Shown one piece after another: positions 1-42,514 of a stretch of 42,514 bases of DNA (its first letter is position 1; each line of letters opens with the position of its first letter). The position numbers and the translations under genes are program-made. Source of the DNA: a virus; the IMG/VR virus record IMGVR_UViG_3300042328_000531, positions 1 through 42,514 of that record, one strand, 5' to 3'. A model generated the notes under the pieces. It was not told where the DNA came from. It was given only the letters and a program-made list of their open reading frames with translations, and searched no databases.

Positions 1-955
1 AGTCTGCAAGATCTTTATTAGAAGTTTGAAATGCATTTTGTAAAGCAATTGTAGTTTCTAATGCTTTTTGTTGATCAATTTGTCCAAGAACAGAAAGTCT
101 TGTCGCTTGCTCTGTTTGTGCTTGTAAATCTAATCCTTTAAAGCCTGCTGCTGCTGCATCTGCTGCAAGAGCAACTGTGCTGGATGCAGCAAGTCCATAT
201 TTGGTGTATTCGTTTGCTAAACCTTTTATACTATCTAATGCTTGTTGCGTTTCTTCTGCTGGAGTTAATAAATCTCCATAAACTTTTCTAAATTTTATTG
301 CTGCAGACTCCATATCCATAAATGATTTTGCTGCAGTAGATCCAAGCATTGCTAGTGGTAAAGTAAAACCGACCATTAACTGACGGCCAGCCCACTGTGT
401 ATTCTTACCAAAATTTAATAAGTTGGTAGATCCTTGTTTTAATAGTTGATTAAATAACTGTTGCTTTTGAGCAGTAATTTGCATCTTTGTTGCATAATCT
501 TCCATATTGAGTTGCTTAGGAGTAATTGCCATGGCTTGCATTGCGCCTTTAGCATCTCGACCCATCTTAATATATTGCGTTTGCATTCGTTTAACACGAT
601 CTTCTGCAACCTGAGATATTGTGTCAAACTCACCTCTAAATAATTTTCCAAATGTTTTTGTTGCTCCACCAGCATATCTAAAATATTGCCTTATACTAAA
701 TTTATTTTTTTCTAATGAATTTGTAAATGCTTCTGTAGATGTTTTAATTGTTCGCATTTCAGCAGAAAATCTGCCCGTTGCATTAATTGCATTGAGCAGA
801 TCTGTCTGTAATGTGCGTTGTGCTAGTGCTGCCTGAGCACTAGATTTTGCTATATTGGTATGGAATAAAGATATTTGTCTTTGTAAAGACTTTAACTCTG
901 ATAGTGCTTGAGATGAGTCAATATTGACTTTAATGCTAGCATTAACATCACTCAT
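1..955 (-). CDS. tail tape measure protein (5' part, runs off the window)
   Basis: An open frame starts at ATG 955 and continues to the window edge, giving 318 visible residues. The start is set by an AGGGGG ribosome site 9 nt upstream; another ATG at 959 is out of frame and stops at once. Residues 1-100 are helical and rich in Gln, Ser and Ala, as in tape measure N-termini. Residues 195-215 are hydrophobic, and residues 255-300 (Ala-rich, then GFKGLDLQAQTEQATRLS) match the conserved tape-measure core. Such proteins set tail length and are the longest virion gene, so most of it should lie outside. The two tail assembly chaperone genes immediately upstream support the call. Confidence 0.88.
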   Translation of the reverse strand, partial: MSDVNASIKVNIDSSQALSELKSLQRQISLFHTNIAKSSAQAALAQRTLQTDLLNAINATGRFSAEMRTIKTSTEAFTNSLEKNKFSIRQYFRYAGGATKTFGKLFRGEFDTISQVAEDRVKRMQTQYIKMGRDAKGAMQAMAITPKQLNMEDYATKMQITAQKQQLFNQLLKQGSTNLLNFGKNTQWAGRQLMVGFTLPLAMLGSTAAKSFMDMESAAIKFRKVYGDLLTPAEETQQALDSIKGLANEYTKYGLAASSTVALAADAAAAGFKGLDLQAQTEQATRLSVLGQIDQQKALETTIALQNAFQTSNKDLAD

Positions 956-978
956 TCATTTGCACCCCCTAGATTTTA

Positions 979-1299
979 TTAATTACCAAGCGCAGTATTA
1001 AGAAGATTACTTTCTCCCAAATTTGTACCACTTGCTGCTTCAATAATTTTATATAAAGTTGGAAGATCTAGGTTTTCTTCCAATGCATCTTTATCTTTAG
1101 CCAGTTCTGGTTTGTATTGTTCCATTGCGATTTGAACACAATCTAGCAGAATGTCCATAGACTTATTGTTATCTTCTGATACCTTTTGAATACCTTCAAA
1201 AGTAACTAAAAATTTTCTTAATAATGAAATTTTAAGTGGACGAAGTTCAATTTGAGTTCCATCAATTAATGTTATTTTTTCTTTAATGCTTGTTGCCAC
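979..1299 (-). CDS. tail assembly chaperone, short form
   Basis: This 106-residue protein starts with GTG at 1299 behind a strong AAGGAGG site. Its residues 10-95 clearly match residues 13-105 of the next upstream gene product; both contain an IEL/IEI-x-PLKI block and a DLPT(L/I)Y block. It lies directly upstream of the tape measure gene, the usual place of the lambda G/GT-type chaperones that coat the tape measure during tail assembly. It looks like the short (G-like) partner, encoded as a separate duplicated gene and not produced by frameshifting. The family call rests on position and paralogy. Confidence 0.7.
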   Translation of the reverse strand: MATSIKEKITLIDGTQIELRPLKISLLRKFLVTFEGIQKVSEDNNKSMDILLDCVQIAMEQYKPELAKDKDALEENLDLPTLYKIIEAASGTNLGESNLLNTALGN

Positions 1300-1328
1300 T
1301 ATTCCTCCTTAAGGATTTGTTTATAGTA

Positions 1329-1334
1329 ATTATA
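1329..1334 (-). promoter_or_regulatory. -10 box of short chaperone gene
   Basis: TATAAT preceded by TGC (extended -10) lies 29 nt before the GTG start at 1299. A perfect 6-bp hairpin (AACCTA/TAGGTT, 1344-1359) covers the stop codon of the upstream gene, so the two chaperones may be transcribed at different levels. Confidence 0.5.
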
Positions 1335-1352
1335 GCACGAAACAACCTATTT

Positions 1353-2033
1353 TTAGGTTAAATTTTCGTAGTCTAGCCCCATGCCAATACCAAACCCTGC
1401 ACGTACTGCTTTTGAGCCTTTAAAAGATAAAATATCTTTGTCGTCTCTACCCTCATTGAATACTTTATTTTTTAGTTTGACCCATGCATCTTCTTCTTTT
1501 GGTTTGTCCTTTTCAATATCTACTCCTTGAATTGCAGCAAGAAATTTCTTTTCTTCATATTCCATCTCTCTTTTTGATTCTATGATAGCCATTAGTTCTG
1601 GCATTGATATTGATGACTCAAGTTCATTATAATCTTTCCAAATACCTAGCAAAAATGCTTCTGACTCTAGTCTGACTAAATCTAAACTTTCCCACGTTTG
1701 ACCGCTGTCTAAGGCTTGATCCTTAACAGACTCTTCCGATTTTTTATTAATTTTAATTCCTGCTCCAATGTCTACTATTTCATATATTGTTGGAAGGTCA
1801 AAATTTTCCTCTATATCTTCAACTGATTTGGAAAGGGGAGGGTAAAACTGTTTCATTGCTACTTTTACACATTTTACTAATATAGAAATAGATTCATCGT
1901 CCCCTTTAGATTTTTTAATCGGCTCAAAGTTTAACATAAAATTTCTAAGATATTTAATTTTTAGTGGAGAGATTTCTATTTCTATACCGTCAAATGTATA
2001 AATATATTTAGTTTCATAAACTGTAGTTGGCAT
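1353..2033 (-). CDS. tail assembly chaperone, long form
   Basis: This is a 226-residue protein. Residues 1-105 are paralogous to the 106-residue short chaperone downstream. Residues 106-226 form an extra acidic/helical region (containing ELESSISMPELMAIIESKRE) of the kind found in the T part of GT-type fusion chaperones. The gene sits between the major tail protein and the tape measure, as expected. ATG 2033 is only 6 nt after a TATAAT box, so the message is probably leaderless. No frameshift is needed to read the long form, which is unusual for this gene pair. Confidence 0.72.
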   Translation of the reverse strand: MPTTVYETKYIYTFDGIEIEISPLKIKYLRNFMLNFEPIKKSKGDDESISILVKCVKVAMKQFYPPLSKSVEDIEENFDLPTIYEIVDIGAGIKINKKSEESVKDQALDSGQTWESLDLVRLESEAFLLGIWKDYNELESSISMPELMAIIESKREMEYEEKKFLAAIQGVDIEKDKPKEEDAWVKLKNKVFNEGRDDKDILSFKGSKAVRAGFGIGMGLDYENLT

Positions 2034-2039
2034 CTTTCT

Positions 2040-2045
2040 ATTATA
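2040..2045 (-). promoter_or_regulatory. leaderless promoter of long chaperone
   Basis: TATAAT lies 6 nt upstream of ATG 2033 and immediately after the terminator of the major tail gene. No ribosome site separates it from the start, so transcription would begin at or next to the ATG. Confidence 0.6.
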
Positions 2046-2047
2046 TC

Positions 2048-2082
2048 AAAAAAGGCCCACCAGTTTACCCAGTGAGCCTTTT
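2048..2082 (-). terminator. rho-independent terminator after major tail gene
   Basis: On the minus strand an 11-bp stem (AAAAGGC plus TCAC, pairing with GTGG plus GCCTTTT) closes an 11-nt loop and runs into six T. It lies 14 nt after the major tail protein stop codon. Confidence 0.85.
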
Positions 2083-2096
2083 ATTATTTATTAAGA

Positions 2097-2741
2097 TTAT
2101 GAACTTTGTATTGTACGGTCAATAATCTTTCCGTATGATCCAGAAGTATCTTCTGGTAGTAGACGGAATGTAACATCAAACATTGTTGGTGTGTCACGCT
2201 TTGCTGATACTGTAACATTTTCAATAGAAAGTGCACGGTATGCAACGTATACACGCTCAACAGTTGATGAGTCTTCACAGTCACCAGTTCCTGGACCAAC
2301 TGCAATTAAAGCACGCTCTACAGGACATTCTCCAATATCGCCTGACGCAAGATCAAGTGTGCGTCCTGCTGACGATGTTTTTGTTCCTGAAAGATCTTCG
2401 CTTTGACCTGCAATTGAGAATAGTAGATTTTCTAATGTTGCTTCTGCAAAAGAGGTAGCAAGAGTTACCTGCATTCCTTGTTTGTAGAGTTTAGCAACGT
2501 CAAGAATTTGATCTACTTGTACTTCGCCGAAATCAGGTTGGAATGTGATTTCGATACCATTGCTTGTGTAACCAACGTTTTCAATACCTGCAGCAATATT
2601 TGCTGAGTTTGACAAAGTCTCTTTATAAGACTGAGTTGATACGAACGCAGGAACAGTGCCTGGTGTCAATGTACTATCTGCTGTAAACAGTGCAGCAGCG
2701 CCAACGATAATATCGCTAGATGTACCTCTTGTATATGCCAT
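2097..2741 (-). CDS. major tail protein
   Basis: This 214-residue protein has the size and beta-rich composition of siphovirus tail-tube subunits. The residues around 60-75 (NGIEITFQPDFGEVQVDQ) resemble the tube-subunit strand region. It has its own promoter (TATAAT at 2800-2795), an AGAGGTG ribosome site and a strong terminator, as expected for an abundant virion protein. It follows the connector genes and precedes the chaperones and tape measure. The N-terminus (MAYTRGTSSDIIVGAAALFTA) is typical of phage tube proteins that begin by declaring a domain-swapped arm. Confidence 0.8.
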   Translation of the reverse strand: MAYTRGTSSDIIVGAAALFTADSTLTPGTVPAFVSTQSYKETLSNSANIAAGIENVGYTSNGIEITFQPDFGEVQVDQILDVAKLYKQGMQVTLATSFAEATLENLLFSIAGQSEDLSGTKTSSAGRTLDLASGDIGECPVERALIAVGPGTGDCEDSSTVERVYVAYRALSIENVTVSAKRDTPTMFDVTFRLLPEDTSGSYGKIIDRTIQSS

Positions 2742-2794
2742 TTATTTCACCTCTTTTTTTGGTTAATATATGGACGATTTGTTTCCTCGCCATA

Positions 2795-2800
2795 ATTATA
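2795..2800 (-). promoter_or_regulatory. -10 box of major tail gene
   Basis: TGTATAAT lies 54 nt upstream of ATG 2741. Between them is a leader ending in AGAGGTGAAATAA, so unlike many neighbours this message has a normal ribosome site. Confidence 0.5.
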
Positions 2801-2810
2801 CAGCCTTTTA

Positions 2811-3386
2811 TTATAAGAAATCTGGGTTGTCTTTAAGGTGGTAGTCATACTCAACTATATATTTATGCATTGTTCCACCCTTATATGTATTCAATTCTAT
2901 TAAATCTCTAGATTCATCTACCTGAAAAACTCTCATACTTCTAAAAAATACCTTCATTGGACAGCCTTTGGCAATAAGATTAGTCTCATTTTCATGCATC
3001 CATTTATTTAAATCTTGAGCAGAGGCATCCTCTCTATCTAAAACTTGAGAAATAACCATACCTATTTTATGTGCGTCTTCTGTTCTGGCAAAGACAGTAT
3101 AAAGAGTTTGCTCTCTTTTGCCAACATAAAATGGCATATTTCTTAATCTAAGCATTCTGTCATAGAATAATACTGCTGGCAACTCTCCTTGAAACTCTGC
3201 CGAAGATTGTAAATTTTGATAATAAGCATCTAGATCATAGTTAACGCCAGCAGGAGAAAATGGAATATAGTTGTCAACTGATGGATTCTGTGCCATATTA
3301 ATATCTTCATAAGAACTTAAAAGTTCATGCAAATAATAATTTATATATTTTGGTGGGAAATCAAAAGTTTCTGCTACTGTAGCCAT
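2811..3386 (-). CDS. probable tail terminator/completion protein
   Basis: A 191-residue protein encoded between the HK97-gp10-like gene and the major tail protein, where siphoviruses place the tail terminator that caps the tube and joins it to the head. The C-terminal half (residues 130-191) is beta-rich with a DLIELNTYKGG strand, which is compatible. No diagnostic motif was seen; the call rests on gene order and size. An unrelated connector role is possible. Confidence 0.5.
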   Translation of the reverse strand: MATVAETFDFPPKYINYYLHELLSSYEDINMAQNPSVDNYIPFSPAGVNYDLDAYYQNLQSSAEFQGELPAVLFYDRMLRLRNMPFYVGKREQTLYTVFARTEDAHKIGMVISQVLDREDASAQDLNKWMHENETNLIAKGCPMKVFFRSMRVFQVDESRDLIELNTYKGGTMHKYIVEYDYHLKDNPDFL

Positions 3387-3390
3387 AGTA

Positions 3391-4068
3391 CTATTCTACC
3401 TCAACTTTTGCGTTTACGATCCATTTAAATCCAGTTGCCTGGCCTACTGATTTACCGCCTCTTATGCCTGCTGAAAAATTTTTCTTATATATTGTAGGCT
3501 TACTTAAATAATCATATAGGCCACATGCGGTTAAAAATGATTGAGCAAAATATTTTGTTATAAAGTTATCGAACGTTTGTTCGTATGATCCTTGAACTTC
3601 TTTGCCTCCAGGAAACTGATTTACAATTGTTTTTTTAGTATAAACTGTAACTCCATTATCTTGGAATACTAAAGGATTATTACCCCTAGGCCTTATAACA
3701 ACTGAGACTCCATTTTCCATTATTTTAGCCTTACTATAAAATGGCTCGTATGAGCCAGATTGAATCGAACTAGATTGTCTAAAATTAGAATCAATAGAAA
3801 TTCCAGCATTTGTTATTCTATACTGGACATCAAAAAGTCTTCCTTCTTGAGTTCCAGTTTGATACCATTCGTAAACATGATGCAAAGATTGAGGATTGCT
3901 TCTTGCCATTGCGTCAATATATAATTTTAAAGCCTCAACCGTCCCCCTACCAAGTTGATCTAGAAATATTTTTTTTCCAGATTCTGTACCTTCTAAAAAT
4001 CCTAAAGAATAATTAACTAAATTATTTAATTGTTTTTCAAATGCTACTGTATTTAATCTAACACGCAT
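3391..4068 (-). CDS. HK97 gp10-like neck protein (probable)
   Basis: A 225-residue protein that starts inside the previous stop codon (TAATG), so it is translationally coupled. N-terminal residues 1-45 are helical and basic; the middle carries a long beta-rich region; the C-terminus contains a basic GIRGGKSVGQATG segment. Position between the stopper-like gene and the terminator-like gene fits the gp10/neck class. Assignment is by synteny only. Confidence 0.45.
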   Translation of the reverse strand: MRVRLNTVAFEKQLNNLVNYSLGFLEGTESGKKIFLDQLGRGTVEALKLYIDAMARSNPQSLHHVYEWYQTGTQEGRLFDVQYRITNAGISIDSNFRQSSSIQSGSYEPFYSKAKIMENGVSVVIRPRGNNPLVFQDNGVTVYTKKTIVNQFPGGKEVQGSYEQTFDNFITKYFAQSFLTACGLYDYLSKPTIYKKNFSAGIRGGKSVGQATGFKWIVNAKVEVE

Positions 4069-4514
4069 TAGTCTACTGATGCCTGGCTTTCAGTACGTCT
4101 CCAAACCATTTGATAGGATTCTACATTCCCAAAAGCACCAACAAAAGGCTGTATTGTTGCAATTTCATATATAGTTCCTTTTCCAGACCTTAGACCAGAT
4201 GTCTCTTTATATATTAAGTTATCGTGCTTATCTCTAATATTGGTAATTAAAATATCTGTAATAGAATAAGGTTTATCTAAAGAAGATATTCTTAGATCTG
4301 TTAAAGATCTTGCATTTAATCTATTATTTAGTTGTGAAATCATTTTAGGATCTAATTCTTCAATATTTTTTCTAGCAGATGGAGCGGCATTACATGCTAT
4401 TGTTCTATCTAGCAGCCATTGTTTTTTTATTTCACCAAAGCCGCCTTGTGTGGATATTGAATAATAAATATCTGCACACATTGGATGAATAAAATCGTTT
4501 GGCTCGCATATCAT
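4068..4514 (-). CDS. probable head-closure/stopper protein
   Basis: A 148-residue protein coupled to both neighbours by TAATG overlaps. It contains two Cys near the N-terminus (MICEPN, MCADIYYS) and a compact alpha/beta body. In the capsid-connector-tail order of siphoviruses this slot normally encodes the head-closure (stopper) protein. No family motif was recognised, so the function comes from gene order. Confidence 0.45.
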   Translation of the reverse strand: MICEPNDFIHPMCADIYYSISTQGGFGEIKKQWLLDRTIACNAAPSARKNIEELDPKMISQLNNRLNARSLTDLRISSLDKPYSITDILITNIRDKHDNLIYKETSGLRSGKGTIYEIATIQPFVGAFGNVESYQMVWRRTESQASVD

Positions 4515-5422
4515 TAAATCACACCTGGCCTTGGAATGTTTATCAAATATTTTTCTAAAATTTTATCAACTATCATATTTCCAGTTCCAGAAAGAACACT
4601 TTTGTCAAACTGAATTTTATATTGATCAGTATTGTAAGATGTCACATATCTCTTATAATAATCTAATTTTCCACATTTTAAATCTTCAATTAATAGTTTT
4701 GTTGCATACTCAACATCTGTAGGAACAGTTTTATATCCTGCATCTAAGACAAAAGTATAGTCATACCCTCTTGGGAAATCTACTATTCTACCGCTACCAA
4801 CTGAGCCCAAATCTCCATAGGCTGGAGGAAGAACTATTGATCCTTGCTCAACTCTATTATATGCTCCATCAAAAACACGTTGTACTGCAGAATTGTCTCC
4901 AGTTATATTAAATGTATAAACATTATCATCTGGAGTTTCAAAGTCATATATTAAAAGGTTGTTTTCATAAACCTTTAATATTTTATTAAATTTTTTCCAA
5001 ATACTAAAATAGTCTGATCCTTGCCCAACGCCTTGAACTATTTGTTTTAAATTATAAAAACCATCTACCACAATTGTATCAATAATAGATCTTGCAACCA
5101 TCTCTAACTGTGTGTACTCTGTAATTTCAGAAGCAGTAGATCCAAGAATATTAGGATCAACATATGGCCTAATTAAATCTATATTATCTTCTATGACTAA
5201 GTTATCATCCTCATCCATTACCTGAAATAAAAACGATCTATCTATAAATGATTCAGACTGAGTTATATTGTATGTAATAGTGCTAGAGGCTGTAGAGTTA
5301 ACCACAGTATTTGTTAATACATGATCAACCAAGTCTTCAACATAAATTGTATATTCTGCATTTGCCTCTGGAACATCCCAAGTTGTTACTTTTGGATATG
5401 TAGAAACCCTTAATATATCCAT
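4514..5422 (-). CDS. head-tail adaptor / virion protein
   Basis: A 302-residue protein encoded after the capsid block. Residues 1-80 look like an immunoglobulin-like beta domain (TYPKVTTWDVPEANAEYTIY and following). Residues 90-290 are a separate alpha/beta part; residues 225-270 (YATKLLIEDLKCGKLDYYKR) resemble helical adaptor proteins that dock on the portal. A fusion of a decoration-like domain to an adaptor would explain the length. The call is by synteny with moderate support from composition. Confidence 0.45.
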   Translation of the reverse strand: MDILRVSTYPKVTTWDVPEANAEYTIYVEDLVDHVLTNTVVNSTASSTITYNITQSESFIDRSFLFQVMDEDDNLVIEDNIDLIRPYVDPNILGSTASEITEYTQLEMVARSIIDTIVVDGFYNLKQIVQGVGQGSDYFSIWKKFNKILKVYENNLLIYDFETPDDNVYTFNITGDNSAVQRVFDGAYNRVEQGSIVLPPAYGDLGSVGSGRIVDFPRGYDYTFVLDAGYKTVPTDVEYATKLLIEDLKCGKLDYYKRYVTSYNTDQYKIQFDKSVLSGTGNMIVDKILEKYLINIPRPGVI

Positions 5423-5423
5423 A

Positions 5424-5714
5424 CTATAAACCGTACTCCTTTGCTACTTCTTCAGGAGTAGCACTTCTAATTCCTGGCTTTGTAAGCCATTTTTCAGCAT
5501 TATGTCTTTCAACTATATTGTACCCTTTTAAAATTTTACCTACCCCAGACCAATAAATATTTTTGGAAGAATGGATTGCAACTACATCTTTTTCTATTTT
5601 TGATTTTTTTTGTTGCGTTTCTGATAAATTTTCTGAAGAAACAGTGACAGTGCCAAAGATACCATTGCCAACCGAACCAAGCGCTTGTTTGTTTTTTTCT
5701 TTAACATCAGACAT
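5424..5714 (-). CDS. small head-region protein, function unknown
   Basis: A 96-residue protein starting behind an AAGGAGGAG site. The N-terminal 40 residues are polar and Ser/Lys-rich; the C-terminal half contains a compact motif (SSKNIYWSGVGKILKGYNIV) and ends with a segment like those that bind peptides or DNA (RSATPEEVAKEYGL). It sits between capsid and adaptor genes with its own promoter after the capsid terminator. It could be a head-connector accessory protein; no family was recognised. Confidence 0.6.
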   Translation of the reverse strand: MSDVKEKNKQALGSVGNGIFGTVTVSSENLSETQQKKSKIEKDVVAIHSSKNIYWSGVGKILKGYNIVERHNAEKWLTKPGIRSATPEEVAKEYGL

Positions 5715-5731
5715 AGTCTCCTCCTTGTTGT

Positions 5732-5745
5732 ATTATATCATTATA
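5732..5745 (-). promoter_or_regulatory. tandem -10 boxes downstream of capsid terminator
   Basis: Two TATAAT boxes 8 nt apart (5745-5740 and 5737-5732) precede the AAGGAGGAG ribosome site of the 96-residue gene. They restart transcription just after the capsid terminator. Confidence 0.5.
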
Positions 5746-5749
5746 AGTG

Positions 5750-5786
5750 AAAAAGGGGGACAAGAGAATTAACTCTCATCCCCCCT
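5750..5786 (-). terminator. rho-independent terminator after capsid gene
   Basis: On the minus strand GGGGG, a mismatch region and GAGAGTTAATTCTC are closed by CCCCC and followed by five T. The G5/C5 outer stem plus inner GAGA/TCTC stem make it the strongest terminator in the window. Confidence 0.88.
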
Positions 5787-5801
5787 AAAACTGTTTACAG
5801 A

Positions 5802-6947
5802 TTAGGAATCTGAAGCAGCGTCAGCGAATGCAATTGCATCCTGCTCTTCCCATTGAAGTCCGAAACGAACAAATACTGTGTATTCTACAGTATCTTTTTT
5901 CGCTACATATTCACGGTTTACTGTGATGTCTCTTTGGAAGCCCCATACACGGTTAGCAGGGAATGTTAAATCAACATATCCTGCTGGGTAGTAAGGAACT
6001 TCTTGTACGTCAACACCTAGAACACGAGTTGTACGTGCTCCACCGAATGTTTGACCAAGACCATCTAAGTAGTTTTGACGATTTGCTTGTGTGCTTCCTG
6101 GAACTTGTCCAGCAAAAGCCTCAGCAACAGCATCTGCAAGAGTACCATTGTTCTTAACAATACCTTGGAAAGCATCTGTACCAGCATAGAACTTTAGGTT
6201 CTGCTTGATAGCACGATACTTACGTGGCATTGCTAGAATGATGTCTTGCATAACTGGAGTTGTCCAAGCATTATCGGTAACTGTTACCTCTGCTTCGTGA
6301 GCATCTCCATCGGTTTGTACCTTGTGTACGAAACCTTCCATAATTGAAAGGAATGAGCCTGTTGATCCATCACCGTTAATGGCTAGATCTTCAATGTCAT
6401 TACCAAATGCGTTTGTCATAAGACGAACGATGTGGTCTTCAAGAGCAGCACCTTCGATATTATCTTCTAGTGCTTCTGCAGAAACTTCCCAATCTAGACG
6501 AATCTTCTTGGTTGTAAGTTCTACCTTACTGAATGTTGCTCCAGCATTGGTATAGTCACCAAGTGCTTGTGAAGCAGCACGAATTACACGCTCACCAACG
6601 TTAACTTTTTCAAGTTCCATTGTGTTAGCACGCATTGTTACACGACGGCCATCCTGTGCAAGTACTGTTGCGTCCCAAACATAGTCGATAAAACGACGTG
6701 CTTGTTCTGGACGAAGAATACCGCTACCAGCATCACCTGAAGGGTTAACTGCGTTTGGACCTGATGTCACTCCTGATAGTGCTGTTGGGATATTCCCAAT
6801 AACGCCACCATCGGAGTAATTGCCTGGTACGTTCGCTGCTGCGTCAGATCCTGATGCGAATGCGCCTTGACCCTGATAGAGTCCTGGAGCAGTGCCACCA
6901 ATGTTACCTGAAGTACCTGGCTGATTTTTCTTGATTTCTTCCGACAT
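5802..6947 (-). CDS. major capsid protein (HK97 fold)
   Basis: ATG 6947 is chosen because AGGAGG sits 7 nt upstream; a longer frame exists but would overlap the protease gene by many residues. The product has 381 residues. Residues 1-75 are Gly/Ala-rich and flexible, as in capsid N-termini. After that come GILRPEQARRFIDYVWD, a long strand pair and a helix with EDHIVRLMTNAFGNDIE, all typical of HK97-type shell proteins. It is preceded by the protease-scaffold gene and followed by a strong terminator. Confidence 0.9.
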   Translation of the reverse strand: MSEEIKKNQPGTSGNIGGTAPGLYQGQGAFASGSDAAANVPGNYSDGGVIGNIPTALSGVTSGPNAVNPSGDAGSGILRPEQARRFIDYVWDATVLAQDGRRVTMRANTMELEKVNVGERVIRAASQALGDYTNAGATFSKVELTTKKIRLDWEVSAEALEDNIEGAALEDHIVRLMTNAFGNDIEDLAINGDGSTGSFLSIMEGFVHKVQTDGDAHEAEVTVTDNAWTTPVMQDIILAMPRKYRAIKQNLKFYAGTDAFQGIVKNNGTLADAVAEAFAGQVPGSTQANRQNYLDGLGQTFGGARTTRVLGVDVQEVPYYPAGYVDLTFPANRVWGFQRDITVNREYVAKKDTVEYTVFVRFGLQWEEQDAIAFADAASDS

Positions 6948-6972
6948 TATTACACCTCCTAGTGATTTAAAC

Positions 6973-7551
6973 TTATCGAAATAAGTCGGCTGTTTTGAGG
7001 AAACGACCGCCCCATAGGGATTTTTCAACCATTTCTGGTTGTTCCTGAATAATCTCACCGAGATCTCCAGATTTTCGGAATGCTGTATCTGCTTCTACTG
7101 CGTCAACACGCTTTCCAAATTCACTAAATTCATCTTTTGCTGCAGTAACTTCTTGTGAAACTGCATCAACAGATTTTGTTATTGCATTTACCTGCTCTTG
7201 TAGAGACTTAACGGTTGCAACTAGATCGCTAAAGGCTGATGTAAGAGTATTTTTGATTTCTGTAACTGCATCTGCAATTACTTCGTCAGACTTAGATACC
7301 TCTTCAGTCTTTACTTCCTCTGCCACTGATTCAGACTTTACAACTTCTTCTGCTTTAACCTCTTCAGTTTTTGCAACTTCTGCTGTTTCTGTATCACTTG
7401 CTGGAATTGCTTCTGCTACAAGTTCTTCTGACTTTGTAACTTCAGCAGTTTCGACTGTGGCTTCTGCCTGTGGAGCGACCTGAACATCTTCAACAACAAC
7501 ATCAGTCTTTTCAACAATTTCTTCTGTTGTCTTTTTTGTTGATTTTGCCAT
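6973..7551 (-). CDS. nested scaffold product (internal start)
   Basis: An in-frame ATG at codon 252 of the protease gene is preceded by AAAGGAGG at ideal distance (7 nt), a better ribosome site than the one of the full-length gene. It would yield a 192-residue protein consisting of the acidic repeats and coiled coil only, that is, free scaffold. Lambda Nu3, made from inside gene C, is the classical precedent. The start is read from the sequence; production is inferred. Confidence 0.55.
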   Translation of the reverse strand: MAKSTKKTTEEIVEKTDVVVEDVQVAPQAEATVETAEVTKSEELVAEAIPASDTETAEVAKTEEVKAEEVVKSESVAEEVKTEEVSKSDEVIADAVTEIKNTLTSAFSDLVATVKSLQEQVNAITKSVDAVSQEVTAAKDEFSEFGKRVDAVEADTAFRKSGDLGEIIQEQPEMVEKSLWGGRFLKTADLFR

Positions 7552-8304
7552 AGGATTTGCCTCCTTTTGTATCTTAGAAGTATTTGTGCCTTTAGCACTG
7601 TCAACTAAGAATTTGATCATATTTGTTTTCTCGTTGTCTGTTTTTTCAACGAAACCTATATTTTGCATTTGATTACCAGTTGCTGGACTGGCTTCTGATT
7701 CATTTTCTGAAACCATAATGATTCCAGACTCTTTATCCCAAAAAACATTTTCAATGACTGTGTCCATTCCTTTAACAACATCTACGCCATCAACTTTTTC
7801 TACTGAAACTATATTTGCAAATTGATTTGCAGGACTATCGACTAAAGACAATTCTACTAAATCATAGTCTTTAATAATTCTAATTTGTTTATCTATTTTC
7901 TCATCATAAGCATCGTCCCATTGGTTCATTCTTCCGCCAATTGAAAAACCTGTATATGTCCCATCAAGAACCTTTTCCCATGCGTCCTGTGCACCTTTAG
8001 AAATGTAAGCAGACACTACAACACCATTATACATTTTCTCAGAATCTGTGTCATAGTATCTATCTTCTTTAAATGAAACCATTTTACCAACCGCAGATGG
8101 TTGATGCATTTCACGAATATTTCCACGAAACTTTTTAAATGCTTTTAAACTTGCTTCTGTTGTAACAATATCGTCTTGCTTATCTACATTATCGAGTGTG
8201 GCAAAGCCTGAGACTGTACGTCTCTCTTTATCTACCTTACTAAAAGGCATTGAAAGGCGAAGTTGTTCGCCCTCTGTATTCCAATGGGCTTTAGATATAA
8301 TCAT
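6973..8304 (-). CDS. XkdF-type prohead protease fused to scaffold
   Basis: A 443-residue protein. Residues 15-170 are a phage serine protease of the XkdF/S78 type: the EMHQP block gives the likely catalytic His67, and TYTGFSIGG the likely Ser121. VELSLVDSPANQFANI (around 150-165) is the conserved C-terminal strand. Residues 250-370 are a repetitive acidic region of V/E/A/K/T repeats, and 370-430 a coiled coil (TSAFSDLVATVKSLQEQ), which together look like a scaffold. The fused layout means the protease is delivered into the prohead with the scaffold that it later degrades. A probable second start lies inside the gene. Confidence 0.82.
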   Translation of the reverse strand: MIISKAHWNTEGEQLRLSMPFSKVDKERRTVSGFATLDNVDKQDDIVTTEASLKAFKKFRGNIREMHQPSAVGKMVSFKEDRYYDTDSEKMYNGVVVSAYISKGAQDAWEKVLDGTYTGFSIGGRMNQWDDAYDEKIDKQIRIIKDYDLVELSLVDSPANQFANIVSVEKVDGVDVVKGMDTVIENVFWDKESGIIMVSENESEASPATGNQMQNIGFVEKTDNEKTNMIKFLVDSAKGTNTSKIQKEANPMAKSTKKTTEEIVEKTDVVVEDVQVAPQAEATVETAEVTKSEELVAEAIPASDTETAEVAKTEEVKAEEVVKSESVAEEVKTEEVSKSDEVIADAVTEIKNTLTSAFSDLVATVKSLQEQVNAITKSVDAVSQEVTAAKDEFSEFGKRVDAVEADTAFRKSGDLGEIIQEQPEMVEKSLWGGRFLKTADLFR

Positions 8305-8344
8305 ACTAGTATATATTATAGAGGTCTTTTTAATGATATCTCAT

Positions 8345-9934
8345 TTATTGAGATGATCTACCCTCTCCTTTTGGATTTCTTCCAGATACGGTTGCAGGGC
8401 TATCTGATTGATTGTTTGTTCTTTCTGAGTCTCTTTGTCTATTTGTAGTTTCATTTGCTGTATCCTGTGGTTTTAATTGAAAAGGCTCATCTCCATAAGA
8501 AACCTGTGGCAAACCAAGTTGTTGTCTTGCCTCGTTTGGCAACAAGACTTGGCTTTTTACATATCTTTCAATAATCTGAGATTGAGCAATTTCATCTGTT
8601 AACGTTAACTCATTAAACTTAAACTCAAGAATATCTGTTTTTTCACGAATAATTTTATTTATCATTTTTTCTAACTGTCTTTGTGCTGGCCTAGCAACCT
8701 GTTCTTTAAATGTTCTATCTTGAGCCAAGGCTGCTGCGATTTGTGCTGAATCTGAACCGCCAAGTTTTGAAAGTGGTACTTGATGAGCAACTAGAATATC
8801 ATCACGATTTTGTTTTCTGTATTCTTTAAATGACCCGTCCTGAATTCCATTTTCAATTGGATTCATGCTAAATTCAACCTTATTGTTATCTGTATCGCCA
8901 GGAAGTGGTATATATAATGTTCTATGCGATTGTCCCTTAAGACTAGTCTGTAAAAATCTAAACATTTTATCTTCTGCGTCTGCAGACAGTTTGGCTCCCT
9001 TTAAAGTTACAACATATCTAGGTACAGCCTTATTAGAAAAATAATCAATATTATATTGAGATGCTAACTGATCGCCATGCAATGAAGATATAGCCGAAAT
9101 AATATCAGGAACACCATAAAACGTATTTAATGGAGAGTATTGTTTAAAATGAATAATTTCATTTGGCCTATTGTCGGCAGTTACTGGATTTGCATTCCTT
9201 GCTCCAAAGTTTCTAAAATAAACAACCTTGTTTGCAATAATTTGAACAAATCCATCTCTCATACGACGAACACGCATAGTGGTTGCTGGAATATGTCCAA
9301 CATATCCAATTTCTCCACGCACAGTTCTTCCTATTTCTAAGTATCCATTACCTATTGCTTGCACATCTGTATAAACTTTTTCCATTGTAGAAGTAAAAGA
9401 GTCATCATTATTTAAACTTTCTAGCCAGTCTGTTAATTCTATTTTTGATCGGTCAATTCTTTTACGTGCTCTTTCTGTGGCTCCGCTATCAATAGAGGCT
9501 TCTAGTTTTAACATGGTTCTAGGAGATATTTCAAACTTATATCCCAAACCAACAATGTTTTCTACCTTAGCATCAATTGCAGCATGATTAGCAAAAGAAG
9601 TATCATAATAGTTTGCCAACTCGTAAACATTCCATGGGGGAGTAATGACATCAAATAATCCATAAGCGTTTCTATACAAGGTTCCTGGATTAATTTCTTT
9701 TGATTGTGCTCCGTTAATACCTGAATTAACTGCGAGAGCGCTATCCATGTATGCTGGAGAGGCTTCGACTTTTGACATTCTAGAAGCACGACGTTTAAAG
9801 TTATTGTCTAAACCAGATAAATTTTTTAACTCATCCCATGTCTGATTAAATGGATCACTTTTTTTAAATTGATTGTCTTCCTCTAGTAATTCATCAATTC
9901 TTGCGCCTAATCTATATTCTTTTTCTTCGCTCAT
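8345..9934 (-). CDS. portal protein
   Basis: A 529-residue protein of the siphovirus portal type. It contains a long helical stem region and the familiar segment with YLEIGRTVRGEIGYVGHIPA, then a loop with LHGDQLASQYNIDYFSNKAVPR, and a C-terminal part with RDDILVAHQVPLSKLGG. The C-terminal 50 residues are polar and disordered. The dodecameric portal is the DNA entry channel of the prohead. The XkdF-type protease and capsid follow in the normal order. Its start overlaps the preceding stop (TAATG). No terminase large-subunit gene precedes it, which is unusual. Confidence 0.88.
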   Translation of the reverse strand: MSEEKEYRLGARIDELLEEDNQFKKSDPFNQTWDELKNLSGLDNNFKRRASRMSKVEASPAYMDSALAVNSGINGAQSKEINPGTLYRNAYGLFDVITPPWNVYELANYYDTSFANHAAIDAKVENIVGLGYKFEISPRTMLKLEASIDSGATERARKRIDRSKIELTDWLESLNNDDSFTSTMEKVYTDVQAIGNGYLEIGRTVRGEIGYVGHIPATTMRVRRMRDGFVQIIANKVVYFRNFGARNANPVTADNRPNEIIHFKQYSPLNTFYGVPDIISAISSLHGDQLASQYNIDYFSNKAVPRYVVTLKGAKLSADAEDKMFRFLQTSLKGQSHRTLYIPLPGDTDNNKVEFSMNPIENGIQDGSFKEYRKQNRDDILVAHQVPLSKLGGSDSAQIAAALAQDRTFKEQVARPAQRQLEKMINKIIREKTDILEFKFNELTLTDEIAQSQIIERYVKSQVLLPNEARQQLGLPQVSYGDEPFQLKPQDTANETTNRQRDSERTNNQSDSPATVSGRNPKGEGRSSQ

Positions 9935-10344
9935 TACTCTTCACTTCCCCATTTTTTAACAGTTTGTTGTGCAGCATGTACGGCACCAAGATCATTCATA
10001 TTTGGAATCCATCCCTCTGCCATTCTTTGTTTTTGCTCTGAGTACTCTTCCTCTGAAACTCTATTTAGACCAGGGACAAAAATACATTGTCCATCTCCAG
10101 GATCTCCATAATAAATTGCTGCTTGCTTTAACTCAGATATTTTTGATATGTCATTCTTCATTGCAGGAATGTTTAATACAGACCCAGTTCCATCTGTAAA
10201 CCATTTTCCATTAGCCCTTTTATAGACATAAAGACCCCAGTTATAGTTTTTTTCAATAACCTTTATACGAGATTCGCCAACTTGCCCCTTCATTTTGGGC
10301 AACGACTTGCTATTTTTTTTCTTTTTAGCAGGCTTCATATCCAT
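9934..10344 (-). CDS. unknown protein coupled to portal gene
   Basis: A 136-residue protein starting at 10344 or, more likely, at the ATG at 10338 (7 nt after a TATACT box). The N-terminus is a lysine cluster (KPAKKKKNSKSLPKMK); the body contains Trp/Tyr-rich strands (KNYNWGLYVYKRANGKWF) and ends in a helix. It overlaps the portal start by TAATG. The slot usually holds terminase, but the protein is far too small and lacks its motifs. A small DNA- or portal-associated protein is one possibility. Confidence 0.6.
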   Translation of the reverse strand: MDMKPAKKKKNSKSLPKMKGQVGESRIKVIEKNYNWGLYVYKRANGKWFTDGTGSVLNIPAMKNDISKISELKQAAIYYGDPGDGQCIFVPGLNRVSEEEYSEQKQRMAEGWIPNMNDLGAVHAAQQTVKKWGSEE

Positions 10345-10345
10345 C

Positions 10346-10361
10346 AGTATACCATATTATA
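10346..10361 (-). promoter_or_regulatory. promoter pair of the head operon
   Basis: TATAAT (10361-10356) and TATACT (10351-10346) precede the starts at 10344 and 10338. The second gives a 7-nt leader, matching the leaderless pattern seen elsewhere in this window. Confidence 0.5.
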
Positions 10362-13300
10362 CTGGTATCTGACTTCTTGTTTGCCACGAGGCATCCGTAA
10401 ATATTTTTATAGAGTCTGCTGTAAAATTTAAACTTTCAGAAGTATTGCTATCTACGACAACCTTATTCCTGCCAATATAGGTTTTGTATACTTCAGATGG
10501 GTCTACTCCATATAGTTCTGAAGACTCAGTTACAAGAACACCATTCCAATTGTAAGATGTATACCAATATGACCAAAATAAATTAGAAATGCCATCATTT
10601 TTTACTTTAAGCCATGGTCTATATATTTTACTTTGAATCTCTTGTAATTCTGTAGATTGATAATTTGTAATACTATTAAAAACAAAAGGCCCATTTAAAT
10701 TAATATATCCCAAGAAATTGTCTAGATTTAAACTGTTAGCAAAAGAAACACCAAAGACAGTCCATTCTTTTGTTTCAACTATTGGCTCTCTAACTAGACT
10801 ACCATTAATATAGAATGCCAAGCCATTAACTTCTTGACCAGTAGATTTATTAATTGCAAAAATTTTACCCCTGTCGCCATTTTCGCTAACAGCGGATATA
10901 AAAAATTGAATTATATTGTTTTTATGCTCTAATTCAAAAACTTGAGTTGCCCCATATGTAAACTTATCAAAATCATATCTAAGCCACATCTGTATAGCCG
11001 ATATTTTATAGTCATTAGAATTGCTCCTATTGAGTGGAATTCCAATACCCCTATTAACAAAAGGACTAAAAGATCCTCTGACTTCGATACCGCTTTTTCT
11101 GGTTGAGTATAAATACGGTACACTTTCTTTAAAAATACTTATAGGATTTTTTGCTTTGTAATCAAAATAAATTCCAGTTTTTTTATAGGGATAAATCGGT
11201 AATCCAAATCTAGTTCCTATCTTTTTTGCAGCATTATGATCAAATGCTTGTGAGGCCAATTCTAGTTTTTTAAGTGTAATATTTTTATGCTGTGTCCCCT
11301 GTATATTAAAAACTAAGTGAACAACAATGGCTAAAGTATTAAAATCAATCCCTATTGGAGGATAAACTATTGTATTATCTGCAACTTCAAAAACTGTATT
11401 TTGCCAATTTGTAAAATTAGAAACATTTAAAATTTTATCATTTTTAATTGGCTGTATAGATGAAAAATCTTTAAAGTTTTTATTTGCTCCTGAAGAAATA
11501 TATTGAAAACTAATGTAACTACGTATAGAAGAGTTATCCGTATTATAAAAATAAGTTTTTATAGATTTTTGCTCTATATCTTCATAATCTTGCCATCCAG
11601 AAAACAATGAATTATCCAATTGTGCATATGTTCTTTGAACTGTATGGTCATATGCTAGTTCTAATGCGTCATAATCCCAAGATGCGGTTTGCTCTGTTGA
11701 ATAAACTACGGTTGGAGATGGATAGTCTATGTTAAATTGCAATAAATCTAAATCATAATATTTTTGCCCACTCACATCATCAATGTAAGAAGCAAAATAA
11801 GACAATGGAATATAATCCTCCCAATATCCTGCGGAAGCAATATCTAAATAATAATTGTCATATTTTAATACAGGAATTAATGTATAAGTTGATGTATGAT
11901 TTAAAAAGTTTGCTCCTGCAGTAATAGTGCATAATCCAGAAGTTGAAAAATGACTTGAAATTAAACTAACATTATAATTACTAAAAATATGAAATTTATA
12001 AAATTTACCCTCAAAATTTTCTAGTCCATTTTGATTAGATCCTATATAAACCTTTAAAGAATTTTTATTTCCAAAAAATGCCCCCAAGTTTGAACCAAAG
12101 TAATCTATCATTTTTTCAAGTTCAAACCCTATTGGCAAGTATGTATCTGGAGATATAGATGTAAAAGTTTGTAAAGTTGTTAAACTTTCATTATAATAAA
12201 AATAATATTTTATTGATGTATTTTCTAGTGTTGCTTTAAAATAATTGTTATTATTTATATCATAAATTGTAAATATTGATTGAACGTTTGATATCGCTGT
12301 ATCAAATTTAATAACTGCAGACAACCCATGAATATCTTCGTTAATTGCATAAAAATTATCAAAATATGCATAGGTTTTTTTATTATTCCAGGTAGAGTTA
12401 GGTCTAAAAGTAAAATACTCATAACTCTCATCTTGAATAAATTTATTATCATCTATAAAATTTATTTCTGTTTTGTTGTCTAAAAATAAAGAAGGCAAAG
12501 AGTGTTTTGTAACAGACAGTGTTTTTTCTGTTGTAGAAACGTTGTCTAGTGTTGCCTGACTCCAATTTCCAATATTTGGATATGTATAGTTGGCTGTATA
12601 TTCAGAATATGGATAATCTATATAAATTGACGATGCACCGTATGCAGAATTAATTGTTTCTGGAGATATAACTGCTTGTCCATATACCCATCTTTTTTTG
12701 GCAATAAGATCTGGAACCAAATAAGAATATATTGCAATACAATCTACTTCATAAGGATTTGCATTTTCATAAGAATAAAATCCAAGCCAGTCTAATTCTT
12801 TATCAGATCCATTAAATTCTGAAGGTAAATTTAATAATTCTAAATTAATGTCTAAAGAAATTACCTGTTCTCCGTTTATTATTAAGGATGCATTATTTTG
12901 ATTCATTTTAATTTGAATCAGCATTGGCCTATACCATTCGCCAATATAATGTGATGCAAAATATTTACCTATAACTAAACTAATAAAACCATCCTCGACA
13001 TAAAGTCCATCGGTAGATCCAATTGGACCAAAAATTCTTAGTGGATCAACAGAGTCACAATTAATTCTCATCCACATTTCTACTGTATATTCTTGATATT
13101 TTCCAGTTTCATTTAAAAATCCAAGACCTGGAATAATTAAAGATGGATTATTTAAATTAGGAACTAATTTTGTAATACTATCTGATCCATAAACCATCGG
13201 GACACTTGTATTTTTAGATAATAATTTATTATCTTTAATTAAATAATATCCATTTTTAATGCCAGGAACATAAGGACTTGCTGGGAATGCTCCGTCTATT

Positions 13301-13947
13301 CCAGTCAAAGCAATTTCTGTTGGTAAAGAAGATAATGTTATTCCTAATGATGTTGTATTAAAGTTTTCAGAACATTGAGCAATACTAAAACCATTTGTAA
13401 ATATTTTATAACTATCTGTAGATAATGCTCCACCATTAAATTCTATTTTTAATATTGGCCTAAAAGAAGTGCTTTGATTTGGAAAAGTTGACGTATGTGA
13501 CAAAAATATCCACTTTTGAGAAACATCAGTTGTGTATTTTGTTACTTTTTCAATTGTATCTCCTGAAGAAGTATCATTATATTCAAAACCAATTGATATG
13601 GATTTTAAATATGCACTCTCTGTATACATATAACACCCAGAAGTTAAAGTTGCTAAATCAAAATTTAATTGATCTAAATCTATTAAATCTGGTCCAATAA
13701 ATTTAATTTCTTTTGAAGAGCCTACAAAATTATCAAATTGTATTTGATTTAATATACTATCTACAAATGGTTTGTTAAAGTCTAAAGCACTTGATGTTAC
13801 AGTTGCTTCAGAAAAGTCCCAGTTAACAATATTTCTTTGAGTAGAAGAAATTAATGATAAATAATCAACATTATCATCTAATGCCCAGAGACCTGTTGGA
13901 TGCTCTGCAAAAATTTTTTCAGCATAGAGATTAGATTTAATAGACAT
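10357..13947 (-). CDS. large virion protein with LamG-like segments
   Basis: A 1196-residue beta-rich protein, the largest complete gene of the window. Two regions (about residues 280-370 and 980-1090) have the sequence character of concanavalin A/LamG jelly-rolls: a strand with EMWMR or QMWLR, then GFISLVIGKY or NIIQFFISAVS, then a sugar-site-like ending. Such domains bind glycans and are common in actinophage minor tail proteins. The repetitive Tyr/Ser/Asn-rich middle suggests further jelly-rolls. Likely a receptor-binding or virion surface protein. Its place between the B12 operon and the portal operon is odd. Confidence 0.6.
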   Translation of the reverse strand: MSIKSNLYAEKIFAEHPTGLWALDDNVDYLSLISSTQRNIVNWDFSEATVTSSALDFNKPFVDSILNQIQFDNFVGSSKEIKFIGPDLIDLDQLNFDLATLTSGCYMYTESAYLKSISIGFEYNDTSSGDTIEKVTKYTTDVSQKWIFLSHTSTFPNQSTSFRPILKIEFNGGALSTDSYKIFTNGFSIAQCSENFNTTSLGITLSSLPTEIALTGIDGAFPASPYVPGIKNGYYLIKDNKLLSKNTSVPMVYGSDSITKLVPNLNNPSLIIPGLGFLNETGKYQEYTVEMWMRINCDSVDPLRIFGPIGSTDGLYVEDGFISLVIGKYFASHYIGEWYRPMLIQIKMNQNNASLIINGEQVISLDINLELLNLPSEFNGSDKELDWLGFYSYENANPYEVDCIAIYSYLVPDLIAKKRWVYGQAVISPETINSAYGASSIYIDYPYSEYTANYTYPNIGNWSQATLDNVSTTEKTLSVTKHSLPSLFLDNKTEINFIDDNKFIQDESYEYFTFRPNSTWNNKKTYAYFDNFYAINEDIHGLSAVIKFDTAISNVQSIFTIYDINNNNYFKATLENTSIKYYFYYNESLTTLQTFTSISPDTYLPIGFELEKMIDYFGSNLGAFFGNKNSLKVYIGSNQNGLENFEGKFYKFHIFSNYNVSLISSHFSTSGLCTITAGANFLNHTSTYTLIPVLKYDNYYLDIASAGYWEDYIPLSYFASYIDDVSGQKYYDLDLLQFNIDYPSPTVVYSTEQTASWDYDALELAYDHTVQRTYAQLDNSLFSGWQDYEDIEQKSIKTYFYNTDNSSIRSYISFQYISSGANKNFKDFSSIQPIKNDKILNVSNFTNWQNTVFEVADNTIVYPPIGIDFNTLAIVVHLVFNIQGTQHKNITLKKLELASQAFDHNAAKKIGTRFGLPIYPYKKTGIYFDYKAKNPISIFKESVPYLYSTRKSGIEVRGSFSPFVNRGIGIPLNRSNSNDYKISAIQMWLRYDFDKFTYGATQVFELEHKNNIIQFFISAVSENGDRGKIFAINKSTGQEVNGLAFYINGSLVREPIVETKEWTVFGVSFANSLNLDNFLGYINLNGPFVFNSITNYQSTELQEIQSKIYRPWLKVKNDGISNLFWSYWYTSYNWNGVLVTESSELYGVDPSEVYKTYIGRNKVVVDSNTSESLNFTADSIKIFTDASWQTRSQIPV

Positions 13948-13956
13948 GACTAGTCT

Positions 13957-13962
13957 ATTTTA
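13957..13962 (-). promoter_or_regulatory. possible -10 box of the 1196-residue gene
   Basis: TAAAAT lies 9 nt before ATG 13947 with no ribosome site between them. Weaker than the TATAAT examples but in the same position. Confidence 0.35.
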
Positions 13963-13967
13963 TCATA

Positions 13968-14567
13968 TTAGCGATTTTCCCAGAGTGGATTTCCCCAATA
14001 TATATCGTCATATTTTAAACCTGGATATGGAGATTGACCAACTGGAGCATTCCAAAAATCAGAGATAAACATATTTCCATCTTGTACAGTAGTAATTTCT
14101 CTTGCAAAATCTTTATTTTCTGGGAAAATTATACAGTCTCCAGGAATTAAATTTTTCCCTATTTTATAGTTTTTAAATTTAAAAAGCCCGCCGTCATAAG
14201 AGTCGTTCCATTTGACTATGGATCTAAATACATTATTAGGCCTGTCTACGTTATAACTCATTTGCATCCCATTGCCAGAGGTATATCTAACAATATAACT
14301 TTTTCCGAGTATTGGTGGATCATAAAAAACTTTATTGATTTGACTCACGGCTCTTTGAATTGCTACAGTATACTTTTCAAATATATCTACTATTTCTTTT
14401 GTCATGTCTCCATATGTAGTTATATCAAAATTAATACCATCTTGATTAAATAATGGATCATGAAGTGGAATATGATTGTCCTTGGTATTAAATTTTACAG
14501 AATTTACAAAGTCATCTATTAACTTTAAATCTTCTTTTGTTGCAACGTTAATAATTTGATATGTCAT
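13968..14567 (-). CDS. 2OG-Fe(II) oxygenase-like protein lacking iron ligands
   Basis: The start at 14567 is preferred because its ATG overlaps the stop of the adenosyltransferase gene (ATGA); an upstream ATG at 14582 is possible. The 199-residue product follows the prolyl-hydroxylase-like fold: FRSIVKWNDSYDGGLFKFKN then LIPGDCIIFPENKDF. The H-x-D motif reads N106-V-D108, the distal His is missing in the FPENKDFAREI block, and the 2OG-binding Arg position holds Met. It therefore looks non-catalytic, unlike five related proteins in this window. It may be a structural or binding derivative; a regulatory partner of the B12 operon is conceivable. Confidence 0.55.
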   Translation of the reverse strand: MTYQIINVATKEDLKLIDDFVNSVKFNTKDNHIPLHDPLFNQDGINFDITTYGDMTKEIVDIFEKYTVAIQRAVSQINKVFYDPPILGKSYIVRYTSGNGMQMSYNVDRPNNVFRSIVKWNDSYDGGLFKFKNYKIGKNLIPGDCIIFPENKDFAREITTVQDGNMFISDFWNAPVGQSPYPGLKYDDIYWGNPLWENR

Positions 14568-15058
14568 GTTTTTGGTATCCATAACTTTTCATTTCCCTTG
14601 CTGTGGTATCTTGCCATAACAAATAATAAATCTGAAAGCCTATTTAAATATTTAGGAATATTAATGTTAACTCCTTCTAATTTCCAAACCTGACGCTCTG
14701 CTCTTCTAACAATAGTCCTAGCATTATGCAAAGGTCCTGTAGGCAATATAAAAGAATGAAGCGGTTCTAGATATTTGTTATAATCATCAATAATATTTTC
14801 TAAATAAACAATTCTTTCTTTATGTATCTTTATTGTTGGCGCTCCCGCAAGTTCTGCTCCAAGATCAAACAAATCACTTTGGATTCTATCTATAATGTCA
14901 TTATGATATTCTGTTGCCATTCCAATAGCAGAGTTTGCTTCATCTACTGCGCCAATTGCTTCAATTAAAGTACTACTTTTATCTATTCTTTCATTTGTAG
15001 CAGTAGAAGTTTTTCCATCATCGCCAGTTTTTGTATATATACGAGTTAAGTGAACCAT
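14564..15058 (-). CDS. cob(I)alamin adenosyltransferase, PduO type
   Basis: The start at 15058 overlaps the preceding stop (TAATG); an upstream ATG at 15082 would overlap that gene by 25 nt. The 164-residue product has the family signature TKTGDDGKTS (residues 9-18), the ATP-binding helix, the RTIVRRAERQVWKLE block and NRLSDLLFVMAR near the end. This enzyme class attaches 5'-deoxyadenosine from ATP to cob(I)alamin, making adenosylcobalamin. It sits two genes from a class II ribonucleotide reductase, which uses exactly that cofactor. Length and motifs are complete. Confidence 0.9.
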   Translation of the reverse strand: MVHLTRIYTKTGDDGKTSTATNERIDKSSTLIEAIGAVDEANSAIGMATEYHNDIIDRIQSDLFDLGAELAGAPTIKIHKERIVYLENIIDDYNKYLEPLHSFILPTGPLHNARTIVRRAERQVWKLEGVNINIPKYLNRLSDLLFVMARYHSKGNEKLWIPKT

Positions 15059-15222
15059 TAGTGTCCCGTCAAAGAACGCCAAATATCAACTGTAAATTTA
15101 TTAGCCATATAAAGTGCAGATAAATTTATAATTAATTGAAAAATATACTGTATGGCTTTAGGCTTATGTTTTTGTAGTGGAAACTCTATAACGTTATCTA
15201 ATGTTTTGTATGCTAATTTCAT
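15058..15222 (-). CDS. small single-pass membrane protein
   Basis: A 54-residue frame missed by length filters. Its ATG overlaps the stop of the DUF4430 gene (ATGA) and its stop overlaps the start of the adenosyltransferase (TAATG), so it is coupled on both sides and almost surely translated. Residues 24-45 (IQYIFQLIINLSALYM) form one hydrophobic helix between charged ends. It could anchor a complex that moves cobalamin from the secreted binder to the adenosyltransferase. No family recognised. Confidence 0.75.
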   Translation of the reverse strand: MKLAYKTLDNVIEFPLQKHKPKAIQYIFQLIINLSALYMANKFTVDIWRSLTGH

Positions 15223-15671
15223 GGGAATATAACCTTTCCGTTATTGGCCCAAACTAATCCAATAGAATCTCCTGGATTTAACAACTGCTGATCGACCGCT
15301 AATTGTCCCCAACCCCATTCATTAGTTGGAAAAGGAACTTTTTGTTTTTCTTTAACTATAAGTGCCCAGTATGCATTTTCTGGTGGCATTGTTTCACATG
15401 ATTCCATCATTTGATTTGGAAGCCCATTAACTCTACATACCACACTAAGTCCATACTTTTTAGTTCCTTCTATCTTAAGATTAGCCTTTCTTAAAATATC
15501 TAATGCGGTTGTATCTTTAGACGCTTCTATACATTTTGTTATTTTTGTTTGATTATTTAAGACACTATAATCAATATAAAGATTAACACAATCACTATTT
15601 GATTTAGTTATACTTTGTAAACCAGCAAAAACTAATAAAAAAATTGCTGCTGATATCAATATTCTTTTCAT
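15219..15671 (-). CDS. secreted transcobalamin-like protein (DUF4430)
   Basis: A 150-residue protein with an N-terminal signal/anchor helix (ILISAAIFLLVFAGL, residues 4-18), then one DUF4430-like domain. Supporting segments are TALDILRKAN, a VCRVNGLPN strand, the WALIVKEK strand and the LNPGDSIGLVW ending. DUF4430 is the fold of the C-terminal cobalamin-binding domain of transcobalamin. Its position directly between a B12-dependent reductase and an adenosyltransferase supports a role in capturing cobalamin at the cell surface. Cys28, Cys47, Cys80 and Cys92 could make disulphides outside the membrane. Binding itself is inferred. Confidence 0.72.
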   Translation of the reverse strand: MKRILISAAIFLLVFAGLQSITKSNSDCVNLYIDYSVLNNQTKITKCIEASKDTTALDILRKANLKIEGTKKYGLSVVCRVNGLPNQMMESCETMPPENAYWALIVKEKQKVPFPTNEWGWGQLAVDQQLLNPGDSIGLVWANNGKVIFP

Positions 15672-17713
15672 TTGCTATTTTCCTTTACTGTTTTAATTTC
15701 ACAATAATCTGTAGTGCAATACATTTCTCCTTGAGCCTCTAAATTATCCACTCCATCATAAATTGCAGACCAATCAATCTTTGCAATTTTACCAACATAA
15801 GATTCATACTCTTCTTTACTTATTTCGTTATATGGTTGTTGTGGATAAACCTCATTGCCCATAGGCAAGAAAGATACTGCCTTAAGTTGTCCTTCATACA
15901 TTTGCAATGCTGGAGCAACAAACTTACTCTCATCTTCTTTATTAAACGACAAGGTTACAGAAACTCCATTGTCTGACCAATATTTTTGAGCAGTTGCTGC
16001 TAAACCAATTTTTTCAAAAAGACTTACATCTTTTTCAGATCTTGGATGTCCAGATGCTATTGGGAAATATACCACTGAAGTATTTGCTGATACTAGATCT
16101 GCTTCAATCTTATATCCCGCTGCTTTAAATAAATGAAGCATTGGGTCTGTATTTCCAAATCTAACAGCACGTAAATAAAATGGACCTCCAGGACCCCAAT
16201 GAACTCCAGGAGTTGCTCCAGATAATAAAGAAACAGATCCAGAAGGCTTTACAGTTGTTACACGAATTGATTCACGTACACATAGCCATTCTGAATATGA
16301 ATGATCATATTGACGAATTTTATTGTATCCTTCATCCATCCATTCACGTAATGCTGGCATTCCTTTAGTATCAGCGAATGATGCAATACCTGTTAATGAT
16401 GTTCCAATACGACGATTACGCTGCATAATTCCATTTGTTGTTTGCCAGTGTGTTGGAAGAAGTGTAACTGCCTTTCCATATAAATAAGCAAACTTTAATG
16501 TACGTAAAAAATCTTCTTTATCTTCATGACGATTTAAATGAACCTCTACCAATGTACAAAGTTCGTAAGACTCCAATGGTTGTTCTGCACATGGATTAAA
16601 TCCCATAACACGATAATCTTTCCCATCAGCGGGATCTGCTAAGCGTCCATAATTACGAGCAACATCAAGCCAAATAAAACCTGGCTCCCCATTGTTTGAA
16701 ATTAAATCAACATAATCTTCGTATTTTGTTCCAACTTTTGCATCAATAGAATTATTAGACATCCAAGCCCAACCTGGTTTTGCTGGATCGTAAGAATTTC
16801 TTTCTGGAAATATTTCTGGATTTTTTAAATTAATAAAAATATCATCTCCTGCAGTTCCTAATGCAAGGGTAGCGGAACGACGAACATTACCAGCAACAAC
16901 ACATGTTCCAATAAGATTTATAATATCTACAATTGCTCTACTATCTAAAATATCTCCTACTCTAGAACCGATTACGTTACGTATACGTCCATGCAAATCT
17001 TTTAATGGTTCTGGACCACTAGCAACACCTCCAAATCCTTTTATTGGGGCTCCTAGAGGCCTTATTAGGTCATAATTAAACTCTTGAATGGGTTGATTTG
17101 CCCTAAGAAATGAATTAATTAATAGTCTGACAGATTCTACCCAACCTTCACGAGTATCTGGAATTTCATATATAGATGGTGGCTCTGTTGGTGAATAAAT
17201 TAACATTTCTTTATCTTGACCTAAAGTGTCAAATCCAACACCTATGCCTAACATTAGTGCATCCATTACCCAAGCAAATAGTGCTCCTGGATCATTACGA
17301 TCAATATCACGAGTAGATACCATTGCACAGTTTTGTAACGAAGCAGAATTTCTTTTTTCCATAGTCATGGGAGTTCCAAAAGCCCATAAACCTCTACCAG
17401 GAGGTGTCCATTTTAAATTAAATAAACGATCAAATGCTTCTTGTGCAGATTTCTGGGCCTTATAGTCATTCCACGGGAGTCTATTTTCTTTCGCATGATT
17501 TTTTTGTACTGAGTACATTCCTTCAATTACGCGTTTGCAAACCTCATACCATCTTTCTTTAGTCCCATCTTCTTTCATTCTAGAATATGTCCGAATAAAG
17601 GTGACCTCTCCTAAAGAATTAGTAGCAGCATCTTTAAAACCAAAAGGAGGTTCTGTTTTTTTATAACTGTCTACGAAATCTGATGATAATTTAAAAGAAA
17701 AAAAGTCTGACAT
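15668..17713 (-). CDS. nrdJ: class II (adenosylcobalamin-dependent) ribonucleotide reductase
   Basis: A 681-residue monomeric class II reductase. The radical Cys375 lies in NPCAEQPL with Glu377; the partner cysteines are Cys129 (QNCAMV) and Cys386, so the 375-386 spacing equals that of the Lactobacillus enzyme (408-419). The C-terminal redox pair Cys666/Cys671 (YCTTDYC) has the normal spacing of five. The enzyme makes deoxyribonucleotides without oxygen or a second subunit, using adenosylcobalamin. It has a promoter (17772-17745) and a TAGGAG ribosome site, and begins the B12 operon. All catalytic residues are present. Confidence 0.96.
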   Translation of the reverse strand: MSDFFSFKLSSDFVDSYKKTEPPFGFKDAATNSLGEVTFIRTYSRMKEDGTKERWYEVCKRVIEGMYSVQKNHAKENRLPWNDYKAQKSAQEAFDRLFNLKWTPPGRGLWAFGTPMTMEKRNSASLQNCAMVSTRDIDRNDPGALFAWVMDALMLGIGVGFDTLGQDKEMLIYSPTEPPSIYEIPDTREGWVESVRLLINSFLRANQPIQEFNYDLIRPLGAPIKGFGGVASGPEPLKDLHGRIRNVIGSRVGDILDSRAIVDIINLIGTCVVAGNVRRSATLALGTAGDDIFINLKNPEIFPERNSYDPAKPGWAWMSNNSIDAKVGTKYEDYVDLISNNGEPGFIWLDVARNYGRLADPADGKDYRVMGFNPCAEQPLESYELCTLVEVHLNRHEDKEDFLRTLKFAYLYGKAVTLLPTHWQTTNGIMQRNRRIGTSLTGIASFADTKGMPALREWMDEGYNKIRQYDHSYSEWLCVRESIRVTTVKPSGSVSLLSGATPGVHWGPGGPFYLRAVRFGNTDPMLHLFKAAGYKIEADLVSANTSVVYFPIASGHPRSEKDVSLFEKIGLAATAQKYWSDNGVSVTLSFNKEDESKFVAPALQMYEGQLKAVSFLPMGNEVYPQQPYNEISKEEYESYVGKIAKIDWSAIYDGVDNLEAQGEMYCTTDYCEIKTVKENSK

Positions 17714-17744
17714 ATGCGTAATCTCCTATTGTTTTAAGTAACTA

Positions 17745-17772
17745 ATTATAACAGAGTTTTGCCAATTGTAAA
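17745..17772 (-). promoter_or_regulatory. promoter of B12/reductase operon
   Basis: TTTACA (17772-17767), 16 nt, then TATAAT (17750-17745), ending 31 nt before the reductase start. The leader is too short to hold a cobalamin riboswitch, so no B12 control at RNA level is visible. Confidence 0.65.
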
Positions 17773-17798
17773 ACTCTATATACAGTTAAGGTATAGAG

Positions 17799-17927
17799 TT
17801 ATTGAAATCTTGAAACTGTCTGGTGTTTTGGAGCACACCTATTACATACATTATACATCACTTTTGTATAGGGACATAATATTTTTTTTAGTTTATGACC
17901 AATAATTTTACATATTAATTTTTTCAT
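17799..17927 (-). CDS. Cys-rich microprotein, DUF1660-like
   Basis: A 42-residue frame with MKKLICKIIGHK at its start and a later CNRC pair, the arrangement of small phage zinc-binding proteins (DUF1660: CxxxGHK, then CxxC). ATG 17927 follows the previous stop by one base. Cys6/His11 and Cys18, Cys28, Cys31 could hold one zinc ion. Role unknown; such proteins are often made early by phages. Confidence 0.55.
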   Translation of the reverse strand: MKKLICKIIGHKLKKILCPYTKVMYNVCNRCAPKHQTVSRFQ

Positions 17928-17928
17928 A

Positions 17929-18573
17929 TTAAAGAATACTCCATTTATTAGGAATAACTCCAATTAATTTATTTAATGGGGTAATATCATATGCAATAGT
18001 AATTCTTGGTTTATCTTCAAACCAATCATCTCTGCCATGAGGATGTCCAGTTTCTGAAAGAATTGCCCTATTATTTTTATTAATATTTTCAAATATGTTA
18101 TTTTCATCTTTATTTATTTGATAAAATGTTGATGATGGCTCTGCATTTACACAATAATATCCATGAAACCATGGTGCGCCAAATCCTTGTGAATGATCGT
18201 GAAAATGTTCTGGTTTTTTAATTGGCGAGACAATTCCATTATCACTTTTATAGTCTAAATTAAACCAACCACGAATTAAATATTTCTCTTTATTAAAATC
18301 TATATCATAATAATCAGATGCTTCTTTTGTTAAAGAGCGTAAAGCCAATTGTAATTGATATATTTCTTCATTAGCAAAACTAAAAATATTGTAATGGTCT
18401 ATTCCTAGCCAAGTCATCATTCCGTGTTTTCTTGGATATTTATTTAATGTGATATCAGGTAAATTTAAAATATTTTGACCTAAAAACTTGTCTTCTATGA
18501 CTAGTAAATAATCATATAATTCTTCTAAATTATTCTCTAGAACAACATCAAAAAATTTGTGAGGCTTTTTCAT
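17929..18573 (-). CDS. 2OG-Fe(II) oxygenase, tandem copy 2
   Basis: The ATG at 18573 overlaps the stop of the paralogue upstream (ATGA); one further ATG at 18600 would give nine more residues. The 214-residue product carries His125-Asp126 in HFHDHS, the APWFHGYYCVNAEP block, His177/His179 in ETGHPHG and Arg190 in RITIAYD, the iron- and 2OG-binding set. It is clearly homologous to the next gene (HKFF start, WFHGYYC, ILSETGHPH). These enzymes hydroxylate proteins or small molecules using 2-oxoglutarate and oxygen. Substrate unknown. Confidence 0.7.
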   Translation of the reverse strand: MKKPHKFFDVVLENNLEELYDYLLVIEDKFLGQNILNLPDITLNKYPRKHGMMTWLGIDHYNIFSFANEEIYQLQLALRSLTKEASDYYDIDFNKEKYLIRGWFNLDYKSDNGIVSPIKKPEHFHDHSQGFGAPWFHGYYCVNAEPSSTFYQINKDENNIFENINKNNRAILSETGHPHGRDDWFEDKPRITIAYDITPLNKLIGVIPNKWSIL

Positions 18574-19214
18574 GCTAAAGGTATCCAATGTTGCTCCCAT
18601 TGATGCATGATTCCTCTAAATGGAATTACATCATAAGCAATGGTTATTCTTGGTCCATACCAGTCCCAATTCCCCATAGCATGTGGATGTCCAGTTTCAG
18701 ATAAAATAGCACGATTATTTTTATTTATATTTTCTACTTCTTCATTAAAAACTTTATAGTGCGTTGTTGATGGCTCAGCCTGAACACAATAATATCCATG
18801 AAACCATGGTGCGCCTTCTCCGCCATGTTCATGCCAATCTAATTTTCCAACATTATTGTAGTTAATATTAAACCATCCTTGTATCCAAAAATCTTCTTTT
18901 TCAAAATCAATTCCGTAATGATCACATGCTTCAAGCGTCATAGATCTTACTGATCTAAATAATTTATGAATTCCAGGATGATAAAATTGAAATACGTTAT
19001 ATTTGTTCCATTTGCTAGTTGTTATGCTGCCAGACTCATCCCAGGGAGTTTGCTCTCCATTGTCATATTTTAATATTTGTCCCGCTTCAATTCTTTCATA
19101 TTGAAAAATAAGGAATTGCGATAAATCAACAATATTATTATCTAAAGTTCTTTCAAAAAATTTATGAGAAGTAGCACTTTTACTTGTACTTTCAATATTA
19201 CTATTTCCGTACAT
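18570..19214 (-). CDS. 2OG-Fe(II) oxygenase, tandem copy 1
   Basis: A 214-residue paralogue of the following gene. Iron ligands are His128 (DWHEHGG) with Glu129, the distal His176 or His178 in ETGHPHA, and Arg189 in RITIAYD binds 2-oxoglutarate. AGAAAGGAAAT gives a good ribosome site before ATG 19214. Tandem duplication has produced two enzymes that keep the same motifs, which suggests separate substrates or an obligate pair. The pair has its own promoter, upstream of the Cys-rich microprotein and reductase. Confidence 0.72.
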   Translation of the reverse strand: MYGNSNIESTSKSATSHKFFERTLDNNIVDLSQFLIFQYERIEAGQILKYDNGEQTPWDESGSITTSKWNKYNVFQFYHPGIHKLFRSVRSMTLEACDHYGIDFEKEDFWIQGWFNINYNNVGKLDWHEHGGEGAPWFHGYYCVQAEPSTTHYKVFNEEVENINKNNRAILSETGHPHAMGNWDWYGPRITIAYDVIPFRGIMHQWEQHWIPLA

Positions 19215-19248
19215 AATTTCCTTTCTTTAATACATTAAGCACATAATC

Positions 19249-19277
19249 AGTATAGCATAAACATTTTTATATAGCAA
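19249..19277 (-). promoter_or_regulatory. promoter of tandem oxygenase genes
   Basis: TTGCTA (19277-19272), 17 nt, TATACT (19254-19249), 34 nt before ATG 19214. The -35 box overlaps the T-run of the upstream terminator. Confidence 0.6.
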
Positions 19278-19332
19278 AAAAAATAAATAGATTAATCTAA
19301 AATATTATTATCTTAAATTAATCTATTTATTA
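19276..19332 (-). terminator. rho-independent terminator after FN3 fibre gene
   Basis: Perfect 15-bp arms (19282-19296 and 19317-19331) enclose a 20-nt loop and run into eight T on the minus strand, just after the FN3 gene stop. The stem is AT-rich, so it may be of moderate strength. Confidence 0.75.
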
Positions 19333-19335
19333 TAA

Positions 19336-20049
19336 TTAACGGAAGTTTGGTGGAGAAAAACCAAATGGTGTAAATCCAAAGGCGCCGAATGGTGTAAATC
19401 CAAAGGCTCCGAATGGTGTAAATCCAAAGGCTCCGAATGGTGCAAATGAGAATGTTGTTGTTACGTTTGCAGAGTAACTAGAGAATGCAGAATCTCCATT
19501 AGCATTTGTTGCTTTAACACGATATGCTTGTGTGGTTCCTTGTTCCTGAGAAACTGTTACTGATGTACCACTTGTAGTTCCACTCTTTGAGTCATTTGAT
19601 TCCCAAGTATAACCAGTAATTGCTGTACCTCCATTTGCTGGGGCTGACCAAGATACGCTATCATTTCCTGCTGAAGGTGAAGATACGCTTGGTGCAGAAG
19701 GAGTTGCTGGAACAGTTGTAGCAGTAACAGCAGAAGCACTTACGCCTGCTGTTTCAGCATATGCATCATAAGCCTTAACTGTAAATGTATATGATGTATT
19801 GCTTGAAAGACCAGTAATTTGTGCAGTGCTTGTTGGATGAGTAATAGTGGCCTTTAGTGTGGCACCATCATACACTTTGTATCCTGTTGGTGTATTTCCT
19901 GTGCTTGGATTTGTCCAAGATACATCAATTCTTCCGTCATTGAATGCACGACCAGAACCTACGTTGGTGGATGTTACTCCAGTTACATTATTTGGTCCAA
20001 TAAAGTTATCCTGTGCGGAAGACTTTGTACCTTTTCTTACTGTTGCCAC
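19336..20049 (-). CDS. FN3-domain virion protein with FGFTPFGA tail
   Basis: A 237-residue protein that starts with GTG after AAGGAGACAAT. Residues 24-110 and 112-196 are two fibronectin type III domains (the second ends in AYRVKATNANGDSAFSS). The C-terminus is a tandem repeat of the eight-residue unit FGAFGFTP followed by FSPPNFR. The same ending, with a different body, occurs in the PASTA-like protein at 29180-29512. It is the last gene of the long fibre block and may be a decoration or adhesion protein. Confidence 0.7.
   Translation of the reverse strand: MATVRKGTKSSAQDNFIGPNNVTGVTSTNVGSGRAFNDGRIDVSWTNPSTGNTPTGYKVYDGATLKATITHPTSTAQITGLSSNTSYTFTVKAYDAYAETAGVSASAVTATTVPATPSAPSVSSPSAGNDSVSWSAPANGGTAITGYTWESNDSKSGTTSGTSVTVSQEQGTTQAYRVKATNANGDSAFSSYSANVTTTFSFAPFGAFGFTPFGAFGFTPFGAFGFTPFGFSPPNFR
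19364..19435 (-). repeat. 24-bp tandem repeat coding FGAFGFTP
   Basis: Three near-identical 24-bp units (19364-19387, 19388-19411, 19412-19435) and a partial fourth encode the aromatic tail. Near-identity at DNA level points to recent copy-number change. Confidence 0.85.
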
Positions 20050-20073
20050 TATTGTCTCCTTGTGTTAATTTTA

Positions 20074-21651
20074 TTAAGCGGTTAGATCTCCAAGAACTAC
20101 CCAAGTATCTGCTGCACGCTTGAATAGCGTTGCAGATGACCACTGAGTACGTAATTTTAGACCTGGAGTACCGTTAACAGTAACTCCACCAGCGCCAGCA
20201 ATTGTTACCTGTCCAGCGCCAACCTGTAGTACATCAATTGATGTTCCTATTGGGAAGTTCACGCTTGAATCTGCTGGAATAGTAACTGTTGTTGAAGAAG
20301 CACTACCTACTTCAATCAAATCATCTCTTTCAGTTAAACTTGAAAGTGTGTATGATGCTGACTTAGATATAATTGTTGTTTGTGATGGAATACCTTCTTT
20401 TGTCTGAGTTCCGTCTGAGAATGCTACACCACCTGATGCGGTAATAGCATTTGCTGATTCAAGGGCTCCAACTGAGAGGGTATCAAGAGACGCTGCTGTA
20501 AAGTCTACAACAGTTGCAGGCTCAACAGTCAAATCTTTAAATAGTTTCCACTTACCATCTGTAACGTCTTTAACGATACCAGCATGCTTTGAGGAACCAT
20601 CGTTATATCCTACAACAAGGCCTAAGTCTGTTATATTGTTTGCATTATCATGACCTAATTGTAGAAGTGTGTCTTCAATCTGAATCTGTGTTGCAGACAC
20701 AAGAACGTTGCTTCCGTTTACAATGAAGTTTCCGTCTACTGTAAGGTTGTGATCAATTTCTACTGAGCCAGTAAATGTTGCTCCAGATAGTGAAGCCTTT
20801 CCGTCAATTTGTGCTTGAACGTTAGATGTAACTCCATCTAAGTAACCAATTTCTGTATCTGAAACTCCAGCAACTTTATCTTGCTTATTTCCAAGATCGG
20901 TTGTTAAACCTGAAATCTTAGATTGTGCAATTGCTGCGGTGTTAGAAATATGAGAATTATTAATTGCCTCATCTGCAATGTGTTCTGCTGCAATTGAATC
21001 ATCAGAAATCTTTGAACCATCTACTGCATCTGCACCAATTTTTCCATTGGTTACCGCACCAGTAGCAATTTTTGCTTCTGTTACAGATGCATCAATAGGA
21101 TTTCTTTCGTTTGTTAATGTTACATCATTGTTATAAACTAATGCTGCTGTATTTGAGATACCATGTGCATTTAAAGTTAAATTAGCATGGGTTGTTAAAT
21201 TGTTTGCATTGGTTTCATTTCCTGTTTCTAATGTTCCAATATCTGTAAGTGTGTTTGATACGAAACCGTTATAATTACTTATATGACTGTCAAGACTATT
21301 ACCTACGCTAGAGATATTTGCCTGAATACTGGTAAAGGTGTTTGCTACGTATGCTGAATAACTAGCATCATCATTAATTGCTGCTGCCAATTCATTTAAT
21401 GTGTTTAATGCATTTGGGGCACCATCAATTAAATTACCAATTGCTGTATCTACTAAGCCTTGAACTTCTGATGAGTCAAAAACTATAGAAGCATCTACGA
21501 AGTATGCTAGGCTGGACCATGCGCTTGATCCATTACCTACTTTAAATTTATTTGTATCGGTTTCAAATCCGATTTCACCTGCTGCCAATGTAGGGTTTGC
21601 TGAAGTCCATTGTGCTGCAGTTCCTCTGCGCTGTTGCATTCTTGTTGCCAT
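20074..21651 (-). CDS. tail fibre protein (fibre A)
   Basis: A 525-residue trimeric-type fibre. Residues 1-50 (TRMQQRRGTAAQW, AAGEIGFETDTNKFKVGNGS) are the short phage fibre N-terminal domain seen in many tail proteins. Residues 55-260 are coiled/helical repeats including a DGAPNALNTLNELAAAIND segment shared with fibre B. The last about 70 residues (PIGTSIDVLQVGAGQVTIAG, GVTVNGTPGLKLRTQWSSAT) form a domain shared with the protein at 29512-30132. Likely host recognition. A promoter with TATAAT at 21683-21678 and GGAGG site precede it. Confidence 0.75.
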   Translation of the reverse strand: MATRMQQRRGTAAQWTSANPTLAAGEIGFETDTNKFKVGNGSSAWSSLAYFVDASIVFDSSEVQGLVDTAIGNLIDGAPNALNTLNELAAAINDDASYSAYVANTFTSIQANISSVGNSLDSHISNYNGFVSNTLTDIGTLETGNETNANNLTTHANLTLNAHGISNTAALVYNNDVTLTNERNPIDASVTEAKIATGAVTNGKIGADAVDGSKISDDSIAAEHIADEAINNSHISNTAAIAQSKISGLTTDLGNKQDKVAGVSDTEIGYLDGVTSNVQAQIDGKASLSGATFTGSVEIDHNLTVDGNFIVNGSNVLVSATQIQIEDTLLQLGHDNANNITDLGLVVGYNDGSSKHAGIVKDVTDGKWKLFKDLTVEPATVVDFTAASLDTLSVGALESANAITASGGVAFSDGTQTKEGIPSQTTIISKSASYTLSSLTERDDLIEVGSASSTTVTIPADSSVNFPIGTSIDVLQVGAGQVTIAGAGGVTVNGTPGLKLRTQWSSATLFKRAADTWVVLGDLTA

Positions 21652-21677
21652 TTATATTTCCTCCAAGATATAGTGCA

Positions 21678-21683
21678 ATTATA
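21678..21683 (-). promoter_or_regulatory. -10 box of fibre A
   Basis: TATAAT lies 26 nt upstream of ATG 21651, followed by the TTGGAGGAAAT ribosome site. Confidence 0.55.
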
Positions 21684-21691
21684 ACAGACTT

Positions 21692-22147
21692 TTAGTTAAA
21701 GTTATCAACTGCAGTGCCACCATCATAAGTTAAGTCCCAAGAAGATGTTGACGGTGTACCGCCATCTGCTGGTGTGCCTTGTGGTGCATTATAAAAACCA
21801 CTAGATACAAATTGACTTACTATAAATCCAGTTCCATCAATCGCTGTATCGTGAATGTGGTCTGGAAGACTTAATGTATCATCTACCGCTGCCTGTGTAT
21901 ACCATGTTCCGTTATAGTAAACATTAACTCTTGATGTTAATGTATCAAACCATAGTTGTCCATTAGATGGTGATGATGGTGCTGTATTTCCTACTGGCAT
22001 ACCACCAGTTAAAGCATCTACATATCCCTTAGTTGTAGCATGTGTAGATTCTGTAGGAGTGGCAACAGTAACTGTGCCTCCAAATGTACCGCCAAGTGTT
22101 ACGGAAAGTCCGTTCTTGACTTTGAAGTCTTTATTTACTGTTGCCAT
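21692..22147 (-). CDS. fibre-associated protein, MATV-type N-terminus
   Basis: A 151-residue protein whose first 14 residues (MATVNKDFKVKNGL) match those of fibre B (MATVAKDFKVKNGL). The following region resembles cyanophage-type tail fibre adaptor segments (ATTKGYVDAL, then NGQLWFDTLTSRVNVYYNGTW). The shared N-terminal tag suggests both dock to the same site on the tail. The C-terminus is Gly/Thr/Asp-rich and likely disordered. Confidence 0.65.
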   Translation of the reverse strand: MATVNKDFKVKNGLSVTLGGTFGGTVTVATPTESTHATTKGYVDALTGGMPVGNTAPSSPSNGQLWFDTLTSRVNVYYNGTWYTQAAVDDTLSLPDHIHDTAIDGTGFIVSQFVSSGFYNAPQGTPADGGTPSTSSWDLTYDGGTAVDNFN

Positions 22148-22170
22148 TTTATCTCCTAATTGTTAATTTA

Positions 22171-23739
22171 TTACTTTAGTAATGTTCCAATAACAGCAAC
22201 TGTTGAGGTGTTGTTAGAGGTTGTGACACGTAATCTAACATCTGAACCACTTACATCTGCTGAAACTGATCCAAGAGAACCATTTGTTCCAACTATTGCG
22301 TATTCTGTGATTGCAACGTTATCTGATGTGTCAAGAGTCAAAATAACCTTTGAAACATCTGTGTGAGATCCATTAGCAATTTTTACTAAGAACTCAGCAG
22401 AACGATAATCTGTTTTAGCCCATGAAACTGCTGTGCTTGTGCTTGCAGTTGCAACAGATGCTTCTGCTGCTACCTGCTTTGCCACGCTAGCAATTTCTAC
22501 TGCTGGGAAATCTGGAGTTACTGCTTCAAGGGCTGTAACTGCACGAGCATTTGTAAAGTATAGATTTGTTGTTCCCTCAAGTAGATCATCTGTATCTGAA
22601 TCTGCAACACCGTTTTCTGCGGTAATTGTTAATCCTGAGCCATCTCCTGTAATTGTGATATTTGTAAGTGTTGCAGAAGTTAACAAATTTGCTGCTGCAG
22701 CCTTAGCACGAGCATTTGTAAAGTATTGCTCTGTACCTTCTGCAATGTCTGATGTTGTTAAGGCATCTGCATAATCTTCTGCTGCTGATAAAGCATTTGC
22801 TGCTGCTCCCGCTGCATCGTATGCTGCTGATGTTGCAGAAAGTGCTGCTGTGTTGAAGTCTGAAATATCTGCTGCATCAAGTCCGCTTACTGCAATTGTA
22901 TTACCTGTAATTGTAATATTATCGCCTGCAGTTAATGTATTTTGTTTTCCTCCAACTAAAGTTGTTAATGAAGTTGCAAAATTTGCATCATCGCCAATTG
23001 CTGCTGCCAACTCATTTAATGTATTTAGTAGTTCTGGAGCGCCATCAACAATATTTGCCACTGCGTTTGATACGAATGCAGTAGTTGCAATTTGTGTTGT
23101 GTTATCTCCAGGGTTTGCTGTTGGAGCAGTAGGTGTACCACTTAATGCTGGTGAAGCAAGAGGAGCCTTATCATTTAATTGTGCTTGAACGTTTGATGTT
23201 GCTCCACTCAAATAATTGATTTCAACTGTAGTTGCTGTTACTCCATCTAATAAATTAATCTCTGATGAACTTGCAGTTACTCCATCAAGAATATTTAACT
23301 CTGCAGTTGATGCTGTAATTCCATCAAGAGTGTTAAGTTCTTCTGTAGATAGTGTGGCACCATCTAGGATGTTAACTTCTGTTGCTGTAGCAGTTACGTT
23401 TGTTAAGTCTGTAGTTGCAATGTAAATATCTGCAGTACCGTCAAAAGTTTGACCAGCAATATTTCGTGCTGTTTCAAGGGCTGTTGCTGAATCTGCATTG
23501 CCAGTTACATCTCCAACTAAATCTGCTGTAATTACGTTTGCTGCAAAACTTGCATTTGCATCTCGTAATACAATAGCATTTGCTACTGATTGTGAATTTG
23601 CTACTCCACCAACAAGACCTTGAATGTAAGTCTGATCTGCGGATGATTTTGTAAGAATGTCAAAATTGTTGATGGTACCTGTTGAACCTTCAACAATCAG
23701 ACCATTTTTTACCTTAAAGTCTTTTGCGACTGTTGCCAT
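22171..23739 (-). CDS. tail fibre protein (fibre B) with 13-residue repeats
   Basis: A 522-residue fibre. After the shared MATVAKDFKVKNGL tag, residues about 115-180 contain five 13-residue repeats of the form TAxxxELNxLDGV, a unit known from phage fibres. Residues 210-260 carry the NTLNELAAAIGDD segment also in fibre A; 260-400 repeat AARAxF/ARAFVKY-like strands in helical stretches. The C-terminal 95 residues form a beta domain also found in the 148-residue gene upstream. Probably elongated and trimeric, with receptor-binding tip at the C-terminus. Confidence 0.75.
   Translation of the reverse strand: MATVAKDFKVKNGLIVEGSTGTINNFDILTKSSADQTYIQGLVGGVANSQSVANAIVLRDANASFAANVITADLVGDVTGNADSATALETARNIAGQTFDGTADIYIATTDLTNVTATATEVNILDGATLSTEELNTLDGITASTAELNILDGVTASSSEINLLDGVTATTVEINYLSGATSNVQAQLNDKAPLASPALSGTPTAPTANPGDNTTQIATTAFVSNAVANIVDGAPELLNTLNELAAAIGDDANFATSLTTLVGGKQNTLTAGDNITITGNTIAVSGLDAADISDFNTAALSATSAAYDAAGAAANALSAAEDYADALTTSDIAEGTEQYFTNARAKAAAANLLTSATLTNITITGDGSGLTITAENGVADSDTDDLLEGTTNLYFTNARAVTALEAVTPDFPAVEIASVAKQVAAEASVATASTSTAVSWAKTDYRSAEFLVKIANGSHTDVSKVILTLDTSDNVAITEYAIVGTNGSLGSVSADVSGSDVRLRVTTSNNTSTVAVIGTLLK
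23201..23395 (-). repeat. 39-bp tandem repeat in fibre B
   Basis: Five units of 39 nt encode 13 residues each, with invariant E, N, L and G positions. The DNA has diverged more than the protein pattern, so the array is older than the FGFTPFG array. Confidence 0.7.
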
Positions 23740-23753
23740 TGTTTATCTCCTTG

Positions 23754-24200
23754 TTAGGCCTTTAATCCTATACGTGCATAACGTACAGTGATTGGGGTTA
23801 TTCCTGGTGCAGGGGTTACAGTAATTGCTACTGTTCCCGCTGCTTTTGAGACACTAACGGTTCCAATATTCCCATCGTTGTCAATCGTGCCATATTCGCT
23901 AACAGATACATCTGATCCATCAACTAATATGGTCATCTCTGTGGCATAATATTTATTATCACCAGCAGAAGTCTTTGCAATAGAGATAATGTATTTAACC
24001 ATTCTCCATTCTGTTGCACTAAAACTATCAATTACTGTGGCATTTTCAATACCAGAAATTGTGTTTTCGTTATTACCAGCGGATCCTAGATCTGTAGATC
24101 TGGCTGCGGTAGAATCAATTAATTTTTCGTAATCTGTCTGCGTAGGACGATCACCTGTTTGAAACAGAGTCTTTACTGTGGATAAGGATACGATTGCCAT
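23754..24200 (-). CDS. fibre-block protein with shared C-terminal beta domain
   Basis: A 148-residue protein. Residues 55-148 (EWRMVKYIISIAKT, SVSEYGTIDNDGNIGTVSV) match the C-terminal domain of fibre B (YRSAEFLVKIAN, ITEYAIVGTNGSLGSVS). The N-terminal 50 residues are helical. It could be a free version of the fibre tip or a chaperone for it. Its ATG is 6 nt after TATAAT, indicating a leaderless message. Confidence 0.6.
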   Translation of the reverse strand: MAIVSLSTVKTLFQTGDRPTQTDYEKLIDSTAARSTDLGSAGNNENTISGIENATVIDSFSATEWRMVKYIISIAKTSAGDNKYYATEMTILVDGSDVSVSEYGTIDNDGNIGTVSVSKAAGTVAITVTPAPGITPITVRYARIGLKA

Positions 24201-24206
24201 GGGTTT

Positions 24207-24212
24207 ATTATA
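24207..24212 (-). promoter_or_regulatory. leaderless promoter
   Basis: TATAAT ends 6 nt before ATG 24200; it lies within 10 nt of the stop of the methyltransferase gene. No ribosome site. Confidence 0.6.
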
Positions 24213-24215
24213 ACA

Positions 24216-24785
24216 TTATTTTTTTAACTTTTTTATCCAAATCTGATATCCATTAATTAAAATTTCAACATCGTTTTTATGTTCTTCTAGAAATTTGTCT
24301 ATACCCATCCTAGGCTCTAATTCTAAACTATTTGTATCATGTTTCCATAGATAATCATCAAATGCCATTATGCCCTGATCTTTTAAAAGCGGGAATGAAA
24401 AAATAGCGTCTTGATAAACTCCATTAGATGTATGGTCTCCATCTATGTATATGAAGTCAAACTTTATATTGCAAGTTTGTAAATAAGACAAACTTGTCCC
24501 CCTATATTTTTTAATATTTGAAAACTTAGACATTCTCTTGTCATATAAGGCCTCAAGGTTTTCCCAATCAAAAGTCTTGTGTATTAATTCGTCGGATCCC
24601 CGCCAAGTATCTACGTCAGTTAAAAATGATGTTTTATTAGTTAGTATATTCTTTAATAACCATTCTGAAGCATCTCCAGTATATGCCCCAATTTGTAAAA
24701 AATTAAGTTTTGAGAGATGCTTATATTCATTAAGACATTTTTCAAAGTTTTTTGTATGAGTATGAAACCAATTAGGATAAGCCAT
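24216..24785 (-). CDS. class I SAM-dependent methyltransferase
   Basis: The ATG at 24785 (MAYPNWFH) is chosen because earlier ATGs lie deep inside the glycosyltransferase gene; it still overlaps that gene by 14 nt. The 189-residue product has FLQIGAYTGDAS (motif I, residues 29-40) and FIYIDGDHTS (111-120), followed by FDDYLW, as in Methyltransf_24 enzymes that modify sugars. It ends a cassette of two glycosyltransferases, so a sugar O-methyl cap on virion or host glycan is plausible. Substrate unknown. Confidence 0.75.
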   Translation of the reverse strand: MAYPNWFHTHTKNFEKCLNEYKHLSKLNFLQIGAYTGDASEWLLKNILTNKTSFLTDVDTWRGSDELIHKTFDWENLEALYDKRMSKFSNIKKYRGTSLSYLQTCNIKFDFIYIDGDHTSNGVYQDAIFSFPLLKDQGIMAFDDYLWKHDTNSLELEPRMGIDKFLEEHKNDVEILINGYQIWIKKLKK

Positions 24786-25509
24786 ATTGTTCCCAAAAAG
24801 AAATAACATCTTGTCTAGATTTATAATGAATTCCATTTGGGTTTTCTTTATCTTCTTTTGTATTGTTTGGAGCAGTAATAGATGTTTCAAAATCTACTGA
24901 GTAGGTAAACAATGGCTGGGAGTAGCACTTAAATCCATAGTAAATAATAAAATCTGCAAGAGCCATATAATTGTTTGGTAAAACAAATTTTCCATCAATA
25001 AAATATTTATCAATTATTTTTTTTGCACCCTGTCGTGTAATTACGTAACATGCTGCAGACCAATCTCGGTATTCTCTTATATGAAAAGAAGTATTTACTT
25101 GAAAATTATGAATAATGCATAATTGTAAAATATCATATTTTTGTTTAATAGATTTAATAAAATCATTAAAAGTAAAATTCCAATATTTGATAGTTTCAAA
25201 ACTTAAATCATCCTCAATGATGATTGCATAATCAGATTCTGAATTTTCAAGCCAGTTTTTAATTGTACTTAAATGAGAGACCGTTGCACCTAATTCTGAA
25301 TCCGTTAAAGATAAAGAATTTCTATCAAAAACTAATTCTTCCCAATTTGCAGAACTGCCATCTATTGCCTCAACAATATTATAATTTAATAGACCATTGT
25401 CATTTAATTGTTTTGTTATATAATCAAATCTATCTTTTCTTGATTTTAAATTAATAATATATACGGGCTCAAAGCCCTCTAACTTATTTGAACCAGTATG
25501 TTCCGACAT
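24772..25509 (-). CDS. glycosyltransferase family 25
   Basis: A 245-residue GT25 enzyme: VYIINLKSRKDRF (residues 16-28) binds nucleotide, SELGATVSHL is the family block and IIIEDD (residues 96-101) gives the metal-binding acidic triad. GT25 includes bacterial LPS galactosyltransferases and animal/giant-virus collagen galactosyl- or glucosyltransferases. It starts with GAGGG upstream of ATG 25509, overlapping the previous gene by 26 nt. Its placement between tail-fibre genes suggests that a fibre or a host surface sugar is the acceptor. Confidence 0.85.
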   Translation of the reverse strand: MSEHTGSNKLEGFEPVYIINLKSRKDRFDYITKQLNDNGLLNYNIVEAIDGSSANWEELVFDRNSLSLTDSELGATVSHLSTIKNWLENSESDYAIIIEDDLSFETIKYWNFTFNDFIKSIKQKYDILQLCIIHNFQVNTSFHIREYRDWSAACYVITRQGAKKIIDKYFIDGKFVLPNNYMALADFIIYYGFKCYSQPLFTYSVDFETSITAPNNTKEDKENPNGIHYKSRQDVISFWEQYGLS

Positions 25510-26197
25510 GTTGTACCCTCACATAAGGAGCGAGATAAATTTTGCCACCGCTCTGTCTCCATAATTTACAAAATTGATAATCTTCTGACAACAATCTTTC
25601 ACTTTTATCATCAATAATTGCTTGCCAAAAATCATAAATAGGGTCTCCAAACATAATGGATCCGATTTTATCTTGATCACATCGATATTGCTTTACATTT
25701 TTTTTGATTGTTTCAAAAACTTTTCTAGATATCAACATTAAACCAGTTCCAATATACTCTACTTCTACAATTTGATTTGGATTTTCTCTTAATTCTTTTT
25801 TTTGATCCTCATTCATATTAACATTATAAATAGCAGTAAATTTTTCCAAATCTGGCTTATCTTCTTTTGCTGCACGTCTTACTCTTTCCCAATTAATTCC
25901 CTTCATTGGTACCGCAGCGCCTACCAAGTCTACCTTTTCTTCAATCATTTTTAAAATACCTTTAGATACAAAACCTTCATCTGCATCTATAAATAAAAGA
26001 TAGTCGCTATTTGTTCTTAAAAATGTTTCAGTTAATATATTTCTTGCTCTAGTAATTAAAGATTCATTTGCAATATCAATAAAATTTGCTGCATGGCCAG
26101 CCTGAGATAATTCTCTAACTAATTCTAAAATACTTTTCATGTAAACGCCAGTGCACATGCCACCATACATTGGTGTTGCAATTGTAATATGTGCCAT
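25484..26197 (-). CDS. GT-A fold glycosyltransferase
   Basis: A 237-residue protein with ITIATPMYGG at the start and the metal-binding DAD motif (residues 71-73) in LLFIDADEGF. Later residues LVGAAVPMKG and YIGTGLMLIS complete a GT-A nucleotide-sugar transferase. Near the end SEDYQFCKLWRQSGG is the general-base region. It precedes the GT25 gene by translation-coupled overlap, forming a two-enzyme cassette that could add two successive sugars. Confidence 0.78.
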   Translation of the reverse strand: MAHITIATPMYGGMCTGVYMKSILELVRELSQAGHAANFIDIANESLITRARNILTETFLRTNSDYLLFIDADEGFVSKGILKMIEEKVDLVGAAVPMKGINWERVRRAAKEDKPDLEKFTAIYNVNMNEDQKKELRENPNQIVEVEYIGTGLMLISRKVFETIKKNVKQYRCDQDKIGSIMFGDPIYDFWQAIIDDKSERLLSEDYQFCKLWRQSGGKIYLAPYVRVQHVGTYWFK

Positions 26198-26208
26198 GTT
26201 GTCCTTTC

Positions 26209-26409
26209 TTACAAAATGTAGTTGCTAAATCCAATTATTTGCAATGGAATTGGTGGAACATTTGTTGAACTATACCCCTCAACTCCTATGCTTGTAAATC
26301 TAACTCTAAAAGGTAATACTTCATTTATTATAACTATTCTAGGATAGTCTTCTTGTTTTATTTTTTTTGTAATGGCAACAGGGGTATCAAGTACTACTGC
26401 TTTTGCCAT
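26209..26409 (-). CDS. small virion-block protein
   Basis: A 66-residue beta-rich protein coupled to the preceding gene (TAATG). The second half (RFTSIGVEGYSSTNVPPIPL) resembles a single Ig/beta-sandwich strand set. It resembles in role the 32-residue gene at 32318. Position suggests a baseplate or fibre accessory. No family recognised. Confidence 0.6.
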   Translation of the reverse strand: MAKAVVLDTPVAITKKIKQEDYPRIVIINEVLPFRVRFTSIGVEGYSSTNVPPIPLQIIGFSNYIL

Positions 26410-26819
26410 TAGTCTGTAACATCCTCAAGAACGACTATGCTTCCTTGAGCAACTGTCCAAACTTGAGCATTTCCTGCAGAAGATAGTTGTATATCAAAGA
26501 TATCGCCTGTTTGCAAAGAAACCGATTCTTCTGCTGTTAAAGAAACCGTAAACTCGCCATCTGCATCATCTGCGTCTGCTGCTGGAGTTAATAACATAAT
26601 TGTTGTTGCATTGTCAGTAATTTTTCCTAGGTCTGATGTATTCGTCGGTCTTTTAATTTTCATTAAAATACTCCAGTCTGGAATATTAAGTGGTTGTTTT
26701 GCATCATCTGTTACATAAACTTTAAACGCAGAAGTATCACCTTTTACAAATGTCCATAAAACTGTTGGTGGTCTTTCTCCAACATTATATTGCCTCGAAC
26801 TACTTCTACTAGTTGCCAT
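26409..26819 (-). CDS. BppU-like virion protein, paralogue 1
   Basis: A 136-residue protein built like two other genes here (31201 and 32416): an N-terminal strand with KGDT (residues about 27-30), a central sandwich, and an ending of QGSIVVLEDVTD. The (R/K)GDT strand and the acidic-Val ending are typical of the N-terminal domain of baseplate proteins of the BppU type. ATG 26819 is 6 nt from TATAAT, so leaderless. Confidence 0.6.
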   Translation of the reverse strand: MATSRSSSRQYNVGERPPTVLWTFVKGDTSAFKVYVTDDAKQPLNIPDWSILMKIKRPTNTSDLGKITDNATTIMLLTPAADADDADGEFTVSLTAEESVSLQTGDIFDIQLSSAGNAQVWTVAQGSIVVLEDVTD

Positions 26820-26825
26820 AGTTTA

Positions 26826-26831
26826 ATTATA
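26826..26831 (-). promoter_or_regulatory. leaderless promoter
   Basis: TATAAT, 6 nt, ATG 26819. No ribosome site between. Confidence 0.62.
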
Positions 26832-26835
26832 ACAC

Positions 26836-27366
26836 TTAGATACCGTTTTTAACAGCACCCCAAGTGGCATTTCCTCCCTTGATTGGCGCTACCAATAATT
26901 TACCAGTGGTAGAGTTAGAATATGCTACTACTGCAACTACAGCAGATCCAGATGTAGGCCTGGTAGTTGTCAGTCCACCAGATAAACTAACATATAATTT
27001 ATCACCTTCATCATAGGAAGATGTATTAATATCTTCTAAAACTCCTACGGTCACAACGATTCCATCATTTTCATTTTGCATAGTTGCTTTTGCTAAACCA
27101 ATACAAGGAAATGTATCTATATCGTTTGCCTGACATTTTGCTATCGTTGTTCTTCCGTTTGCATATCCAGTAATATAGACTGGAGTTCCTTTTGTTATTG
27201 CTACCCCGCTTGTATTTCTTACATCTAAAGATAAGTATGGAACCTGTAATGCGGTAAGTAAATCATTAACTTTTTCTGCCATTTCCTGCATGTCAGAATG
27301 AACGTTGACAGGATCATCTGCGAGAGGATATGGTATTTCTTGAGGATTTGTTAGACCAGTAGCCAT
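26836..27366 (-). CDS. virion decoration/fibre-domain protein
   Basis: A 176-residue protein with an N-terminal helix (HSDMQEMAEKVNDLLTALQV) and a beta domain (SLDVRNTSGVAITKGTPVYI, then GVLEDINTSSYDEGDKLYVS) of a kind repeatedly found in phage fibre and decoration proteins. It starts a fibre transcription unit divergent from the endolysin gene. Probably forms a trimer through the helix. Confidence 0.62.
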   Translation of the reverse strand: MATGLTNPQEIPYPLADDPVNVHSDMQEMAEKVNDLLTALQVPYLSLDVRNTSGVAITKGTPVYITGYANGRTTIAKCQANDIDTFPCIGLAKATMQNENDGIVVTVGVLEDINTSSYDEGDKLYVSLSGGLTTTRPTSGSAVVAVVAYSNSTTGKLLVAPIKGGNATWGAVKNGI

Positions 27367-27374
27367 GATTTTAC

Positions 27375-27380
27375 ATTATA
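27375..27380 (-). promoter_or_regulatory. leaderless promoter, divergent from endolysin
   Basis: TATAAT lies 8 nt before ATG 27366 on the minus strand, 20 nt from the -35 of the endolysin promoter on the other strand. Confidence 0.6.
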
Positions 27381-27399
27381 CCATTAAAAATATATCTAC

Positions 27400-27429
27400 T
27401 TGACTTTTGTTTGTTGAACTTGCTATAAT
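27400..27429 (+). promoter_or_regulatory. endolysin promoter
   Basis: TTGACT (27400-27405), 18 nt, TATAAT (27424-27429). This is the only rightward promoter in the long leftward fibre block. Confidence 0.72.
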
Positions 27430-27438
27430 TAATGCATT

Positions 27439-27454
27439 GACACCGAAAGGTGTC
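27439..27454 (+). promoter_or_regulatory. leader hairpin with GAAA tetraloop
   Basis: GACACC-GAAA-GGTGTC is a perfect six-bp stem with a GNRA loop, starting about 10 nt after the -10 box. It would be the first structure of the endolysin mRNA, 23 nt before the start codon and before the ribosome site. It may protect or regulate the message. Confidence 0.6.
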
Positions 27455-27476
27455 ATTTTGTTATAGGAGGCGGTAT

Positions 27477-28025
27477 ATGATCAAGGACAACCTAGTAGTT
27501 GGTGGCTTAGCATTTTTATTAGTTATATCAACCCTTTTTAACGCAAGTAATGCTCAGGCAATAAAGCAACAAGAAATGTTAGAACGGGCATCAATTCCAA
27601 AATTACTTAAATATCCTTCTCACATGAGGGTTTTAGAAAAATATAAAGATGCCAAATCTTTAGATGGTCAAGAATGCAAAGAACTTTTATCTGCTATTGG
27701 ATTTGAAGGCAAGGCATTAAAAATGGCATGGACAGTTGCTCAAAAAGAATCTAACTGTAGGCCAAAGGCTTTAAATAATAACTCTAAAACTGGGGATAAC
27801 TCTTACGGTATTTTTCAAATTAACATGATTGATGAATTAGGAGAGGCTAGATTAGAAAAATTTAATCTAGACTCTAAAAAAGAATTATTTGATCCAGTAA
27901 CTAATGCACGTATTGCTTACCACATGAGCAATAAGGGAAAAAATTGGTCTGCTTGGACATATTTAGATGGAGAAAGATTTAAAGAGTTGTGGACGGAATA
28001 CCCAACATCTAAAAATAAGCAATAG
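27477..28025 (+). CDS. secreted lytic transglycosylase/endolysin
   Basis: ATG 27477 is chosen because AGGAGG lies 6 nt upstream; a longer frame begins before the leader. The 182-residue protein has a signal helix (NLVVGGLAFLLVISTLF) ending in an Ala-X-Ala site near residue 28, then an SLT-type catalytic core: VAQKES with Glu91, then NSYGIFQIN at 108-116. Enzymes of this type cleave peptidoglycan glycan strands. The signal suggests export without a holin. Opposite orientation in the fibre block and its own promoter suggest separately timed lysis. Confidence 0.85.
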   Translation: MIKDNLVVGGLAFLLVISTLFNASNAQAIKQQEMLERASIPKLLKYPSHMRVLEKYKDAKSLDGQECKELLSAIGFEGKALKMAWTVAQKESNCRPKALNNNSKTGDNSYGIFQINMIDELGEARLEKFNLDSKKELFDPVTNARIAYHMSNKGKNWSAWTYLDGERFKELWTEYPTSKNKQ

Positions 28026-28608
28026 CGGTATATTTAGTTCCGTTTGTGACTGGTAATTCTTTATGCTTATAATTCTCATTTGATGGATAAATTAATATTT
28101 CTCCTGCTGACATAGATATTAAATCATTACCGATTCTATTTTCAAATTGAATTTGTCCTCCAGTATAATCATTATTTAAAGCAAACACTACAGTGTAGTT
28201 ATAAATATTTTCTTTTCTGTTTTTATCATCATGAAAATTTTCATTAGTTATATTTTTACAAATAGTCCAATTAGTTATTGTTTTTACTGTTAATTCAAAT
28301 TTATTAATATAATCTATAATACAAGGAAGAGCATTTTTATTTAACAAAATTCTAAACTTTGCCTTTTCTTCATCTACACTAGATAAAAAATTATAATTTA
28401 AATTTAATAAAAATTTATCAGCGTTGTCTAGATAGAAGATTTTACTATCAACAGTTATATCTGTTTCATTACTATTATTTTTAGAAGAAATTTGCCAAAT
28501 ATTTTCTTCAACTTTTTTTTCGTTTATATCATTTATACAAGATAAAAAATTTATATCTGTATTGCTTGAATATAAAATAATTTTATCATCTAAATTTTTT
28601 GATATCAT
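28009..28608 (-). CDS. 2OG-Fe(II) oxygenase (prolyl-hydroxylase type)
   Basis: A 199-residue protein. The C-terminal half carries His126/Asp128 (NFHDDKN), the glycine-rich TGGQIQFEN strand, GEILIYP, His182 and Lys192 in the Arg position (NGTKYTAIAYF). Lys replacing Arg for 2-oxoglutarate binding is known in some members. The N-terminal half lacks recognisable motifs. The gene converges on the endolysin, overlapping it by 17 bp. It ends the Hint-like/PASTA-like fibre operon, so a virion protein could be its substrate. Confidence 0.7.
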   Translation of the reverse strand: MISKNLDDKIILYSSNTDINFLSCINDINEKKVEENIWQISSKNNSNETDITVDSKIFYLDNADKFLLNLNYNFLSSVDEEKAKFRILLNKNALPCIIDYINKFELTVKTITNWTICKNITNENFHDDKNRKENIYNYTVVFALNNDYTGGQIQFENRIGNDLISMSAGEILIYPSNENYKHKELPVTNGTKYTAIAYF

Positions 28609-28610
28609 AA

Positions 28611-29171
28611 CTATTTACCATTTCCTGCAAATATAACAAAATTTTCTGTAAAATAAAAATGTCCATCTGCTATATCTATTTTAATAGATGAATCGTGATA
28701 CTCTTTATTTTTATTTTTACTATAATCATAGTCAATAAAAATTTCCAGGTTTTCTAAATTTTCTGTTGAAAATGATGGATTTAATTTTCTTATTTTTCTT
28801 TTATACTCGTCGTCTATAATATTTAATGTATAAGCATTCTGTAACATAAAATCTGAAGCAAATCTAGTTTTATAGTCTACTGCAATATACTTATAATGAT
28901 TTATTGGAGATTTATTTAATTCAATAAAAGGAGTTATTTTTTCATTGTTTATAGAAATAGAATACACCTCAGATTCTGATACCTCAAAATTTTCTATTGG
29001 TTTATTTTGAATAATATATTTTTTATAAATATCAACTATATCTTTTATTTCATCATCTTTAACTTTTAAAGATAATATTTTATCTCCAACTTTTAAATTT
29101 TTAACTTCAACTAAAGTTTTATTGCTTAAGTATATTTTTTCATTAATCGATAAAGATCCGCCAGATGACAT
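28611..29171 (-). CDS. Hint (intein/hedgehog)-like domain protein
   Basis: A 186-residue protein whose beginning (SLSINEKIYLSNKTLVEVKNLKVGDKILS in the first 33 residues) matches the start of Hint domains, where an initial nucleophile is followed by a strand and VGDKVLS. The end, DGHFYFTENFVIFAGNGK, resembles the C-terminal strand with a catalytic His-Asn-like end. The expected Cys at position one is replaced by a Gly-Ser-Leu-Ser start. It lies between the PASTA-like gene and an oxygenase. Either an autoprocessing fibre domain or a non-splicing relic. Moderate confidence. Confidence 0.5.
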   Translation of the reverse strand: MSSGGSLSINEKIYLSNKTLVEVKNLKVGDKILSLKVKDDEIKDIVDIYKKYIIQNKPIENFEVSESEVYSISINNEKITPFIELNKSPINHYKYIAVDYKTRFASDFMLQNAYTLNIIDDEYKRKIRKLNPSFSTENLENLEIFIDYDYSKNKNKEYHDSSIKIDIADGHFYFTENFVIFAGNGK

Positions 29172-29179
29172 GCTACGCC

Positions 29180-29512
29180 CTATCTAAAGTTTGGTGGTGC
29201 AAAACTAAAAGGAGTGAAACCAAAGGGAGTGAAACCAAAAGGAGTAAAACCAAAAGCACCAAATGGAGTAAAACTAAAGGTATAATTTACTAAATTTACG
29301 GTTGTTCCTAGTGCAACAACATTTCCACTTGGAATGCTTTGACTTTTAATCGTATTATTTAGTCCATTATCTGCTGTATTTTCATTTGTTGTGGAGTAAT
29401 TAATTCCTAATGCGGATAAAGTAGACTCTGCTGTTGTTTTATTCTGACCAACAACATTTGGAATTGTTGCCCTTCTAAAAATTTTATTTCCACGGCCAAT
29501 ATTTTTTGCCAT
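29180..29512 (-). CDS. PASTA-like virion protein with FTPFG tail
   Basis: The ATG at 29512 is favoured because it overlaps the previous stop (TAATG). The 110-residue product begins with a PASTA-like unit (IPNVVGQNKTTAESTLSALG, then SIPSGNVVALGTTVNL), a peptidoglycan- or wall-binding fold. The C-terminus repeats FGFTP four times and ends in APPNFR, as does the FN3 protein. PASTA plus a common tail suggests a virion component that attaches to cell wall. Confidence 0.68.
   Translation of the reverse strand: MAKNIGRGNKIFRRATIPNVVGQNKTTAESTLSALGINYSTTNENTADNGLNNTIKSQSIPSGNVVALGTTVNLVNYTFSFTPFGAFGFTPFGFTPFGFTPFSFAPPNFR
29202..29261 (-). repeat. 15-bp tandem repeat coding FGFTP
   Basis: Four near-identical 15-bp units encode the five-residue pattern GFTPF; the unit length differs from the 24-bp array at 19364 although the motif is the same. 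Confidence 0.8.
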
Positions 29513-30132
29513 TATGTAGTCAAGTCTCCCATTGCCACCCAAGTATCTGTAGCACGTTTTACTAAAGTTGCACTAGACCATTGTGTTCTTAATTTTAATC
29601 CTGGAGTTGAGTTTACAGTTACACCAGATGCTCCTGCGAGTGTTACTTGAGAAGATCCTGTTTGTAAAATGTCAATCGCTGTACCTATGGGGAAAGCAAC
29701 AGAACTATTTAAAGGAATAGTTAATGTTCCTCCCGCTGACATCTCAACCATTTTAAAAGAATCAGCAATTGTTAATGTATAGGATGAAGATTGTTGGTTA
29801 AAAGAATATACTGGATCTGTGATAGATTGCCAGGTAGAGCCATCATATACTTGTAAATCATTAATTGTATTACCAATTGCATCTTGTTTTAAAAATACTA
29901 CTGTTCCATAAATTGGAGAAGGAATTGCAGTATTTCGAGCAGAAGGATTAAGAAAAATATTAAGATTTTTAGCAATTACTGTAGATGCAAAAGTTACCGA
30001 ACTAGAAAAGTCTTGTGAAGATGACCAAGTATAAGAGGCAGCGGTATTTACTAATCCGCCAATAGGATACCATTGGCTTGTTGCTTCATCGTAAACATAT
30101 GCTGGTCTTGAAGTAGAATTAATTGCTGCCAC
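29512..30132 (-). CDS. fibre protein sharing fibre A tip
   Basis: A 206-residue protein starting with GTG overlapping the previous stop (TAGTG). Residues about 140-206 (AFPIGTAIDILQTGSSQVTL, then STPGLKLRTQWSSATLVKRA) match the end of fibre A almost residue for residue. The N-terminal part (AYVYDEATSQWYPIGG, DFSSSVTFASTVIAKN) differs. The shared domain is therefore a mobile tip module. Confidence 0.7.
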   Translation of the reverse strand: MAAINSTSRPAYVYDEATSQWYPIGGLVNTAASYTWSSSQDFSSSVTFASTVIAKNLNIFLNPSARNTAIPSPIYGTVVFLKQDAIGNTINDLQVYDGSTWQSITDPVYSFNQQSSSYTLTIADSFKMVEMSAGGTLTIPLNSSVAFPIGTAIDILQTGSSQVTLAGASGVTVNSTPGLKLRTQWSSATLVKRATDTWVAMGDLTT

Positions 30133-30575
30133 TATATCACCTGAATAAATGAAATTGAGGTTTGATCATAAACATATAACTCTAAGGGAGATGTTCCTTT
30201 TCTTAGCCACAAAGTTCCGTCAGTTAATCCACTTGTTGGCTGTGTATTTTGATAAATGCATGTTGCAGATATTGGAGCACCAGTAACTATAGCATTGGAT
30301 TGTAGCCATAAAAATCCATCGACTGGATTAATTGGCTCTTCGTCTTGAACATCAGCAGCAGCAGCGGGATTTGCAAGAGTGTCATCTATCTGATCTTGTA
30401 AATCATTAAGAGTATATGCCAAAGATGGATTGACTAACTGTTCTAAATCTGTATTATTGACGTCATAGGTTTCTGATCCATAGTGATATAACCTGAGTGC
30501 TGCTTGGATGTCCGCAGCATCATCGTATCCAGGAATTTTGGTTGGATATACATTTCCAATATTTTCAGAAGCCAT
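30132..30575 (-). CDS. fibre-block protein, unknown
   Basis: A 147-residue protein, first gene behind a promoter, with an AAGGTGG ribosome site. Its C-terminal half (DGFLWLQSNAIVTGAPISAT, TDGTLWLRKGTSPLELYVYD) resembles two copies of a small phage beta hairpin found in fibre adaptors. Coupled to the next gene by TAGTG. Confidence 0.6.
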   Translation of the reverse strand: MASENIGNVYPTKIPGYDDAADIQAALRLYHYGSETYDVNNTDLEQLVNPSLAYTLNDLQDQIDDTLANPAAAADVQDEEPINPVDGFLWLQSNAIVTGAPISATCIYQNTQPTSGLTDGTLWLRKGTSPLELYVYDQTSISFIQVI

Positions 30576-30592
30576 AATTCACCACCTTGCTC

Positions 30593-30598
30593 ATTATA
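30593..30598 (-). promoter_or_regulatory. -10 box of fibre-tip operon
   Basis: TATAAT lies 17 nt before ATG 30575, with the AAGGTGG ribosome site between. It begins right after the stop of the next gene upstream. Confidence 0.5.
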
Positions 30599-31201
30599 TC
30601 ACGATTCCTCTGTTGGATCTAATATGATTGTAATTAAAAGATGTACCGTAACAGTCTCTGCCAAGTTGCTCCATGTTCCAGAACTTAACTCTGCTGCTGT
30701 CAAAGATATAGACAAGGTATCACTACTTGACCCAGTTATAGCAACAGATGTTATTGATGCTGCTGTTGGATTAGAATGTCCTATAGAAAACTTGATTGAA
30801 AAGTTTTCTTCTGTAAGTGGAGTTCCAGCAACTTGAACAATGTCTGCAATGGGAATTGATATTGTAGTTGTTCCAGATGTAAAGGTTTGTAAAAAAACAT
30901 TAGAATAGAGTGTTGGATTAATTTTTAATATTGGAATCCATGTATTTGTACCAAGACTAGAAATATACTGGTACATATAAGAATAATCCTCCCCAGGAGC
31001 GTTATTTATATATAGATCATTTAGGTATAAAGTTTGACCAAAAATAGCACTATTAGTTGTTAAAGAATTAGGAGCACCAGTACCAACAAAAACCTTGCTA
31101 CCACGAATTCCAGTTGCGCCTATATCTAATTGAACATTGACTACTGGTGGTGGCCCAAGCACAGTAATGTCATCGGTATTTACTAAGACTTCTACTGACA
31201 T
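30599..31201 (-). CDS. tail-fibre-like protein
   Basis: A 200-residue protein coupled to the previous gene by TAATG. Residues 30-75 (GIRGSKVFVGTGAP, LYLNDLYINNAPGEDYSYMYQY) and a C-terminal beta-sandwich (ITSVAITGSSSDTLSISL) suggest a fibre or decoration domain. It sits in the collagen-like/BppU-like operon. Confidence 0.6.
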   Translation of the reverse strand: MSVEVLVNTDDITVLGPPPVVNVQLDIGATGIRGSKVFVGTGAPNSLTTNSAIFGQTLYLNDLYINNAPGEDYSYMYQYISSLGTNTWIPILKINPTLYSNVFLQTFTSGTTTISIPIADIVQVAGTPLTEENFSIKFSIGHSNPTAASITSVAITGSSSDTLSISLTAAELSSGTWSNLAETVTVHLLITIILDPTEES

Positions 31202-31551
31202 TAAACTGCTCCAGTCACATCATCTGTTACTGTAATTGTTCCTGTTAATAATGTAATAATATTCGTGGCGCTAGAGTTAATTTGAACATCATATACATAT
31301 GTTCCTGCTGCTAATGCTCTTCCCACTGCTGGTAAAATTGTGCAAGTTACGGTATCATTTGTAGTATTAATAATGGCCTGGGCGCTAGTCTTAACTCCAG
31401 CAGTTCCTCTGGCTGTTGAAATAGTATAGGCACCATTACCAATATATGTGTCTAACTGAAATGTAGTTCCGTCTGAATTTTTTGGGGAAATAACAAATTC
31501 GTGAGTGTCTCCACGATAGTAATTAAAATTATAGGTACCTGGAAATGCCAC
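31201..31551 (-). CDS. BppU-like virion protein, paralogue 2
   Basis: A 116-residue protein starting with GTG after TAAGGAG. It has the N-terminal YYRGDTHEFV strand and the GTITVTDDVTGAV ending that mark this trio of paralogues (others at 26409 and 32416). The RGDT strand and Val-Asp-Asp ending resemble the N-terminal docking domain of baseplate proteins. Confidence 0.6.
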   Translation of the reverse strand: MAFPGTYNFNYYRGDTHEFVISPKNSDGTTFQLDTYIGNGAYTISTARGTAGVKTSAQAIINTTNDTVTCTILPAVGRALAAGTYVYDVQINSSATNIITLLTGTITVTDDVTGAV

Positions 31552-31579
31552 AATATCTCCTTATGCTTAAAGTATTATC

Positions 31580-31585
31580 ATTATA
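31580..31585 (-). promoter_or_regulatory. -10 box of paralogue 2
   Basis: TATAAT lies 28 nt upstream of GTG 31551; the leader carries a TAAGGAG ribosome site. Confidence 0.5.
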
Positions 31586-31588
31586 CCA

Positions 31589-32311
31589 TTAAGAAACAAA
31601 AATTGTAATGCTTTTCATAACAAGTTCTGCTGGGAAATCTGTTCTAATCTGAGGTTTGGCATAGCATTTAAAATTTTCATCTTCGATATATAAGGTTTGA
31701 GATATAGAAAAATTATAGGTATTTTGATATTTTAAGGTACCAACAAAACTTACTGGACCATCATTTAATTCTGAAAATAATGTTCTTACCCAAACGTCAG
31801 TGTTGCTAGACTGTGTAGATATTTCTATATCATAAGAGACTTCTACCTTTGCTCCTACTTTAACTCCAAGAAAATTTAAAGCCCTAATGTCATTTCCCCA
31901 TAAAGGATCTCCTTTTATTGGTAAAAATTTTTCAATTGGTTTTCTATCGTGAACAAATAAAGATACCCATCCGCTATCTCCCTCTGTAATTCCAAGAATA
32001 AAAATATCATTTCTATCATTATAATATTTTGACCAGCCAGGTTGTTGTCCAGATAAAGTTATTCCATCTATACCATCTTTTCCTGGAATACCTCTTTCTC
32101 CCCTTGGTCCTGCATCGCCCTTTTCACCTTTTTCACCTACATCACCCTTATGTCCTTGCTCTCCTTTGGGTCCTTGAGGTCCTGGAGTTGGAATATGCAT
32201 TACCTGTGTAAGCGGAATGTTGGATGAATTATTTTGTTGTGCTTCAATTACTTGCTGAATATATTTATCTTTACTGTCAAATGGGGTTGGCACATTTTTA
32301 CTAACAGCCAT
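31589..32311 (-). CDS. collagen-like fibre protein
   Basis: A 240-residue protein. Residues about 44-82 are 13 uninterrupted Gly-X-Y triplets (GPQ, GPK, GEQ, GHK and so on). Lys occupies the Y position four times, giving X-Lys-Gly, the target pattern of lysyl hydroxylases; Pro occurs in the X position and once in Y. The N-terminal 40 residues are a helix likely to start trimerisation; the C-terminal 150 residues are a beta-rich head. It is the only collagen-like gene here. TAGGAAG precedes ATG 32311. Confidence 0.85.
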   Translation of the reverse strand: MAVSKNVPTPFDSKDKYIQQVIEAQQNNSSNIPLTQVMHIPTPGPQGPKGEQGHKGDVGEKGEKGDAGPRGERGIPGKDGIDGITLSGQQPGWSKYYNDRNDIFILGITEGDSGWVSLFVHDRKPIEKFLPIKGDPLWGNDIRALNFLGVKVGAKVEVSYDIEISTQSSNTDVWVRTLFSELNDGPVSFVGTLKYQNTYNFSISQTLYIEDENFKCYAKPQIRTDFPAELVMKSITIFVS

Positions 32312-32317
32312 GACTTC

Positions 32318-32416
32318 CTACTTTTTTATTTTTACTGTTTTAACAGTTCCAGATGCAGTGATTCTAATTACATCTGGCAAATTTGTTTTTATATTACTAA
32401 CTTTTATAACTGCCAT
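32318..32416 (-). CDS. 32-residue virion-block microprotein
   Basis: A 32-residue frame whose ATG overlaps the previous stop (TAATG) and whose stop is 6 nt before the collagen-like start. The product (VIRITASGTVKTVKIKK ending) is basic and beta-like. Coupling on the upstream side supports translation. No family. Confidence 0.6.
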   Translation of the reverse strand: MAVIKVSNIKTNLPDVIRITASGTVKTVKIKK

Positions 32417-32793
32417 TATATTCCTGCGCTCACATCGCCAAACACTGATATGGTTCCAAGAATTGGAGTCCAGACAGTTTGATCAATTGTTGCCTGTAAG
32501 TCAAACGATAACTCTGCTACTACTCCTCCAAAAGCAGTTCCCCATTCAGATGTGATTTCAGCGGGAGCAGTAACAATAACATACCCATCAAAAGCCTCTA
32601 CCTCTAGTTCATCTATAATATCAGTTTTACGATCATAGGCACTAGCAAGAAACTCCCAATCGTCTATATCTAAATAGGTAGTTTCATCATCATTCAAAAA
32701 ATCAACTCTTATCGTGGAGGTGTCACCACGTATAACACTCCATCTTATAGTAACTGGGTCAGCCCCAAAAATCTCAGGTTCGCAAGAGGACAT
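32416..32793 (-). CDS. BppU-like virion protein, paralogue 3
   Basis: The ATG at 32793 is chosen because TATAAT ends 6 nt upstream; an earlier ATG at 32826 lies upstream of the likely transcript start. The 125-residue product carries VIRGDTSTIRV and an ending (GTISVFGDVSAGI) like the other two members. It opens the leftward fibre block. Confidence 0.65.
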   Translation of the reverse strand: MSSCEPEIFGADPVTIRWSVIRGDTSTIRVDFLNDDETTYLDIDDWEFLASAYDRKTDIIDELEVEAFDGYVIVTAPAEITSEWGTAFGGVVAELSFDLQATIDQTVWTPILGTISVFGDVSAGI

Positions 32794-32799
32794 AATAGG

Positions 32800-32826
32800 A
32801 TTATACCACCAAATATCAAAAATCAA
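32800..32826 (-). promoter_or_regulatory. leaderless promoter opening the fibre block
   Basis: TTGATT (32826-32821), 15 nt, TATAAT (32805-32800), 6 nt, ATG 32793. Best -35/-10 pair among the leaderless starts of the leftward block. Confidence 0.65.
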
Positions 32827-33020
32827 TTAGGCTAATTTTTATTGATCCCCCAGGTCATTATTATAACAATTGTATAAATTTTAATATAGACATCTCAATA
32901 TTTAAGATTTATCCCCGACAAAAGAATTCAATGGTGTATACTTAAAAAATATATAAGAAAAAAGAATATCTTTAAACCTTTAATATATTATATATAGTAA
33001 ATATATGGTAAAATCAATAT
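32827..33020. other. AT-rich divergent intergenic region
   Basis: This gap between the leftward fibre block and rightward genes is very AT-rich. It holds TAAAAT at 33009-33014 that ends 6 nt before ATG 33021 (rightward leaderless promoter), a TATACT further left near 32937, and runs of TATATA. No gene or structured RNA was recognised. Confidence 0.5.
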
Positions 33021-33671
33021 ATGTCAGATATAAGAATATATAAAGATCAATTTAATGACTCTGAAAGAATTCAGTATTTAGAACTTTTTAAACAACTTCC
33101 AGAAAATATATGGACTCAAAGCGATTGTACTGATGAGGAAGTAAAGCAATTAAAATATTTTATGCCATCTATTGTAAAGTTTAAACTATTAAAAATGCAT
33201 TACTATATGATGAATACTATTTCAAAAGATTTTAAGTTAGATGAATATAATATAAAATTAACTCACCCTGGAGATCAGTTTTTAATTATGGATAACTCTT
33301 TAACAATAGATAAAAGAATAGTGGGCAATAGTCTAGGTCCACATGCCGATGTTCCAACTGGCACTTTTGCTAAAGAAAAAGGAGTATTTTTTGAAGATGG
33401 AACCAGTCCAATAACAATGTCTTGTGTTTTTTATTGGAATGATGACTTTGAAGGAGGAGAATTAAATCTTTATTCTAGTATAAACTCTAAAGATTTAATA
33501 GAGAGTCCACATTTATATGATTTTACAAAAATACTGCCAGATTATACCTATAAGCCAGTTGCAGGAGATTTAGTTGTTTTTCCATCTCATATAGTTCATT
33601 CTATTCAGCCAATAATAAATGGCACAAGATATTCAACACAATACTTTTACGAAAGAGAATATTCTAAATAA
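33021..33671 (+). CDS. 2OG-Fe(II) oxygenase (prolyl 4-hydroxylase type)
   Basis: A 216-residue protein with a full active site: His108/Asp110 in GPHADVP, the FEGGELNL strand, FPSHIVH with His193 and Arg203 in NGTRYS. This is the best-conserved member of the six oxygenase-like proteins in the window. Its start follows TAAAAT by 6 nt. Enzymes of this type hydroxylate prolyl or related residues with 2-oxoglutarate, O2 and Fe(II). It faces the collagen-like operon across the divergent gap. Confidence 0.86.
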   Translation: MSDIRIYKDQFNDSERIQYLELFKQLPENIWTQSDCTDEEVKQLKYFMPSIVKFKLLKMHYYMMNTISKDFKLDEYNIKLTHPGDQFLIMDNSLTIDKRIVGNSLGPHADVPTGTFAKEKGVFFEDGTSPITMSCVFYWNDDFEGGELNLYSSINSKDLIESPHLYDFTKILPDYTYKPVAGDLVVFPSHIVHSIQPIINGTRYSTQYFYEREYSK

Positions 33672-33920
33672 TTATTTATTAGAATTTTTTACTACGTGTT
33701 CTATCAACATATCTGTAACTTTGTCAATTTTATCTTCTAGCCTAATATTATTTGCCTCTAATCGGTCGACCTGATCACGGAGGCTTGACCCTCCATTCGG
33801 TTTAAATTCTGCTCTTATTTCGTCAAAATAATGTTTTGTCAACCACTTGATACTTCCTGTTACAAATGCTACAATTGTGCATATGGAAACTATTAGGGCT
33901 GTGGTATCTATTGCTGACAT
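33672..33920 (-). CDS. small membrane protein with coiled coil (holin-like)
   Basis: An 82-residue protein: one hydrophobic helix (TALIVSICTIVAFVTGSI, residues 7-24), then a basic stretch and a coiled coil (LRDQVDRLEANNIRLEDKIDKV). This is the topology of small phage holin/spanin-like or membrane-anchored regulators. It lies alone on the minus strand among rightward genes, with a leaderless promoter. Holin function is possible but not shown. Confidence 0.55.
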   Translation of the reverse strand: MSAIDTTALIVSICTIVAFVTGSIKWLTKHYFDEIRAEFKPNGGSSLRDQVDRLEANNIRLEDKIDKVTDMLIEHVVKNSNK

Positions 33921-33929
33921 AATAATCCA

Positions 33930-33935
33930 ATTATA
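33930..33935 (-). promoter_or_regulatory. leaderless promoter of membrane protein
   Basis: TATAAT, 9 nt, ATG 33920 on the minus strand. Confidence 0.5.
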
Positions 33936-33984
33936 ACATTTATTTTAGGAGAAATTAAAAATTAAAAACGCTATTTTAGAAACA

Positions 33985-34719
33985 TTGCAGAGATCACAAA
34001 AAATAATTATCTCTCCAGATATTGATGGTTTTATGTCGGCGGAGTTATTGCAGCGTAAATTCGGTTCGGTAATAGTTGGCACGTATGACAAAAACATATT
34101 ATGTCTTGCTGACGATGTTACGCCTGAAGAATGTCTTTTCGTCGATTGTGATATGAATACAAAAGAATTTGTTTCGGTCGGTAATCATATGAGAATTGAA
34201 AATGACAATATGGCTGATGCGTCGTTTAATCCAAATCGTTTTTGGAATACAAAAATATATACCTCAAAGTTTCCGTTCGCAACCTGTTTTTTAATTTCGT
34301 CGGCGATAGAGATTGATCTTGATCTATATGACTTAAAGCGCATGGCTCATGCTGATTCAACATTAACTAATATGGATAATTACAGCACTAACATGCTTAA
34401 ATGGTCAAGTAGGCTCAGAGACTCTGATGTCAAACCAATTATCGAACAAACCTTAGATATCTCAGATATTAGAACAAAGTATCCAAACCAATCATTTGTG
34501 TCTAAAAGGTTTGGCCAGGATAGATATTTAACCACATTAAATGCTGCCCTAGAAAGCGAGGGTATGAAGTATTTACCAATTACCACTGGTAAGCGTTATA
34601 TGGCTGATAAGGTTGGTATTAACACATTGCTTAGATATATGGACGATATAATTTCATATGCTGAGATATATTCAGGCGAGTATAGTGTGACGTATAACCA
34701 GGAGATAGAGTTTAGATGA
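33985..34719 (+). CDS. DHH-phosphoesterase-like protein (degenerate), start uncertain
   Basis: The only standard start is TTG 33985, but AGGAG (33947-33951) points to ATT 33961 in the same frame (spacing 9), which would add eight residues. The 244-residue product has SPDIDGFMSAELLQ, then LFVDCDM, then VGNHM, which follow the order of DHH motifs I, II and III, though HM replaces the usual DHH. That could mean a changed activity or a lost one. The last four bases overlap the next gene (ATGA). DHH enzymes cleave nanoRNA or cyclic dinucleotides; activity is not assured here. Confidence 0.5.
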   Translation: MQRSQKIIISPDIDGFMSAELLQRKFGSVIVGTYDKNILCLADDVTPEECLFVDCDMNTKEFVSVGNHMRIENDNMADASFNPNRFWNTKIYTSKFPFATCFLISSAIEIDLDLYDLKRMAHADSTLTNMDNYSTNMLKWSSRLRDSDVKPIIEQTLDISDIRTKYPNQSFVSKRFGQDRYLTTLNAALESEGMKYLPITTGKRYMADKVGINTLLRYMDDIISYAEIYSGEYSVTYNQEIEFR

Positions 34720-34916
34720 CCAAGGATGTTAAGCCATGGGATTTGATTAATCCTAATCAGCCCAAGAGCGAAGAAGAGATTGTTAAATCCCGTCTCGAAA
34801 TTTGTAAGGCTTGTGAATACTTTAGACCTAAGACAGAAACGTGTCGTAAGTGTGGATGTTTTATGAAATTAAAGACAACATTGGCAAATGCAAAATGTCC
34901 GATTGGAAAGTGGTGA
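34716..34916 (+). CDS. zinc-ribbon phage protein (DUF6171-like)
   Basis: A 66-residue protein with CKACEYF and CRKCGCFM, ending in CPIGKW. This arrangement (IC.AC....T..C.KCGC.M..KT......CP.GKW) is common in phages and forms one or two zinc knuckles. It is coupled to the DHH-like gene by ATGA. Likely a nucleic-acid or protein adaptor. Confidence 0.75.
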   Translation: MTKDVKPWDLINPNQPKSEEEIVKSRLEICKACEYFRPKTETCRKCGCFMKLKTTLANAKCPIGKW

Positions 34917-34922
34917 TATAAT
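34917..34922 (+). promoter_or_regulatory. leaderless promoter
   Basis: TATAAT, 6 nt (CAATAT), ATG 34929. The spacer CAATAT is identical to that before ATG 33021. Confidence 0.62.
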
Positions 34923-34928
34923 CAATAT

Positions 34929-35741
34929 ATGTTAGATTTTAGAACAATGCCACACATTGTAGTAGATGATGTTTTTACCGAAGATGAAATGAAGTCAATC
35001 TATAAAAAAATTGATAGCATTACGGATTCAAACCTTGCATCTGGAAAAGATAAATATGAAGGTTTCTTTAGGGTTAAGAGCAATGGATTTTTAGTATATA
35101 CAGATGATGAGTTTCAAAATTTTTGTACGCCTCGCCTTAGAAAAAAAATTGAAGAGTTAACTGGAATTAAAGTTACAAAAATTGGCATGCACTTTTCTAG
35201 GTATCAGGCGTATGATGGTTTGAAGCCACGTTTAATGCCACATCTAGATAGGCATTCTAAAACTGCTAATTTAACTATGACAGTGCAATTACTCGCTACC
35301 CCATTTGATGATAAAAATAATACAGAAAAAGAATTGCAGTGGCCTTTGTATGTAGACACTACAGAGGTTGCAATGAGGCTTAATAGAGGTGTTTTATTTT
35401 GTAGTAATTATCAACTACACTGGAGGCCAGATTTAGAGTTTAAACCAGAAGATCGTTACGATACCGTTTTAATTTTAATTAATCAAGATGAGCCAGGAAA
35501 TCCAGAGTTACCAGATGGAATATTTGCAGACCATGAAGGATTTAATAAGTTAATGAGTACTCATGGACATTTTTTAAAAGAATCAGTAGAATGGCAAAAA
35601 GTATTAGATGCTCAAGCGATTCCTTGTACAAACCCCGAATGCACAATTCCAGGATGTGTTAATGGAAATTGCGAGATGTCAGATTATCATCACGATAGCA
35701 ATAGCGATTATCATCGCAGAGATACCAATAAAAATATTTAA
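34929..35741 (+). CDS. 2OG-Fe(II) oxygenase with Cys-rich C-terminus
   Basis: A 270-residue protein. Residues 100-190 contain His105/Asp107 (MPHLDRH), His164 (NYQLHW) and Arg176 (EDRYDTV), the iron and 2OG set. Residues 230-255 add a Cys cluster (PCTNPECTIPGCVNGNC) that could bind zinc or iron, and the end is His/Asp-rich. The same sort of add-on is not seen in the other five oxygenase-like proteins. It starts from its own leaderless promoter. Confidence 0.72.
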   Translation: MLDFRTMPHIVVDDVFTEDEMKSIYKKIDSITDSNLASGKDKYEGFFRVKSNGFLVYTDDEFQNFCTPRLRKKIEELTGIKVTKIGMHFSRYQAYDGLKPRLMPHLDRHSKTANLTMTVQLLATPFDDKNNTEKELQWPLYVDTTEVAMRLNRGVLFCSNYQLHWRPDLEFKPEDRYDTVLILINQDEPGNPELPDGIFADHEGFNKLMSTHGHFLKESVEWQKVLDAQAIPCTNPECTIPGCVNGNCEMSDYHHDSNSDYHRRDTNKNI

Positions 35742-35914
35742 TTTTTGTGATCTGATTCAGTCTTACAAGAACAACTTTCGCAGCAAAACTCTTGAAAAAC
35801 CTTCAATGCCAAACCATCATTTATAATAGATTCGCCATCTTTTAATAATGCGATATTAGGCTCATAACCTTTAGGGGTTTGTCTTCCCCAGGATTCAGGA
35901 TATTCAGATGCCAT
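35738..35914 (-). CDS. 58-residue microprotein with C-terminal Cys cluster
   Basis: A 58-residue frame with the end CCESCSCKTESDHKN. The start overlaps the preceding gene by 11 nt, and its stop codon overlaps that of the convergent oxygenase gene. Residues 5-15 contain ESWGRQTPKGY. The Cys cluster could bind metal. No family. Confidence 0.6.
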   Translation of the reverse strand: MASEYPESWGRQTPKGYEPNIALLKDGESIINDGLALKVFQEFCCESCSCKTESDHKN

Positions 35915-36050
35915 TGTCTTCCATGTACTTTAAGCGTTCTTCAAGGTGTGGATCTTTAAGTATTTCTTTAATAGCGTCTATATCTTTTTGACTTGGCATA
36001 CCGTCGTTATCTGCCATAGAGGCTTCAAGGTTTTCTAGGAATGACATCAT
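35904..36050 (-). CDS. 48-residue acidic microprotein
   Basis: A 48-residue frame, ATG 36050 overlapping the stop of the zinc-ribbon gene (ATGA). It has two short helices (LENLEASM and KDIDAIKEILKDPHLEERLKY). The coupling makes translation likely. Function unknown. Confidence 0.6.
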   Translation of the reverse strand: MMSFLENLEASMADNDGMPSQKDIDAIKEILKDPHLEERLKYMEDNGI

Positions 36051-36187
36051 TTACAAGTACCGCAATAATTATATATTCTGATGTTTGCTTTGGCTACCCA
36101 GAGGGTTTTGCCACAGCCATAGCAAGACTTCATAGAGTATTGTTTCTCTCTACGGTCTTTCCTAATTTCTAGTCCTAGTAAGTGCAT
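36047..36187 (-). CDS. zinc-ribbon microprotein
   Basis: A 46-residue protein with CYGC and CGTC, spaced as in a zinc ribbon; basic residues 8-16 (IRKDRREKQ). ATG 36187 follows TAAAAT by 6 nt under a perfect TTGACA -35. It leads a three-gene leftward operon with the 48- and 58-residue genes. Possibly an early transcription or nuclease-interfering factor. Confidence 0.68.
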   Translation of the reverse strand: MHLLGLEIRKDRREKQYSMKSCYGCGKTLWVAKANIRIYNYCGTCK

Positions 36188-36193
36188 ATATTT

Positions 36194-36222
36194 ATTTTAT
36201 CATACCTGAACCTACTTGTCAA
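36194..36222 (-). promoter_or_regulatory. strong leaderless promoter of microprotein operon
   Basis: TTGACA (36222-36217), 17 nt, TAAAAT (36199-36194), 6 nt, ATG 36187. The best consensus match of the leaderless set. It lies back-to-back with the speD promoter. Confidence 0.78.
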
Positions 36223-36228
36223 ATAGTG

Positions 36229-36234
36229 TATACT
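36229..36234 (+). promoter_or_regulatory. -10 box of speD-like gene
   Basis: TGTATACT at 36227-36234 lies 22 nt before the speD-like ATG, with GGAG between. The -35 is weak (TGAACC near 36207). Confidence 0.5.
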
Positions 36235-36256
36235 GGAAAACTAGATTGGAGAAACC

Positions 36257-36646
36257 ATGATATTTCACAAACACCTACTTGTTAATGCCAAAGTAGAAAA
36301 TCCTATCAATACCGAAGAGCAAGGCGTTGATTTCCTTACCCGCCTAGTTGAAAGTATTGACATGAAGATTATTAAAGGACCTTTTGCGTCCTATGTTGAC
36401 AAACCAGGAAACCGAGGACTTACTGCTATCGTAATGATAGAGACTAGCCATATAGCATTTCATATATGGGATGAGATGGATCCATCGCTAGTTCAGTTTG
36501 ATTTGTATACCTGCGGAGAATTAAATCTCGCTAAGGTTCTTCTTGCTTTTGGAGAAACCTTTAATATTGTAAATCTTGATTATCAATTATTTGATAGAGA
36601 AAATGGATTTGTATTAGAAGATAAGGGCTCTTGGCCAGAAATCTGA
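36257..36646 (+). CDS. SpeD-family pyruvoyl decarboxylase
   Basis: A 129-residue AdoMet decarboxylase-family protein. The self-cleavage Ser64 lies in ETSHIAFH; His69 and Cys86 (YTCG) are the other active-site residues, matching Ser63/His68/Cys83 of the Thermotoga enzyme. The protein would cut itself at Ser64 to make a pyruvoyl group. Classical members decarboxylate S-adenosylmethionine for spermidine synthesis; some phage and bacterial homologues have been reported to act on arginine or ornithine. Substrate cannot be told from sequence alone. Confidence 0.82.
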   Translation: MIFHKHLLVNAKVENPINTEEQGVDFLTRLVESIDMKIIKGPFASYVDKPGNRGLTAIVMIETSHIAFHIWDEMDPSLVQFDLYTCGELNLAKVLLAFGETFNIVNLDYQLFDRENGFVLEDKGSWPEI

Positions 36647-36740
36647 AAAAATTTTTGTTTTTCACTTTTACAAAAATCTGAATATTTTTCTCAGATGTAC
36701 GATGCATGATTTAAAAAAAATAAAATAAAAAAGATAGTGA

Positions 36741-36769
36741 GCACATAAAAGGGGGAAGCCCTCTATGTG
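36741..36769 (-). terminator. hairpin terminator of leftward small-gene operon
   Basis: CACATA at the base, an inner GAGGG/CCCTT stem and TATGTG form an 11-bp stem; a T-rich tract (TTTTTTATTTTATTTTTTTT) follows within 8 nt. Nothing else of note lies between 36647 and 36740 apart from AT-rich sequence. Confidence 0.6.
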
Positions 36770-36873
36770 TTAGCGTAATGCGACCTATCATAGTTAGCAA
36801 GTGTCCCACCATTTTCTAGGTGGGCTTTGCGTCTTAACTGTTCAGCAGAATAACTTAATGTTATTTCTTCCAT
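36763..36873 (-). CDS. 36-residue microprotein
   Basis: A 36-residue frame overlapping the previous gene by 13 nt: ITLSYSAEQLRRKAHLENGGTL and so on. Lies in a coupled row of four small leftward genes; a helix around QLRRKAHLE is likely. Function unknown. Confidence 0.5.
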   Translation of the reverse strand: MEEITLSYSAEQLRRKAHLENGGTLANYDRSHYANT

Positions 36874-37001
36874 TGTCTCACTGACCAAACCAAACCAACT
36901 ACACCAACAAATAACCATGTAGGTACATCTATTGCTAAACCATTTGGGTAGATGTTATCTACATATAGCGAGATGTATTGCAAGTCTAATATAAATTCCA
37001 C
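36861..37001 (-). CDS. 46-residue membrane microprotein
   Basis: A frame starting with GTG 37001 overlapping the previous stop (TAGTG). Residues 28-41 (TWLFVGVVGLVWSV) form one membrane helix with a basic tail (RQWKK). Single-span phage microprotein; possibly holin-like or a superinfection factor. Confidence 0.6.
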   Translation of the reverse strand: MEFILDLQYISLYVDNIYPNGLAIDVPTWLFVGVVGLVWSVRQWKK

Positions 37002-37159
37002 TATGCTACCTGCTCTATCTTGTGCACTAAGTATTCAAACTTTAGTGGTGGATTTACTGAATTGAATTCATCAACGACCTTGATGATATCTTTAATGCTA
37101 TTAGCGGTTAGCGTACCTTTTTGCAGGCTACCCTGCCAAATTGAGTAAGTGATTTTCAT
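37001..37159 (-). CDS. 52-residue microprotein
   Basis: ATG 37159 directly follows the stop of the previous gene. The product (52 residues) contains a helix (NSIKDIIKVVDEFN). It lies between the 61-residue lead gene and the 46-residue membrane protein. Unknown function. Confidence 0.62.
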   Translation of the reverse strand: MKITYSIWQGSLQKGTLTANSIKDIIKVVDEFNSVNPPLKFEYLVHKIEQVA

Positions 37160-37345
37160 TTAGTTATTCTCCTCTATATTGTATTGAGCAGTTAGAAATG
37201 CGTTAGCAAATCCTAATGCTTCTAGCAGAGGTAAATCCTCACGCTTGTATTGTGCTTGTTGCACTCTGCGTAGTTCATCTACTAGATGACCTCCACCATG
37301 TTGAGCAACATCTGCTCTTAACTTATCAAAGTTAACTGTATTCAT
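37160..37345 (-). CDS. 61-residue lead protein of leftward operon
   Basis: A 61-residue acidic/helical protein behind AAAGGAGA. It leads four small leftward genes. Its promoter is the leftward copy of a five-member promoter family. The helix (LVDELRRVQQAQYKREDLPL) is amphipathic. Function unknown. Confidence 0.65.
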   Translation of the reverse strand: MNTVNFDKLRADVAQHGGGHLVDELRRVQQAQYKREDLPLLEALGFANAFLTAQYNIEENN

Positions 37346-37366
37346 TTTAGTTCTCCTTTCAAGAGA

Positions 37367-37405
37367 CTTTCTTTATACCTGCAATTCTAGCAGGGGGGTC
37401 TGACA
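37367..37405 (-). promoter_or_regulatory. phage promoter family, copy A
   Basis: TGTCAG (37405-37400), 7 nt, TGC and TAGAAT (37389-37384), then TATAAAGAAAG (37377-37367). Reads leftward into the 61-residue gene. Confidence 0.6.
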
Positions 37406-37433
37406 TTTTGAGTGCTTTATTCGCTAGGCTCAT

Positions 37434-37449
37434 TGTGATTTGTATCACA
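37434..37449. promoter_or_regulatory. Crp/GlxR-like palindrome 1
   Basis: TGTGATTTGTATCACA, a perfect inverted repeat of TGTGA-N6-TCACA. It lies between the two GCTAGGCTCA copies and 29 nt upstream of promoter A. Confidence 0.6.
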
Positions 37450-37550
37450 CTTACTTGCTAGGCTCACGCACTAAACTTTCTATATTTAATTTATACTGGA
37501 AGTTTAACAGAAATAATCCTAAAAGTCAAGGGGCAACACGGCGTGTCGCA

Positions 37551-37566
37551 TGTGGTGTTAGTCACA
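37551..37566. promoter_or_regulatory. Crp-like palindrome 2
   Basis: TGTGGTGTTAGTCACA, one mismatch from the palindrome. Confidence 0.4.
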
Positions 37567-37610
37567 TAGACAAACAGTACAAATCGGACATTGACTCGGG
37601 GATTTTTTGA

Positions 37611-37634
37611 GTTATCCACATGATACAGATCACA
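37611..37634 (+). promoter_or_regulatory. DnaA box fused to Crp-like site, copy 1
   Basis: TTATCCACA (37612-37620, perfect DnaA box) shares its last CA with CATGATACAGATCACA (37619-37634). The same fused unit recurs 42 bp downstream. Confidence 0.55.
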
Positions 37635-37652
37635 TCTACGAATCACGCTTAA

Positions 37653-37676
37653 GTTATCCACATGACATACATCACA
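37653..37676 (+). promoter_or_regulatory. DnaA box fused to Crp-like site, copy 2
   Basis: TTATCCACA (37654-37662) overlaps CATGACATACATCACA (37661-37676). Direct repeat of copy 1 with 42-bp period, about four DNA turns. Confidence 0.55.
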
Positions 37677-37716
37677 GGACACGATGTCCGTTTTGTCCTA
37701 CCTACTGGCTAGTAAA

Positions 37717-37754
37717 TGTCAGTGGTGCCTGTTATACTTCTAGTATAAAGAAAG
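37717..37754 (+). promoter_or_regulatory. phage promoter family, copy B
   Basis: TGTCAG, 7 nt, TGT and TATACT (37733-37738), then TATAAAGAAAG (37744-37754). Drives the 60-residue gene and its two coupled neighbours. Confidence 0.65.
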
Positions 37755-37788
37755 TTGAGAAAGGTTCTCAAACTAGAAAGGAATTCAA

Positions 37789-37971
37789 ATGAATTCAAAT
37801 GTAATAATCCAAGTGTGTAAAACACACGTTCCAAATAAGTCTGCTATCTCAGACGTTAATGATGAGCAATTCACTTTTTGTGAAGTTTGCGAAAATAATA
37901 TTGAGCGTTGGTATAACGATACTGACCCTGAACGTCTACCAATGTGGACATCTTGGCAGGTGTCTAAATGA
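37789..37971 (+). CDS. 60-residue Cys-containing protein
   Basis: A protein starting behind AGAAAGG. It contains Cys10-His13 and a later CEVC pair (FTFCEVCENN), enough for one zinc site. It heads a three-gene operon. No family recognised; small zinc proteins are a recurring theme in this half of the window. Confidence 0.68.
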   Translation: MNSNVIIQVCKTHVPNKSAISDVNDEQFTFCEVCENNIERWYNDTDPERLPMWTSWQVSK

Positions 37972-38069
37972 TAGATTTATTTTGTAAAGTGTGTGATGGC
38001 TTTGTGCTATCACTTCCTGCTGATGAAGCAGAATACTTAACTGTTAAATGTTCTAGTTGTTGGGAATAA
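37968..38069 (+). CDS. 33-residue zinc-ribbon microprotein
   Basis: A 33-residue frame coupled by ATGA to the preceding gene: FCKVCDGF and CSSCWE form a compact ribbon. The strict coupling and perfect Cys pairs make translation likely. Confidence 0.65.
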   Translation: MIDLFCKVCDGFVLSLPADEAEYLTVKCSSCWE

Positions 38070-38073
38070 TTAA

Positions 38074-38199
38074 ATGTTAAAAGAAATAAAAAATAAAATT
38101 ATTCGCATTCAAGAGTTGCGTCGCAGTAATGCTGCGACTGCGATCCCATCAAAGAAAAATTATTCTAGAAAAATAAAACATAAAAATAAATTGCAATAA
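38074..38199 (+). CDS. 41-residue basic microprotein
   Basis: A frame starting 4 nt after the previous stop. It contains 15 Lys/Arg residues in two blocks (IKNKIIRIQELRRS and KNYSRKIKHKNKL), suggesting nucleic-acid binding. No Cys. Confidence 0.55.
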   Translation: MLKEIKNKIIRIQELRRSNAATAIPSKKNYSRKIKHKNKLQ

Positions 38200-38217
38200 A
38201 AAACCCGAGGGCGTTTT
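38200..38217 (+). terminator. CCCGAGGG hairpin
   Basis: AAAACCC-GAG-GGcGTTTT directly follows the 41-residue gene stop. The same hairpin recurs at 39350. The T-run is short, so termination may be partial. Confidence 0.45.
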
Positions 38218-38242
38218 GTACCAAATGTCCGTTTTACGTTTA

Positions 38243-38258
38243 TGTGTTTAAGATCACA
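38243..38258. promoter_or_regulatory. Crp-like palindrome 5
   Basis: TGTGTTTAAGATCACA, one mismatch, 48 nt upstream of the TGTCTG box of promoter copy C. Confidence 0.4.
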
Positions 38259-38305
38259 TAAAAATCTGTCCATATTCTGAGATTTACGGCGTGGCGATTT
38301 GATTT

Positions 38306-38351
38306 TGTCTGCTAATTCTGATAGACTTACGGAGTAAGAAAATAAAGAAAG
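38306..38351 (+). promoter_or_regulatory. phage promoter family, copy C
   Basis: TGTCTG (38306-38311), 7 nt, TGA and TAGACT (38322-38327), then AATAAAGAAAG (38341-38351). TTGATT at 38299 could serve as -35 (spacing 17). Confidence 0.6.
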
Positions 38352-38364
38352 GAAGTGGCTAACA

Positions 38365-38562
38365 ATGGCTAACTTATACACAATAGAAAATCTCCTAGTG
38401 GGAAAAACTTATAACTCTAAAACTTTGCGTGGAGAAATTATCTCAGCAGAGAAATCTCCTCAACCAATTTGGTATGGAGAAAATACTGAACCTTATTTGG
38501 TTTCTGTTTATTCTAACGGCTCTTATAAATACCGCACAATTGCGGTGAAGGTTGGTGAGTAA
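38365..38562 (+). CDS. 65-residue beta-rich protein
   Basis: A protein with a repeat-like pattern (VGKTYNSKTLRGEIISAE, then YLVSVYSNGSYKYRTIAVKVGE) that resembles the SH3-like pair at 41496 and 42284. It starts 11 nt after the AAAGAAAGGAAGTGG leader. Possibly part of a small-protein family of this phage. Function unknown. Confidence 0.65.
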   Translation: MANLYTIENLLVGKTYNSKTLRGEIISAEKSPQPIWYGENTEPYLVSVYSNGSYKYRTIAVKVGE

Positions 38563-38685
38563 ATGGGTTATGTAGAAATCTTTCGCCTTGATGAGCAAGG
38601 TGCTGGGTGGGTTGATCTTTCTGAGGCTACCCCTCAAGAATTGCTAGACCTTGAAATAGGCTTATTTCAGGAAGGGGCTTTGTGA
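38563..38685 (+). CDS. 40-residue microprotein
   Basis: A frame starting one base after the previous stop. The 40 residues contain WVDLSEATPQELLDLEIGLFQ, a helical, acidic ending. Its stop overlaps Crp-like palindrome 6. Confidence 0.55.
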   Translation: MGYVEIFRLDEQGAGWVDLSEATPQELLDLEIGLFQEGAL

Positions 38686-38696
38686 GATAAATCACA
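38681..38696. promoter_or_regulatory. Crp/GlxR-like palindrome 6
   Basis: TGTGAGATAAATCACA, perfect arms, 28 nt upstream of the TGTCAG box of promoter copy D and covering the previous stop codon. Confidence 0.6.
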
Positions 38697-38724
38697 AGGC
38701 AACACGCTCCTAGCAAGTAGAAAT

Positions 38725-38771
38725 TGTCAGGGGTATTTGATAGGATAGTCTTATCAAACAATAAAGAAAGG
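38725..38771 (+). promoter_or_regulatory. phage promoter family, copy D
   Basis: TGTCAG, 7 nt, TGA and TAGGAT (38741-38746), then AATAAAGAAAG. Drives the 61-residue gene. Confidence 0.6.
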
Positions 38772-38780
38772 TGGTCAGAA

Positions 38781-38966
38781 ATGACTTACACTATAAAACT
38801 AGAAACCTATAATGGTGCTACTAAAAAAATCAACTTGCCTTCTAAAGGTGCTGTTGCTCAATTCATAAACACTTATCCAAACCAACTACCTGTTGGCGTA
38901 TCTGTTAAATTAGATTGCGATACTTTAGGTATTAGTGGAACACTTAGAGGAAAGGCGTTAGCGTAA
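38781..38966 (+). CDS. 61-residue protein
   Basis: ATG 38781 is chosen behind AAAGGTGG; a longer frame starts inside the promoter. The product has a short beta hairpin and helix (TIKLETYNGATKKINL, AVAQFINTYPNQLPVG). Coupled to the next gene by TAATG. Confidence 0.65.
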   Translation: MTYTIKLETYNGATKKINLPSKGAVAQFINTYPNQLPVGVSVKLDCDTLGISGTLRGKALA

Positions 38967-39115
38967 TGATAAACTCTGTAATGTCTTTTGACTGTGATGA
39001 GTGTAATGGTGCTGGTCTTATCTTTTGGGGTAATGACCTTGACTATGATGTAGAAAAATGTCAATGCGAAGATTTCGCACTTGGAACTTTATTTACTAGC
39101 GGAGAGGCTAACTAA
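38966..39115 (+). CDS. 49-residue Cys-pair protein
   Basis: Starts inside the previous stop (TAATG) and its stop overlaps the following start (TAATG). CDECNGAG and CQCEDF give four Cys for one metal site; CxxCxGxG resembles a DnaJ-type zinc repeat. Doubly coupled, so translation is likely. Confidence 0.62.
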   Translation: MINSVMSFDCDECNGAGLIFWGNDLDYDVEKCQCEDFALGTLFTSGEAN

Positions 39116-39303
39116 TGACTAGAAAAGACTATATACAAACCGCAAATATTCTTAAAAGTTTTGTAGATGAAATTCCACAAACTACTTATGAGGATTTAAT
39201 AAATGAATTTGCTGAGTGGTTTCAATCTGATAATGATAATTTTGATTTCGCAAGATTTGAAACTGCTTGCGGTATTGATGAAATTGGATTAGTGCCAGCA
39301 TAA
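39115..39303 (+). CDS. 62-residue acidic protein
   Basis: A helical acidic protein (YIQTANILKSFVDEIPQTTYEDLINEFAEWF) of a type common in actinophages. It closes the three-gene operon. Function unknown. Confidence 0.65.
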   Translation: MTRKDYIQTANILKSFVDEIPQTTYEDLINEFAEWFQSDNDNFDFARFETACGIDEIGLVPA

Positions 39304-39312
39304 TAAAAAATT

Positions 39313-39336
39313 CCTGAGCAAGAATAAAAACTGCTC
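39313..39336 (+). repeat. GAGCA/TGCTC hairpin, copy 1
   Basis: CCTGAGCAAG plus TGCTC with an A-rich loop; the same layout recurs at 41686-41711, and the window ends in CCTGAG, possibly a third copy cut off. Confidence 0.5.
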
Positions 39337-39349
39337 GAACATTTGTTCT
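39336..39349. promoter_or_regulatory. SOS-box-like palindrome
   Basis: CGAACATTTGTTCT fits the GAAC-N4-GTTC LexA box of Gram-positive bacteria with one outer mismatch. It lies between two hairpins, about 100 nt before promoter copy E. Confidence 0.35.
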
Positions 39350-39368
39350 AAAAGCCCGAGGGGGTTTT
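39350..39368 (+). terminator. CCCGAGGG hairpin, second copy
   Basis: AAAAgCCC-GAG-GGGgTTTT, the better-paired copy of the hairpin at 38200. It follows the three-gene operon. Confidence 0.5.
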
Positions 39369-39385
39369 CCACAGGTTTATCCACA
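39365..39385 (+). promoter_or_regulatory. double DnaA box
   Basis: TTTTCCACA (39365-39373, one mismatch) and TTATCCACA (39377-39385, perfect), each followed by GG. With palindrome 7 a few bases on, it repeats the DnaA/Crp pairing seen at 37.6 kb. Confidence 0.45.
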
Positions 39386-39396
39386 GGGCTTTATGA

Positions 39397-39412
39397 TGTG
39401 ATTAAAATCACT
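39397..39412. promoter_or_regulatory. Crp-like palindrome 7
   Basis: TGTGATTAAAATCACT, one mismatch at the last base, 38 nt upstream of the TGTCTG box of promoter copy E. Confidence 0.5.
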
Positions 39413-39450
39413 CACGAAATCTCCCTGAAAATATGTTTGAGATTGGCAAT

Positions 39451-39487
39451 TGTCTGTCGTATCTGATAGGATAAAGATATAAAGAAA
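39451..39487 (+). promoter_or_regulatory. phage promoter family, copy E
   Basis: TGTCTG (39451-39456), 7 nt, TGA and TAGGAT (39467-39472), then TATAAAGAAAG (39477-39487). Drives five coupled small genes. Confidence 0.65.
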
Positions 39488-39496
39488 GAAGGCAAA

Positions 39497-39661
39497 ATGG
39501 GTAAAGTAAAAGCAACACTAATGGATATACTAGAGCACGACTTATGCTATGGCTATGGTTGGATATATCAAGGAAATGGTATAGACTTTGATAGTGAGGC
39601 TTGCGAATGTAATCCTTACGCTATTTCTGCTGACGAACTAATAGATTGGAAACTAAACTAA
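39497..39661 (+). CDS. 54-residue protein
   Basis: A frame behind AAAGAAGG. The product contains LEHDLCYGYGWIYQGNGIDF and CECNPY. Its stop overlaps the next start (TAATG). Function unknown, but it heads the largest small-gene operon here. Confidence 0.65.
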   Translation: MGKVKATLMDILEHDLCYGYGWIYQGNGIDFDSEACECNPYAISADELIDWKLN

Positions 39662-39870
39662 TGGAATATAATTATTCACTTACTACTTCATATGATGGGA
39701 AGTTAATTCATACCCTGCGAGTTAGCGATATGCTAGAGGCAGTAGACGCTTGGACTAAATGTGTAGACTATGGCACAGCAAAAGAATATGCAACCTATAA
39801 CTTGTCTGACCCTACAGGCAAGATGTATACTAAAACCTTCTACACTAATGGAGAGGTCGTAATTAAATAA
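39661..39870 (+). CDS. 69-residue protein
   Basis: ATG 39661 overlaps the previous stop; an earlier in-frame ATG at 39646 is less likely. The product has a helix (LRVSDMLEAVDAWTKCVDYG) and a beta pair (YNLSDPTGKMYTKTFYTNGE). Coupled to the next gene. Confidence 0.65.
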   Translation: MEYNYSLTTSYDGKLIHTLRVSDMLEAVDAWTKCVDYGTAKEYATYNLSDPTGKMYTKTFYTNGEVVIK

Positions 39871-40154
39871 TGGGAAGCATAACAGCAATAGGTCTAGCGG
39901 ATACAACGCTAGACTTAGAAACACAATTACTTTATCACTTACAGGGTAATCACTATCCACCAGTTCCAAAAGAAATGGTTCAACCTTGTATTGAAGCAAT
40001 TGACGCTTACTATGATGAGGACTATTCACGCATGATAGATATGCCAATGGTTGGTGACTTTCAGATTTTGTATAAAGGTATGAGCCACGCACCAGCACAC
40101 GCAATAGTTGAACAACACCACTTAGGGTGGTTTATTGAGCCAGTAGATGAGTAA
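39870..40154 (+). CDS. 94-residue protein
   Basis: Starts inside the previous stop. Residues 25-60 contain HLQGNHYPPVPKEMVQPCIE, a pattern common in actinophage small proteins; the rest is acidic. No catalytic motif seen. The final eight bases overlap the next start. Confidence 0.68.
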   Translation: MGSITAIGLADTTLDLETQLLYHLQGNHYPPVPKEMVQPCIEAIDAYYDEDYSRMIDMPMVGDFQILYKGMSHAPAHAIVEQHHLGWFIEPVDE

Positions 40155-40239
40155 AGACTTGCAAGATAAATTAGATGCAGTTGCAAAAATACTAGAGCCT
40201 ATTTTATGGGAAACACTAGCAGAAATTGAGGAACAATGA
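40147..40239 (+). CDS. 30-residue helical microprotein
   Basis: A frame of 30 residues overlapping both neighbours (8 nt and ATGA). One amphipathic helix (DKLDAVAKILEPILWETLAE). Probably a binding partner. Confidence 0.5.
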   Translation: MSKDLQDKLDAVAKILEPILWETLAEIEEQ

Positions 40240-40475
40240 AAACAATAGAAAAAGATGATATTATTCCTATTATGGAATATATTAAAGTAGATATATTAAA
40301 TGCTAATCAATTAATGGTTGATGATTTAATTAGAGTTGGCGATGAAGTTGTATCTATTGCAAATATAGAATCATTACCAGATGGCTATGTGTTAGAAATT
40401 GTTAATGATTTTGGTGAAAGAGAAACAATTCAAGTTGGCGAATACGATAAGTTTGACTTGATGATGTTGCAATAA
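40236..40475 (+). CDS. 79-residue beta-rich protein
   Basis: ATG 40236 overlaps the previous stop. The product resembles an SH3-like or translation-factor-like barrel (VDDLIRVGDEVVSIANIESL, then YVLEIVNDFGERETIQVGEY). It ends the operon before a terminator. Function unknown. Confidence 0.65.
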   Translation: MKTIEKDDIIPIMEYIKVDILNANQLMVDDLIRVGDEVVSIANIESLPDGYVLEIVNDFGERETIQVGEYDKFDLMMLQ

Positions 40476-40501
40476 AAGCGGAGCCGAGGAATGTCCGTTT
40501 T
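40474..40501 (+). terminator. terminator-like hairpin
   Basis: AAAAgCGGA and TCCGTTTT pair around an 11-nt loop, starting on the stop codon of the last gene. The right arm is part of the ATGTCCGTTTTGTCC repeat. Confidence 0.45.
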
Positions 40502-40526
40502 GTCCCATTTTATTAATTACGTTGAC

Positions 40527-40555
40527 TTGCAATTTATTCCCAAAAATGTTAGAAT
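40527..40555 (+). promoter_or_regulatory. leaderless promoter of GP88-like gene
   Basis: TTGCAA (40527-40532), 17 nt, TGT and TAGAAT (40550-40555), 5 nt, ATG 40561. Both -35 and extended -10 are present. Confidence 0.7.
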
Positions 40556-40560
40556 AAATT

Positions 40561-41283
40561 ATGACCCAATTAAAGAGATCTTATGACAGAAAAGTTGCCA
40601 ACGCAGTTACAAAAAATGGAAAGCAAGCCGCAATTGCAAACACGTTTGGGCTCCCCGCTGGAAAGAATTATTCATGCCCTGGTGCCACTAGTGTTTGTGA
40701 AAATGTTTGCTACGCAGGAAAACTTGAAAAATTATTCAAAGGAGTAAAGACTAACCTCCTACACAATTGGGAATTGTTACGTAATGCGGATGAGCCAACT
40801 ATGGTTGATCTATTAGAGAATATGATTGCTGATTTTAAAAAAGATTGTGAAAAGAAAAATGCTCCATTGCTATTTCGTATTCATTGGGACGGAGATTTCT
40901 TCAATGATACTTATACCAATGCATGGAAGAGTATCATCCTTAATAATACAGATATAAAGTTTTGGGTATACACTAGAGTACACTCTGCAGCCGTAATGCT
41001 CAAGGGTATACCTAATCTATCTTTATACTATTCAACAGATAGCGAGAATAAAGAGATAGGTGTTAGTTTAAAGAAAGATCATGGCATACGCCTTGCATAC
41101 CTTGCTAAAAATTTTGCAATAGGTCAGGCAGATATGAAAGAGTTATTCAACCGCCCTGGTGCTAAGTGTCCTGAGAATCTAAAGTCAATACCACTTATCT
41201 CAAATGCTGGAAGCGCTTGCGTTTCTTGTGGTTTGTGTGTATACTCTAAGAGCGATATAGTTTTTTCATCATCTAAAAAGTAG
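40561..41283 (+). CDS. GP88-like iron-sulfur-type phage protein
   Basis: A 240-residue protein with CPGATSVCENVCYAG (Cys39, Cys46, Cys50), the FRIHWDGDFF segment, FWVYTR, and a C-terminal CVSCGLC near residues 219-225. The CPG..C..CYA start, the Asp/His centre and the Cys-rich end match the GP88 family, widespread in actinophages and thought to hold a metal or Fe-S site. Enzymatic role unknown. It is the longest gene of the right part. Confidence 0.72.
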   Translation: MTQLKRSYDRKVANAVTKNGKQAAIANTFGLPAGKNYSCPGATSVCENVCYAGKLEKLFKGVKTNLLHNWELLRNADEPTMVDLLENMIADFKKDCEKKNAPLLFRIHWDGDFFNDTYTNAWKSIILNNTDIKFWVYTRVHSAAVMLKGIPNLSLYYSTDSENKEIGVSLKKDHGIRLAYLAKNFAIGQADMKELFNRPGAKCPENLKSIPLISNAGSACVSCGLCVYSKSDIVFSSSKK

Positions 41284-41290
41284 GAGATAA

Positions 41291-41353
41291 ATGGAACTCT
41301 TATTAGTAATAGCCTTATTTATCATGATTATGTTTGCTGGATTAGGCCACTAG
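41291..41353 (+). CDS. 20-residue membrane micropeptide
   Basis: A 20-residue frame behind TAGGAGAT: MELLLVIALFIMIMFAGLGH. One complete membrane helix, nothing else. The good ribosome site and lack of overlap with another gene support it as real. Confidence 0.5.
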   Translation: MELLLVIALFIMIMFAGLGH

Positions 41354-41373
41354 TGCCTATTACAGTTTGGAAA

Positions 41374-41389
41374 TGTGATACACATCACA
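41374..41389. promoter_or_regulatory. Crp/GlxR-like palindrome 8
   Basis: TGTGATACACATCACA, perfect arms, 40 nt upstream of the -35 of the next promoter. Confidence 0.6.
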
Positions 41390-41429
41390 GGTTCCACATC
41401 TCAAAATATGAGATACCTAAGAAAATAAC

Positions 41430-41458
41430 TTGTATTTTTGACGAAATAATGTTATTCT
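41430..41458 (+). promoter_or_regulatory. promoter of 55-residue gene
   Basis: TTGTAT (41430-41435), 17 nt, TGT and TATTCT (41453-41458), followed by GGAAAGAAGG. Confidence 0.65.
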
Positions 41459-41495
41459 TAGGTAGTAAGCCCAACTAACGGAAAGAAGGAAACAA

Positions 41496-41663
41496 ATGGC
41501 AGTATCAACAGCAACCTATAAGGTAGGCGACCTATACACTTCTCAAAAGAGCAAGATTACAGGCACTATTCAAGAAATCAAACCAAACACAGATGGCTCA
41601 ACAGTTCGTGTTAAGTTAGATGTTAATGGCGCAACTCGCTGGACAACTTGGACGGCAAAGTAA
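41496..41663 (+). CDS. 55-residue SH3-like protein, copy 1
   Basis: A small beta barrel-like protein: YKVGDLYTSQKSKITGTIQE, then VRVKLDVNGATRWTTW. It is a paralogue of the last gene of the window; VGDLYTxxKxxITGxI is shared. Both have their own strong promoter. Such barrels often bind nucleic acid or proteins. Function unknown. Confidence 0.68.
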   Translation: MAVSTATYKVGDLYTSQKSKITGTIQEIKPNTDGSTVRVKLDVNGATRWTTWTAK

Positions 41664-41685
41664 GTTTAGCCTAGTGGCTAAAAGA

Positions 41686-41711
41686 CCTGAGCAAGTCTAT
41701 TAAAACTGCTC
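41686..41711 (+). repeat. GAGCA/TGCTC hairpin, copy 2
   Basis: CCTGAGCAAG and TGCTC as at 39313, with a 13-nt loop. It follows the 55-residue gene and precedes the next promoter. Confidence 0.5.
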
Positions 41712-41714
41712 AAC

Positions 41715-41743
41715 TTGAAATTATCATAGCAAAATGCTAAGAT
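41715..41743 (+). promoter_or_regulatory. promoter of 140-residue gene
   Basis: TTGAAA (41715-41720), 17 nt, TGC and TAAGAT (41738-41743), then AACAAAGAAAAGG. Confidence 0.65.
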
Positions 41744-41777
41744 AGAAACCCCTAACAAAGAAAAGGAAAAACCCACA

Positions 41778-42200
41778 ATGGCAAGAGGCAAAGCAATAAA
41801 TGTAAAAATCGCTACACCAAAAGTTATTACAGCCTTAGAAAATAGGTTAGTAGAACTAGAGGCTAATTACAAAAAGCAAGATGAGAACGAAGCAAAGTAT
41901 AACGAAGCACTAGAGGCTTGGAAAAAAGAATTATTTGCTTTCGCTATCGCTAACATAGATAAGGCTCAAAATGTTAGAACAAACTATCGTCAATGGTCAA
42001 ACAACCTTAATGTTGATTTTGATTTAACAGTTAAGGAAAATGAGTTCCCTGCTGAGCCAACTAGGGATTTTGAGCAAATCCATCAGCACTCTTATCGTGA
42101 GATGAAAGAGGAAATGGAAAACGCTATCCGTATCCTTAAAATGACGGACGAGGAAACAGTTAGCACTAGCACCTATAACGCTATTGCTCGTTATCTCTAA
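41778..42200 (+). CDS. 140-residue coiled-coil protein
   Basis: A helical protein: residues 13-60 are one coiled coil (ALENRLVELEANYKKQDENE and following), residues 105-125 another (HSYREMKEEMENAIRILK). Start behind GAAAAGG. Such proteins are common in actinophage early regions and act as adaptors. No catalytic motif. Confidence 0.7.
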   Translation: MARGKAINVKIATPKVITALENRLVELEANYKKQDENEAKYNEALEAWKKELFAFAIANIDKAQNVRTNYRQWSNNLNVDFDLTVKENEFPAEPTRDFEQIHQHSYREMKEEMENAIRILKMTDEETVSTSTYNAIARYL

Positions 42201-42205
42201 TAGTA

Positions 42206-42245
42206 TTGGGGGGTATTTGACCTGCCCCCCAAAAAATGTTATACT
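42206..42245 (+). promoter_or_regulatory. promoter with G6/C6 hairpin in its spacer
   Basis: TTGACC (42217-42222), 17 nt, TGT and TATACT (42240-42245). TTGGGGGG (42206-42213) can pair with CCCCCCAA (42225-42232), which lies in the spacer, so the -35 sits in the loop of a hairpin. Confidence 0.7.
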
Positions 42246-42283
42246 TAATATAACAAAACCCACAACAGAAAGGTAAGACCCAA

Positions 42284-42454
42284 ATGACACTAGGCGGATA
42301 TACATACCAACTAGGTGATTTATTCACCACAAGTAAAACTGGTATTACAGGTAGAATTGTAAAGTTCTCACCTATTAACTCTAAAACAACTAGAGTATCC
42401 TTACAGTTAGCAAACGGCTCTCGTCGTCTTGCTATGGTAAGCACAACTAAATAA
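42284..42454 (+). CDS. 56-residue SH3-like protein, copy 2
   Basis: Paralogue of the 55-residue protein: YQLGDLFTTSKTGITGRIVK, then TRVSLQLANGSRRL. ATG 42284 follows AGAAAGGTAAG. The last 60 bases of the window after it hold a CTTGGC/GCTAAG hairpin and end in CCTGAG, possibly the start of another GAGCA/TGCTC repeat. Confidence 0.68.
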   Translation: MTLGGYTYQLGDLFTTSKTGITGRIVKFSPINSKTTRVSLQLANGSRRLAMVSTTK

Positions 42455-42514
42455 TTTATCTCTGATAAGCACTTGGCTTTATTGCTAAGTTATTCCTGAG
42501 ATAAGACTCCTGAG

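Follow-up and report, generated by a model that had tools for sequence, protein, structure and literature searches.

A minus-strand cassette of four overlapping genes, found in a 42,514-nucleotide viral DNA (IMG/VR record IMGVR_UViG_3300042328_000531; this whole stretch is the window), probably constitutes a phage module for the acquisition, activation and use of vitamin B12. It encodes a class II ribonucleotide reductase (RNR), a proposed cobalamin-capture protein, a one-helix protein of 54 amino acids and a PduO-type adenosyltransferase. The combination appears to be new in phages, whereas phage class II RNRs and bacterial nrdJ-cbrT-pduO operons were already known.

Cassette layout and the two cobalamin enzymes

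The features are as follows.

15668..17713, minus strand: class II RNR (NrdJ/RTPR type), a monomeric, adenosylcobalamin-dependent ribonucleoside triphosphate reductase of 681 aa (Pfam, PHROG and PDB 1l1l alignment)
15219..15671, minus strand: proposed cobalamin-capture protein of 150 aa, secreted or N-terminally anchored, with a predicted transcobalamin-beta-domain-like fold (AF2, Foldseek, cellular homologs)
15058..15222, minus strand: 54-aa protein that has a single hydrophobic segment and terminates in the motif IWRSLTGH (conserved motif, recurrence in cassettes)
14564..15058, minus strand: PduO-type ATP:cob(I)alamin adenosyltransferase, 164 aa from the ATG at 15058 (PF01923, TIGR00636, PDB match)
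13968..14567, minus strand: next gene, coupled to the adenosyltransferase by a further ATGA and outside the conserved core (phrog_2297, E 1e-6)
17745..17772, minus strand: promoter-like site upstream of the RNR (TTTACA-16-TATAAT with an extended -10 (TG), 11/12 matches)
17753..17777, no strand: inverted repeat AGAGTTTT-N9-AAAACTCT, a possible operator that overlaps the promoter-like site

All four cassette reading frames are open over these coordinates, in the order RNR, 150-aa protein, 54-aa protein and adenosyltransferase; the start of the last has been revised and is most likely the ATG at 15058 rather than the TTG at 15082. An earlier note, made from the sequence alone, had described overlaps of 4–5 nt. 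The overlaps are real, but the first two are 4 nt long (ATGA each) and the third is 1 nt (TAATG). The next gene is absent from many cassette loci.

The same note had recognized a class II RNR with its catalytic cysteines and a PduO-type adenosyltransferase, and both assignments are borne out. The RNR contains RNR_Alpha and RNR-II insertion domains above the Pfam cut-offs, with matches to PF17975 (E 2.5e-32, 111.8 bits, cut-off 26.4) and PF21995 (E 3e-13, 50.4 bits, cut-off 27), and it matches phrog_367 with E 2e-138; its TIGR02505 score of 337.5 bits lies slightly below the cut-off of 340.05. Cys129, Cys375, Cys386, Cys666 and Cys671 fall at the positions of conserved active-site and C-terminal cysteines when the protein is aligned to the Lactobacillus leichmannii RTPR (PDB 1l1l, E 2.8e-93). 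The adenosyltransferase exceeds the cut-offs of both PF01923 (E 2.8e-47, 161.4 bits, cut-off 24) and TIGR00636 (147.6 bits, cut-off 108.45), its top PDB match is a corrinoid adenosyltransferase (2g2d/6wgs, E 1e-31), and the blocks YTKTGDDG, VDE, ER and YLNRLSDLLF are invariant in its alignment (A2). Its nearest cellular relatives are proteobacterial, which is not read as ancestry because exact peptide patterns guided that search. Chemistry and clear family matches link the RNR and the adenosyltransferase.

The promoter-like site is the strongest of 26 in the scanned region, a total equal to the mean for shuffled sequence. Of 41 distinct related regions preceding the RNR, 36 contain a TGnTATAAT-type -10 element, where chance would give 5%. 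The overlapping inverted repeat occurs once in the window (0.01 copies expected), and similar repeats are present in four related loci (L003, L012, L046 and L067). No Rfam riboswitch was detected in the window.

The proposed capture protein and its one-helix neighbour

The 150-aa protein begins with a hydrophobic stretch (KD 2.2) and belongs to a family with four invariant cysteines. Pfam, PHROGs and NCBIfam searches assigned it to no family. DUF4430 (PF14478), to which the earlier note had referred it, matched neither the window protein at E<=1, nor 21 of its relatives at E<=10, nor anything else in the whole viral record, and the SCO2322 family model (NF040672, cut-off 85 bits) was not reached, the best E among 35 phage members being 0.027. 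Profile searches with the capture-protein alignment returned only chance matches in the PDB and no relative among genome contigs. The capture-protein profile did match a DUF4430 alignment weakly but in register (P 0.005), compared with P 0.34 for a reversed control and P 0.87 for the adenosyltransferase.

Structure prediction supports a transcobalamin-type fold despite the missing Pfam match. Two AF2 models were made; with the better one (pLDDT 88), the seven best Foldseek matches among 350,542 PDB chains were all transcobalamin (probability 1.00, E 1.5e-3 to 9.6e-3, all E-values thus above 1e-3), and the best match of the first model was 5no0. The predicted fold resembles the beta domain of transcobalamin and intrinsic factor (PDB 5no0, 2bb5 and 7qbe; TMq 0.49–0.60 for the better model). 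Unlike those proteins, the capture protein has no alpha domain, shares 14–17% identity with them and has four invariant cysteines. The transcobalamin-like character that the earlier note had ascribed to 15219–15671 is supported at the level of the fold, but not as membership of Pfam DUF4430.

Cellular homologs point in the same direction. An Arthrobacter homolog (tblastn 7e-11), which shares Cys and YW positions with the capture protein and itself weakly matches SCO2322_fam, is a lipoprotein whose gene overlaps an EcfT-EcfA fusion and is followed by an ECF S-component-like gene and metH. Actinobacterial SCO2321/SCO2322-type genes differ in that the phage proteins fail the family model and the Arthrobacter version is accompanied by ECF components. 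In Embleya, copies of the homolog adjoin cobalamin riboswitches (RF00174) as well as the gene of a toroid protein that resembles transcobalamin alpha.

The 54-aa protein, for which Pfam, PHROGs and NCBIfam gave no family match, appears to represent a new one-helix family with a strict terminal motif. Its hydrophobic segment is weak in the window (KD 1.2), and its C-terminus ends invariantly in [I/V]WRS[L/M/I/F][T/R]GH-stop. Conservation of this motif merely as a ribosome-binding site for the adenosyltransferase was considered and rejected: its codons vary synonymously, and it is retained in cassettes that have lost the adenosyltransferase. A bolder suggestion, which we regard as doubtful, is that the protein is the first known member of a novel type of minimal membrane adaptor, in which an outward-facing [I/V]WRSxxGH might dock the transcobalamin-like protein or ligate the cobalt of its cobalamin through the terminal histidine, thereby coupling the pair to a host ECF B12 importer. 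If so, the phage would reprogram host vitamin uptake without a transporter of its own.

Conservation in related viruses and alternative readings

More than 70 related viral contigs share this gene order, a conservation across phages for which the earlier note had proposed a check. In the best 80 contigs with a 150-aa gene, the 54-aa gene follows it directly in 79/79 testable cases, the adenosyltransferase follows the 54-aa gene in 75/78, and a class II RNR lies upstream of the trio, directly or one gene away, in 76/76, which argues that the arrangement is not due to chance. Low dN/dS ratios in all three small genes (median 0.27 for the 54-aa protein) indicate purifying selection. The viruses that carry the cassette probably infect actinobacteria. 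The four-gene set is not obligate, as contigs of 60, 80 and 86 kb carry cassettes for which no class II RNR could be detected, and other cassettes have no adenosyltransferase (L126, L130 and L132). In L225 and L252 the trio sits apart from an RNR encoded elsewhere on the same contig, and in L129 and L131 it stands beside a class II RNR that is only 28% identical.

The RNR and adenosyltransferase could be a true activation-use pair while the two surface proteins mediate superinfection exclusion, masking or occupying a host B12 uptake complex that serves as the phage receptor. Proteins with which a phage blocks its own receptor are known, small size and a surface location would suit such a role, and the 54-aa protein persists in L248 in the absence of both capture protein and adenosyltransferase. 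We nevertheless consider exclusion improbable, since such a device has no need to track cobalamin enzymes, whereas the genes of the surface pair are inherited together with that of the adenosyltransferase in those 75 of 78 contigs, even away from the RNR, and their cellular homologs resemble uptake genes. It is likewise unlikely that the trio chiefly serves other host B12 enzymes, such as MetH, or general B12 retention in place of the phage RNR: the RNR-less cassettes and the metH neighbour of one actinobacterial homolog would fit, but the RNR-less contigs may be incomplete and the window's own group has the RNR at hand in every testable contig. A third alternative, very improbable, is that the two small surface proteins have no part in B12 metabolism and merely hitchhike in a cluster for nucleotide metabolism. 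The missing Pfam assignment would fit this, but the fold match, the cobalamin-locus homologs, the bacterial operon that mirrors the cassette and the signs of purifying selection speak against it, as does the fact that the genes are kept alongside two class II RNRs that differ greatly.

Proposed route and closest known systems

In the favoured reading, acquisition, activation and use of B12, the infecting phage would display a stand-alone transcobalamin-beta-like protein on the outside of the host membrane, together with the 54-aa partner, whose conserved C-terminal end is probably exposed there as well. This pair would catch a corrinoid and pass it to a host B12 importer; the closest counterparts in cells have one of the ECF type. 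Cob(I)alamin would be adenosylated in the cytoplasm by the PduO enzyme of the phage, and the class II RNR would use the adenosylcobalamin to supply dNTPs for genome replication. Cobalamin binding, outer-face location, the partnership of the small protein, use of a host importer and the benefit to phage DNA synthesis are the elements that we infer. The importer gene itself is absent from the cassette, with no ECF S-component between RNR and PduO in Pfam and NCBIfam searches; the description in the earlier note of a "full" capture, conversion and use set was therefore too strong.

Among the closest counterparts is an operon in a Bacilli genome (L360) that encodes nrdJ (RTPR), the B12 importer subunit CbrT, a DUF4430 protein and pduO, in which the S-component matches the B12 transporter structure 6fnp (E 9.5e-17) and is separated from pduO by the gene of a DUF4430 protein of 142 aa with an N-terminal anchor. 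A related cluster, nrdJ-cbrS-cbrT-pduO, is known from L. delbrueckii (PMC5997447). These bacterial operons combine a class II RNR, PduO and uptake genes; in the phage cassette, the RNR and PduO belong to a single series of overlapping genes with conserved order, and the middle genes may serve uptake. Unlike the bacterial operons, it has a 54-aa one-helix protein in place of the six-helix S-component (CbrT), and its capture protein, in contrast to that of L360, falls outside Pfam DUF4430. Together with the homolog loci bearing ECF genes and riboswitches, this RTPR-CbrT-DUF4430-PduO operon and the L. delbrueckii cluster lend weight to the earlier proposal that the phage scavenges and converts B12 for its own DNA synthesis, although capture and transport stay conjectural.

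Among phages, class II RNRs are known, including those of marine RTPR viruses (PMC10547690), and a wastewater study lists the adenosyltransferase cobA among viral genes (PMC11183165). Mycobacterium phage Gaia and Actinomycetia phage DSL-LC01, with RNRs 61% identical to that of the window, have no adjoining capture, one-helix or adenosyltransferase genes. A literature search for phage adenosyltransferase with RNR found no such cassette. In INPHARED, no isolate was found with this set and the capture protein had no match; adenosyltransferase matches there (34–42% identity, mainly short unannotated records) were for that reason not counted as cassette-bearing isolates.

Should the favoured reading be true, a virus could raise its host's supply of a scarce vitamin, and the cassette provides concrete genes with which a viral B12 boost can be tested in probable actinobacterial viruses. 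A further suggestion is that stand-alone transcobalamin-beta-like proteins, encoded near ECF transporters, metH or cobalamin riboswitches, contribute to B12 uptake in bacteria.

The four-gene cassette and its control region

All four genes described in the earlier note are present in the window, a linear viral record of 42.5 kb with 34% GC:

15668–17713, minus strand, class II (adenosylcobalamin-dependent) ribonucleotide reductase (RNR)
15219–15671, minus strand, 150-residue "capture protein" with a proposed B12-binding role
15058–15222, minus strand, 54-residue "one-helix protein"
14564–15058, minus strand, cobalamin adenosyltransferase

The RNR is of class II, as proposed, and of the monomeric kind; its five conserved cysteines align with those of the L. 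leichmannii reductase (RTPR). The adenosyltransferase was clearly assigned to the PduO type. With ATG 15058 as its likely start, the junctions are ATGA, ATGA and TAATG; the 4–5 nt overlaps claimed previously thus hold for the first two but not the third. A further ATGA couples the adenosyltransferase to the next gene downstream.

The sequence directly 5′ of the RNR gene resembles a promoter (11/12 matches) and has an extended −10; a similar −10 occurs in 36 of 41 distinct upstream regions of relatives. The inverted repeat AGAGTTTT-N9-AAAACTCT (window 17753–17777) overlaps this promoter, and similar repeats lie 5′ of the RNR in contigs L003, L012, L046 and L067; a second group of relatives has another palindrome, about AGTACTTTA...TAAAGTACT, downstream of a −10 at about −71. 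Both types are possible operators. Promoters of this kind also occur outside the cassette, since a near copy of the AAAACTCTGTTATAAT element (one mismatch; 21678–21693, minus strand) lies just 5′ of the 20074–21651 gene.

Two overlapping, apparently related genes (17929–18600 and 18570–19214, minus strand), which lie just 5′ of the cassette in some relatives and align to one place in L027, encode products that carry His-rich motifs and matched nothing in Pfam. Genes 19336–20049 and 29180–29542 (minus strand) encode different proteins with common FTPFGAFGF-type repeats and a PPNFR terminus at the end. The product of 36257–36646 (plus strand) resembles S-adenosylmethionine decarboxylase by eye, and a similar protein is encoded near the cassette in L288.

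The capture and one-helix proteins

The capture protein has a hydrophobic N-terminal segment and four invariant cysteines. Its earlier assignment to DUF4430 failed against the Pfam model, and hhalign against a Clostridia DUF4430-domain alignment gave a weak, in-register match (P 0.005; negative controls in the same test, P 0.34 and 0.87). The suggested transcobalamin fold was recovered by structure prediction: a first AF2 model (pLDDT 74) had the human transcobalamin beta domain 5no0 as top PDB match, and the seven best matches of a second, which covered the mature part and drew on 35 sequences (pLDDT 88, pTM 0.80), were all transcobalamin chains (E 1.5e-3 to 9.6e-3, probability 1.00; next match E 0.045), the models being not fully independent because overlapping sets of relatives were used.

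A family search with the one-helix protein found no match. The protein ends in [I/V]WRS[L/M/I/F][T/R]GH in 54 distinct variants, whose lengths range from 21 to 54 residues (the smallest was probably called incompletely), and in additional variants from divergent contigs; the codons of this motif vary synonymously, the motif is intact in contigs lacking the adenosyltransferase, and the gene has a median dN/dS of 0.27. The lysine-rich N-terminal half and the positive-inside rule suggest an N-in, C-out topology. We rate these proteins as an undescribed small-protein family within the phage cassette.

Conservation among related phages

Viral-contig scans returned 194 adenosyltransferase relatives and 143 capture protein relatives, and they located the one-helix/adenosyltransferase junction in 100 stretches. 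The gene order is kept in related phages: among the best 80 contigs with the capture gene, the one-helix protein was found in 79/79 testable contigs, an upstream class II RNR in 76/76 and the adenosyltransferase in 75/78, figures that, for the closest 80, describe the window's own group. Within close groups the adenosyltransferase is 78–93% identical, with a neighbouring structural gene down to about 43%. The class II RNR of L129 and L131 is only 28% identical, L103 and L138 have an extra gene between RNR and capture gene (WhiB in L103), and in L225 and L252 the other three genes stand apart from an RNR elsewhere on the contig. No class II RNR was found on cassette-bearing contigs of 60, 80 and 86 kb. 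The adenosyltransferase is missing from L126, L130 and L132; in L248 the one-helix gene directly follows the RNR, with neither capture gene nor adenosyltransferase.

WhiB genes in or directly beside the cassette were confirmed by Pfam in L103 (1558–1872) and L273 (1106–1426); L303, which lacks an RNR, has a WhiB-like ORF by eye (17218–17595). Judged from such WhiB genes and from the sequence similarity of the portal (Streptomyces phages, about 46% identity) and of the RNR (Mycobacterium phage Gaia and Actinomycetia phage DSL-LC01, 61%), the host is likely actinobacterial. DSL-LC01 lacks the other three cassette genes next to its RNR, although small proteins downstream of its RNR resemble those after the L103 cassette.

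Bacterial counterparts and proposed role

A tblastn search of plasmid records found actinobacterial homologs of the capture protein. In Arthrobacter, a homologous lipoprotein gene overlaps an EcfT–EcfA fusion (ECF transporter components), followed by an S-component-like gene (substrate-binding subunit; by eye, without Pfam match) and a divergent metH. Two homologs in Embleya have as neighbours metE, the gene for an alpha-toroid relative of SCO2321, and cobalamin riboswitches scoring 86.8 and 32.2 bits; the riboswitches (L371, 6595–6815 and 9480–9616) lie by metE and by a transcobalamin-alpha-like toroid/beta-like gene pair, which suggests a split bacterial transcobalamin-like system.

A single run of genes in a Bacilli genome encodes RTPR, an S-component, a DUF4430 protein and PduO. 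Its S-component matches structure 6fnp, labelled only "membrane protein" in the search output, which we take to be the ECF-CbrT B12 transporter entry. L. delbrueckii has an nrdJ-cbrS-cbrT-pduO cluster, and B12 transport by ECF-CbrT has been demonstrated (Santos et al., PMC5997447). The phage cassette thus parallels a known bacterial arrangement, but with a small protein in place of the S-component.

The window capture protein had no match among INPHARED phage records at E≤1, and a divergent member as query gave one partial, chance-level match only. The phage set is undescribed in the open-access papers searched; for RTPR viruses, a study from 2023 left enhanced B12 uptake as a possibility (PMC10547690). 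Exclusion of other phages at a B12 receptor by the proposed surface proteins is a less likely role, as is service to B12 enzymes of the host. On the best reading, B12 would be captured at the cell surface, imported through the host and adenosylated, and the resulting cofactor would be used by the phage RNR.
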